Below are positions 1 to 43,213 of a DNA stretch of 43,213 nt, one piece after another (positions within the stretch are counted from its first letter, which is position 1; each line of letters opens with the position of its first letter). Under the pieces are notes generated by a model. That model made no database searches, had not been told where the DNA came from, and saw only the letters and a program-made list of their open reading frames with translations. Source of the stretch: an uncultured delta proteobacterium (lineage in GTDB: Bacteria > Desulfobacterota > WTBG01 > CAIYCZ01 > CAIRTM01); assembly GCA_903911225.1 (NCBI GenBank), contig CAIWCT010000136.1, positions 1-43,213 of the forward strand, given 5' to 3'. The translations under genes and the position numbers were made by a program.

Positions 1-264
1 ACATGTTCGCTGCCCACGAAATATTTTTTGTTTTCAATTCGGTTGCGTTTGATGCGGCAAACGCACTCAACGATCTCTGAATCCGTGTATAATCGTGCTT
101 GGCCTTTCTCCCAGCCACGGTTATCCTGATATTGCTCTTGCTGCAGCCATGAAACTATAGTGGCTCTTCTGATACCAAGAATTTCAGATATTTCTGTTTT
201 ATTTTTGCCTTGTTCAAAAAGGTGTCGTGCTTCTTGGAATTTTTTTTGCCTCTTCTTGTTTCAT
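1..264 (-). mobile_element. Transposase N-terminal fragment, frameshifted, runs off the left edge
   Basis: Reading the minus strand from an ATG at 264, the product begins MKQEEAKK and then must shift frame at a run of eight A (240-247) to continue as FQEARHLFEQGKNKTEISEI. That stretch is followed by a helix-turn-helix (EILGIRRATIVSWLQ) and a basic region ending KKYFVGSEH at the window edge. This looks like the DNA-binding N-terminus of a DDE transposase. In the ATG frame translation stops after 16 codons; with seven A instead of eight it would be open to the edge. The shift may be a decayed copy, a sequencing slip, or programmed slippage as used by several IS families. The DDE catalytic part lies outside the window, so the family is not assigned. 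Confidence 0.6.
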
Positions 265-277
265 TGTGTGTTTTCTC

Positions 278-360
278 CTGTACGGTTAAATAACCGTTAA
301 GGTATCGTCATTGCAAAAACATATCAAGCGTGGTGTACGGTTTTATTGCAAAGTTAGCAC
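278..360. repeat. Candidate IS end: palindrome plus repeated tgtacggtt motif
   Basis: Just upstream of the transposase start a perfect inverted repeat reads acggtta-aa-taaccgt (282-297). The string tgtacggtt occurs at about 280 and again at about 334, where it leads into a stretch ending gcaaagttagcac at 360. This is where the outer end of the insertion sequence would lie, so the second copy could be part of a terminal inverted repeat. The partner end is outside the window, so this cannot be confirmed. No gene is seen between 265 and 389. Confidence 0.3.
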
Positions 361-389
361 TTAAACCTTGAACTTTAAACTTTATCTCT

Positions 390-1421
390 TTACTCCGAAC
401 TCAAGCACCCTGCAAATTTCAGCAACGCCGTCGCTATGCCATCCGGTGACAGTATCTCAACCGCTGCGTCAAGCTCGGCTGCGGCGCGGGGCATGCCGTA
501 GACGATGCAGGTGGCCTCGTCCTGCGTGATGGTGTGCCAGCCTGCGCGGCGAAGCGCAAGAAGGCCACGGGCGCCGTCGCGGCCCATGCCGGTAAGCAGC
601 ACGGCAATGCCGGTGCGGCCCCAGTGCCGGGCAAGGCTTGTGAAAAATTCATCAACCGACGGCCGATATGGGTAGTCGCGCGGCTCGGCTGTGTAGTGCA
701 GGCAGCGGTCGGGTCCGAGCACGAGGTGATCGTTGGTGCCTGCTACATAGACCGTATCATTTTCAATGACCATGTTTTCCGAGGCAAGCTTTACCTGCAT
801 GTTGCACTGGCTGTCGAGCCAGTGGGTGAGGCCGCTGGCAAACTGGCTGTCCACATGCTGTACGATGACAATGGCAGCGCCGGGCCTGGCCGGCAGAACG
901 GTAAGAAGATCTGCAAGCACGCGTGGTCCGCCGGTGGAGGCGCCTATGGCAATCAGCGGCGGCAGGCCTTCAGGCCGTGGCGCAGGCTGCGCCAGGGCAA
1001 CTGCTGGCTGCTTTTCTGCGGGCGTGTTTCTTGTAAGGATTGCTATGGTGTTTATTTTTTTCATCAGCTCTGCTCCGCCGTCGACTGTGCCGCCGGGAGC
1101 AAAATTGGGCGTGCACACTGCATCAAGCGCGCCATGGCCCATGGCTTCAAAAACTTTTCCTGCATTGCCTTCAACAGTAGCTGTTACGACAAGAATAGGG
1201 CAGGGGCTGTGGCGCATGATTTCAGCGGTGGCCTGAACGCCGTCCATGACAGGCATGATGAGGTCCATGAGGATCAGGTCCGGCCGGTCGGTGCGGCATT
1301 TCTCAACCGCCTCGGCGCCGTTCAGGGCGATCCAGGCCACCTCGTGACCCGGTGCTGCCGAGATAACGCGGCGAAGGGCTTCCACGGCCATCATAAGATC
1401 ATTAACGATTGCGATGCGCAT
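390..1421 (-). CDS. wspF: Chemotaxis response regulator protein-glutamate methylesterase, WspF type
   Basis: A CheB of 343 residues. An N-terminal receiver domain (about 1-120, phospho-acceptor Asp53 in LILMDLIMP) joins a methylesterase domain (about 155-343). The catalytic triad is visible as Ser162 (GASTGGP), His189 (VQHVDSQF) and Asp282 (GMGRDG). It would remove methyl groups from the receptors and so reset adaptation. The acidic pocket reads VND where CheB of flagellar systems has DD; this and the following MAVEALRR are typical of WspF. I start it at the ATG at 1421, not the upstream ATG at 1499, because the extra 26 residues are translated from a dispersed hairpin repeat. It is the last gene of the operon, separated from wspE by 170 bp. 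Confidence 0.93.
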
Positions 1422-1460
1422 TGCTTTTAGCCTGTCTGAAACAAGTGATTTATATTCTGG

Positions 1461-1517
1461 ATTCCGGCTTTCGCCGGAATGACGAATTTTTTTTGTCACA
1501 CCGGCAAAAGCCGGTGT
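1461..1517. repeat. Pair of dispersed hairpin repeats between wspE and wspF
   Basis: Two perfect hairpins lie in tandem. The first is attccggc-tttc-gccggaat (1461-1480), the second acaccggc-aaaa-gccggtgt (1498-1517), separated by a T-rich spacer. They belong to the repeat family that reads as a GESRNPE-type peptide when translated. Related copies occur at 34181-34250. Within the operon they could act as an mRNA stability or attenuation element lowering wspF relative to wspE; that is inference. Confidence 0.75.
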
Positions 1518-1591
1518 CCAGTGGTTTTAAAAATTTTCTGCCGCCGCTGCGGATAGAATCCAAAATCGCGCAATCAAAAATCCAAAATGCA

Positions 1592-3808
1592 TCACGCCTC
1601 CCCTATCAAATCCCGCACCGCGGCGATGAGGGTATCATCGTGGAAGCTGCTCTTGCCGAGGTAGTAATCCGCGCCGGCTTCAAGGCCGAGTACCCGGTCT
1701 TCGTCGCGGTCTTTGTACGATACTATCATAACGGCCATCTCACGCAGGCGTGCGTCTTGTTTAATGCGGCGCACCATTTCGATGCCGTTCATGCGCGGCA
1801 TGTCGACATCGGAGAGGACAAGGTTAAATGTTGCGCTTTGCAGCATATTCCATCCGTCCATGCCGTCGACGGCAACCGTGACATCATATCCCTGGTTTTC
1901 AAGGATTTTTCGCTCAACCTCCCGCACGGTCAGTGAGTCGTCAACAATCAGCACCCGCTTGCGCGCTGCCGCCTGCTGCTGCAGGCGGTCCATTTTATAG
2001 GGCCTGCCCTGCGTGAGCAGATTGTCTATGGCGCGCACCAGATCATCGACATCAAGTATCAGCACGGGTGAGCCGTCCTCGATAATGGCCCCGGCGCTGA
2101 TCGCAGGCACGCTGCCGAGCCGAGGGTCGAGCGGCATGACAACTAGATCCTGCTGGCCGATGAAACGGTCAACGACAAGGCCGTAGCGGTTGAGGCGGTC
2201 GCTGATGACGGCGATATTGATTTTGCTGCCCGCAGCAGTTGACTGGCTGAGGCCCAGGGCCTGACTTGCATCGATAATGCCCACAGGCTCATCATCGACC
2301 GTGCAGAACTGACGGTCTTCAAGAGCGCGCAGCTCGGCCTGCTCAACGCTTATGATGCGGTCGATGCGGGTAAGGGGCAGTGCATAGGGTTCGCCGTTTA
2401 TTGCTACCAGCAGCGTGCGCAGCACAGACAGGGTGAGCGGCAGCTGCATGTGAAAGGTTGTGCCCTGGCCGGGTCGCGACTCGACGCGGGCCGAGCCCCC
2501 GACCTTCTGTGCCATGGTGAACACCACATCAAGCCCTACACCGCGGCCTGAAACCTCGGTGATTTTGCCGGCCGTTGAAAAGCCGGGCAGAAACAAAAAG
2601 TCCATGAGCTCTGCCGTGGTGAGGCTTGCAGCCATGTCTGCGGATACATAGCCTTTTTCAATAATTTTTGTGCGCAGCTGAACAGGGTCGATGCCACGGC
2701 CGTCGTCTGACACGGTGATATTGAGCATGCCTGCCCTGTGTACGGCTTCAAGCACCAGCCTGCCTTCAGGCGGTTTGCCTGCTGCGGTGCGCTCATCGGG
2801 AGTTTCCAGGCCATGGTCAATGCTGTTGCGCACAAGATGGGTAAGCGGCGCTTCGAGCTTTTCAAGGATGTCGCGGTCGACGCGTGTTGTTTCACCTTCG
2901 ATCCGGAAATCGACTTTTTTGCCGCATATTTGCGCCAGATCGCGCACCATGCGCGGAAATCCGTGCAGGCCGTCGGCAAAGGGGCGCATGCGGCTTGCCA
3001 CCACCTCATCATACAAATGCTCGGCCGTTCGCTCTATGCGGTGGCTGAAAAGCTCGAAATGCTCGATGTGGCCGATAAGCTTTTCGCTCACGCGCTCAAG
3101 CGCCTGCAGCGCGTCATGCAGCCGCAGGCCCATGGCATCAGGTGACAGACCGGTTTGCACGTCTTCAAGAAGACCCGCGAGAAGCGTGCTCAGATCACGT
3201 TGGCTGTTTTTCATGGAAAGCAGCTGGCCGGTGAAGGGCTTTAAAGACCGGGCCTGCACGAGCGACTCGCCTGCAAAGCCCATGAGGCGGTTGAGGTTTT
3301 CTGCCAGCACGCGCACAAAGCTGCTATCCCTGCGATCTGGTTCTAACTCTTTTGCCGGCTTTGGCTCCGGCCGGGCCGCAGGGGCAGCCGGGCCAGTGGC
3401 GGGCGCTGCGGTGAGAAGCGCTGAAATCGAGGCTGCCATGTCCTGCAGAAGCGCGGCATTGGCTTCAAGCCAGGGCGCCATTTCAGCAGTTGAGATAGCG
3501 GCAAGATGCTTGAAAATATCATTGCCTTTTAAAAGCGCGTCGATATGTCCTGCGGTGAGGCTAAGTTTTCCATGCTGGGCCGCAGACAGTATATCCTCCA
3601 TGGCATGGGCAAGGCCCACGCACCGATCCAGCCCCACAATGCGGGCCGCGCCCTTGATCGAATGGGCGGCGCGCATGAGGGGCTCTATTTTTTCGGGCGA
3701 CTGGCTGGCCTCGGCATCCACAAGGCCGTTTTCAAGCACACGGCTGTGGTTCTCTGCCTCAATACGGAACAGGTCGAGCATGGAAAAATTAGAATAATCA
3801 GTGCTCAC
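1592..3808 (-). CDS. wspE: Hybrid chemotaxis histidine kinase CheA-REC, WspE type
   Basis: A 738-residue CheA with a fused receiver. In order: an Hpt domain with phospho-accepting His49 (RAAHSIKGAAR), a dimerisation segment, and the ATP-binding kinase core with N box (LVRNSIDHGLE), G1 (SDDGRGIDP) and G2 (GFSTAGKITEVSGRGVGLDV). A CheW-like regulatory domain follows, then a C-terminal receiver domain (about 617-738) with Asp667 in LVLSDVDMP and Lys in YYLGKSSF. The fused receiver is the hallmark of WspE-type kinases and may serve as a phosphate sink or output. It phosphorylates WspF and, in other bacteria, the diguanylate cyclase WspR. The start overlaps the end of the wspD gene by 4 bp. Confidence 0.95.
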   Translation of the reverse strand: MSTDYSNFSMLDLFRIEAENHSRVLENGLVDAEASQSPEKIEPLMRAAHSIKGAARIVGLDRCVGLAHAMEDILSAAQHGKLSLTAGHIDALLKGNDIFKHLAAISTAEMAPWLEANAALLQDMAASISALLTAAPATGPAAPAARPEPKPAKELEPDRRDSSFVRVLAENLNRLMGFAGESLVQARSLKPFTGQLLSMKNSQRDLSTLLAGLLEDVQTGLSPDAMGLRLHDALQALERVSEKLIGHIEHFELFSHRIERTAEHLYDEVVASRMRPFADGLHGFPRMVRDLAQICGKKVDFRIEGETTRVDRDILEKLEAPLTHLVRNSIDHGLETPDERTAAGKPPEGRLVLEAVHRAGMLNITVSDDGRGIDPVQLRTKIIEKGYVSADMAASLTTAELMDFLFLPGFSTAGKITEVSGRGVGLDVVFTMAQKVGGSARVESRPGQGTTFHMQLPLTLSVLRTLLVAINGEPYALPLTRIDRIISVEQAELRALEDRQFCTVDDEPVGIIDASQALGLSQSTAAGSKINIAVISDRLNRYGLVVDRFIGQQDLVVMPLDPRLGSVPAISAGAIIEDGSPVLILDVDDLVRAIDNLLTQGRPYKMDRLQQQAAARKRVLIVDDSLTVREVERKILENQGYDVTVAVDGMDGWNMLQSATFNLVLSDVDMPRMNGIEMVRRIKQDARLREMAVMIVSYKDRDEDRVLGLEAGADYYLGKSSFHDDTLIAAVRDLIGEA

Positions 3809-4443
3809 GGGCTTATGCTCCCGCTCAGTGTTGCAAACAGGTCGGCTTCATCCAGCAGCCCCACGGTTCTGGTATCGATTGAAAATATGCCTGTTGTGAG
3901 CGCAGAAGGTGATTTGGCAACGGTTGCAGGCGCAGGCGAGACAGCCCCGGCCGGGATCCTGTGCACTCCCATAATTTCTTCAACCATGAGCACAAACCTG
4001 CTGTTGTCCTTTGCCGTCACCATCATGCGGCGGCACTCCGCCGGGCCGGCCCCCGGGGTCAGCACCGGGGCCGGGTCGATGCACAGCAGCAGCTCGCCGT
4101 TGATATTAGCTATGCCCTTAAACACTGCGCCGCTGCGATACGGCACTGTATGCACAGGCCGCAGGTCGGTGACCTCCTGAAAAAACGCCGTTTTGAGGGC
4201 AAACCATTCGCTGCCCACGCGGAATATAACGACCGAGAACATGTCGGCCGGTTCAACCTCTTTCTCGCGGCTGAAGAGCTCTGCCCACTGCTCAAGCTCA
4301 GCTTGTGCAAGGGGGCGGTCAAAAAGCTGCCTGCCTGCCCGGGCATACTCAGGGCAGTTGCGGCAGTGGACTAGACCTGGCAGCTTGCTGCAGGTACTGT
4401 CGCCGAACACGCCAATTGTTTTGTAGCAGCGCAGCAGGGTCAT
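3805..4443 (-). CDS. wspD: CheW-like coupling protein, WspD type
   Basis: A 212-residue adaptor linking receptors to the kinase. The N-terminal 70 residues carry the cysteine-rich signature of WspD: a Cys at residue 5, IGVFGDSTC, then HCRNCPEYARAG. This part resembles a metal site, but its function is not established. A CheW domain follows (from about residue 68, SVVIFRVGSEWFALK, then NINGELLLCID). Having two different CheW proteins in one operon is typical of Wsp systems. The start overlaps the end of the CheR gene (4-bp ATGA overlap), so translation is probably coupled. Confidence 0.9.
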   Translation of the reverse strand: MTLLRCYKTIGVFGDSTCSKLPGLVHCRNCPEYARAGRQLFDRPLAQAELEQWAELFSREKEVEPADMFSVVIFRVGSEWFALKTAFFQEVTDLRPVHTVPYRSGAVFKGIANINGELLLCIDPAPVLTPGAGPAECRRMMVTAKDNSRFVLMVEEIMGVHRIPAGAVSPAPATVAKSPSALTTGIFSIDTRTVGLLDEADLFATLSGSISP

Positions 4444-5696
4444 GCTGTTTCTCCGTGGAGCCGGCGCGCCCGCTGCCTGAAGAGCAGGGCCTTGTCGCGG
4501 CTGCCTTTGCGTTCATATAAGAGGCTTAAATGCACCAGCGCATCATAGCAGGCCGGGTCGAGATAGACTGCCCGCAGAAAAGACTGCTCAGCGGCATCGG
4601 GCATGTTTCCGGCCTGGCTGATTTCGCCCATGAGGCAGTGGGCCTGCGCGTTTAAGCTGCCGCTGCCGCGCAGGTACTGGTCGCAGAGCCTGCGGGCATG
4701 CTCAAGCTCGCCACGGTCTGCAAGCTTTCGAACCGTGGTAAGAACGGCTTCTTTTTTATCAGCCTTCTGCGTGCAGGTGGTGGCAAAGACGGGGGAGCCA
4801 ATCAAGCGCCCGGGCTTAGCCTCTCTGCGCGTTGATCGTGCAGGGGCCGCAGGCCTGCTGACTGGCTGCCTGCGTGCAATGGGTTTCAGCGCTTCCTGCG
4901 CTTGAGGTTTTCTGCAGGCAAAGCAGCCCCTGTCGGATATGATGCTGTAGCCGAACTGCTGGAAGAGCAGCACCTCGGTATGTCCGGAAAATAAAAGCCC
5001 GCCAGGCTCAAGCAAATTGTTGAGCCGGTCAAAGACGCGCCTGCGCGCTTCATGCGTGAGATAGATAAGCAGGTTGCGGCAGAAGATGATCTGATAGGGC
5101 TGCGCGGCCCAGTCAGCCTGTATAGCCGCTTCAAGAATATTGCCCTGATGAAAGCGCACCAGTCGGGCGACATCAGGATGCAGCTGCCAGAAGCGCCCTT
5201 CCTGGGTAAAGTGCTGCTGCCAGAGGCCCGGGATGCCGCGAAATGATGAGCGGCCGAAAGAGGCCTGCCGCGCAACCGTCAGGGCGCGGCCGCTTATATC
5301 AACAGCGTCGATGCGCAAAGCTTTGGGCTTTACTGCCGCATCAAGAAGGGCCATGGCAATAGAGTAGGGCTCCTCCCCGCTTGAGCAGGGCACGGAGAGA
5401 ATTCTCAGAGGCCTTGCAGGTGTAGCCGCAAGATCGCCCAGCGCGAAAGAGTCAGCCAGAAACTGAAACGGGCCGCTATCGCGAAAGAACCATGTTTCAG
5501 GCACCACGATCTCTTCGATTAATTCATCACGCGCGGCAGCATTGTTTATGATCAGATCGAGATAGGCTGCCCCGTCGGTTATGCCTGCATGCTTCATGCA
5601 GGAGGCGATGGTGTGGCTTAATTTTCTTGTGCCGATGGATTCAGGGTCAAGGCCGATGGCGTCCTCAAGATACTTCTCGACGGTTGTGAAGGCCAT
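4440..5696 (-). CDS. wspC: CheR methyltransferase with TPR tail, WspC type
   Basis: A 418-residue protein. CheR domains cover about 1-270: an all-helical N-terminal part, the receptor-proximal VPETWFFRD, and the S-adenosylmethionine site SVPCSSGEEPYS. FCRNLLIYL and PGGLLFSGHTE are also canonical CheR blocks. A low-complexity linker (about 275-310) follows, and then a C-terminal region with tetratricopeptide-like helices (AHCLMGEISQAGNMPDAAEQ and a second unit ending in RARRLHGE). It methylates glutamates of the receptors. In WspC the TPR part is needed for receptor docking. The start codon overlaps the upstream stop as TAATG. Confidence 0.93.
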   Translation of the reverse strand: MAFTTVEKYLEDAIGLDPESIGTRKLSHTIASCMKHAGITDGAAYLDLIINNAAARDELIEEIVVPETWFFRDSGPFQFLADSFALGDLAATPARPLRILSVPCSSGEEPYSIAMALLDAAVKPKALRIDAVDISGRALTVARQASFGRSSFRGIPGLWQQHFTQEGRFWQLHPDVARLVRFHQGNILEAAIQADWAAQPYQIIFCRNLLIYLTHEARRRVFDRLNNLLEPGGLLFSGHTEVLLFQQFGYSIISDRGCFACRKPQAQEALKPIARRQPVSRPAAPARSTRREAKPGRLIGSPVFATTCTQKADKKEAVLTTVRKLADRGELEHARRLCDQYLRGSGSLNAQAHCLMGEISQAGNMPDAAEQSFLRAVYLDPACYDALVHLSLLYERKGSRDKALLFRQRARRLHGETA

Positions 5697-6160
5697 TAGC
5701 TCGCCTCCCCGCAGGCCGCAAACAGAAGCTCCTGCACGCTTGGGGGTAAAAGCTCCTGCACGGTTATGCGCCGCAGCATTTGATCGCCGTCAACAAGCAT
5801 ATCTCCCATATAGGGCGCCTCCGGGCTTGCGATGCCCGGGCTCTGAAAGTCCTGCGGGCTGCAGGTGACCGTTTCAAGCACCCGCTCGGCAAGAAGCCCC
5901 AGCACGTGCTGTGCGCCAGCCGCATCGGTGTAGGTGACAAGCATGATGCGCGTGCTCAACAGCCTTGGGCAGGGAGTTCCCGTAATAAGAGCCGTGAGAT
6001 CGATGACCGGCACCACGGAGCCGCGGTAATTAAACAGCCCCGCAGTATAGCCGGGCGCGCCATGGGCCTGCTTGAGAGCCACCAGTGGCACGACCTCCAC
6101 TACCTGGGCTGCATCAAGGCCGAAGCGATCATGAGCTATTTGAAAGACTACAAGAAGCAT
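5696..6160 (-). CDS. wspB: CheW-like coupling protein, WspB type
   Basis: A single CheW domain of 154 residues. It has the usual core blocks: an N-terminal strand reading VVFQIAHDRFGLDAAQVVEV, then GLFNYRGSVVPVIDL with the conserved Arg-Gly, and a later GLLAERVLETV. It would bridge receptor tips to the CheA kinase. A GGAG ribosome-binding site lies 6 bases from the ATG. It starts 2 bp after the second receptor stops and overlaps the cheR start, so it sits firmly inside the operon. Unlike the WspD protein it has no Cys-rich extension. Confidence 0.9.
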   Translation of the reverse strand: MLLVVFQIAHDRFGLDAAQVVEVVPLVALKQAHGAPGYTAGLFNYRGSVVPVIDLTALITGTPCPRLLSTRIMLVTYTDAAGAQHVLGLLAERVLETVTCSPQDFQSPGIASPEAPYMGDMLVDGDQMLRRITVQELLPPSVQELLFAACGEAS

Positions 6161-6162
6161 GC

Positions 6163-8244
6163 CTACTCCTGCCCGCGCAGCGAAAACCGCGCGACCTCCG
6201 ACTGCATGCTCTGGACAGCATCGTTGAGCTGGTCGGCGACCTTCATAAATTCAGTGATAGAATCTCTGCTGTGGCCTGCGGTCTGGCTCAGCTGGTCCAT
6301 GGCAAGCATGATCTGGCTGCTGCTTTGGGCCAGTGTCTGCATGCCGCTATTGACCATGTCGCACTGGGGCCCCAGATCGCGCGTATAGCCCAGAATTGTT
6401 GCAACGTCTCGGCTTATAAGTGTAATTTTTTCAGAGCCGGTCTGGGCACGTAGTATATAGGTCTGTACATCTCCGACGCCCTGCTGCACTGACTGTTCCA
6501 TGGCCGTGATCATCTCATCGATGTCCAGGGCCGCCACTGCTGTCTGGTCTGCAAGATGCCTGATCTCTCGCGCAACGACCGAGAATCCCTTGCCGGACTC
6601 TCCCGCTTTTTCAGCCTCGATGGCAGCATTGAGCGACAGTAGATTGGTGCGGTTGGCTATGGCGGTGATGGTGGTGATGACCCGGGTGATGGTCTGCGTT
6701 TTTTCATTGATGGTGTGAAGGGTTGAAGAAATTTCGCCTGCCGCATCAAGAAGCCCCTGCATGGCGTCGGTTATTTGGGCGATATTGTCCATGCCGCCGC
6801 TTGCAAGGTCTGCCGCATCGCGGGCAATGCTTGTAACCATGCCCATGGTCTGGTCAAGATCGCCGGCTGTTTCAGACATGCCCCTGCTGGTGGCGTTTAC
6901 CTGGCTGGTGGAGGCTGCCTGCTCGGCAACCGTTGCCTGAAGCTCGCGCACCGATGCCGCTATCTGCGTGGTTGAAACATTTACCTGAATGCCTGACTTT
7001 TGCACCTGCGACAGCAGAGACTCGAGGTTTGCGATCATGGCCGTAATGGCCTCAAAAAGAAGAGCGATTTCATTGCGTGAAGCCTGCTTGCCGTCACAAA
7101 GCCCCATCCCGGCGGCGCATAAATCCTCGCGCGCAAGGGCAAGATTACCTGCGGCAATATCGCCCGCCGCGGTCATAACGCGGACCAAAGGAACGGTAAT
7201 GCCCCGTGCGATGAGAACGGCGCATGCCGCAGACATGATAAGCGCCAGCAGGCAGAGCCCCAGTGCTGCAAGCAGGCGCGTGCGGTAAAAGGCAATCCGA
7301 ATGTGCAGAAGTATCTGCAGCTCATCGATCGAGGTCTGCCAGAGCTGCGTGCCTGCTGCTACGGCGCTTTCTCCGATGGGCATGAGTTTTGAAGGCTCTG
7401 CCGCTGAGTTCTGCGTTAAGCTCACAAGAGCGTTGGTGAAAATGCGCAGCGTCGATTCATACTGCGCGGCCCGGGGCGGCAGGTTTTCCTGCAGCGAGGG
7501 GCTCACGCCGTAAAAATTTTTATCCTCCCGCAGGGCGGCGGCAGTTATATTTTTGATCCGGCTGCGGTCGATATCACGCAGAATAACGGCAAAGGGTAAA
7601 AAGCCCGACCTGTCGGCCTCGCGGCCCGCCCCTGCATCCTGAAGCTGCTGCAGCACCTCCGCCAGACGGCCCTGCGCAGCAGGCAGGGCAGATACTGCTG
7701 CGTCCATGAGATAGTAGGAGTCAAGGTTCGGGTCAAGCACCATGTTGGAGACTTCGCTGATGCGCTTGATAAGGCCCTGCACCGTATCAAGCAGGGCAGT
7801 ATGCGCCAGAGTCCGCTCGGCAGGCTCCATGCTTTTAAGGTCGTCTTTCAGCTTGCGCCATCCTTCGGCAAGGGCTGCCGGGTCAAGATAGCCCATCTCC
7901 GCAGCCTTAAGGCTGTCGGCATCTATCTGTAAAAGCGCGCCGCTGCGCTGCACATCGCCAAGAAAGATTGCAAGCGCCTCATCAATTCCCTTTGAGGCTG
8001 CTTGAAGCTCAGCCTGCCGGGGTGCGGGTTCAGCCAGCAGGCGCTGGTGCTGCGGGATGAGCTCGACCAGCTGCCCCAGCTGCCGGATGAGGCCGCACCC
8101 GAGAATCTCTTTTTGCGCAAAGCTGACATTGTACTGAAAGCCCGTGACGACAAAAAAAAGCAGCACGGCGATGGGCAGGGTAAAGGCAAGACTGCTCAGC
8201 AGCAGCCTCTGCGATAGTGAAAGTCTGTTTAAAAATGTTTTCAT
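6163..8244 (-). CDS. Methyl-accepting chemotaxis protein with long helical periplasmic domain
   Basis: A 693-residue receptor. TM1 spans about residues 15-32. The periplasmic domain (about 35-315) is predicted to be helical and contains a KEILGCGLIRQL-type opening seen in helical sensor domains of kinases and receptors. TM2 is at about 320-342 (LLAALGLCLLALIMSAACAV), followed by a HAMP domain (RGITVPLVRVMTAAGDIAAG). The C-terminal signalling coiled coil has the highly conserved hairpin tip ([20 protein letters not shown]). It occupies the WspA position next to wspB. The ligand is unknown. There is a gap of only 56 bp after the upstream receptor, so the two are probably co-transcribed. Confidence 0.92.
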   Translation of the reverse strand: MKTFLNRLSLSQRLLLSSLAFTLPIAVLLFFVVTGFQYNVSFAQKEILGCGLIRQLGQLVELIPQHQRLLAEPAPRQAELQAASKGIDEALAIFLGDVQRSGALLQIDADSLKAAEMGYLDPAALAEGWRKLKDDLKSMEPAERTLAHTALLDTVQGLIKRISEVSNMVLDPNLDSYYLMDAAVSALPAAQGRLAEVLQQLQDAGAGREADRSGFLPFAVILRDIDRSRIKNITAAALREDKNFYGVSPSLQENLPPRAAQYESTLRIFTNALVSLTQNSAAEPSKLMPIGESAVAAGTQLWQTSIDELQILLHIRIAFYRTRLLAALGLCLLALIMSAACAVLIARGITVPLVRVMTAAGDIAAGNLALAREDLCAAGMGLCDGKQASRNEIALLFEAITAMIANLESLLSQVQKSGIQVNVSTTQIAASVRELQATVAEQAASTSQVNATSRGMSETAGDLDQTMGMVTSIARDAADLASGGMDNIAQITDAMQGLLDAAGEISSTLHTINEKTQTITRVITTITAIANRTNLLSLNAAIEAEKAGESGKGFSVVAREIRHLADQTAVAALDIDEMITAMEQSVQQGVGDVQTYILRAQTGSEKITLISRDVATILGYTRDLGPQCDMVNSGMQTLAQSSSQIMLAMDQLSQTAGHSRDSITEFMKVADQLNDAVQSMQSEVARFSLRGQE

Positions 8245-8300
8245 GGCCGATGCATCATGCGTTTGGGTTATGGTGCGGATGGGGCTGCGTAGAGCGCCTG

Positions 8301-10511
8301 TCAGCCCGCTATTTTAAACCGCGATACCTGCTGCTGCAGGCCCTGCACAGCGCCGTTCAACTGGTCGGTGACGAGCTTGAACTCGTGCAGCGACTCGCGG
8401 GTTTTGTCCACGGCTATAGAGAGCTGGCTCATGGCTTCGGTAATCTGCCCCGCGCTTTCGGCCTGAGCGTGCATGCCGTTTTTGACCGTGTCGAAGCGCG
8501 GCCCCAGCTCATGCACCTGGTTTATAATCTGCTCAAGGTGCCCGCCCACCGACTCGACTTCAGCGACGCCGCTTCTGACCTCATCGGCAAACTTGTCCAT
8601 CTCCATGACGCCCGAGGATACCGATGACTGCATCTCGCGCACCATATGCTCGATATCCTGCGTGGCAATGGCTGTCTGATCGGCAAGGCGGCTGATCTCG
8701 CGGGCAACAACGGAGAAGCCCCTGCCGTACTCGCCGGCCTTTTCAGCCTCGATGGCGGCGTTGAGCGACAGCAGATTGGTCTGATCGGAAATTTTATTGA
8801 TGGTGGTGATGACCGAGGAAATCTTGTTTGCTTTGTCATTGATGATCGACAGGCGCGAGGATATCGTGCCGGTGGCGGCCATGAGCTGGCGCATGGCCTT
8901 TTCCATGCTGGCAAGGCTTGCCCGTCCGCTTTCGGCCATGTCCGCTGTTTCGCCCACGGTTTCGCTGACCCCGTCCATGGTGCCGACCAGCTCATCTGAT
9001 GTGGCTGCGATGCTTCTGGTAGTGGCTGTCACTTCCCGCGTTGATGCCGCCTGCTCGGCAACCGTTGCTTCAAGCTGCCGGGCCGATGCAGCTATTTCGG
9101 TGGCCGAGGTCATCACCTGAATGCCCGAGCGCTGCATCTGGGAGATGAGCGCATCGATGCTGGTGGTCATGGACTGAAATGCCGTGAGCAGCTGACCTGT
9201 TTCATCGCGTTCCGTGCCCGCGGGAGACATGCCGCCGGATTTTTTAGCAAACGGGGCAAGGCGCTGGTTTGCCTCGTGCACATTGCCCGAGGCGATGCTG
9301 CCCGCAACATCGATGACAAGCCCCAGCGGGCGGGTCATCCTGCCGGCAAGGTAGATGGCGGCAATGATGATGCATATTTCGATAACTCCAGCGCCGATGA
9401 GCAGATAGAGCATGAGCTTCTGCATGGCCATGCGCGCCTCGTATTTTGCGCCATAGTAGTCTTCTTCATACATGCTGGCGGCAATCACCCAGTCCCAGGG
9501 TTCGAAATAGGTGAAGGCAGCGACCTTGCTGCGGGGCTGTTCTGCAGGGGTATTGCTCCACATGTAGCGCTCGAAGCACACCGCACCCTGCGGTTTGCCC
9601 AGGGCTGTGGTGATGATGTTCTGAATAAAGAGTGTGCCTGCAGCGCTGCGGGCATCCCATATATTTTCGCCGTCTCGCTTGCCGTCTTTGGAAATGACAT
9701 ACTGGCCCCGCTTTGCACCCTTGGCAGCCAGCACGGCAACATAGCCCGACTTGCCGATTTTGGTGTTCATGATGTTCTGACGCACTGCCTTCATGCCCTC
9801 AAGCTCTGCGCCGACAGCTATCATGCCGATGACGCTGCGGCCGGCGTCAAACAGGGGGAAATACTGGACCAGGTAATTTATGCCTACGGCAAACGAGAAG
9901 CGCGTAAAGTTTTTGCCCTGCAGCACCTCGGCCACAACCGGATCAGGGCTGCCGTCCTGATGCACGGCAGGAATGAAGGTGTCAAATCCCGCGTGCGATC
10001 CATCGGGCAAAACCTTGGAGCTTGCTATGCAGAGCATGTCGCCGCGCTGATTCATGCGCTGGGCAATAGAGCATTCCATGCCCGTAAACTGCTTGACATC
10101 ATCTGTGAGCATACCCGCCGAGCCTTTGTCTTGAGGGCTGAAAGCCGCTCCTGCAAAAAGCATCTCGGGAAGGCTGAGGGGCTCAATGCTGCGCGTATCC
10201 TGATTGCGGGCGCTCCAGTTTACCTGCTTCCGGCCTGTGGAAATGCCGCCCTTTTTGTCAATATACATCTGCGTGGTCTTGACGTTTTGGCTGATTTGAC
10301 TGCTCAAAAGCTCATGGCTGGTCTTGCACAGGCTGAACATGTCGCCCGCGACCTGGGCGATGTTTTCGCTTGTGATCTTGTCGAGCTCCGCGCTGATGCG
10401 CTCACCAGCCGGGCCTTTGAGAATGGATATGAGCAGAAACACCAGCGCCACCGGCAGCAGCGCCGCAAGCGCCGCAAGCATTATGATTCTTTTCTTCAGG
10501 GTAAGCTTCAT
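8301..10511 (-). CDS. Methyl-accepting chemotaxis protein with large Cache-type sensor domain
   Basis: A 736-residue receptor and the first gene of the chemosensory operon. TM1 is at about 9-29. The long periplasmic domain (about 35-375) resembles the Cache_3/Cache_2 fusion family: it contains [19 protein letters not shown] and, near the membrane, [20 protein letters not shown], a sequence typical of small-molecule-binding Cache domains. TM2 ([20 protein letters not shown]) is followed by HAMP and the signalling hairpin ([18 protein letters not shown]). It starts at ATG 10511 with a GAGGG ribosome-binding site. The operon therefore has two receptors with different sensor folds, where the Pseudomonas Wsp operon has one. 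The ligand is not predictable from sequence alone. Confidence 0.92.
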
Positions 10512-11048
10512 GAAAGCCCTCGCTGTTGTAGATTTGCAATAAGCATGTACTATAATTTAGTTGCCTGTGTTGTGAAAGCGTTTTTTGCATCCGTAGCGCC
10601 TGCCACTTTACGGCAGGGATAGATTGTAATCAGCTTATATAGTATCGGACAAAACGAGGCTTAAGTTAGGCCTTTTCTGCGGCCACATTCACCTTGACAC
10701 ACAATCGCTCCCATTTTATATTCAACCCATCCAGAATGAGTTTCCTACGCGCCAGGCAAAGTCTGCAGAATCCAGTTGCCTGAGACGTCAATCCGACAAA
10801 TCCGGCGGACCGTCAAAATCAAATTTTGCATAGATACTGTCGCGAAACCGGGAGGTGAACGGATACAAATAATTTCAATCTGCAGCATCGGGAGAAACCG
10901 ATGTGCTTGACCCAAAGCCAACTCGAATCATAGAAACATCTGTACGCCCTCGGCAGGTCTGCCAGGGCCGGCAATGAAAAGCAAAAAGAACTGCAAGAGA
11001 CGGTCGCGAAATGTGAAATGATGCACAGTTGCTGCATTGGGAGAAATA
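10512..11048. other. Divergent intergenic region with long leader and possible relic ORF
   Basis: This region separates the chemosensory operon from the polysaccharide locus. A good promoter points right (10694-10722). On the minus strand the only candidate for the receptor operon is a TATAGT box (10549-10554) without a convincing -35. The roughly 320-base leader ahead of wzm has no ops/JUMPstart motif that I can find. Its last part looks faintly coding. A GGGAG site precedes a 10-codon ORF (10901-10933, MCLTQSQLES). Past its stop the same frame continues KHLYALGRSARAGNEKQKEL up to wzm. This may be a decayed gene end or a leader peptide; I do not recognise it. Confidence 0.4.
10694..10722 (+). 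promoter_or_regulatory. Sigma-70-type promoter for the polysaccharide locus
   Basis: A consensus -35 box TTGACA (10694-10699) is followed after 17 bases by TATATT (10717-10722). Spacing and boxes are near ideal. It points towards wzm, whose start lies about 320 bases downstream, leaving a long 5' untranslated leader. No competing plus-strand gene start lies between them apart from a 10-codon ORF. Confidence 0.6.
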
Positions 11049-11843
11049 ATGGCGGGGTTTTTTAAAAATATTTGGTCGTATCGCGGTTTTATTTTAAGCA
11101 GCGTTAAACGCGAATTTCAATCGAAGTACCGGAACTCCATGTTGGGCGCTGCCTGGACGGTTATCAATCCGTTGGCCATGATTTTTGTTTATACCGTTAT
11201 TTTTTCTCAGGTTATGAAGACAAAGCTGCCTGGTACAAACAGCAGCTTTGCCTATAGTGTGTATCTGTGTTCGGGACTGCTGACATGGGGTTTTTTTGCA
11301 GAAATCGTGAACGGGCTGCAAACCGTATTTCTTGGAAATTCAAACCTGCTGAAAAAGCTCAGTTTCCCCCGGCTTTGTCTGCCGATTATTACCGTGCTGA
11401 ATGCGGTTCTGAATTTCAGCATTGTGTTCGGCTTGTTTACCATTTTTTTGATTATTTCCGGCGATTTTCCGGGCTGGAGCTATTGCGGGCTGCTGCCGGT
11501 CTTTATAATTCTGATTGCCTTCTCTGCCGGGCTTGGCATCACGCTTGGTGTGCTGAATGTGTTTTTCAGAGATGTAGGGCAGTTGTTCGGCGTTATCCTG
11601 CAGTTCTGGTTCTGGTTTACGCCAATTGTCTACCCCGTATCGATTCTACCGGATTTTGTCCGTCGTTGCCTGATTTTTAATCCCATGGTGGGCATTATTG
11701 CGGCATGCCAGAAAATTTTTCTTTTTCGGCAATGGCCGGACTGGGCTTCGCTTGCGCCCGTTGCGCTTCTGGCGGTTGCGCTGTGTTTTTTTAGCTGGCG
11801 TCTTTTCAGGAAACGCTCCGGCGAAATGGTGGATGAGCTTTGA
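11049..11843 (+). CDS. wzm: O-polysaccharide ABC transporter permease (Wzm family)
   Basis: A 264-residue ABC-2 type inner-membrane permease with six predicted membrane segments. It opens with the cytoplasmic amphipathic stretch SVKREFQSKYRNSMLG and the family block GAAWTVINPLAMIFVYTVIF, and later has VFFRDVGQLFGVILQFWFW. It pairs with Wzt to export lipid-linked polysaccharide across the inner membrane. I choose the ATG at 11049, with GGGAG 6 bases upstream, rather than the in-frame TTG at 11037. The stop overlaps the wzt start (TGATG). It is the first gene of the polysaccharide operon. Confidence 0.93.
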   Translation: MAGFFKNIWSYRGFILSSVKREFQSKYRNSMLGAAWTVINPLAMIFVYTVIFSQVMKTKLPGTNSSFAYSVYLCSGLLTWGFFAEIVNGLQTVFLGNSNLLKKLSFPRLCLPIITVLNAVLNFSIVFGLFTIFLIISGDFPGWSYCGLLPVFIILIAFSAGLGITLGVLNVFFRDVGQLFGVILQFWFWFTPIVYPVSILPDFVRRCLIFNPMVGIIAACQKIFLFRQWPDWASLAPVALLAVALCFFSWRLFRKRSGEMVDEL

Positions 11844-13108
11844 TGAGCACGATAACCGTCACCAATCTTGGCAAGGCCTACAAGCTCTACCCCGCCCGCT
11901 GGTCGCGGCTGGCGGAATGGCTGCTGCCCGGCCACAAGCCCCGCCACCAGCTCAAATGGGCGCTGCATGATATTACCTTCACCGTCAACCCCGGTGAGGC
12001 CGTGGGCATCATCGGGGTTAACGGCGCGGGCAAGAGCACCTTGCTCAAAATCATCACCGGCACCACCCAGCCCACCACCGGCAGTATGCACATTACCGGC
12101 CGCGTCGCCGCGCTGCTGGAACTGGGTATGGGCTTCCATCCCGATTTCACCGGCCGCCAGAACGTGCTTATGGCCGGGCAACTCCAGAATTTGACGCCTC
12201 ATCAGATTCGGGATGTCATGCCTGCCGTTGAAAATTTTGCCGCAATCGGTGATTACATTGACCAGCCTGTGCGGGTTTATTCAAGTGGCATGCAGATGCG
12301 GCTCGCATTTGCAGTGGCCACGGCAGTCAGGCCCGATATCCTGATAGTGGATGAAGCACTGGCGGTTGGCGACGCGGCTTTTCAAAGAAAGTGCTTTCAG
12401 CGGATTGAAACCTTTCGTGCGGAAGGCACGACACTGCTTTTTGTCAGTCATGATGTGGATACGGTGAAGCGCCTCTGCGGGAAAGCAGTGTTTCTTGATA
12501 AGGGGTTCATGAAAATGGAGGGTAAGGCCAAGGATGTTTGTGATGCCTATGAGAAGCACCTCTTTGGAGGACAGGCGAAAAGGCCTGTTTCTGTGGATAG
12601 TGAAGCGCCTAAAGGCCATATGGATTCATCTTTAAGCGCAGCATCCATCGAGAAGCAGTATGGCGACGGGGGAGCATGTATTGCTTCTGTGCAGATTGAA
12701 ATCGACTCTGGAGATATCGTGAATGTTATTCCTGAAGGAGTTAAATTTTATATCGCGTATACGGTTGCCTTTTCACGGAAGTGCCGCGGGGTATGCTTCG
12801 GCATGATGATTAAAACGGTGGAAGGCGTTCCCGTATATGGAACGAACACCACAGGCTGGGCCAATCAACAAGACTTTGATTGCGGGCAGATGACATCGGT
12901 GCGCTTCGCGCTTGAGGGCAATCTGGCGCCAGGCACGTACTATCTTAATGTTGGCGTTTACTGCGCCTCCAGCGAGGGACAGCTGTGCCTTCACCGGCGG
13001 ATCGACTGCCTGATTTTTTGCGTAAACGCGGTTCATAACCGGATCACGCTCGGTTCGGCAAATCTGTTTGCGACTCCTGATATCCAAACCGCCTTGCCGC
13101 AGCGATGA
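11843..13108 (+). CDS. wzt: O-polysaccharide ABC transporter ATPase with cargo-binding tail (Wzt family)
   Basis: A 421-residue protein. The ATPase domain (about 1-240) has Walker A GVNGAGKST at 58-66, signature YSSGMQMRLAFA, Walker B DILIVDEALAVGD and H-loop VSHD. A C-terminal beta-sandwich (about 270-415, with IPEGVKFYIAYTV and GNLAPGTYYLNVGVY) matches the Wzt carbohydrate-binding domain. In E. coli O8/O9a this domain recognises the modified non-reducing end of the finished chain, so its presence implies a capped polymer. The start is the ATG at 11843, overlapping the wzm stop. Confidence 0.93.
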   Translation: MSTITVTNLGKAYKLYPARWSRLAEWLLPGHKPRHQLKWALHDITFTVNPGEAVGIIGVNGAGKSTLLKIITGTTQPTTGSMHITGRVAALLELGMGFHPDFTGRQNVLMAGQLQNLTPHQIRDVMPAVENFAAIGDYIDQPVRVYSSGMQMRLAFAVATAVRPDILIVDEALAVGDAAFQRKCFQRIETFRAEGTTLLFVSHDVDTVKRLCGKAVFLDKGFMKMEGKAKDVCDAYEKHLFGGQAKRPVSVDSEAPKGHMDSSLSAASIEKQYGDGGACIASVQIEIDSGDIVNVIPEGVKFYIAYTVAFSRKCRGVCFGMMIKTVEGVPVYGTNTTGWANQQDFDCGQMTSVRFALEGNLAPGTYYLNVGVYCASSEGQLCLHRRIDCLIFCVNAVHNRITLGSANLFATPDIQTALPQR

Positions 13109-13126
13109 TCATGCGATGAGATACCG

Positions 13127-14815
13127 ATGAAACAGCCCGAACATAACGCTGCTCCCGTCTTCCTGCACATGCTGTTCCGCTCGGGCAGCACATATCTATT
13201 TAAGGTGTTTCGCCGATCAGACCATGGCTACTGGTGTTATCATGAGCCGGAGAATGAATTCCTGAAGCACTTAAACGGCGACTGCGAAAAGCTTCTTGAA
13301 ATGGGCAGCGATACCGGTCGTCATCTTCGGCACCCAATCCTCGACATACCTTATTTCTGGGAGTTTTACCAGATACGGGATATTCTTAAAGGATTGTTCC
13401 GAGAATCTTTCAGCTATGATGATTTTTTCGCCGATGTCGCTTCCGGGCTACCCGAAGACCAGCGCCGTTATTTCAGCGCGCTGATTTCCAGTGCGCGAGG
13501 CCGTCCGGTACTCCAGTTCTGCCGGAGCGCAGGGAGAATCGGAGCGCTCAAGCAGGCTTTTGGCGGCATGCATATCCACCTCTGGAGGGAACCCCGCAAT
13601 CAGTGGTGGTCGTTCAAGATTAATTATTATTTCGATCCGGCAGTGCAACTGATTTACAATGCCCGGGGTTTGCCGCCGGTTCTGGCGGAAGCCCGTCGCC
13701 GGTGCGGCATGATGGCGTTCCAAGCCGATGATTTTGAAAAGGAGTTCGAATATGCCCGGACGCATCCGTTGCAAACAATCTCCAACTATTTTGCATTTTA
13801 CGCACTCTGGCTTTATGCTTATTTGGAAGGTGAAAAGTATGCCGATATTACGATCAGTATTGACAGTCTGAGCGCTAATGAGCCGTACCGTGACACAACC
13901 CTCAAAATTTTTGCGCAATCCGGAATTGAAGGTCTCGATTTTTCCGATTGCTCCATACCGCGAGCGGTATTTACGAAAGACGAATGCGAATTTTTCGCCA
14001 AAATCGAACATCAGGTTCGAGACCTTTTCCTTATGTATGGCTGCAACGTACATAATCAGGAGGAGGCTGTCGCCGCTCATGAAGGTGTTTTAAAACTGCA
14101 TGATGTTTTGCAGGCTGATCCGCTTCGCGAAGCGGCGCGCGCCAGGCAAATGACACTTCGCTATCTTGATCTTTATGGGCAGGCCGAAGCCCGCTCCCAG
14201 TGGTTGGAAAACGAATGGAATGTCGCTTGTGCCCGTAATGAAGCTCTGTCTGAACAGTTGCGGGCTGCCGAAGCTGGAAGCACCTGCATCAAGGGAGATC
14301 TGCAGGCGCAGCGGCAATTGATGACAGAGGCCGAAGCCCGGTCCCTGTGGCTGGAAAGCGAGTGGAATGCCGCCAGTGCACGCAATGAAGCCATGGCTGA
14401 ACAGTTAAGGGCTGTTGAAGGCGAAAGCAGCCGCATCAAGGGAGAGCTGCAGGCGCAGCGGCTATCCCTGACAGAGGCCGAAGCAAAAGCCCACGAGATT
14501 TTTTTAACGCTGCACAGCCTCTGCATCAGCCGCTCCTGGCGCATTACAGCACCACTGCGCTGGTGTGGACATCAGGCGCGCCTGATGCGCCGGCAGGGAT
14601 TGGCGATGCGTTTAAAAGCTCTCGTAAAAAAAATCGACCGGCTCGAGGTAATATGCGGCGCTGCTTTAATGTCCGGGTGCAGCGCGGAGGATTCTTCGCA
14701 ATCATTGTCTGGCCGCTGCCCCACCCCTGCGGTAGCCCAATTGTCTCCACGGGCTCGCCGGATCTACGCCGATCTGAAAGCGGCAATTGAACACCGCAGA
14801 AAGGAAGTTCTCTGA
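13127..14815 (+). CDS. Sulfotransferase-coiled-coil protein, candidate O-polysaccharide chain terminator
   Basis: A 562-residue protein. The N-terminal part (about 1-310) looks like a PAPS-dependent sulfotransferase: RSGSTYL at 18-24 fits the 5'-phosphosulfate loop and REPRNQWWS at 154-162 fits the 3'-phosphate site. Residues 353-450 are two near-identical 49-residue repeats rich in Glu, Ala and Arg, predicted to be coiled coil. A basic segment follows (about 468-510, SRSWRITAPLRW and RRQGLAMRLKALVKKI) that could bind membrane. Its position between wzt and a multi-domain glycosyltransferase is that of WbdD in E. coli O8/O9a, which caps the chain and measures its length with a coiled coil. The family assignment of the N-terminus is fairly good; the capping role is inference. 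Confidence 0.7.
   Translation: MKQPEHNAAPVFLHMLFRSGSTYLFKVFRRSDHGYWCYHEPENEFLKHLNGDCEKLLEMGSDTGRHLRHPILDIPYFWEFYQIRDILKGLFRESFSYDDFFADVASGLPEDQRRYFSALISSARGRPVLQFCRSAGRIGALKQAFGGMHIHLWREPRNQWWSFKINYYFDPAVQLIYNARGLPPVLAEARRRCGMMAFQADDFEKEFEYARTHPLQTISNYFAFYALWLYAYLEGEKYADITISIDSLSANEPYRDTTLKIFAQSGIEGLDFSDCSIPRAVFTKDECEFFAKIEHQVRDLFLMYGCNVHNQEEAVAAHEGVLKLHDVLQADPLREAARARQMTLRYLDLYGQAEARSQWLENEWNVACARNEALSEQLRAAEAGSTCIKGDLQAQRQLMTEAEARSLWLESEWNAASARNEAMAEQLRAVEGESSRIKGELQAQRLSLTEAEAKAHEIFLTLHSLCISRSWRITAPLRWCGHQARLMRRQGLAMRLKALVKKIDRLEVICGAALMSGCSAEDSSQSLSGRCPTPAVAQLSPRARRIYADLKAAIEHRRKEVL
14183..14476 (+). repeat. Two tandem 147-bp repeats inside the sulfotransferase gene
   Basis: Copy 1 spans 14183-14329 and copy 2 spans 14330-14476, each exactly 49 codons. 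Both start with codons for AEARS and contain WLE.EWN, ARNEA, EQLRA and IKG.LQAQR. A third copy begins (AEAKAHE) at 14477 and then diverges. The exact in-frame unit means copy number could change without breaking the gene. Confidence 0.9.
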
Positions 14816-17800
14816 TGCGCCTGGTTATAGACATGCAGGGCGCGCAATCCATTGAAAGCCGCAATCGTGGAATTGGCCGTTACAGTTTGGCTTTGAGCAG
14901 GGAAATGGCGCGTTTGCGTTGTGAGCACAATGTTGTTTTTGCCCTTAACGGTTTGTTTTCTGAGACTATCGAGCCCATTCGTGCAGCTTTTGCAGGGCTG
15001 GTGCCGGAAGAAAACATTTGTGTCTGGGAAGCAGCCGCCCCGGTCAATGCTCTTGATCCATCCAACGATGCCCGCCGCCAGGTGGCGGAAATATCTCGTG
15101 AGGCTTTTCTCGCAAGCCTGCGGCCGGATGTGGTTTTAAATACTTCCATTTTTGAAGGGCTTGAAGGTGGCGCGGTAACGAGCATCGGGTGTTTTACAAC
15201 TCAACTGCCAACGGTGGTTGTTCTCTATGATCTTATTCCCCTGATTTACCGCAGCCTTTATTTGCAAAATCCGGTGGTCGAGCGCTGGTACTTGAATAAG
15301 CTCGACCATTTGAGGCGAGCCGATTTGCTGCTTTCGATCTCCTCATCATCAAGACAGGAGGCTGTTGATTATCTGAATTTTCCGGCGGAGAAAGTGGTCA
15401 ACATATCTACAGCCTGTGACAGCCGTTTTCAGCCGGCTGTGGTGGATAAATCCGGACATGCGCAGTTGCAAATGAATTATGGTCTTGTTCGGCCGTTCGT
15501 AATGTATACGGGAGGCATTGATCATCGCAAGAATATCGAGGGGCTCATCCGCGCCTACGCCGGCATGCCCCGGCACATACGGGTAGCGCATCAGCTGGCG
15601 GTGGTGTGCTCGATAAAGGAGCCCGACCGGAAGCTATTGCTGCGATTGGCTCACAAAGAGGGGCTTGGAGACGATGAACTGGTTATCACCGGCTTTGTTT
15701 CCGATAATGATTTGCTTATGCTTTGTAACGCCTGCAAATTGTTTGTTTTCCCTTCGTGGCACGAAGGCTTTGGTTTGCCGGCCCTGGAGGCGATGGCTTG
15801 TGGCCGCGCTGTGATTGGTTCGAACAAATCAAGCATTCCCGAGGTGATCGGGCGTGAGGACGCATTGTTCGACCCATTGGATGACCGGGCTATTACACGC
15901 AAGATGGTTGACGTGCTGACAAATGAAGATTTTCGCGCCGAACTGGCTCAATATGGATTAGAACGGGCAAAAAGTTTTTCCTGGGAGCGCACTGCGCGCC
16001 GCGCCTGGCAGGCGCTGGAAGCGTTCGTCGCTCAGCGGTCGCAGTCCTTACCTGTACTGTCCGTGATGACGCAGCGTCCCCGCCTCGCCTATATTTCTCC
16101 GCTGCCGCCGGAACAAAGCGGCATTGCCGACTACAGCGCTGCATTATTGCCGGAACTCGCGCGGCACTACGAAGTTGAGGTTATTGTTTCCCAAAGCAAG
16201 GTGTCGGACCCCTGGGTGCGTGCCAATTGTCCGATGCGCGATGTCAACTGGTTTCGCGCCAATGCGCGCCGCTTTGATCGGGTGCTGTATCACTTCGGGA
16301 ATTCGCCCTTTCACAGCCACATGTTTGACCTTCTGGGCGAATTGCCTGGCGTTGTGGTGCTGCATGATTTTTTTCTTGCGCACGCTGTCGGGCATGTGCC
16401 TTTTCCTGGAGCCATACCGACCAGAGGGGATCTCGCGTTTGTTCACTCCCACGGCTGGTCTGCGTTGCACGCGCGCTATGCGGCAAAGGATGTCGACGAG
16501 GCGGTTTGGGCCTATCCCTGCAATCTTGAGGTTTTACAGAATGCTCTGGGGGTTATCGTCCACTCGGACTATTCCTGCAGCCTGGCAAGACAGTGGTATG
16601 GCTCTCATGCTGCAGATGCCTGGTCACAAATCCCCCTCGTGCGAGCGACTGCTGTTGATGCCGGTCGACCTGCGCTGCGGCAGGCCCTTGGAATCGGAGA
16701 AAAAGATTTTATCGTTTGCAGTTTTGGGCTTTTGGGGGCGACAAAGCTCAATCACCGCCTGCTGGCTGCATGGCTAGCCTCACCGCTGGCGGGTGATCCC
16801 CGGTGCCGCCTGATTTTTGTTGGCCGCAATCCTGGCGGCGATTATGCCGATCAGCTGGCCGGCAGCATGCATGGCAGCGCCTCTCGCAGCCTCATAGAGA
16901 TTACCGGCTGGGCGGATGCGGCAGCCTACCGTGCATGGCTTGCCGCTGCCGATATCGGCGTGCAGCTGCGCACCAGGTCTCGCGGCGAGACTTCGGCCGC
17001 AGTTTTGGACTGCATGAATCACGGCCTGGCGACCATCGTCAATGCTCACGGCTCGACAGCTGATGTGCCGACTGATGCTGTATGGATGCTGCCTGACGAG
17101 TTTTCCGAAGATCAACTAATTGAAGCGCTGACGGCCTTGTGGCGTGATGATGGGCAACGGCAAACACTTGGCCGCCGCGCCAGAGAGGTGATTTACATGC
17201 ATCACCAGCCGCGACAGTGCGCCGACCAATATGCCCAAGCAATCGAAAACCATTACCAAAAGGCGATGTTCGGCTTACCTGCCGTTATCGATGCCATTGC
17301 AAACGTCGAGCCACCATTGCAGCCGGACGATTGGCCGCGCGTTTCATCGGCACTGGCTAACAACTTTCCGCCGCGTCCTCGTCGCAAGCAGTTGTTTCTG
17401 GATGTTTCCATCCTCGCCCAGAATGATGCAAAAAGCGGCATCCAGCGAGTCGTTCGCGCGCTTCTGCGCGAATTGCTGCTTAACCCGCCCGACGGATGGG
17501 CGGTTGAGCCGGTGTATGCCGCCGCCGATACTCCGGGTTACCGCTATGCCCACCTCTTTACCAGCCGTTTTTTGGATATTAATAACGTCTGCGCCGAAGA
17601 CAAGCCCGTAGACACCTGGCCGGGTGATGTTTTCGTAGGTTTGGATTTACAGCATGTTGTTGTGCCTTTGCAGAAAGACTATCTGCTTGCCTGGCATCGT
17701 CGTGGCACCAAGATTTTTTTTATTGTTTACGACCTCTTGCCCATTTTGTTCCCGCATTTTTTTCAGGAAGCTACCCGGATGATGCATGAACGCTGGCTTG

Positions 17801-18561
17801 AGACCATTAGCCATTTCGATGGGGCGGTTTGCATTTCACGCGCCGTGGCAGACGAACTGCATGCGTGGATAAAAAACTTCGGCACCAAACGCGAGCGACG
17901 ATTGGGGCTCAGCTGGTTTCATCTCGGGGCAAATGTCGAAAACACCGTACCCACAACGGGAATGCCCAATGGCGCAAATCAAACGCTCAATGCAATAAAG
18001 GAACTGCCTTCATTCCTGGCAGTCGGAACCGTCGAGCCACGTAAAGGCTATACTCAAATACTTGCGGCATTCGAACAGCTTTGGAGTGAAGGTGTTGACG
18101 CCAACCTGATCATAGTCGGAAACCAGGGCTGGAAGATGGAGGCACTGGCTGAAAAGCTCAGCGCTCATCGTGAGCGTGGCAAGCATCTGTTCTGGCTCGA
18201 AGGCATCAGCGACGAGTATCTTGAAAAAATCTACGCAGCCAGTACGTGCCTGATTGCCGCCTCGGAAGGCGAAGGCTTTGGTTTGCCGCTGATTGAAGCC
18301 GCTCATCATCGGCTGCCAATTATTGCGCGAGATATTCCCGTATTCCGCGAGGTCGCAGGCGACCATGCGTTTTACTTTAAGGGTCTTGAGCCGCAAGCGC
18401 TCAGGGATGCTGTTCGCCAATGGCTTGAGCTTGATAAGCAGGGCAAAGCCCCCCAGTCCGACAACATGCCCCGGCAAACCTGGAAGCAGAGCGCCGAACA
18501 ATTGTTGAAAATAGTTTTGGGTGGTCAGGGGCAGTCCGCCGCGGGTGGTGCATGCACATAA
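14815..18561 (+). CDS. Triple-domain GT4-type glycosyltransferase, WbdA-like polymerase
   Basis: A 1248-residue cytoplasmic enzyme made of three GT-B glycosyltransferase modules. Module 1 (about 1-410) has the GT4 EX7E motif at Glu317/Glu325 (EGFGLPALE). Module 2 (about 425-815) starts RLAYISPLPPEQSGIADYS but has a degenerate motif (RGETSAAVLD, Glu725). Module 3 (about 855-1240) has EX7E at Glu1153/Glu1161 (EGFGLPLIE). E. coli O8 WbdA is likewise a three-domain polymerase that builds the repeat unit of an ABC-exported O-antigen. By analogy this enzyme would polymerise the chain. It overlaps the upstream stop (TGATG), supporting coupled production with the sulfotransferase. Sugar donor and linkages are not predictable from sequence alone; a mannose- or rhamnose-type donor is suggested by the nearby RMD-like gene. 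Confidence 0.88.
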   Translation: MRLVIDMQGAQSIESRNRGIGRYSLALSREMARLRCEHNVVFALNGLFSETIEPIRAAFAGLVPEENICVWEAAAPVNALDPSNDARRQVAEISREAFLASLRPDVVLNTSIFEGLEGGAVTSIGCFTTQLPTVVVLYDLIPLIYRSLYLQNPVVERWYLNKLDHLRRADLLLSISSSSRQEAVDYLNFPAEKVVNISTACDSRFQPAVVDKSGHAQLQMNYGLVRPFVMYTGGIDHRKNIEGLIRAYAGMPRHIRVAHQLAVVCSIKEPDRKLLLRLAHKEGLGDDELVITGFVSDNDLLMLCNACKLFVFPSWHEGFGLPALEAMACGRAVIGSNKSSIPEVIGREDALFDPLDDRAITRKMVDVLTNEDFRAELAQYGLERAKSFSWERTARRAWQALEAFVAQRSQSLPVLSVMTQRPRLAYISPLPPEQSGIADYSAALLPELARHYEVEVIVSQSKVSDPWVRANCPMRDVNWFRANARRFDRVLYHFGNSPFHSHMFDLLGELPGVVVLHDFFLAHAVGHVPFPGAIPTRGDLAFVHSHGWSALHARYAAKDVDEAVWAYPCNLEVLQNALGVIVHSDYSCSLARQWYGSHAADAWSQIPLVRATAVDAGRPALRQALGIGEKDFIVCSFGLLGATKLNHRLLAAWLASPLAGDPRCRLIFVGRNPGGDYADQLAGSMHGSASRSLIEITGWADAAAYRAWLAAADIGVQLRTRSRGETSAAVLDCMNHGLATIVNAHGSTADVPTDAVWMLPDEFSEDQLIEALTALWRDDGQRQTLGRRAREVIYMHHQPRQCADQYAQAIENHYQKAMFGLPAVIDAIANVEPPLQPDDWPRVSSALANNFPPRPRRKQLFLDVSILAQNDAKSGIQRVVRALLRELLLNPPDGWAVEPVYAAADTPGYRYAHLFTSRFLDINNVCAEDKPVDTWPGDVFVGLDLQHVVVPLQKDYLLAWHRRGTKIFFIVYDLLPILFPHFFQEATRMMHERWLETISHFDGAVCISRAVADELHAWIKNFGTKRERRLGLSWFHLGANVENTVPTTGMPNGANQTLNAIKELPSFLAVGTVEPRKGYTQILAAFEQLWSEGVDANLIIVGNQGWKMEALAEKLSAHRERGKHLFWLEGISDEYLEKIYAASTCLIAASEGEGFGLPLIEAAHHRLPIIARDIPVFREVAGDHAFYFKGLEPQALRDAVRQWLELDKQGKAPQSDNMPRQTWKQSAEQLLKIVLGGQGQSAAGGACT

Positions 18562-20441
18562 TTAAGGCGCCTGAAATGACATCATGCAAGCGGCTGGCGG
18601 TATGGGCCATTGACTTTGCGCTTTTTATTTCCCTGGCGCTGCTGACTGCCAATCGCTTTTCTCCTGAGTTTTTGAACGCGGATGTTATTTTAAATTCAGT
18701 GATATCGCTGCAGCATGTTACGCCGTTTTGCTGGGGTCAAAATCGCATGGCAAACATACTGCCCCTGGCGGCTTCTCCGATTAGAGATCCATCGCTCAAT
18801 CTCTACGCCTGTCTTGTGATTGTGACCATTGTTTTTTACGGGTTGATATGGTTCTGGGCTGATCGTTTGTCCAAAACAGGTTTTACGGATAAACAACACC
18901 GCCTGGTCAGAAGAGAGATTTTTCTTGTTCTGGCCAGCATTTTTTTCTTTATTGCACAACCCAGCACTGTCTTTGAAATTGCAATCTTTCATATCGAATA
19001 TACCCTGTCGTACCTCCTGCTGGGCGTTGCGTTTTTTTGCTTCTTCGACCAAAAAAAACCGCTTTTCATGCGGTTTGCAGTAACAGGGGCCTGCTTTGCC
19101 GTCGCCACTGGAATAAACTACAGCATAGTAATCCCTGCACTGTGCCTTACAGGGGGGCGCGCGCTCTTCAGGAGAAAGCTGGATAACGATTCCCTTGCCT
19201 TCGGTGTTTGCGCGGTGGTTTTATTGATTGCATGGGGATTGATAGCCCGCTTTTATCCAGACCCCGGCATATCGTATGTGCGCTTCGACTTTGAGCGACT
19301 GAATGATTCTGTTCAGATTGTCGCTAAGAATCTAATTGATGCTTTCTGTGTTGGCAATTTTATTGCATTAGCGCTTGCAGCTTGTTTGTTGAAAATCCTC
19401 GCCTTTAGAATGCCACAGCAGATTGCGTTGTCAGATTATAATCGTACAGGCTTATTTACGATACTATTGCTTGTATTCGCAGGAGCGTGGACACTCATTT
19501 TTTCAGTCAACTCGTGGGTGACTGCAAATTTATTCAACTTTAGATACTTTATTCCGGTGATATTTGTTGCAATGATACTCCTGTCTCTTGAAGTCAGAAA
19601 TCTCGCAGTTTTATTCAATTGGTGGCAGCACGCTGCTGTATCGATTGTGCTGGCTTTCGGGTTGATTATTTATTTGGCGCAACCGTTTGTACCTTTGCGT
19701 GACTACAGGGTGTTCAAAAGCGTTAACAGCGTCTTTCCGGACGATGTTGCAGGCTACGCAGGCAACTACTGGTATGTTTGGCCTGCGGTAATGAAAAATT
19801 TACTTGAGGGGAAGGATGGTTTCGGTTTTACCTGTCGTGGGGAAGGCAACCGGGGTAATCTGACGCGATATTTTTCGAAAGTTGCACAACGACGTGGAAA
19901 CCTGACCTTTGGGTGTCTAGAGGAGCCGATTGATGAGTGCCATTTTCAAATAAAAAGTTTCTTTGGGAATGCCAGTCCGGGTGATGCTGAGTTGGTTCAG
20001 GATGGTATTTGGCTGTTGCCAGTCTATTTTATGAACGGGCCTTTAGGAAAGTCCGACTTTGCTTTAGCGTTATCGGCGGAGGAGATCCCAAACCAGTGGC
20101 AAAAAAACGAATTGAGAAAATGTTCCCTGCGGGTCAAAAATAATGGAAATATTATCCTGTCCAGCGCAGGCAGTGATTTGAACTGTCCTGCTAAATATGC
20201 TATCCACTTGTCTTACCGGTGGGTAGAGGCTGACAGCTCAGCGCCGCTGTCCGGGTTTGATACGCGAACCGCTCTGCCTGTGGCGGTTAAACCAAAAGCT
20301 GAAATAATAATGAACATGGAGATTAAAGCTCCATCAAGGCCTGGAAAATACCGGCTGGAGATTGAGGCAGTGCAGGAACTGGTCGCCTGGTTTAAAGACA
20401 AAGGATGCCCGGGGCTGCGCATTGCGGTGGAGGTGCGGTGA
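18552..20441 (+). CDS. Polytopic membrane protein with C-terminal Ig-like beta domain
   Basis: A 629-residue protein with roughly ten predicted membrane segments in the first 390 residues (for example FLVLASIFFFIAQP, AVVLLIAWGLIARF and VSIVLAFGLIIYLAQP). A soluble region follows. The last ~110 residues contain YAIHLSYRWV, TRTALPVAVKPKAEI and PGKYRLEIEAVQELVAWF, a beta-sandwich-like module I associate with polysaccharide-locus glycosyltransferases and methyltransferases. The topology fits a GT-C glycosyltransferase or another envelope polysaccharide-modifying enzyme; I cannot see a decisive catalytic motif. The ATG at 18552 overlaps the preceding gene by 10 bp; an internal ATG at 18576 is an alternative start. 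From here onward the sequence becomes more AT-rich. Confidence 0.65.
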   Translation: MHIIKAPEMTSCKRLAVWAIDFALFISLALLTANRFSPEFLNADVILNSVISLQHVTPFCWGQNRMANILPLAASPIRDPSLNLYACLVIVTIVFYGLIWFWADRLSKTGFTDKQHRLVRREIFLVLASIFFFIAQPSTVFEIAIFHIEYTLSYLLLGVAFFCFFDQKKPLFMRFAVTGACFAVATGINYSIVIPALCLTGGRALFRRKLDNDSLAFGVCAVVLLIAWGLIARFYPDPGISYVRFDFERLNDSVQIVAKNLIDAFCVGNFIALALAACLLKILAFRMPQQIALSDYNRTGLFTILLLVFAGAWTLIFSVNSWVTANLFNFRYFIPVIFVAMILLSLEVRNLAVLFNWWQHAAVSIVLAFGLIIYLAQPFVPLRDYRVFKSVNSVFPDDVAGYAGNYWYVWPAVMKNLLEGKDGFGFTCRGEGNRGNLTRYFSKVAQRRGNLTFGCLEEPIDECHFQIKSFFGNASPGDAELVQDGIWLLPVYFMNGPLGKSDFALALSAEEIPNQWQKNELRKCSLRVKNNGNIILSSAGSDLNCPAKYAIHLSYRWVEADSSAPLSGFDTRTALPVAVKPKAEIIMNMEIKAPSRPGKYRLEIEAVQELVAWFKDKGCPGLRIAVEVR

Positions 20442-20578
20442 ATTGAATCAGCATTATCACGACCATCCACAGCAGGGCTCTGTCCGAAAAGAGTCTGGAA
20501 AATATTCTGATGGGGCTGGGAGCATCAGGTTAAGTTTCATGTCCGGTTGCCATTGTATTTTTTAAGGAGAAGGGAATT

Positions 20579-21538
20579 ATGAAGAAGTTTTTAATTACCG
20601 GGGTTTCCGGTTTTGTCGGACAGTATTTTATTGATTATCTGGAAACAAACAGGATAAAGGCCCATGTTCTGGGCGTTGATTTGGCTGAACATAAATCCAG
20701 CCGGGCTTGCAGCTGTGTGACTCAGAGTTTTAAGCGGATCGATTTGCTGTGCGGGCATGAAATTGAGCGCATGCTGTTTGAGTTTCAGCCGGATTATGTG
20801 CTGCATCTGGCTTCTTACAGCAGTGTTGCTTTTAGCTGGAAGGAGCCGGTGCTGAGCTTCCAGAACAATATGAATGTTTTTTTGAATCTTGTTGAGACGA
20901 TCCGCAGACTGGGGCTTAAACCCCGGATGCTTTCCGTGGGCTCTTCCGAAGCCTACGGAAACATCAATCAAGAGCATCTTCCTCTGGTCGAAGAGGCTCC
21001 ACTTGACCCGGTAAGTCCGTATGCGGTGGCGCGGGTTTCCCAGGAGCTTTTATCCAAAGTGTATGCTGAGGCCTACGGCGTTGATTTGATTATAACCCGT
21101 TCTTTTAACCATATCGGGCCAGGGCAGAAGGATATTTTTGTAATTTCATCTTTTGCAAAACAGATCGCCGAAATCAAAAAGCTTGGATATGGGAAGGGCG
21201 TGCTGTCGACGGGAGATTTACGGATTGTGCGGGATTTTCTGGATGTGAGGGATGTTGTGCGGGCTTATTATCTGCTGCTGACGCAGGGGAAGAAGGGCCG
21301 GATTTACAATGTCTGTTCCGGCAAAGGGCATGCCTTGCAGGAGGTGGTTGATGAGCTGGCTTGCATTGCCGGAGTTGAAATCACAACAAAGCTGAATCCG
21401 GCGTTTGTCCGCCCGTCTGATAACCGGGGGATCATCGGATCGTACCAGAGGATGTATGATGAGTTGGGATGGAGGCCGGGAATTTCTTTTCAGCAAAGTT
21501 TAAAGGAAATTTTGCAATATTGGGAGGATCTGGTCTAG
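20579..21538 (+). CDS. NAD(P)-dependent GDP-sugar reductase/epimerase, RMD-like
   Basis: A 319-residue extended short-chain dehydrogenase. The Rossmann fold has GVSGFVG at 8-14, a conserved SVGSSEAYG block and, downstream of the active site, RSFNHIGPGQ and VRDFLDVRDVVRAY. These blocks match GDP-6-deoxy-4-keto-mannose reductases (RMD), which make GDP-D-rhamnose, and more loosely other nucleotide-sugar epimerases. The catalytic motif reads YAVAR (Tyr148, Arg152) where YxxxK is expected. No GDP-mannose 4,6-dehydratase lies in the window to supply its substrate. A strong ribosome-binding site (AAGGAG) precedes the ATG. The 137-bp gap before it holds nothing I recognise. Confidence 0.75.
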   Translation: MKKFLITGVSGFVGQYFIDYLETNRIKAHVLGVDLAEHKSSRACSCVTQSFKRIDLLCGHEIERMLFEFQPDYVLHLASYSSVAFSWKEPVLSFQNNMNVFLNLVETIRRLGLKPRMLSVGSSEAYGNINQEHLPLVEEAPLDPVSPYAVARVSQELLSKVYAEAYGVDLIITRSFNHIGPGQKDIFVISSFAKQIAEIKKLGYGKGVLSTGDLRIVRDFLDVRDVVRAYYLLLTQGKKGRIYNVCSGKGHALQEVVDELACIAGVEITTKLNPAFVRPSDNRGIIGSYQRMYDELGWRPGISFQQSLKEILQYWEDLV

Positions 21539-21648
21539 CCCTGGTTCAATGGTTAAGAGGAAAAAATCAAACAAAGCATTGTGCGAAGCTCGTTCCTGAC
21601 TTGTCCTGAAAAATTCTTAACTTGCCAGCCCACGTATTGGATCGTTTT

Positions 21649-22821
21649 ATGAAAAAAGAGAAGAGCGAAAACAAGTGCAGGCTGGTCGTTAATGCGACCC
21701 CGCTGCTGGAAAATTTAACCGGTGTAGGGCAGCTTGCTCGAGAGGTATCAAGATGCCTGGTTTGCATGCCCGGCTTTGAGGTCGATTTTTTTACGACGCT
21801 GAAAACCTTTTCAACCCTACAGGCTTTGGAAAACAGCCGCTTTCATGCCCGCATCTTGAAGCTTGCCAAGGGGGCTTTTCAGCAAATCCCTTATAAGGCC
21901 GCACTTCGAAAGCAGTACTTAAAAACAGACAAAGCAGGCCCCTCTTACAATCTTTACTGGGAGCCAAATTTCATTCCTGCCGATTCAATTTGTGCGCAGC
22001 GGATTGTAACGACCGTGTGTGATATGTCCGTGTTTGAGCATCCGGAGTGGCACCCTGCCGACCGTGTTTCTTTTTTTAAAAAGAATTTTTTTAAAAAAAT
22101 CAGTTGCTCCGATATCGTAACAACTATTTCCCGCTTCAGCAAAGAGCGGTTTCTGGAATTGCAGCATGAAGTACGGGAGGATCGCGTCAAGGTAATACAT
22201 TGCGGAGTTAATCATGAGGTTTTTCGGGTTTTGAATTCCGAAGATGTTGCGGCCTTTAGAAAGAGATATCGGCTACCGGAAAATTTTGCTCTATTTGTAG
22301 GAACCTTAGAGCCCCGCAAGAATCTTCTTTATCTGCTGACTGCCTATGAGAGGTTGCCGGCGGATTATCGGAAAACCTGCCCACTGGTGCTGGCAGGCGA
22401 TGAAGGTTGGGGGAATAAGGAAATTCTGAAACGGATAGATAAATTGGGGCGGCATGTTAAACGTTTTGGATATATTAAAAGTCAGACTGACTTGGCCCTG
22501 ATGTATAATGCCGCCTCTGTGTTTGTTTTCCCTTCTCTCTATGAGGGTTTCGGCATTCCTCCGTTGGAAGCAATGGCATGCGGTACTCCTGTTTGTCTAA
22601 GCTCGATTCCTGTTTTCCATGAGGTCTACGGCGATAATGCTGCTTTTTACATTGATCCGTTTGATCCCGACTCGCTATCCAGTGCTTTGTTGCGCATTTT
22701 GGAAGACTCAGAATATCGCGAGAGCCTTGTGCAGCGAGGGTTCGATCTTTCCCGAAAATATACATGGGAGGCAACCTCTGAGGGATATGCCTCTGTCTTC
22801 AAACAGATCATTGCAGGATAG
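21649..22821 (+). CDS. GT4 family glycosyltransferase
   Basis: A 390-residue GT-B glycosyltransferase, WbpX/WbpY-like in general layout. The N-terminal domain has the acceptor-side loop TPLLENLTGVGQLAREV. The donor-binding half has FALFVGTLEPRKN and FVFPSLYEGFGIPPLEAMAC, which includes the EX7E dyad. It probably adds a mannose- or rhamnose-type sugar in the same pathway. I prefer the ATG at 21649, with GGA upstream, over an in-frame TTG at 21622. It lies 110 bp after the epimerase gene in the same direction. Confidence 0.85.
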   Translation: MKKEKSENKCRLVVNATPLLENLTGVGQLAREVSRCLVCMPGFEVDFFTTLKTFSTLQALENSRFHARILKLAKGAFQQIPYKAALRKQYLKTDKAGPSYNLYWEPNFIPADSICAQRIVTTVCDMSVFEHPEWHPADRVSFFKKNFFKKISCSDIVTTISRFSKERFLELQHEVREDRVKVIHCGVNHEVFRVLNSEDVAAFRKRYRLPENFALFVGTLEPRKNLLYLLTAYERLPADYRKTCPLVLAGDEGWGNKEILKRIDKLGRHVKRFGYIKSQTDLALMYNAASVFVFPSLYEGFGIPPLEAMACGTPVCLSSIPVFHEVYGDNAAFYIDPFDPDSLSSALLRILEDSEYRESLVQRGFDLSRKYTWEATSEGYASVFKQIIAG

Positions 22822-22822
22822 C

Positions 22823-22912
22823 ATGAAAGCCGTCATTATTAATTACCGGCCGGTCAATTATGATATTGACTGCCTGTTCCGTGAGGGGTTGCTGCCAGCG
22901 GATATATGTTGA
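22823..22912 (+). pseudogene. Short ORF of 29 codons, probably a truncated glycosyltransferase start
   Basis: An ATG two bases after the GT4 stop opens a 29-codon frame beginning MKAVIINYRPVNYDIDCLF and ending ADIC. It resembles the first strand and loop of a glycosyltransferase fold and then stops. No continuation is found in the other frames before the next gene at 23026. It is most likely a gene fragment left by deletion at the junction with the AT-rich acetylation genes, but a genuine small protein cannot be excluded. The rest of the gap (22913-23025) holds nothing recognisable. Confidence 0.4.
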
Positions 22913-23025
22913 AATAGTGTGGCGTCTTCGGCGCAGCGCTGCTGTAAAAGCAGAAAACAACCAATAACCGCACGTATCGATAAAAACCGGTTTGTTGAAC
23001 TCGAAATCCGATGGGGATTGTATAA

Positions 23026-24438
23026 ATGTTATTTGATTCGCCTTTGTTTCTTTTTATTTTTTTACCCGTATGTTTTTTGCTTTATTTTGTTGTCGGCAAA
23101 AACTACAAGAATCCAACTTTGCTGGTTATGAGCTTATTGTTTTATGCTTGGGGAGAGCCCCGGTTTATTTTTATTGTTTGTGTATCCTGCCTGCTTGATT
23201 TGATTTTAGGGAAAATGATTTATGTATCGGAGAATAGTTTTAAAAAACGGGTTGCGCTTACACTGGGTGTTTTATCAAACATAGGGGGGCTCGTATACTT
23301 TAAGTATGCAAATTTTATTCTAAGCAACGTCAATCATTTATTATCGGATATGCATCTTAATCCCATTATATTTACATCCATTGTCTTGCCCCTTGGAGTA
23401 TCCTTTATTGTGTTTGGGAAAATCAGTTATCTCGTTGATATCTATCGGGGCGTTAGCTCTCCGGCGCAAAAAGCCACTTCGTATTTTACCTATGTTTTTT
23501 TGTTTCCCAAATTACTTGCTGGACCGATCATAAAATACCATGAAATAGAAGGACAAATACGGGAAAGAACTTGCAGCCTCGACGATATTTCGCTTGGCGT
23601 ATGCCGTTTCTCCTGGGGCTTGGCAAAAAAGGTGTTTATCGCCGATACCTTGGGGCCCTTCGTGGAGCTTATTTTTAAACTTCCCGCAAACGAACTCGAT
23701 TTTTTTAATTCCTGGTTCGGCGTAATCTGTTTTTCCGTGCAAATCTACTTCGACTTTTCCGCTTATTCCGATATGGCAATCGGACTTGCAAGAATCATGG
23801 GATTCCGTATCGCTGAAAATTTTAATATGCCCTATATTTCTTCAAATTTTACGGAGCTTTGGGGGAGATGGCACATCTCCCTATCCTCGTGGATAAGGGA
23901 CTATCTCTATATTCCTTTAGGGGGAAGCCGCTGTTCAAAGCCGAGGATGTATTTAAATTTATGGATTTGTTTTCTCTTGTGTGGTTTATGGCATGGTGCG
24001 AACTGGAATTTTATGCTTTGGGGAGCTTATAACGGCATTTTTCTTGTAGCTGAAAAAATGTTTATTTTACGGATCCAGAAAAAGCTCCCGCGGATATGTA
24101 ATGTCGCAACAACCTTCCTTCTGATTACGATAGGTTTGGTAATATTCCGTTCCGGCAGTATTGAGACCATGAGTTGCTACCTTACGGCAATGTTCAATCC
24201 GGACGTATTGTACGGGAAATTTATATTTGTAACCAATGACGCCAGATTTTTTCTGGCATTAGGATTATTCCTTATCTTCTTTCCGCTTACCAATATCTGC
24301 TGGAAACTTCAGGGTTTGTATCTTATGGTTTCTGCTAATCGAAAACTGGAAATTATCGCAGCTGCTATTGTATTACTCCTGTCGGTATTCAGAATTTCGA
24401 CGTCCACATTTAACCCTTTTCTGTATTTCAGGTTCTGA
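23026..24438 (+). CDS. MBOAT family O-acyltransferase, AlgI-like
   Basis: A 470-residue polytopic membrane enzyme. Typical MBOAT blocks are present: PLFLFIFLPVCFLLYF at the N-terminus, FPKLLAGPI, FSVQIYFDFSAYSDMAIG, WGRWHISLSSWIRDYLYIPL and the catalytic His in LWHGANWNFMLWG. Enzymes of this type take acetyl groups from the cytoplasm and pass them across the inner membrane for O-acetylation of exported polysaccharide. The following gene encodes the usual periplasmic partner. Base composition is clearly more AT-rich than in the genes before 18500, which suggests a different origin for this pair. Confidence 0.93.
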   Translation: MLFDSPLFLFIFLPVCFLLYFVVGKNYKNPTLLVMSLLFYAWGEPRFIFIVCVSCLLDLILGKMIYVSENSFKKRVALTLGVLSNIGGLVYFKYANFILSNVNHLLSDMHLNPIIFTSIVLPLGVSFIVFGKISYLVDIYRGVSSPAQKATSYFTYVFLFPKLLAGPIIKYHEIEGQIRERTCSLDDISLGVCRFSWGLAKKVFIADTLGPFVELIFKLPANELDFFNSWFGVICFSVQIYFDFSAYSDMAIGLARIMGFRIAENFNMPYISSNFTELWGRWHISLSSWIRDYLYIPLGGSRCSKPRMYLNLWICFLLCGLWHGANWNFMLWGAYNGIFLVAEKMFILRIQKKLPRICNVATTFLLITIGLVIFRSGSIETMSCYLTAMFNPDVLYGKFIFVTNDARFFLALGLFLIFFPLTNICWKLQGLYLMVSANRKLEIIAAAIVLLLSVFRISTSTFNPFLYFRF

Positions 24439-24462
24439 TGTTCCATTGCGGGAGCGCATTTA

Positions 24463-25635
24463 ATGATTAAGCGAATACAAAAAACGATGCTCGGCCTAAT
24501 TATCGCTTTAATTATCGCCCCTTGTTTTTTTTACTTCCTGCATAAGATAGCGCCTGTTAAAATGTTTACCTATTCCGATCTTGCGGGTATCACCATTTCG
24601 GAAAAGAGGCCGCAGCTTACAATCGATTCCTGGATGAGCGGACAATATCAGATACAATTCACCCGTTGGTTTAGTCAGCGTTTTGGTCTAAGAGAGATAT
24701 TTGTACGTTTAAATAATCAAATCTTTTACAGTCTATTTGATAAATCGTACATGTACGATCAAAAAATTATTGTTGGAAAAAAAAAGCAGCTTTACGAACG
24801 GGCATATATCGATGATTATACAAAACATATCTTTCCCATGACGCCTGCTCAGATGAACAGTTTGGTTGAACAAATAGCCGAGATCCAAAATTTATTTAAA
24901 AAACACGGGGTTGCTTTTCTGGTTTTAATTACTCCGAGCAAAGCATACACGTATCCTGAATATATACCTGATTCTTTTTTTTATAACCCGATCAGCCAGC
25001 AAAGAAATTATGATCTCATCCTTCCTTTATTGGAGCACTATAAGGTCAATTATATCGACGGCCAGAAAATAACCCTGCAGGCAAAAAGTACAGAGATATA
25101 TCCTTTGTTCTGCCAAGGAGGTATACATTGGAATTATTTATGCGCCTATTACACAATAGCTAAATTAATAACTACCATAGAGGCCCTTACTGAAAAAGAT
25201 CTTCCCCATATTCAATGCAGCAAAGTGCAGGTTGACACTAATCCAACAGGCAGTGATAAAGATCTAGCGACGCTGCTTAATTTAGCGATTCCTCCCACTT
25301 GCTATATCTCGCCGCATCCAGTTTTCACAGCCATGGAAAGCAGGGGGGGCAATAAAAATAATCTCGTTTTTGTTGGCGGCAGCTTTATATTTGTTATGGC
25401 CGATATTTTATGGGTGAATAAAATATTTAATCAAATTGACTTCTACTGTTATTACAAAACAAATCATTTTGTTTATCCTGAAAATAAAGAAGCCAGCCTT
25501 TATGATGCAAACAACATTAATTGGAATACGGAGTTTTTAAACAAAGATGCCGTTGTTTTGGAAATAAATGTAGTAAACTTTAATGGAAACCACATCAAAG
25601 GATTTGTTAAAGACGCCTTAAGCAGTTTGCGGTAA
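24463..25635 (+). CDS. AlgJ/AlgX-like SGNH-fold O-acetyltransferase partner
   Basis: A 390-residue protein with one N-terminal membrane anchor (about 9-27, LGLIIALIIAPCFFYFL), placing the rest in the periplasm. It has the family blocks VAFLVLITPSKAYTYPEYIP, GGIHWN (His222) and a nucleophile-like NLVFVGGSF (Ser307). It should act with the MBOAT protein just upstream (24-bp gap) to place acetyl groups on the polysaccharide. The catalytic DxH pair of AlgX/AlgJ reads GxH here (Gly220), so the Asp is missing or supplied elsewhere. The gene ends the polysaccharide cluster and converges on the amidohydrolase gene. Confidence 0.8.
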   Translation: MIKRIQKTMLGLIIALIIAPCFFYFLHKIAPVKMFTYSDLAGITISEKRPQLTIDSWMSGQYQIQFTRWFSQRFGLREIFVRLNNQIFYSLFDKSYMYDQKIIVGKKKQLYERAYIDDYTKHIFPMTPAQMNSLVEQIAEIQNLFKKHGVAFLVLITPSKAYTYPEYIPDSFFYNPISQQRNYDLILPLLEHYKVNYIDGQKITLQAKSTEIYPLFCQGGIHWNYLCAYYTIAKLITTIEALTEKDLPHIQCSKVQVDTNPTGSDKDLATLLNLAIPPTCYISPHPVFTAMESRGGNKNNLVFVGGSFIFVMADILWVNKIFNQIDFYCYYKTNHFVYPENKEASLYDANNINWNTEFLNKDAVVLEINVVNFNGNHIKGFVKDALSSLR

Positions 25636-25673
25636 CTAATTAACAAAATATTATTTATGATGTGTACTTAGCC

Positions 25674-27320
25674 TTACAGTCCTTTATCTGCAAAAACAGC
25701 CATCCCTTGCACAAGCGTCAGCAGCACACGTGCTGTGTGGATTTCCTGCACCGGCACCTCGAAAAGATTGCGGTCAAGCACGATGAGATCGGCGAATTTC
25801 CCTGGCTCGATTGAACCGGTCTGCTGCTCCTGCAAGCAGGCCATGGCTGCCTGATCGGTATAAAAATCAAGCATGGACCAGAGGTCGACGCTCTCGGCAG
25901 GAGCATATTCATCACCCGCCGCTTTCTGCAGCGCAAGCCGCGACATGCCTATCTGAATTGAATCCAGCGGATTGAGACTGATGAGCTCGCCCCCCACGGG
26001 CCAGTCGCTGCCGCAGGTGATGATTGCCCCGCTGTCCAGCAGACTGTTCATGCGGTAGAGCCGGTATGCCCGGTCATGGCCCAGGAAGGGCAGAGTGCTG
26101 GCGTCGAAATTTTTATCTTTATAGAACCCCGCGGGCTGCATATTGGCGATAACACCGAGGGCTGCAAAGCGCGGCAGATCATCATCAGCAATCAGATCGC
26201 AGTGGGAGATCTGATGCCTGCTGCCACGGCGGTCATTTCTCTGCGCAGCATAGCCGATGGCATCAAGAGCCATGCGTACGGCCCCGTCGCCCACGGCGTG
26301 AAAATTGAGCTGCATCCCGCAGCGGTCAAGCTCAGTCGCAGTCTCGTGCAGCACCTTTTCATTCCAGATGGCTTCACCCTTATAATGAGGCCTATCGGCA
26401 TATGGTTCAAGCAGCAGGGCCGTGTGCCCCTCGACAACGCCGTCGAGAAAAAATTTTATCGCAGGCACATGGAGCCTCGTTCCTGAAAACTTTTTTTGCA
26501 TCTCGATAAGGCGCGGCGCCTGCCCAATGCCTGACGCAGGATCGCACAGAAGCGCGCAGTGCGTGTGCAGGGTAAGAGCAGCGTCATTATCAAGAGTCTT
26601 ATAAGCCTCAAGATATTCAGGAAGGGCCATGGCATCATAGACCGAGGTTATGCCCAGCCTTGCTGCCTGGTGCAGAAAGACGCGTGCGGCGTTTACAAAG
26701 TCTTGCGGGGTATAGGGCGGCAGGCGGTCTTCCACAATATGTATGGCTGAGAGTTCACGAAGCGTTCCGGTTGGTTCTCCTGTTGCCGGGTCGCGCTCAA
26801 TGCGGCCGCCAGCAGGATCGGGTGTGTCGAGTGTGATGCCCGCCAGCTCAAGTGCCCGGGAGTTTACCCAGGCTGTGTGGCCGTCGATTGCCTTGAGATA
26901 GACTGGCCGGTCTGCTACGGCTGCATCAAGCAGCACCTTATCCGGCCCGCATGGTGGAAAGCAGGTATAGAGCCAGCCGCTGCCGCGAATGCAGGCACTA
27001 TCGCCTTGCCTGTGGGCATACTCACCTACTGCATGCACGTATGCATCAGCAGATGATAGACCGAGCAGGCTGCACTCGGCCATATCAAGACCGCCCATGA
27101 CCGGATGGGCGTGGCAGTCGTAAAAACCAGGCAGCACCATACGACCGCGCAGGTTGATGACCTCGGTGCCTTTGGTGATGAAAGGGGCAAGGCCTGAATC
27201 GGGCCCGGCATAAAGAATTCTGCCGCCGCCGACTGCAATGCCATAGCCCTGCTGTGTCGGGCCTGAGATAAACAGCACGCCGCCGTGCAGCACTAGATCT
27301 GCGTGGTTAGTGTCGGGCAT
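25674..27320 (-). CDS. Metal-dependent amidohydrolase, YtcJ-like (amidohydrolase 3 family)
   Basis: A 548-residue hydrolase of the amidohydrolase superfamily. The metal-binding His pair is in GFYDCHAHP. Further ligands are suggested by AIKFFLDGVVEGHTALL (carboxylated-Lys region), NFHAVGDGAV, RHQISHCD and CGSDWPVGG (Asp). C-terminal PGKFADLIVLD closes the composite beta domain. No signal peptide is seen, so it is probably cytoplasmic. Substrates of this family vary widely and cannot be named. It starts 8 bp after the upstream HATPase-GNAT gene ends, so the two form an operon. Confidence 0.88.
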   Translation of the reverse strand: MPDTNHADLVLHGGVLFISGPTQQGYGIAVGGGRILYAGPDSGLAPFITKGTEVINLRGRMVLPGFYDCHAHPVMGGLDMAECSLLGLSSADAYVHAVGEYAHRQGDSACIRGSGWLYTCFPPCGPDKVLLDAAVADRPVYLKAIDGHTAWVNSRALELAGITLDTPDPAGGRIERDPATGEPTGTLRELSAIHIVEDRLPPYTPQDFVNAARVFLHQAARLGITSVYDAMALPEYLEAYKTLDNDAALTLHTHCALLCDPASGIGQAPRLIEMQKKFSGTRLHVPAIKFFLDGVVEGHTALLLEPYADRPHYKGEAIWNEKVLHETATELDRCGMQLNFHAVGDGAVRMALDAIGYAAQRNDRRGSRHQISHCDLIADDDLPRFAALGVIANMQPAGFYKDKNFDASTLPFLGHDRAYRLYRMNSLLDSGAIITCGSDWPVGGELISLNPLDSIQIGMSRLALQKAAGDEYAPAESVDLWSMLDFYTDQAAMACLQEQQTGSIEPGKFADLIVLDRNLFEVPVQEIHTARVLLTLVQGMAVFADKGL

Positions 27321-27328
27321 AGGCAGGC

Positions 27329-28849
27329 CTACAGTGCGGCATTGGGATCATGGGCTTTGATATAGGCAAGGATCTCGTGCGCCATATCGGTATGAATCAC
27401 GAGCTTTTCATAGCTCAGTGGTACATTGTTCAGGTACTGCAGGATAAGCGTATCGCCGATATCTCCACAGGGAAGAATGCCTGCAAAGAAGAAACCGAGC
27501 TTCTCAAATTCCGCGGTCATGGAGAATGTTGCAGGGTCTTCAAGGCTTATGAACAGGTTGAGCGTTGCGATCTGCTTCAGGCACAAATCCCGGACCAGCG
27601 CACGCAGCTCCTGCGGGGCCTGGCTGCCGTAGCGCCGTATGGTGATGTCGGCGCAGCTCTCGGACATGTTGACCGAGGTCTCCATGACCGATGCGACGGG
27701 CTGCGGAGCGGCCTGCCCCGGGCCGGGCTCGGCAAAGCGATGCTGAGCCCCGATATGTACATACAGCCGCTCAATCATATGGCGGTGCTGCCCGGGGGCA
27801 TAGATCGTCAGGGGCTCGGGCGTATCCGGATACTTGAAGCTCAGCACGACGCTCATGCGCTGGGAGGTGTCGCTCTCAATGCCCTTGAACTCCCAGGTGG
27901 CAGGGCTTGTGGCAAGCAGTATGCCGCAGTCATTAATGCCGAATTTAGCAACGGTCTTCTGAGAGATAACATGATTGGTCACGCAGTAAGAATAGAGGCC
28001 GGCAAGCGGGCGGCGCTTGGGCATAGCAATGAGAAAATCGTAGGATCGTTTCAGAAAGCCCTGGCTGCGGAATTCGGGGTTCACGAAGCCGAAGGTCCAT
28101 TCGGCGATCCGGGCGCCGGGCGTCGGATAGACCAGCGCAGCATGGCCCATGAAGACATTTTCTTTGGTAACGCCTACGGCAGAAATCATTTCGCCGGTAT
28201 CATTTAACTCAACAATGCGCTCGGGATAATAGATGTGGTCGTCGAAAAATGTATAGCCGTGTGATTTATACGCGCATTTTGAAACCTCTATGGCCTCTTC
28301 GGGCCGCAGCAGCCGCACGTCGTAGTCGATTTTTTGAACACGTGCGGTTTGTTGCGGCGTGGCCTCATCATGGGGCTTCAGCTCTTCAGGGGAGAAATAC
28401 TGCTGGATGTTTTTAGCGCCCAGATATTTGATCAGGCGCGTCTCCTTGCCCTCGGGCCCGAGATTGTGGAATGATACCTCGTCCATGGCCTTTTTCATAA
28501 GGAATAGCCCCAGGCCGGTTGCGGATTCATCCTGCGCAAGCGCCGCCGGGTCATACTGGGGCAGCGCAGCGGGATCAAACGGAATGCCCTTTTCCTTTAT
28601 GGCGATCATGAGCCCCAGGGGGATGCGGCGGCAGATAATGTCGAAGGTTTCTGCTTCCTGTGGATCAAAGGCATGCTCGATTACATTGCTCACGGCCTCT
28701 TCCACCGACAGCTCGATGTCGGAGAGCTCCCTGCCGTCAAAGCCGACCTTTTTTGCAAATGCGCGCACGCAGCTCTGGCATACGGGCAGATAGGACATAT
28801 CGCCGGGCACGGTCATCTTGATGCAATCGGCTGAAGCATTTGCTGGCAT
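27329..28849 (-). CDS. Fusion of RsbW-like ATPase domain and GNAT-like domain
   Basis: A 506-residue protein. Residues ~10-150 form a GHKL ATPase of the anti-sigma-factor type: N box ELSVEEAVSNVIEHAF and a GLGLFLMKKAMDEV block. Residues ~175-350 resemble an acetyltransferase (GNAT) fold, with VRLLRPEEAIEVSKCAYKSH and a glycine-rich NPEFRSQGFLKRSY. A further ~120-residue C-terminal part contains a second acyltransferase-like half (FEKLGFFFAGILPCGDIGD). RsbW-like kinases normally bind a sigma factor or an anti-anti-sigma protein; neither is encoded nearby. The role is unknown. The start has AAGG 6 bases upstream. It is the promoter-proximal gene of a two-gene operon with the amidohydrolase. Confidence 0.75.
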   Translation of the reverse strand: MPANASADCIKMTVPGDMSYLPVCQSCVRAFAKKVGFDGRELSDIELSVEEAVSNVIEHAFDPQEAETFDIICRRIPLGLMIAIKEKGIPFDPAALPQYDPAALAQDESATGLGLFLMKKAMDEVSFHNLGPEGKETRLIKYLGAKNIQQYFSPEELKPHDEATPQQTARVQKIDYDVRLLRPEEAIEVSKCAYKSHGYTFFDDHIYYPERIVELNDTGEMISAVGVTKENVFMGHAALVYPTPGARIAEWTFGFVNPEFRSQGFLKRSYDFLIAMPKRRPLAGLYSYCVTNHVISQKTVAKFGINDCGILLATSPATWEFKGIESDTSQRMSVVLSFKYPDTPEPLTIYAPGQHRHMIERLYVHIGAQHRFAEPGPGQAAPQPVASVMETSVNMSESCADITIRRYGSQAPQELRALVRDLCLKQIATLNLFISLEDPATFSMTAEFEKLGFFFAGILPCGDIGDTLILQYLNNVPLSYEKLVIHTDMAHEILAYIKAHDPNAAL

Positions 28850-28889
28850 GTGATACCTTCCTGTATGTATTTATTGCATTTTTCCGTAG

Positions 28890-28911
28890 GGGCAGACCTG
28901 CATGTCTGCCC
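28890..28911. repeat. Dispersed hairpin in the gap 28850-29041
   Basis: A perfect stem gggcagac-ctgcat-gtctgccc lies between two divergent genes. Sequences of this type are common dispersed repeats in proteobacterial genomes. There is no T-tract, so it is not an obvious terminator. Nothing else is recognised in the gap; no strong promoter is seen for either gene. Confidence 0.6.
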
Positions 28912-29041
28912 TGCCTTTGCTGTTATGATGCTTCTTTTTAACGCATCACAGGCTTTAGAGTAAAGCTATTTATGTTGCCCTCGATCATTGCCAAACCGGT
29001 TCGCGCTTGACACTCAGGCTTTCTCTTTCTATACTCCCTTC

Positions 29042-29893
29042 ATGACAGAACAGAATAAACAAAACCTGCATCTTGATATTTCTCTGCCCGATGAGCTGCT
29101 TCAGCAGCTCCGGCAGGAGGCTCTGCGCACAGGTTCTTCAGAAGCCGATATTGTGCAGCGGGCACTTCGCCAGCTGCTTTCCGCCCCGAAAAAGAGCAAT
29201 GCCGTTTATCTTTCAGCTCCCATCAATGCGCTGGTTGAGGGATTCTACGTCGAAAACACCACGGTTGCCCAGATAAAAAAACATGGTGATTTCGGCCTTG
29301 GTACTTTCAATTATCTTGATGGCGAGATGGTTGTACTCGACGGGGTTGTCTATCAGGTGCGCTCCGATGGCACCGCAACTATTGCCGAAGATGGCGAGCA
29401 GTCGCCCTTTGCCTGCGCAACCTTCTTCCGGCCTGATACCTTTGACGATATCGCGGGAACTGAGGAGTATAAAAATATCGAGATGCTGCTTGATACGCTG
29501 ATCCCTTCAGCCAATATGCTCTATGCCATTCGTATCGATGGAACCTTCAGGCGTGTAAAAACCCGCGCCGTTGCCAAAACCGAAAATTATACGCCTCTTG
29601 TTGAAGCCACAAAAAACCAGCCTGTTTTTGATTTCCATGATGTAGAGGGCTCTATGGCCGGTTTTTTTACGCCGCTATTCATCGAGACAATCACCGCGCC
29701 GGGCTATCATCTGCACTTTCTTACTGCCGACCGCCAGCATGGCGGTCATGTGATAGGATGTGCTTTGCACAAGGTCAGGATAGGCATTCAGCATGTTCCG
29801 ATGCTTGAAATGGGCCTGCCGATCACGCTTGACTTTCTCACCGCCGATCTAACCCGGGATACAACCAGGGATCTGGAGAAGGCGGAGAAGTAA
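29042..29893 (+). CDS. Acetolactate decarboxylase with N-terminal ribbon-helix-helix domain
   Basis: A 283-residue protein. Residues ~52-283 match alpha-acetolactate decarboxylase (BudA/AlsD), which converts acetolactate to acetoin. Visible blocks are GDFGLGTFNYLDGEMVVLDG and the zinc-binding histidines His223, His225 and His236 (GYHLHFLTADRQHGGH). Residues ~9-47 (LHLDISLPDELLQQLRQEAL, then GSSEADIVQRALRQLL) are not part of that family; they look like a CopG/Arc ribbon-helix-helix DNA-binding domain. I start at ATG 29042; an in-frame TTG at 28988 is less likely. A relic of acetolactate synthase follows. Confidence 0.88.
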   Translation: MTEQNKQNLHLDISLPDELLQQLRQEALRTGSSEADIVQRALRQLLSAPKKSNAVYLSAPINALVEGFYVENTTVAQIKKHGDFGLGTFNYLDGEMVVLDGVVYQVRSDGTATIAEDGEQSPFACATFFRPDTFDDIAGTEEYKNIEMLLDTLIPSANMLYAIRIDGTFRRVKTRAVAKTENYTPLVEATKNQPVFDFHDVEGSMAGFFTPLFIETITAPGYHLHFLTADRQHGGHVIGCALHKVRIGIQHVPMLEMGLPITLDFLTADLTRDTTRDLEKAEK

Positions 29894-29950
29894 GGCCTGG
29901 AGATAAAAATTAAAGATTCCGGATTCAAAATCCAAGATAGTGAAATAATT

Positions 29951-30127
29951 ATGAAGGGGCAGGCCCCCGTGCTCACCAAAGCACTGAACACCGCCGGCCC
30001 GGTGCTCGTGGATATCCAGATCGACTACAGCGACAACCAGGATCTTTGCGCCATAGTCAGTGAAAACGCCGGGCTTGAAGTTGGATTGACAGACCCGGGT
30101 GGGAATCAACGGGGCTCTTTATCTTGA
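29951..30127 (+). pseudogene. Relic of the 3' end of an acetolactate synthase gene
   Basis: A 58-codon frame carries APVLTKALNTAGPVLVDIQI followed by DYSDNQDL. This matches the C-terminus of acetolactate synthase (AlsS/IlvB type), where a GPV..I.VDYS.N..L block is standard. The thiamine-pyrophosphate domain and everything before it are missing. Its position right after the acetolactate decarboxylase gene is where alsS/budB would be expected, so a former alsD-alsS pair seems to have lost its synthase. About 20 residues of unrelated sequence follow before the stop. The rest of 29894-30193 shows no other gene. Confidence 0.55.
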
Positions 30128-30193
30128 CAGGAGGTTTTTCAGTAACCATGAAATGTCAGGATGAGGATGTGCCCCCATTTTTTGAGGTAAAAA

Positions 30194-31048
30194 ATGACTA
30201 GTGCTATAACAATGCAGCAAGCGCCAAAAATATGGGGCATTTCGCTTTGGATACTGCTTGCGCTCGGGTTCCTGGCGGGTGTCGGCTACCTGGACTATGT
30301 GGCTTCCACTGAGCTTATCTTTGCATGCTTCTATTTGGTTCCGGTGGCAATTGTAGCCTGGTATGCCGGGAGAAAGCCGGGCTTTGTTATGGCTGCGGTC
30401 GGCGCCGCCGTCTGTCTGGCCGCAGATATTGCTCCGGGCGGACACTCAGCTCATATGGCTATTGCCTGCTGGAACAGCAGCCTGCTGCTTGGCTTTCTTC
30501 TGGCCTTCGTCGTGCTGCTGTCATCACTGAGGCTGCTGCAGGAAAATCAAAAAAAATTTTCAAGAAATGATACGGTGACCACGGCAATCAATTCCCGATA
30601 CTTTTATGAGCTGCTGCAGGCCGAAATCGAAAGAGCAAAAAGATATAACAGCCATTTTACACTTATCTATATTGATCTGGACGATTTCAAAAAGGTAAAT
30701 GAAGCCTTTGGGCACAAGGAGGGTGACTCTGCCCTCTGGCACTGCGTGGTGACAATTACCGGCGTTCTGAGAAAAACCGATACCACCGGCAGGCTTGGCG
30801 GGGACGAGTTCGGCTGTCTGCTGCCGGAAACGGGCTATGCTGCTGCGGAGTCCGTTATTGCAAGGCTTCGTACTGCTCTTGAAAATGAGATGCTGGCGCA
30901 TACGTGGTCGACAACTTTCAGCATGGGCGCCGTTACTTTTTCCAAGCCGCCCGATACCTCCGACGATGCCATTAGAATGGCCGATTCGCTGATGGATGCA
31001 GTTAAAAAAGCGGGAAAAAACGGCGTGGAGCACAAGGTGTTTGTCTGA
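30194..31048 (+). CDS. Membrane-bound diguanylate cyclase (GGDEF)
   Basis: A 284-residue protein. The first ~115 residues contain about four membrane segments (for example ISLWILLALGFLAGVGYL and LLGFLLAFVVLLSSL). A GGDEF domain follows (about 125-284) with the intact active-site motif GGDEF at 202-206 and an inhibitory RxxD I-site at 193-196, five residues upstream. It should therefore make cyclic di-GMP and be product-inhibited. A GAGG ribosome-binding site lies 7 bases before ATG 30194. It has no receiver domain, so it cannot be a direct WspR equivalent for the chemosensory operon at 390-10511. Confidence 0.92.
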   Translation: MTSAITMQQAPKIWGISLWILLALGFLAGVGYLDYVASTELIFACFYLVPVAIVAWYAGRKPGFVMAAVGAAVCLAADIAPGGHSAHMAIACWNSSLLLGFLLAFVVLLSSLRLLQENQKKFSRNDTVTTAINSRYFYELLQAEIERAKRYNSHFTLIYIDLDDFKKVNEAFGHKEGDSALWHCVVTITGVLRKTDTTGRLGGDEFGCLLPETGYAAAESVIARLRTALENEMLAHTWSTTFSMGAVTFSKPPDTSDDAIRMADSLMDAVKKAGKNGVEHKVFV

Positions 31049-31121
31049 TGCTGCTCAGGCTGAAATAACGGCGATAAAGATTTGGGGCTATTTTAAATAG
31101 ATGCCCGGGAGCAGCTTTGCC

Positions 31122-31292
31122 TTACAAAAGGCGGCGGGCAATTTCTTCCTGAGGGCAGGGGGCTGCCTGCATGACTGTTTTTGTTCCGTCGGCCATAGTG
31201 ACGGCAACAGGGGCTGAAGACTCAAGTTTTGCAGAGCTGTAGCGCACGCAGGCAGAGGCTGCAAATTCGATGGCTGCAGCATCGCCGCCGCC
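31122..31292. repeat. 171-bp direct repeat, left copy
   Basis: This segment aligns without gaps to 32168-32338. I count nine mismatches by eye, about 95% identity. The two copies are 1046 bp apart in direct orientation and bracket the Phd/VapC genes. Weak similarity continues for about 10 bp past the shared stop codon. Confidence 0.9.
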
Positions 31293-31310
31293 CGAGTACC
31301 CATATGTCAA
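31122..31310 (-). pseudogene. Duplicated 3' end of the PP-loop gene
   Basis: This open stretch encodes a near copy of the last ~57 residues of the gene at 32168-33148, with blocks FAASACVRYSSAKLESSAPV and VTMADGTKTVMQAA and the same stop position. It has no start signal of its own and abuts the VapC relic. It is a truncated duplicate rather than a gene. Its 171 bp align without gaps to the intact gene end. Confidence 0.85.
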
Positions 31311-31323
31311 GAAGATCGCCGAG

Positions 31324-31711
31324 CTACCAGATGAGCTTTACGTCATACTTCTGAAAGGCTGTATCACTGCTGACAATGGCGATATTTTCGGTTTGTGCTT
31401 GGGCTATTATTAAGCGGTCAAACGGGTCACGGTGATGAAACGGCAGGGTGATTAATCGGGACAGGTGGGGTGGTTCAATCGGTAGAAGGTCAATTGCATT
31501 GACTGCGAGCTGTTCGGGGATGAGCTGGTCAAAGGACCGTAATAGTTCAAGCTTGCCGATACTGACTTTAATGGAGATTTCCCACAGACTGGCAGCGCTT
31601 AAGCAAAGCGAGTTATCCAGGTCTGCCATAAACGAGCGTGCCGCTGCACTCAGCTTATCATTGTCGGTAATTGCACCACAGAAAACAGTTCGTGTCCAGA
31701 AGGGCCCGCAT
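31324..31711 (-). pseudogene. VapC-type PIN-domain toxin, frameshifted
   Basis: From ATG 31711 the product starts MRALLDTNCFLW and then runs into a stop. Removing one base (the extra T on the minus strand at about 31675) restores FLWAITDNDKLSAAARSFMA. From there a normal PIN domain follows, with SAASLWEISIK (Glu), HHRDPFDRLIIAQ (Asp) and VSSDTAF (Asp). All four acidic PIN residues would be present in the repaired protein. The remaining 101-codon open frame lacks the first active-site Asp, so the toxin is probably inactive. The start overlaps the antitoxin stop (TAATG), as in many such pairs. Confidence 0.85.
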
Positions 31712-31935
31712 TACATGTAGTCCTTGAAGTCTTTAAGCGGTAGGTCGAAGTCATCAGGGATTTTGATGAGGCCCTTGGCGGTTCCGAATTGGCGCTGTTT
31801 TTTATGCTTTGAGACATCTACGAGTTTTACAATTGGTGTGCCGCCCTTGGTTATGATGACTTCATCGCCGTTGAGCGTCTGGTCAATCAAATCGGACAAA
31901 TGTTGTTGAGCCTGGGCAACATCGATAGCATGCAT
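31711..31935 (-). CDS. Phd/YefM-family antitoxin
   Basis: A 74-residue antitoxin. The N-terminal Phd fold reads MHAIDVAQAQQHLSDLIDQT and NGDEVIITKGGTPIVKLVD, and the C-terminal toxin-binding tail is acidic (KIPDDFDLPLKDFKDYM). It would bind and repress its own promoter and neutralise the PIN toxin encoded immediately downstream. The antitoxin looks intact while its toxin is frameshifted. An AGGAG site precedes the ATG. Confidence 0.9.
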   Translation of the reverse strand: MHAIDVAQAQQHLSDLIDQTLNGDEVIITKGGTPIVKLVDVSKHKKQRQFGTAKGLIKIPDDFDLPLKDFKDYM

Positions 31936-32167
31936 GGTGGTACTCCTAATACTGTTTTTACTTTTACAATAGCATGAAAATCGTTTTGAGGCCGCTATTT
32001 TTTTGAACTGTTCTTTTTAGATTAAGTAAGAATAGTATGAAATCCTGAGATTATATAAAGTATTACATTGTATTATCGGGATGGTCTGGGGGATGGGAGG
32101 CTCCTATTGTTCACTGATTTTCGAGCAGCAAAACCGGTAATAAAAAAATGTTCTAGGCAGGTTTGTC
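31936..32167. other. Gap upstream of the antitoxin gene
   Basis: These 232 bases are AT-rich and hold no open frame I can support. They must contain the toxin-antitoxin promoter reading left, but no clear -35/-10 pair stands out. They form the right flank of the block inserted between the two 171-bp repeats. Confidence 0.4.
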
Positions 32168-32338
32168 TTATAAAAGGCGGCGGACGATTTCTTCCTGAGG
32201 GCAGGCGGCTGCCTGCATGACTGTTTTTGTTCCGTCGGCCATAGTGACGGAAACAGGGGCTGACGATTCAAGTTTTGCAGAGCTGTAGCGCACGCAGGCA
32301 GAGGCTGCAAATGCGATGGCTGGAGCATCGCCGCCGCC
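32168..32338. repeat. 171-bp direct repeat, right copy (end of the PP-loop gene)
   Basis: This is the partner of 31122-31292, and here it forms the 3' end of an intact gene. The left copy keeps the same reading frame and stop, so the duplication is recent or the two copies have been homogenised. Confidence 0.9.
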
Positions 32339-33148
32339 AGGTATGAGGATAGTGGTGCCGGGCATATCATTATTCATAACGATTATGACATCGCCGGGCT
32401 GTTGCAGCCGATCGATTCTATCATTCTCCCCCTCATTGCGGCCGATGATGATTTTCGTCCCATCATCCAGCAGCAGGTGCCGCCCCACTTTTAATAATTC
32501 AAGATTGCGCCGTGAGAGCTCCACCCCCCGCTGCATAAGGTCGCGCAGTCGCCTGCTGTAACCCGGATCGGTGAGCAGGCAGCCGCCCGCAGGCTCGGGA
32601 AATTCCGTGATGCCGTATGTTGCGACCAGTTCAAGCTGGGGCTTGCGGGACCGGCCTTCAATGCTGAGCAGCCGCGAGCGATCCACCAGGCCTTCTTTTT
32701 CCGGTATGGTTTCGGGCAGCAGCTGCGCACTGAGCGGCCGCAGGATGTAGCCCAGCAGGCCGGAGAGCTTCTCCACGCTTCGGAGCGAATTTTTATTCTG
32801 CGACATGGGACGCTCGCCGAGCACCTCGCCGGTAAAGACAAACTGCGCGCAAAGCTTTTTCATGAGGCTGCCCGCTTCACGCAGCATCAGGCCGTGGCAG
32901 TCGATGCAGGGATTCATGTTTTTCCCGTAGCCATAGCGCGGGTTTTTAAGCATCTCAAGATGTATGTCTGTGATATCGACAATGTGCAGTGGGATGCAGA
33001 GCTGCCGGTTTGCAAGATGGGCCTTTTCCGGGCCGAAGAACGGGGTCACGAAGCACACGCATTCAACCTGAATGCCCTGGGCCTGCAGCACCTTGACTGC
33101 TAGAATGCTGTCAAGCCCGCCTGAAAGTAGTCCTATGCCTGTAGTCAT
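32168..33148 (-). CDS. PP-loop ATPase, tRNA-thiolation-like, with NFACT-R-like C-terminus
   Basis: A 326-residue protein. The N-terminal half is an adenine-nucleotide alpha-hydrolase: PP-loop SGGLDS at 9-14 and Cys81/Cys84 in NPCIDCHG, as in tRNA thiouridylases. Later blocks EPAGGCLLTDPGYSRRL and RDLMQRG belong to the same group. From about residue 228 a different module starts (GRHLLLDDGTKIIIGRNEGE, then ND). It resembles the NFACT-R (DUF814) RNA-binding domain. Together these suggest a tRNA-sulfur-modifying enzyme, but the modified base is not known. Its last 171 bp are duplicated at 31122-31292. Confidence 0.75.
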   Translation of the reverse strand: MTTGIGLLSGGLDSILAVKVLQAQGIQVECVCFVTPFFGPEKAHLANRQLCIPLHIVDITDIHLEMLKNPRYGYGKNMNPCIDCHGLMLREAGSLMKKLCAQFVFTGEVLGERPMSQNKNSLRSVEKLSGLLGYILRPLSAQLLPETIPEKEGLVDRSRLLSIEGRSRKPQLELVATYGITEFPEPAGGCLLTDPGYSRRLRDLMQRGVELSRRNLELLKVGRHLLLDDGTKIIIGRNEGENDRIDRLQQPGDVIIVMNNDMPGTTILIPGGGDAPAIAFAASACVRYSSAKLESSAPVSVTMADGTKTVMQAAACPQEEIVRRLL

Positions 33149-33174
33149 AATCTCTGCTCAGCTCAAGTACTGTT

Positions 33175-34098
33175 CTAATTTGATGGTTTTGTTTCATTCA
33201 AGCGTAGAATGAATGCTTTATTGCCCGCAGCAAAAACGCTTTCCTCCGGGCCGCCCCAGATGGCATTGATAGTTGCCGTCGTGCCGGTGTTCATTGCAAT
33301 CCATTTGTCACCCTGCAGATACAGAATGGCTCCACCTTCGCCGACGGCAAAGGTACCGGCATCTGCGCTGCTCCATATTGCGGAAAGGTTTGTCACCGGG
33401 CCAACGAACATGGAAGACCATGTTTTTCCCTGCAGCCGCAGAATCGTGCCGCCGTTGCCAACGGCAAAAATACCTGTGTCTGCTGTGCCCCAGATTCCTT
33501 TGAGATTTGCCTTTGTGCCGCTCTGCATGGCGGTCCATCTCCCGGACCTCATGCGCAGTATGGTGCCGCTGTTGCCAACGGCATAGAGCCCTGTGCAGCC
33601 ACAGCCCCACACAGCGCTAAGATTGGCCGAGGTGCCGCTTTGCATGGGTGTCCAGTTGTCTGTCTGGAGCCGTAGTATGGTGCCCCCGTTGCCCACTATA
33701 AATGTGCCGCTGTCCGGACTGCCGTAAATACCAATGAGATTTACTGTTGTGCCGCTTGGCATGGCTGCCCAGATACCGGCCTGCAGCCGCAGTATGGTGC
33801 CGCCGTTTCCAACGGCATATACTGTCCCCTCGGGGCTGCACCAGACGCCATTTAGGTTTACCGTCGTGCCGCTTGGCATCTGTGCCCAGCTGTTATTTTG
33901 CAGGCTCCATATGATGCCGCCGCTGCCGACGGCATACAGGTTGCCCTCGACAGTGCCGCTGATAGCATTAAAAGAATATTCTTGCGCTCCGCCGGGGTTT
34001 AGAGCACGCCAGTCCTGCGAAAATGCAACGGACGTGAAGCCTGTTGCCAGAATAAATGCACCGGCTATGATGGCATAAACAGCGCCTGGAATTTTCAT
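33175..34098 (-). CDS. Secreted seven-bladed beta-propeller, exact 39-residue repeats
   Basis: A 307-residue protein. A signal peptide (about 1-28, AIIAGAFILATGFTSVAFSQ) is followed by seven consecutive repeats of exactly 39 residues (29-301) and a 6-residue tail. The repeat pattern is W..M.SGT..NL..IWG....G.FAVGNGGTILRLQ. The lack of any insertion and the count of seven fit a closed beta-propeller exported to the periplasm or outside. It probably binds a protein or sugar; no catalytic motif is seen. I start at ATG 34098, with AGGAG upstream. The longer frame to 34227 reads into a dispersed repeat. Confidence 0.85.
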   Translation of the reverse strand: MKIPGAVYAIIAGAFILATGFTSVAFSQDWRALNPGGAQEYSFNAISGTVEGNLYAVGSGGIIWSLQNNSWAQMPSGTTVNLNGVWCSPEGTVYAVGNGGTILRLQAGIWAAMPSGTTVNLIGIYGSPDSGTFIVGNGGTILRLQTDNWTPMQSGTSANLSAVWGCGCTGLYAVGNSGTILRMRSGRWTAMQSGTKANLKGIWGTADTGIFAVGNGGTILRLQGKTWSSMFVGPVTNLSAIWSSADAGTFAVGEGGAILYLQGDKWIAMNTGTTATINAIWGGPEESVFAAGNKAFILRLNETKPSN

Positions 34099-34125
34099 AT
34101 GCACTCTCCTGCAAACGTTGGACAA

Positions 34126-34347
34126 GAAGACAGTAGTCAAAATTGACACTCTCGAAAAAAGTCGAAAATTCAACAAAATCGTCATACGAAAGCCGGTATC
34201 CAGGAATTTCAGATACTTAAAAAGCACTGGACCCCGGTTTTCACCGGGGTGACGACTTGTGCGAAACCATCAGAATTCAGAATAAAAAATTCAAAACCAA
34301 AAAGTAAATTTTTTTCTACTGACTACCGGCTTCTGAATTCTGCTTTA
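34126..34347. repeat. Dispersed hairpin repeats between the propeller and pit genes
   Basis: This gap carries two elements of the same family as at 1461-1517. One is degraded (about 34181-34204, gtcatacgaaagccggtatc). The other is a perfect hairpin accccggt-tttc-accggggt (34231-34250) flanked by tgg and gacgac. The second could serve as a transcription stop for the pit operon, though it lacks a T-run on that strand. The rest is AT-rich with no gene. Confidence 0.65.
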
Positions 34348-35328
34348 TTATCTGGCGATGATATATATCAGTGCAGACATGGTGGCTGCACACGGTATGG
34401 TAAGAATCCAGGCCCATACAATCTGTCCCGCCACGCCCCAGCGAACGGCCGTAAGACGGCGCAGCGACCCAACGCCCATGATGGATCCGGTGATGGTGTG
34501 GGTTGTGCTCACCGGGATGCCGAAAGCCGATGCGATAAAGAGGCTTATGGCAGCGCTGGTTTCAGCGGAGAAGCCGTCCACGGGCTTAAGTTTTGCAATC
34601 TTCTGGCCCATGGTCTTCACGATGCGCCAGCCACCGAACATGGTGCCCAAGGCTATGGCTGCCTGGCAGGATAGGACTACCCAGAAGGGTATATAAAAAG
34701 TGTTGCCCAAAAGTCCCGCACTGAAAAGAAGGCCTGCGATGACACCCATGGTTTTTTGCGCATCATTGCCTCCGTGACCAAGGCTGTAAAGCGCCGCCGA
34801 CACAAGCTGGCCACGCCTGAAGAGGTTATCAACCTGCCGGGGCGACTTGCGTCGGAATATCCAGCTTACCGCCGTGCCCAGCATGAGCCCGAGCACCAGC
34901 CCCATTACGGGTGATATAAAAATGAAGGCGACGGTTTTGATAATGCCAGGCCAGATAAGCGAGCCTGTGCCGGCCTTGACCACAGCTGCGCCTATGAGGC
35001 CTCCCATGAGCGCGTGCGACGAGCTTGTGGGAAGTCCGAGATACCAGGTCAGCACATCCCACAGGCAGGCCCCTATCAGGGTAGCAAAGATTATGTCGGC
35101 ATCAATGACCGAGAGTTCTACAATACCCTTACCGATAGTGCCTGCAACATGGAGCCCGAAAAAGAGAAAAGCGATAAAATTGAAAAAAGCGGCCCAGATA
35201 ACCGCCTGCCGCGGGGTTAGGACGCGCGTAGAAACAACGGTGGCGATTGAGTTGGCCGAATCATGGAAGCCGTTCAGGAAGTCAAACAGCAGCGCCAGAA
35301 AGATCAGAAAAATGAGCCAGAGTGTCAT
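34348..35328 (-). CDS. pit: Inorganic phosphate transporter, Pit family
   Basis: A 326-residue inner-membrane permease. The two PHO4/Pit signatures are visible: GFHDSANSIATVVSTR near the N-terminus and GHGGNDAQKTMGVIAG in the middle, plus a late VSTTHTITGSIMG. About nine to ten membrane segments are expected. It takes up phosphate, usually as a metal-phosphate complex driven by protons, with lower affinity than Pst. It lies 5 bp after the DUF47 gene, its usual regulatory partner, and both are transcribed in the same direction as the pst operon. Confidence 0.95.
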   Translation of the reverse strand: MTLWLIFLIFLALLFDFLNGFHDSANSIATVVSTRVLTPRQAVIWAAFFNFIAFLFFGLHVAGTIGKGIVELSVIDADIIFATLIGACLWDVLTWYLGLPTSSSHALMGGLIGAAVVKAGTGSLIWPGIIKTVAFIFISPVMGLVLGLMLGTAVSWIFRRKSPRQVDNLFRRGQLVSAALYSLGHGGNDAQKTMGVIAGLLFSAGLLGNTFYIPFWVVLSCQAAIALGTMFGGWRIVKTMGQKIAKLKPVDGFSAETSAAISLFIASAFGIPVSTTHTITGSIMGVGSLRRLTAVRWGVAGQIVWAWILTIPCAATMSALIYIIAR

Positions 35329-35333
35329 GGCGG

Positions 35334-35963
35334 CTATGCCTGTTTAACCATAATTGATTCAATAACATTGGCAACATCTTCGCACTGATCAAGGGCCCTT
35401 TCCGCATCTTGGAAAATATCCTTCCATTTGATGATATATAGAGGATCGAAGCTGTTGTCAAAAAGTTTGCCGATAGTTTCGTCCCGGAGCTGATCGCCCA
35501 GATTTTCAAGCCGGTTTATTTCAATGCAGGCTTCTGAAATGATTTTTACGTTTTTGAGATTGCGCAGCCCGCGAACGGCAGCGGCGAGGGACTTTACCGA
35601 CTGCTCGATAAGCTCGGAGAATCGGATAAGGTCTTTACTTACGCTGTTATGCAGATTGTAGAGAAGCAGGCGCTTGGTTATGGCGTGAATGATGTCAACG
35701 ACGCTATCGAACCGGTGCGCAAGCGCATAAATATCTTCCCGATCGAAAGGGGTAATGAAGGTTCGGTTCAGCTTATCGATGATTTCATGGGTTATGTCAT
35801 CACAGAGATGCTCGATGGCCCGCATTTTCTCATTTGCTGCTTCATCAAAGGTGCCCTCCGCGGCAAACTGCTTGAATAATCGTGCAGCATCCACTGATGC
35901 ATCGGCCATTTTATCAAACAGGTCAAAAAATTGGTGCTCTCTGGGAAGCAGGCTGAATCCCAT
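35334..35963 (-). CDS. DUF47/PhoU-like Pit accessory protein
   Basis: A 209-residue all-helical protein of the DUF47 (TIGR00153) family, distantly related to PhoU. It starts MGFSLLPREHQFFDLFDKMA. Conserved acidic clusters are seen in IEHLCDDITHEIIDKLN, PFDREDIYALAHRFDSVVD and NRLENLGDQLRDE. Such proteins are almost always encoded next to pit and are thought to control it. ATG 35963 is chosen for its strong GGAGG site; the open frame continues upstream but without family similarity. Confidence 0.92.
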   Translation of the reverse strand: MGFSLLPREHQFFDLFDKMADASVDAARLFKQFAAEGTFDEAANEKMRAIEHLCDDITHEIIDKLNRTFITPFDREDIYALAHRFDSVVDIIHAITKRLLLYNLHNSVSKDLIRFSELIEQSVKSLAAAVRGLRNLKNVKIISEACIEINRLENLGDQLRDETIGKLFDNSFDPLYIIKWKDIFQDAERALDQCEDVANVIESIMVKQA

Positions 35964-36064
35964 GTCTTTCTCCTCCAGCGTGTGGTTGTTCGAGCGAGGG
36001 CTACAAAGCAAGCTGCATGGCAGCGTGTCTCTCGGGCAAGATAAGCGCCTTTCGGCGTTGAATA

Positions 36065-36093
36065 TGTATAGCAGAGCAGGGTTTGTTTGACAA
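36065..36093 (-). promoter_or_regulatory. Sigma-70-type promoter for DUF47-pit
   Basis: On the minus strand TTGTCA (36093-36088) is followed after 17 bases by TATACA (36070-36065), about 100 bases before the DUF47 start. It suggests that DUF47-pit can be transcribed separately from the pst genes 220 bp upstream. No TTAAC repeat array is seen here, so this promoter may not belong to the phosphate regulon. Confidence 0.45.
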
Positions 36094-36184
36094 GTTTCTT
36101 GAGAAAATTCATGCGGGCCTTTATGTGTACTGCCCTTATGGGCGAAGGCCGGCTGCAGGCATGGCATTGAACCGGCCCCTGGCA

Positions 36185-36937
36185 TCAGCCGAAGCGGCCG
36201 GTAATATAGCCGTCAGTCCGATTATCTGAGGGCGCGGTAAATATTTTGGAAGTATCGCCGAACTCGATAAGGTCCCCCAGCAGCATGAATCCCGTATGAT
36301 CCGATACGCGGGCAGCCTGCTGCATATTGTGGGTAACGATCAGGATGGTATAGTCTTTTTTCAGCTCGATCATCAGCTCTTCGATTCTCAGGGTGGCAAT
36401 AGGGTCAAGGGCTGAACAGGGCTCGTCCAGAAGAATGATCTGCGGCTCCACGGTGAGCAGCCGAGCGATACACAGGCGCTGCTTCATCTCTTCTGAAAGA
36501 TTCATGGCAGATGTATGGCGCTTGTCCTTAAGATCGTCCCACAGGTCAACAGACTTGAGGCACCGCTCCACAATTTCGGCGTGCTGCCGTTTCGGGATGC
36601 CGTGCACCCTGAGCCCGTAGAGGAGATTGTCCTGCACGGAAAACGGAAAGGGATTGGGCCGCTGAAACACCATGCCAATGTTTTTTCGCAGCTCGATAAT
36701 GTCGATGCTGTCAATTGGCCGGTCGTTAACAAAAATAGAGCCGGTCACCTTCACATCGTCGATGAGATCGTTCATGCGGTTAAAGCAGCGCAGCAGCGTT
36801 GATTTGCCGCAGCCCGACGGCCCGATAAGGGCGGTTATGGCATTGCGGTAGACGCAGAAGTCGACATCCTTCAGCCCGTGAAAGGCGCCGTAATAGAGAT
36901 TTAGCTTTTCTGTTTTAAGGGCGCAGTCGAGCATCAT
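36185..36937 (-). CDS. pstB1: Phosphate ABC transporter ATPase with degenerate signature (PstB paralogue 1)
   Basis: A 250-residue PstB. Walker A is GPSGCGKST at 39-47, the Q-loop has Gln92 (MVFQRPNPFPFS), Walker B is IILLDEPCSALDP with Glu172, and the H-loop has His203 (VTHNMQQ). All of these are intact. The ABC signature, LSGGQQQR in normal PstB, reads LSEEMKQR (147-154). A signature motif completes the ATP site of the partner subunit, so in a dimer this defect disables the opposite site. The gene overlaps the other pstB by 4 bp; the two probably form a heterodimer driving PstC/PstA. Confidence 0.92.
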   Translation of the reverse strand: MMLDCALKTEKLNLYYGAFHGLKDVDFCVYRNAITALIGPSGCGKSTLLRCFNRMNDLIDDVKVTGSIFVNDRPIDSIDIIELRKNIGMVFQRPNPFPFSVQDNLLYGLRVHGIPKRQHAEIVERCLKSVDLWDDLKDKRHTSAMNLSEEMKQRLCIARLLTVEPQIILLDEPCSALDPIATLRIEELMIELKKDYTILIVTHNMQQAARVSDHTGFMLLGDLIEFGDTSKIFTAPSDNRTDGYITGRFG

Positions 36938-37689
36938 CCGAATTTTCCCTGGATATAATCTTCAGTTCTTTTGATGGACGGGTTGGTGAAAATTTTATCC
37001 GTAGCCCCGAACTCAACCAGTTCGCCCATGTAGAAGAATGCGGAAAAGTCCGTGGCGCGGGCGATCTGCTTGGTGTTGTTGGATACCAGGATGATGGTAA
37101 AGTCCTTTTTGAGCTCGTTTAAGGCCTCTTCGATTTTGGCCGTTGATATGGGGTCAAGGCCCGAGCAGGGCTCATCCAGCAGAATAATTTCAGGCTGCAG
37201 CGCAAGGGTTCGGGCCAGGCAGAGCCGCTGCTGCTGGCCGCCCGAGAGTTTTAATGCCGAGGTCTGCTGACGGTCATACACCTCTTCCCAGAGCACCGCT
37301 TTTTTTAGGCTCGCTTCAACAATATCCTGCAAGTCGGTTTTTTTTGTTATGCCCTTCAGGCGCGGGCCATAGGCGATATTTTCAAAAATGGAGCGCGGCA
37401 GCGGCAGCGGTACGGCAAACACAGTGCCCACCCGGCGTCGCAGACCCACCACATCAACAGATTTTCCCAGAATATCTTCCCCGTCTATGGACAGGCTGCC
37501 TTGAATTTTTACCTTGTCTTCAAAATCGATCATTCGGTTTATAAGCGATATAAGCGTCGACTTGCCGCTGCCGGCTGGCCCCATGAGGCCCGTGATCATA
37601 TTTTTATATATCTCAAGGTCGATGCCTTTAAGCACCGGTGCATCACCGAACCATAGGCTGAGATTTTCTGCGCGAATTTTTGATTCCAT
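36934..37689 (-). CDS. pstB2: Phosphate ABC transporter ATPase with altered Q- and H-loops (PstB paralogue 2)
   Basis: A 251-residue PstB. Walker A (GPAGSGKST, 37-45), signature LSGGQQQR (148-155) and Walker B IILLDEPCSGLDP with Glu173 are normal. The Q-loop Gln is replaced by Ala92 (GTVFAVPLPLP, where PstB has VFQRPNPFP), and the H-loop His by Asn204 (LVSNNTKQ versus VTHNMQQ). These losses complement those of the neighbouring paralogue. The gene starts 49 bp after pstA and overlaps the next pstB gene by 4 bp. Confidence 0.92.
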   Translation of the reverse strand: MESKIRAENLSLWFGDAPVLKGIDLEIYKNMITGLMGPAGSGKSTLISLINRMIDFEDKVKIQGSLSIDGEDILGKSVDVVGLRRRVGTVFAVPLPLPRSIFENIAYGPRLKGITKKTDLQDIVEASLKKAVLWEEVYDRQQTSALKLSGGQQQRLCLARTLALQPEIILLDEPCSGLDPISTAKIEEALNELKKDFTIILVSNNTKQIARATDFSAFFYMGELVEFGATDKIFTNPSIKRTEDYIQGKFG

Positions 37690-37738
37690 TTCAACCGATC
37701 AAGCTAATGAAACTAATTAAACCAGCTAAATATGTTTT

Positions 37739-38575
37739 TTATGAATACTTCGATGTGACTTTATTCATTGTGTAATAGGCAAGAATATTTATTGCCAGAA
37801 TGCTCACCACGAGCACAAGAGCCGTTGCATAGGCCTTTTCCATGGAGATACCTTCACGTGCAAGAATATAGAAATGTACAGCCATGGTACGGCCCGAATC
37901 CATAAGCGATGTGGGCAGGCGCAGCGAGCTGCCCATGGTGAAAATAACTGCTGCTGTTTCCCCTACTGCCCGACCGATGCTCAGCATGATACCCGTCAGG
38001 ATGCCGGGTGCAGCTGACGGCAGCACCACTTTAACCGTTGTTTCCCATTTGGTGGCCCCGAGCGAGTGGCTCACGATGCGCAGATTTTTGGGCACCGCCT
38101 TGATGGCCTCCTCGCTGGTGCGGATGATGGTCGGTAGAATCATAATGGTCATGGTAAAGGCGCCCGCCAGCAGCGACCAGCCCATGCCCAGCTTGATGAC
38201 GAAAAAAATGAACCCGAACAGGCCGTAAATGATCGAGGGTATGCCTGCCAGCGACTCGACGCCGAATCGGATGATACTGGTGAAGCGCGACTCTTTCGTG
38301 TATTCGGTCAGGTAGATGGCGGTACCAATGCCCAGAGGTGTTGCAAAAAGAATGGAAAGCGCCACGAGGAAAAGCGTACCGATGATGGCGGGGAAAATGC
38401 CGCCATGGCGGCCCATGTCTTCCGGGTAGGTAAGCATGAATGACAGGCCGCAGTTGGAAATGCCTTTGACAAATATTATGAACACGATGATAACGAGTAT
38501 GCCGACAGTGAAGTATGCCTGCATGCTGAGCGTACGGCTGACCAGCTTGTCGATAAGGCGCGGATTGATTCTCAT
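37739..38575 (-). CDS. pstA: Phosphate ABC transporter permease PstA
   Basis: A 278-residue inner-membrane permease with about six membrane segments. The EAA-type coupling loop that contacts the ATPases is seen as VPKNLRIVSHSLGATKWET, preceded by the family block GVESLAGIPSIIYGLFGF and followed by SIGRAVGETAAVIFT. It forms the transport channel together with PstC. Its start overlaps the end of pstC by 4 bp (ATGA). Confidence 0.93.
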   Translation of the reverse strand: MRINPRLIDKLVSRTLSMQAYFTVGILVIIVFIIFVKGISNCGLSFMLTYPEDMGRHGGIFPAIIGTLFLVALSILFATPLGIGTAIYLTEYTKESRFTSIIRFGVESLAGIPSIIYGLFGFIFFVIKLGMGWSLLAGAFTMTIMILPTIIRTSEEAIKAVPKNLRIVSHSLGATKWETTVKVVLPSAAPGILTGIMLSIGRAVGETAAVIFTMGSSLRLPTSLMDSGRTMAVHFYILAREGISMEKAYATALVLVVSILAINILAYYTMNKVTSKYS

Positions 38576-39438
38576 TTAATCACCGTCCTTCTGATGACGA
38601 AGTTGGCCAGGTAATTCAGCACCATGATAATGCTCAGCAGCACCACGCCGGTTGAAAAGAGTCCCATCCTGTGGTCGCCGCTGGCGTAGGAAAGCTCAAG
38701 GGCTATGTTGCTGGTAAGCGTGCGCAGGGGATCGAGCATGTCTGTGGGGATTTTCAGGGCATTGCCCGCCACCATGATCACGGCCATGGTTTCCCCTACG
38801 GCGCGTCCCATGCCGAGAATGCAGCTTGCAAGTATGCCTGATTTTGCCGCAGGGATAACCACGCGGCTGGTGCTCTGCCACTGGGTTGAGCCCATGGCAA
38901 GTGCGCCTTCCCGGTAGCTGCGGGGCACGCTCGTAAGGGCATCATAGGAAATGCTGATGATCGTGGGCAGAATCATAATCCCCAGCACGATTGACGTGGC
39001 AAGCAGCGAAAAACCCGAGCCGCCGATAAATTGTCTGATGAAGGGAACAATATAGATAACGCCCAGAAAGCCGTAGACGACTGACGGAATACCTGCAAGC
39101 AGTTCAAGTGCGGGCTTTAGGAACAATTTTTGCTGCCTGCCTGCGTATTCTGCAAGGTAGATCGCGCATCCGAGGCCCAGCGGCGCCCCGATGAACAAGG
39201 CGCCGAAGGTCACCAGAAACGATGAAACGATCATGGGGAAGATGCCGAAAAGGCCCTTGGTGGGTGCCCACTTCATGCCGAAAACAATGTTTTTGACTCC
39301 CACCTTGTAAAACAGCGGCAGGCCTTCTACCAGTATGAAGGCAAAAATAAGAAACAGGAACAGCAGCGATGAGAAGGCACACGCCGTAAGTATCTGCTTG
39401 ATGATGCGCTCTTTGAGCACTGCTTTACTTGGACTCAT
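38572..39438 (-). CDS. pstC: Phosphate ABC transporter permease PstC
   Basis: A 288-residue permease with about six membrane segments. Blocks LELLAGIPSVVYGFLGVIYI, VPRSYREGALAMGSTQWQS (ATPase-coupling loop) and GMGRAVGETMAVIMVAGNAL are typical. The first membrane segment is followed by a short periplasmic loop (FGMKWAPTKGLFGIFPM) characteristic of PstC. It overlaps the 3' end of pstS by 14 bp. Confidence 0.93.
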   Translation of the reverse strand: MSPSKAVLKERIIKQILTACAFSSLLFLFLIFAFILVEGLPLFYKVGVKNIVFGMKWAPTKGLFGIFPMIVSSFLVTFGALFIGAPLGLGCAIYLAEYAGRQQKLFLKPALELLAGIPSVVYGFLGVIYIVPFIRQFIGGSGFSLLATSIVLGIMILPTIISISYDALTSVPRSYREGALAMGSTQWQSTSRVVIPAAKSGILASCILGMGRAVGETMAVIMVAGNALKIPTDMLDPLRTLTSNIALELSYASGDHRMGLFSTGVVLLSIIMVLNYLANFVIRRTVIK

Positions 39439-40246
39439 TGACCGGAATCAGCCCTTCCTTTTTCAAAATAAGCTGGCCGTCTTTTGACAGCACATAGTTG
39501 ATAAACGTGGTTGCATCGCCGGTGGGAGTTCCCATTGTGAGATAGAGAAACGGCCTGACGATTTTATACTGCTTTTTTTTAATGGCGTCGGCTGTGGGCT
39601 TGACATCATCGATGTTGACCGCTGACACGCGCGTATCGACCATCCCGAGCGATAGATACCCGACGGCATACGGGTCTGTGGCAACCACTTCTTTCACCGA
39701 TCCGTTTGAATCCTGCACCATGATGCCGTCGTCGATGAAATCTTTGTGCATCACCAGTTCTTCAAAAGCACCGCGCGTGCCCGAGCCTTCCTCGCGCGTC
39801 ACCGCATCGATTCTGCGGTCGAGCCAGCCAAGCTCCTTCCAGTTTTTTATTTTTCCGCTAAAAATATCGCGGACCTGGGAAAGCTTCAGGCTGGTCACGG
39901 GATTATCGGGATGCACCACGATGGCAATGCCGTCCAGGCAGATCGTTATTTCCTGGAGCGTTTTTTCGTCTGGTTTTAACTCGCGTGAGCTCATGCCAAT
40001 ATCGACGGTTTTATTCATGCAGGCCTGTATGCCCGCTGTCGAGCCGCCGGACTGCACATTCACCCTGAAGGTCGGCTGCTCAACCATGAAATGTTCGGCC
40101 AGCTTTTCCGTAAACGGCATGACCGATGTGGACCCGGCGATATTGACGATGTGTTTGTTGTAGATGGCCTTGGACGTAGAGTCGCCGCCGCAGCCTATCG
40201 CTCCCAGAACCATCACCGTTAGTAGAAGTGCCCTGCATATGCTCAT
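39425..40246 (-). CDS. pstS: Phosphate-binding lipoprotein PstS
   Basis: A 273-residue periplasmic phosphate-binding protein. The N-terminus has a lipoprotein signal ending GAIGC (Cys19), so it should be anchored to a membrane. Phosphate-contact loops are visible in NIAGSTSVMPF, SSRELKPDE and TREEGSGTRGAFEEL. It delivers phosphate to PstC/PstA. It starts 7 bp after phoU ends, making it the second gene of the operon. Confidence 0.94.
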   Translation of the reverse strand: MSICRALLLTVMVLGAIGCGGDSTSKAIYNKHIVNIAGSTSVMPFTEKLAEHFMVEQPTFRVNVQSGGSTAGIQACMNKTVDIGMSSRELKPDEKTLQEITICLDGIAIVVHPDNPVTSLKLSQVRDIFSGKIKNWKELGWLDRRIDAVTREEGSGTRGAFEELVMHKDFIDDGIMVQDSNGSVKEVVATDPYAVGYLSLGMVDTRVSAVNIDDVKPTADAIKKKQYKIVRPFLYLTMGTPTGDATTFINYVLSKDGQLILKKEGLIPVNESK

Positions 40247-40253
40247 CAGGCTC

Positions 40254-40934
40254 TTATACCTCCTGGGTGTCCCTGAGATGCCGCATTATTTTGCCTTCAA
40301 CCATGAAAACAACCAGTTCGGCTATGTTGACGGCATGGTCGGCGATGCGCTCGAGATATTTTGATATAAACAGCAGCCGTGTGGCCCGCGGCACGCAGCC
40401 ATAGTCCTTTGCCATTAAGTTCACCAGTTCGTGATAAATCTGGTTCAGGGCATGATCGACTTTTTCATCTTCTTCAACGACTGCCCGGGCCGCAATGGGG
40501 TCTTCATTTACAAAAGAGTTCAAGCTGTCTCTGAGCATCTGCTGCACGCTCAGTGCCATCTGCGGCAGGGTTATATAGGGCTTCAGCTGAGGCTCTTTAT
40601 TTAGTTCAAGCACCCGCTCGGAGATATTAACGGCCATATCGCCGATGCGTTCAAGGTCGTAGTTGATTTTTATGGCCGTGGTGATAAAGCGCAGGTCGCG
40701 CGCCGCGGGCTGCCGCAGCGCAAGCAGGCGTAGGCAGAACTCGTCTATTTCGATCTCTTCGTTGTCAATAAAATCGTCGTCGGCGATGATTTTCTGGGCG
40801 GTTTCCGAACTGCGCTCCTCAAGGGCCTGAATTGCATCGCGTATGGCGCGCTCAACCCGGCCGCCCACCAGCAGCAGCCGCTCCTTTAAATCATGCAGTT
40901 CTTTGTCGAATGATTTGTAAATATGACCGTCCAT
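40254..40934 (-). CDS. phoU: Phosphate transport regulator PhoU
   Basis: A 226-residue helical protein with two PhoU repeats. The metal-binding signatures are in KINYDLERIGDMAVNISER and FISKYLERIADHAVNIAEL. PhoU links Pst transporter state to the PhoR sensor kinase and prevents toxic phosphate uptake. Here it is the first gene of the operon (AAGGAG ribosome-binding site), whereas in E. coli it is the last. No phoR/phoB genes are in the window. Confidence 0.94.
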   Translation of the reverse strand: MDGHIYKSFDKELHDLKERLLLVGGRVERAIRDAIQALEERSSETAQKIIADDDFIDNEEIEIDEFCLRLLALRQPAARDLRFITTAIKINYDLERIGDMAVNISERVLELNKEPQLKPYITLPQMALSVQQMLRDSLNSFVNEDPIAARAVVEEDEKVDHALNQIYHELVNLMAKDYGCVPRATRLLFISKYLERIADHAVNIAELVVFMVEGKIMRHLRDTQEV

Positions 40935-41241
40935 GTATCTGGTCTCCTTGAGTTAAAATGTTGCGGGACTTTGGGGCTCTATGTGCGCACCGGAATTTAT
41001 GACTAGTTGGCCTTCGCATTTGATTTTATAGGCCCCCTCACCCCAACCCTCTCCCACAAGGGGCGAGGGAGCCTGTCTTTCCCCTCCCTTGATGGGAGGG
41101 GATGAAGGGGAGGGTGCCTACAACATCTAATTTTAAATGTGAAAACCAACTGGGACTTTGTTCGCCAAGCGCCGAGACTGTTTATTATGCATGTTTTCAG
41201 CCTGTGAAGTCAAGCTTTAGCTCCCCGGTCTTCTGAAAAAA
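40935..41241. other. Divergent gap between phoU and the porin operon, with a CCCTCACCCC-type repeat
   Basis: Most of this stretch is a GC-rich dispersed repeat (about 41033-41118). It begins cccctcaccccaaccctctc and includes the perfect hairpin cccctccc-ttgat-gggagggg (41081-41101). Repeats of this type are common in proteobacterial intergenic regions. A phoU promoter must lie here, but I do not see a clear one. Confidence 0.6.
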
Positions 41242-41339
41242 TTAACCGAATCTTAACAGAAAGCTTCCTCAGACTTAACCGAAGTTTAACATACTATTAA
41301 CTGAAAGTTTAAAAGAGGTTAACAAAGCAGGGCTAGAAT
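41242..41339 (+). promoter_or_regulatory. Pho-box-like array of 11-bp TTAAC repeats and -10 box
   Basis: TTAAC starts at 41242, 41253, 41275, 41286, 41297 and 41319, all multiples of 11 bases apart. The intermediate slots at 41264 (cttcc) and 41308 (tttaa) are degenerate. Many units continue as TTAACNGAA. A -10-like TAGAAT (41334-41339) lies 10 bases after the last unit, which therefore takes the place of a -35 box. PhoB in E. coli and PhoP in Bacillus bind direct repeats with 11-bp spacing, the latter with a TTAACA-type half site. The array precedes a secreted protein and a porin and faces the pst operon. Confidence 0.72.
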
Positions 41340-41411
41340 CCCCCCATAACGTGCCACAACGGCAACAAGAGTAACGAACTTATTTATGGAGAAGAAAGGG
41401 AGGCAAAAGTT

Positions 41412-41939
41412 ATGGGAAACAGAAAAGCAATAAAATTATTTACAGCAGTATGTGTTGCATTGGCTCTTCTGGTTACGGGCGGTTCAGCACAGGCGGGGTT
41501 GTTTAACGGCCTGCCGGAGGTTGTTGTTTTAAAGCCCGGCCATGATGCGACGCGGCAATTCTATTTAAATGATACATTTGATCTGAATGGCTTCGACAAT
41601 TATGAGGCGTTTCTGTTTGTTGCCGTCGCAGATAATTCGACAACGCCTGCAACAAAATGCGGTGTTCTGACCATAACGCTCAGCACGTCGGCTACGATTA
41701 CCTTTGGCGCGTACATAGATTATTCCCTTATCGGGTTCTCCTATCCGATTGGCGGAAAACTTGCCGCGAACTCTTTTTACAGCTTAAATTTTACGACGCC
41801 GCAGAAGGCAGTAAAAGCCATCACCCTGAACTCGATGTACGGGTTTGGTTTTGTTACGGCTCTGATGAGAAATATTGAGGGCGTTGTCACCCAGCCGACT
41901 CCGTTCAGTATTCTGTTCTCCCTTGCTGCAAAAAAATAA
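41412..41939 (+). CDS. Small secreted protein of unknown function
   Basis: A 175-residue protein. A clear signal peptide (about 1-28, FTAVCVALALLVTGGSAQAG) is followed by a beta-rich mature part without Cys pairs or enzyme motifs that I recognise (for example VLTITLSTSATITFGAYIDY). The gene has a strong GGGAGG ribosome-binding site and lies directly behind the TTAAC array. It is 33 bp upstream of the porin gene, so it is probably induced together with it under phosphate limitation. It may be a periplasmic or surface factor working with the porin; no function can be assigned. Confidence 0.8.
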   Translation: MGNRKAIKLFTAVCVALALLVTGGSAQAGLFNGLPEVVVLKPGHDATRQFYLNDTFDLNGFDNYEAFLFVAVADNSTTPATKCGVLTITLSTSATITFGAYIDYSLIGFSYPIGGKLAANSFYSLNFTTPQKAVKAITLNSMYGFGFVTALMRNIEGVVTQPTPFSILFSLAAKK

Positions 41940-41972
41940 TACGGAAATACTACTGAAAGGAGGCGTACTATT

Positions 41973-43213
41973 ATGAAACGATTACTCGCAATAGGTGTAG
42001 GTTGTGCTCTGGTTGTCTGTGCAGCATTTTCCGCTGCGCGGGCCAGCGAAGTTGATATTTTAGTGGATAAACTGGTGAAAAAGGGCGTGCTGAACAAGCA
42101 GGAAGCCACCGAGGTGTTGCAGGAAGTCCAGGATGCCCAGTGGCAGGAGAAGGATAAGGAACGCGCCGAAGTCATAAAAGGCACAAAAGATGCCATAAAG
42201 AAGGATAATCCGAGCCTGTTTGCCGGAGAAATTCCCGCCTGGGTGCGCAGGATGGAGATAAAAGGCGATTTGCGGCTGCGCTATGAAAACATCGACCGTG
42301 ATGTAACCGGTTACACGCAAAGAGAGCGCTACCGTTACCGGCTCCGCCTGGGCGTTGTTACAAAGTTGGATGAAATTAACAATATGGAAATCGGCTTTGG
42401 GTTTGCCAGCGGCTCGGATGATCCGCGCTCGACCAATCAGACCTACGGCAATGAGTTTTCAAAAGGCGATCTGCGTGTTGATTATGCCTATGCCAAATAT
42501 AAACCCTTCAGCTGGGTAACGCTGCTCGCCGGTAAGTTTAGTAATCCGCTGTGGCTCCCGACAGACACTTTCTGGGATTATGACATTAATCCCGAAGGCG
42601 TGGCTGCGCAGTTTACCTATGCGGCATCACCAAACATTGATCTGTTTTTGAATACGGGCTGGCTTGTTCTTGATGAACTGCCCAATGATGAAAACGATCC
42701 GTCCGTGTTCGTGTTCCAGCCGGGCAGCAAAATAAAGTTCGGCGATGCGTACTTTAAAAACGCCGTTTCCTACATGCAGTCAAATAATGTAAAAAATCAC
42801 ACCTTTGCCGCCTGGTCGGCAAAAACCAATACCCTGCACGCCATTAATGAGCAGCATCCCGGAACGCTGAAGTATGACTTTAACTGCGTTACGCTCAGCG
42901 GTGAACTGGGCACTAAGATACCGCTTACGTATCTGCCGTTTGCAGCCGTATTCGGCGAGTGGGAAAAGAACTCGAAAGCCAACGGCGGCCAGGATACGGG
43001 CTTAGTGTATGGCGTCAAGTTCGGCTATGAGAAGGTCACCAAACTCAATGAATGGCAGTTTTCGGCCCGCTACGCAAAACTCGAACAAAATGCCTGGCTT
43101 GATTTTCTCCCCGACAGCGATACCTGGGACGGCCGCACGGGTGTCAAGGGGCCGAAAGTCCAGCTCCAGTACGGTCTTTTCAAGAATGTGTGGGCGACCG
43201 CCACGTACTTCAA
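41973..43213 (+). CDS. Putative outer-membrane porin, runs off the right edge
   Basis: An open frame of 413 codons without a stop in the window. A signal peptide (about 1-25, ending AAFSAARA) is followed by a short helical segment (VDILVDKLVKKGVLNKQEAT) and a charged linker. From about residue 95 an outer-membrane barrel follows with alternating aromatic strands (RRMEIKGDLRLRYENIDRD, YRYRLRLGVVTKL, YAYAKYKPFSWVTLLAGKFS). The helical prefix plus barrel fits the putative porin family (Porin_5). A very strong ribosome-binding site, AAAGGAGG, precedes the ATG. Downstream of a Pho-like array, a role in phosphate passage is plausible, but selectivity cannot be read from sequence. Confidence 0.88.
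   Translation, partial: MKRLLAIGVGCALVVCAAFSAARASEVDILVDKLVKKGVLNKQEATEVLQEVQDAQWQEKDKERAEVIKGTKDAIKKDNPSLFAGEIPAWVRRMEIKGDLRLRYENIDRDVTGYTQRERYRYRLRLGVVTKLDEINNMEIGFGFASGSDDPRSTNQTYGNEFSKGDLRVDYAYAKYKPFSWVTLLAGKFSNPLWLPTDTFWDYDINPEGVAAQFTYAASPNIDLFLNTGWLVLDELPNDENDPSVFVFQPGSKIKFGDAYFKNAVSYMQSNNVKNHTFAAWSAKTNTLHAINEQHPGTLKYDFNCVTLSGELGTKIPLTYLPFAAVFGEWEKNSKANGGQDTGLVYGVKFGYEKVTKLNEWQFSARYAKLEQNAWLDFLPDSDTWDGRTGVKGPKVQLQYGLFKNVWATATYF

Follow-up and report, generated by a model that had tools for sequence, protein, structure and literature searches.

The protein encoded by the ORF at 13127–14815 (hereafter the focal protein) of the window, that is, the whole 43,213-nt stretch of DNA analysed here, is predicted to cap the chains of an ABC-exported polysaccharide with sulfate and to act as a ruler of their length. 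Taken together, sequence comparison, structure modelling and analogy with known systems make this combined role probable, and of the readings considered, a sulfate cap has the best support. The main new result, and the strongest evidence for the terminator reading, is a head swap recognized by homology: because the same slot, C-terminal module and polymerase are also found with methyltransferase (MT) heads, a sulfotransferase (ST) appears to have taken the place of the capping head in a chassis of the WbdD type, which comprises the rod, the predicted membrane helix, the putative polymerase-docking peptide and the GT4 polymerase.

In Escherichia coli O9a, the WbdD head caps the chain end and its coiled coil sets chain length, the C-terminal region of WbdD recruits WbdA, and the carbohydrate-binding module (CBM) of Wzt reads the cap (PMC3482155, PMC11231755, PMC10629545). 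A sequence-only reading of the window had described the order wzm, wzt with a cargo-binding tail, a sulfotransferase–coiled-coil protein and a triple glycosyltransferase, and had assigned the third gene to the WbdD position. The ORFs and Pfam matches confirmed this order, and the focal gene indeed lies between a wzt carrying a Wzt_C domain and a gene for a three-module GT4 polymerase (Table 1). It starts 18 nt after the end of wzt, and its stop overlaps the polymerase start at 14815. The PDB chain nearest to full-length Wzt is 8dku (3.5e-68). The focal protein resembles WbdD of E. coli O8/O9a and Klebsiella pneumoniae O3/O5 in its position after wzt and before the gene for a polymerase of several modules, in its exporter ATPase with a CBM, and in its layout of a catalytic head followed by a coiled-coil rod. 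At the C-terminus, where WbdD has a membrane helix and a region that recruits the polymerase, the focal protein has a predicted membrane-contact helix and a putative docking peptide. It differs in the head, which is a methyltransferase with or without a kinase in WbdD and of the sulfotransferase type here. Searches of Pfam and NCBIfam detected no methyltransferase or kinase domain in the focal protein, implying that it may work like WbdD but is not a WbdD.

Table 1. Coordinates of predicted genes, domains and motifs in the window
Feature	Position	Strand	Evidence or remark
wzm, ABC-2 type exporter membrane subunit	11037..11843	+	PF01061 1.6e-22
wzt, exporter ATPase with C-terminal carbohydrate-binding (Wzt_C) domain	11840..13108	+	PF00005 3.4e-23; PF14524 2e-23, residues 272-405
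Wzt_C tail, predicted chain-end reader, with basic position R386	12653..13054	+	
ST-headed terminator/ruler (predicted), 562 aa, ATG start	13127..14815	+	ORF, family and model evidence
Sulfotransferase-type head, residues 1-307	13127..14047	+	Family alignment; AF2 pLDDT 93.3, pTM 0.91
5'-PSB (P-loop) H14-M-L-F-R-S-G-S-T22	13166..13192	+	R18, S21 in 46/46; G20, T22 in 45/46
E40, proposed catalytic base	13244..13246	+	Invariant, 46/46
3'-phosphate-binding motif, residues 150-162, R154 and S162	13574..13612	+	Invariant, 46/46
Rod, one predicted helix, residues 331-466 (136 residues, ~20 nm)	14117..14524	+	AF2 full-length model
147-nt tandem duplication (49 aa, 7 heptads), 82% identical	14181..14474	+	
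SRSWRITAPLR motif with basic amphipathic helix 468-503 (predicted to contact the membrane)	14528..14635	+	AF2 model; motif also present in the MT-headed proteins of this slot
C-terminal peptide LSPRARRIYADLK... (helix 541-561), predicted to dock on the polymerase	14741..14812	+	
Three-module GT4 polymerase, predicted partner of the focal protein	14815..18561	+	PF00534, three Glycos_transf_1 stretches
629-aa protein, same operon	18552..20441	+	No Pfam or NCBIfam match
Nucleotide-sugar dehydratase/epimerase	20579..21538	+	PF16363 2.4e-58
GT4 glycosyltransferase	21622..22821	+	PF00534 8.4e-35
MBOAT O-acyltransferase and AlgX-like partner	23026..25635	+	PF03062 9.3e-29, PF16822 3.1e-9

Loci comparable to that of the focal gene were sought by homology to the first GT module of the polymerase, and were obtained from 11 of 345 genomes. 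In three of these loci (L108, L120 and L124) a protein with a class I methyltransferase head stands between wzt(CBM) and the polymerase, and in two others (L121 and L123) an FkbM-headed protein stands between wzt(CBM) and the homologous polymerase. At L122 (4287–5584, minus strand), where the stretch examined contains no wzt, the FkbM head is encoded by one ORF and the coil and C-terminal module by another that overlaps it, so this terminator may be frameshifted or misassembled. Upstream wzm-wzt(CBM) was found in five of the six MT-headed loci. The polymerases of the MT-headed loci are 51–58% identical to the product of 14815–18561 over its first module, and the modules of the latter are 49–53% identical to those of L108. 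The sulfotransferase head occupies the same slot in the window, in L016 and in L015 joined to L127, the last of which continues the contig-cut rod of L015 and then encodes a GT4 polymerase.

The ST- and MT-headed proteins have in common the coil, the motif SxSW[RK]xT and the motif LSxRAxxIYxxLK, exact or in variant form. An HMM of the C-terminal region, built from ST-headed proteins only, was searched against 1,950 ORFs. The result showed matches to the MT-headed proteins of L120 (1.6e-30), L122 (5.6e-23), L108 (2.9e-21), L121 (4.2e-20), L124 (3.4e-19) and L123 (2.8e-17). Thus the class I MT and FkbM proteins are like the focal protein in C-terminal module, GT4 polymerase and slot, and differ from it in head chemistry. 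At L041 (11707–12987), a head-less coil/SWR/DUF4214 protein ending LPARARTVYFQLK... lies between an ST-rod protein and the GT4 polymerase; judged by its sequence, it is a split version of the chassis, a separate module as expected for the docking part.

The head carries PAPS-type motifs, RSGST at 18–22 and R154-x-P-x5-S162. Alignment of 46 heads with 27–47% identity showed that R18, S21, E40, H69, R133, R154, Q159 and S162 are invariant. The sulfotransferase-like motifs noticed in the sequence-only reading are therefore not due to chance, as the residues of both the P-loop and the 3′-phosphate motif are kept across this range of divergence. E40 lies about 20 residues past the P-loop, which we take to be the position of the catalytic glutamate in TPST. 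In the AF2 model of the head, the P-loop follows strand 11–14, and strand 148–153 followed by helix 156–163 is found at R154/S162, an arrangement that presumably corresponds to the sulfotransferase topology.

As a single query, the focal protein fitted none of the curated families and gave no sulfotransferase match in Pfam, NCBIfam, PHROG or PDB, and the Sulfotransfer_3 profile gave no match over its own genome. With tblastn, relatives were identified on plasmids of Ensifer adhaerens (35%) and Methylocystis iwaonis (28%), each with a coiled coil after the head. A profile built from these two and the focal protein led to seven other genomes in the phylum; it detected L019 and L020 with E values of 5e-24 and 1e-22, and these two stand-alone proteins score above the Pfam Sulfotransfer_3 cut-off (6e-11 and 4e-10; L017 at 5.8e-5). 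A scan of 84,980 species genomes yielded 51 loci of the head family. Sulfotransfer_3 (PF13469) was matched by 25 of the 46 aligned heads, and every other family by at most one. By transitive homology via these relatives, the head is classified as a divergent PAPS-sulfotransferase-type domain. It is like Sulfotransfer_3 proteins and tyrosylprotein sulfotransferases in its P-loop, its 3′-phosphate motif and the glutamate after the P-loop, and sulfotransferases give its best, though weak, fold matches; unlike Sulfotransfer_3 proteins, the focal protein falls below all cut-offs and has a rod and a docking module. No relatives of the focal protein were detected in the phages and viral contigs searched, hence there is no sign of a phage gene. 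Two actinomycete (Cellulomonadaceae) members of the head family, L053 and L054, are located at contig ends.

Structure prediction had been proposed as a check on the sulfotransferase assignment, and its outcome was mixed: the model is confident (pLDDT 93) and its best PDB matches are sulfotransferases, but the match is weak. Foldseek ranked TPST and Schistosoma sulfotransferases first (probability up to 0.99, weak at E ~5e-3 and TM 0.26–0.45) and placed some shikimate and dCoA kinases at lower ranks. A PDB search with a 10-row profile returned sulfotransferases only (4/4, weak, E 0.23–0.46), and a search with the 46-row profile, which is less diverse, returned only chance matches to a coiled-coil protein. 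In hhalign comparisons of the head with four ordinary sulfotransferases, the P-loop alone was aligned, at 23% probability. Given the fold E value and a TM below 0.5, the fold call rests mainly on the sequence relatives. The weak fold scores and the kinases lower in the Foldseek list, together with the fact that PAPS use by the head is deduced from sequence comparison, would also suit a P-loop transferase of sulfotransferase fold with another donor or acceptor, such as a kinase-like or sugar-nucleotide-dependent cap. This is very unlikely in view of the conserved P-loop without a Walker-A lysine (RSGST, not GKS/T), the invariance of the R154/S162 3′-phosphate motif, the similarity to Sulfotransfer_3 members and the PAPS-synthesis genes beside four family loci.

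These genes, cysDNC and/or cysC, are present in the neighbourhood DNA of L002, L024, L042 and L063, that is, at 4 of 56 loci, where a rough random model predicts about 0.5 (rough P 0.001). No PAPS-synthesis genes adjoin the focal gene; cysD, the start of cysN and cysC are present in its genome. At L103 (6076–7370), an unrelated rod-less sulfotransferase (PF13469), followed by an APS kinase, is located directly after wzt; the Wzt tail of L103 is placed near the tail clade of the focal locus, with weak support for the placement.

The repeat-built coiled coil and the basic C-terminus described in the sequence-only reading were both recovered, the former as a 49-aa seven-heptad duplication within one long predicted rod whose length varies between loci, and the latter as the basic helix 468–503. 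Since a home-made coiled-coil scorer also flags 13% of the head residues, the coil assignment is based on the heptad repeat and on the helix in the AF2 model. The full-length AF2 model shows a break at the SRSWRITAPLR motif (468) and a disordered stretch between the basic helix and the helix 541–561. Among 26 members, the distance from the head to the SWR motif is 78–311 residues, or about 12–46 nm, with a median of 20 nm (the value of 78 comes from the contig-cut L015 protein). Unequal crossing-over in the 147-nt duplication would be expected to alter rod length while keeping the register.

The gene order was expected to recur in other genomes, and this was borne out across phyla. The relatives show the order wzm-wzt(CBM)-ST-rod, usually with a GT4 polymerase next. 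In 24 distinct loci, among them those of cultured Marinobacter, Vreelandella, Acidovorax, Nitrosomonas and Pseudomonas, the gene immediately upstream of the head gene encodes Wzt+CBM, and two partial matches (L071, L072) likewise come after a wzt. Of the 13 rod-less relatives that are intact, none is adjacent to Wzt+CBM, and the association between rod presence and Wzt+CBM adjacency gave a Fisher value of 3e-4 with one contig-cut case counted against it, which serves as a guide only, the sequences being related. The expectation that the head would be confined to wzm/wzt loci held in part: homologues outside such loci exist, and the stand-alone ones are without a coil, but some coil-bearing ones lie beside CBM-less ATPases. 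About one-third of the rod-bearing members have no Wzt+CBM in the neighbourhood DNA examined, some of them standing beside NBD-only transporters, so reading of the cap by Wzt cannot be universal. The CBM-less ATPases, of 217–220 aa, were observed beside rod-bearing sulfotransferases at L028 (1058–1714), L031 (7927–8589) and L041 (7800–8453).

The rod-less relatives L018–L020 lie in polysaccharide clusters with no ABC exporter in the neighbourhood DNA examined. They would have a natural role if the head sulfated internal residues of many repeat units, the rod only tethering it to the polymerase and chain length being set otherwise, and many bacterial polysaccharide sulfotransferases do decorate in this way. 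For the rod-bearing proteins such decoration is nevertheless improbable, because the rod and C-terminal module are common to MT-headed proteins in a known terminator slot, a decorator has no need of rods as long and variable as 12–46 nm, and rod presence coincides with Wzt+CBM adjacency.

In the mechanism proposed for sulfate capping, the C-terminal peptide and the amphipathic helix would hold the protein at the membrane beside the GT4 polymerase, as homology to the MT-headed proteins suggests, and the rod of about 20 nm would keep the head off the membrane. A growing chain that is long enough would reach the head, which would use PAPS to sulfate the sugar at the non-reducing end, with E40 as the proposed base. 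As the terminal sugar would then be sulfated, no further sugar would be added; the capped end would be bound by the Wzt tail, in keeping with its Wzt_C domain, and the chain would be exported.

The tails of 58 Wzt proteins were compared on a tree. The result showed that linkage to the ST head requires three changes, compared with 19.6 after shuffling (0 of 500 shuffles as low), and that the ST-linked tails fall into one clade of 23 and another of 5. Each of the 26 ST-linked tails compared is basic at position 386 (21 with R, 5 with K); this position is W in the four MT-linked tails nearest the second clade and R in the three MT-linked tails nearest the first clade, to which the focal tail type belongs. 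N295 is invariant in the 21 tails of the focal type and absent from the methyl-linked tails compared, and R386-R387-D389 also occurs in three methyl-linked tails. No clean sulfate signature was found among the ST- and methyl-linked tails compared. At L015 (7708–9396; G262:C46), a PF03567-type sulfotransferase is fused to its own Wzt_C domain and lies between wzt and the rod protein; from its domains, it is a candidate for a cap enzyme or a reader with its own CBM.

The clustering of the tails, the basic position 386 and the sulfotransferase–Wzt_C fusion of G262 suggest that the Wzt tail reads sulfate, a proposal that we regard as plausible but somewhat short of probable. The sulfate cap and ruler may also be real while the tail recognizes the sugar or another feature, the clustering then reflecting only that wzt and the head gene are inherited together. 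This has an appreciable, minority chance of being correct: tails cluster by linkage and not necessarily by function, R386 is shared with the MT-linked tails nearest the first clade, and some rod-bearing loci are without any CBM; against it, two separate Wzt_C lineages are basic at 386, with W in the nearest MT-linked relatives of the second, and the G262 sulfotransferase carries a Wzt_C domain of its own. If the tail does read sulfate, the data could tentatively be extended to a machine with interchangeable heads, in which class I MT, FkbM and sulfotransferase heads can all be mounted on one chassis and a change of head goes along with a change of Wzt reader. At least two Wzt lineages would then have adopted sulfate as an additional kind of export cap, and a basic residue at CBM position 386, where the closest methyl-linked tails of one lineage carry tryptophan, would help to set specificity.

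The K. pneumoniae terminators O4 ORF7 (GT137 Kdo), O12 WbbB (GT99 Kdo) and O7 ORF6 (MT-kinase) are likewise coiled-coil proteins, with Kdo or methylphosphate as the cap (PMC11231755). The chain ends given in papers of 2023 and 2024 are methyl, methylphosphate and Kdo, with pyruvate as a candidate, and no word beginning with 'sulf' occurs in these papers (PMC10629545, PMC11231755). The literature searched, whose scope did not extend to the 2019 Glycobiology terminator survey by Mann, Kimber and Whitfield, contained no report of a sulfate terminator; priority is uncertain. For a sulfotransferase with a terminator, Wzt or a coiled coil, only ORF19 of the Aeromonas salmonicida wbsalmo cluster was found, a 216-aa protein with a sulfotransferase domain, encoded directly after wzt with WbbB next and left unexplained by its authors (PMC4483657). 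Compared by its description only, ORF19 is too short for the rod-bearing form. No sulfate was seen in the A. salmonicida O-antigen (PMC4483657), on which a single terminal group could be missed.

If sulfate capping is true, sulfate joins methyl, methylphosphate and Kdo ends in capping, length control and export selection, every chain tip carries a fixed negative charge, and the length of a surface glycan is tied to PAPS supply. Locus pairs with the same chassis and a methyl or a sulfate head would also provide natural material for studying head–reader matching. Since the family occurs in cultured environmental strains, with members in Marinobacter bryozoorum, Vreelandella utahensis, Acidovorax delafieldii and Nitrosomonas eutropha, a direct test of such matching is practical.

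Further along the window, visual comparison suggests a resemblance between the C-terminal regions of the 629-aa protein and of the L015 sulfotransferase–CBM protein, and the MBOAT/AlgX-like pair is assigned to a separate decoration of the glycan. The same genome contains a second Wzt_C locus (L128; G000:C266:1-9000), followed by FkbM, another methyltransferase and an asparagine-synthase-like gene, which probably serves another exported glycan.
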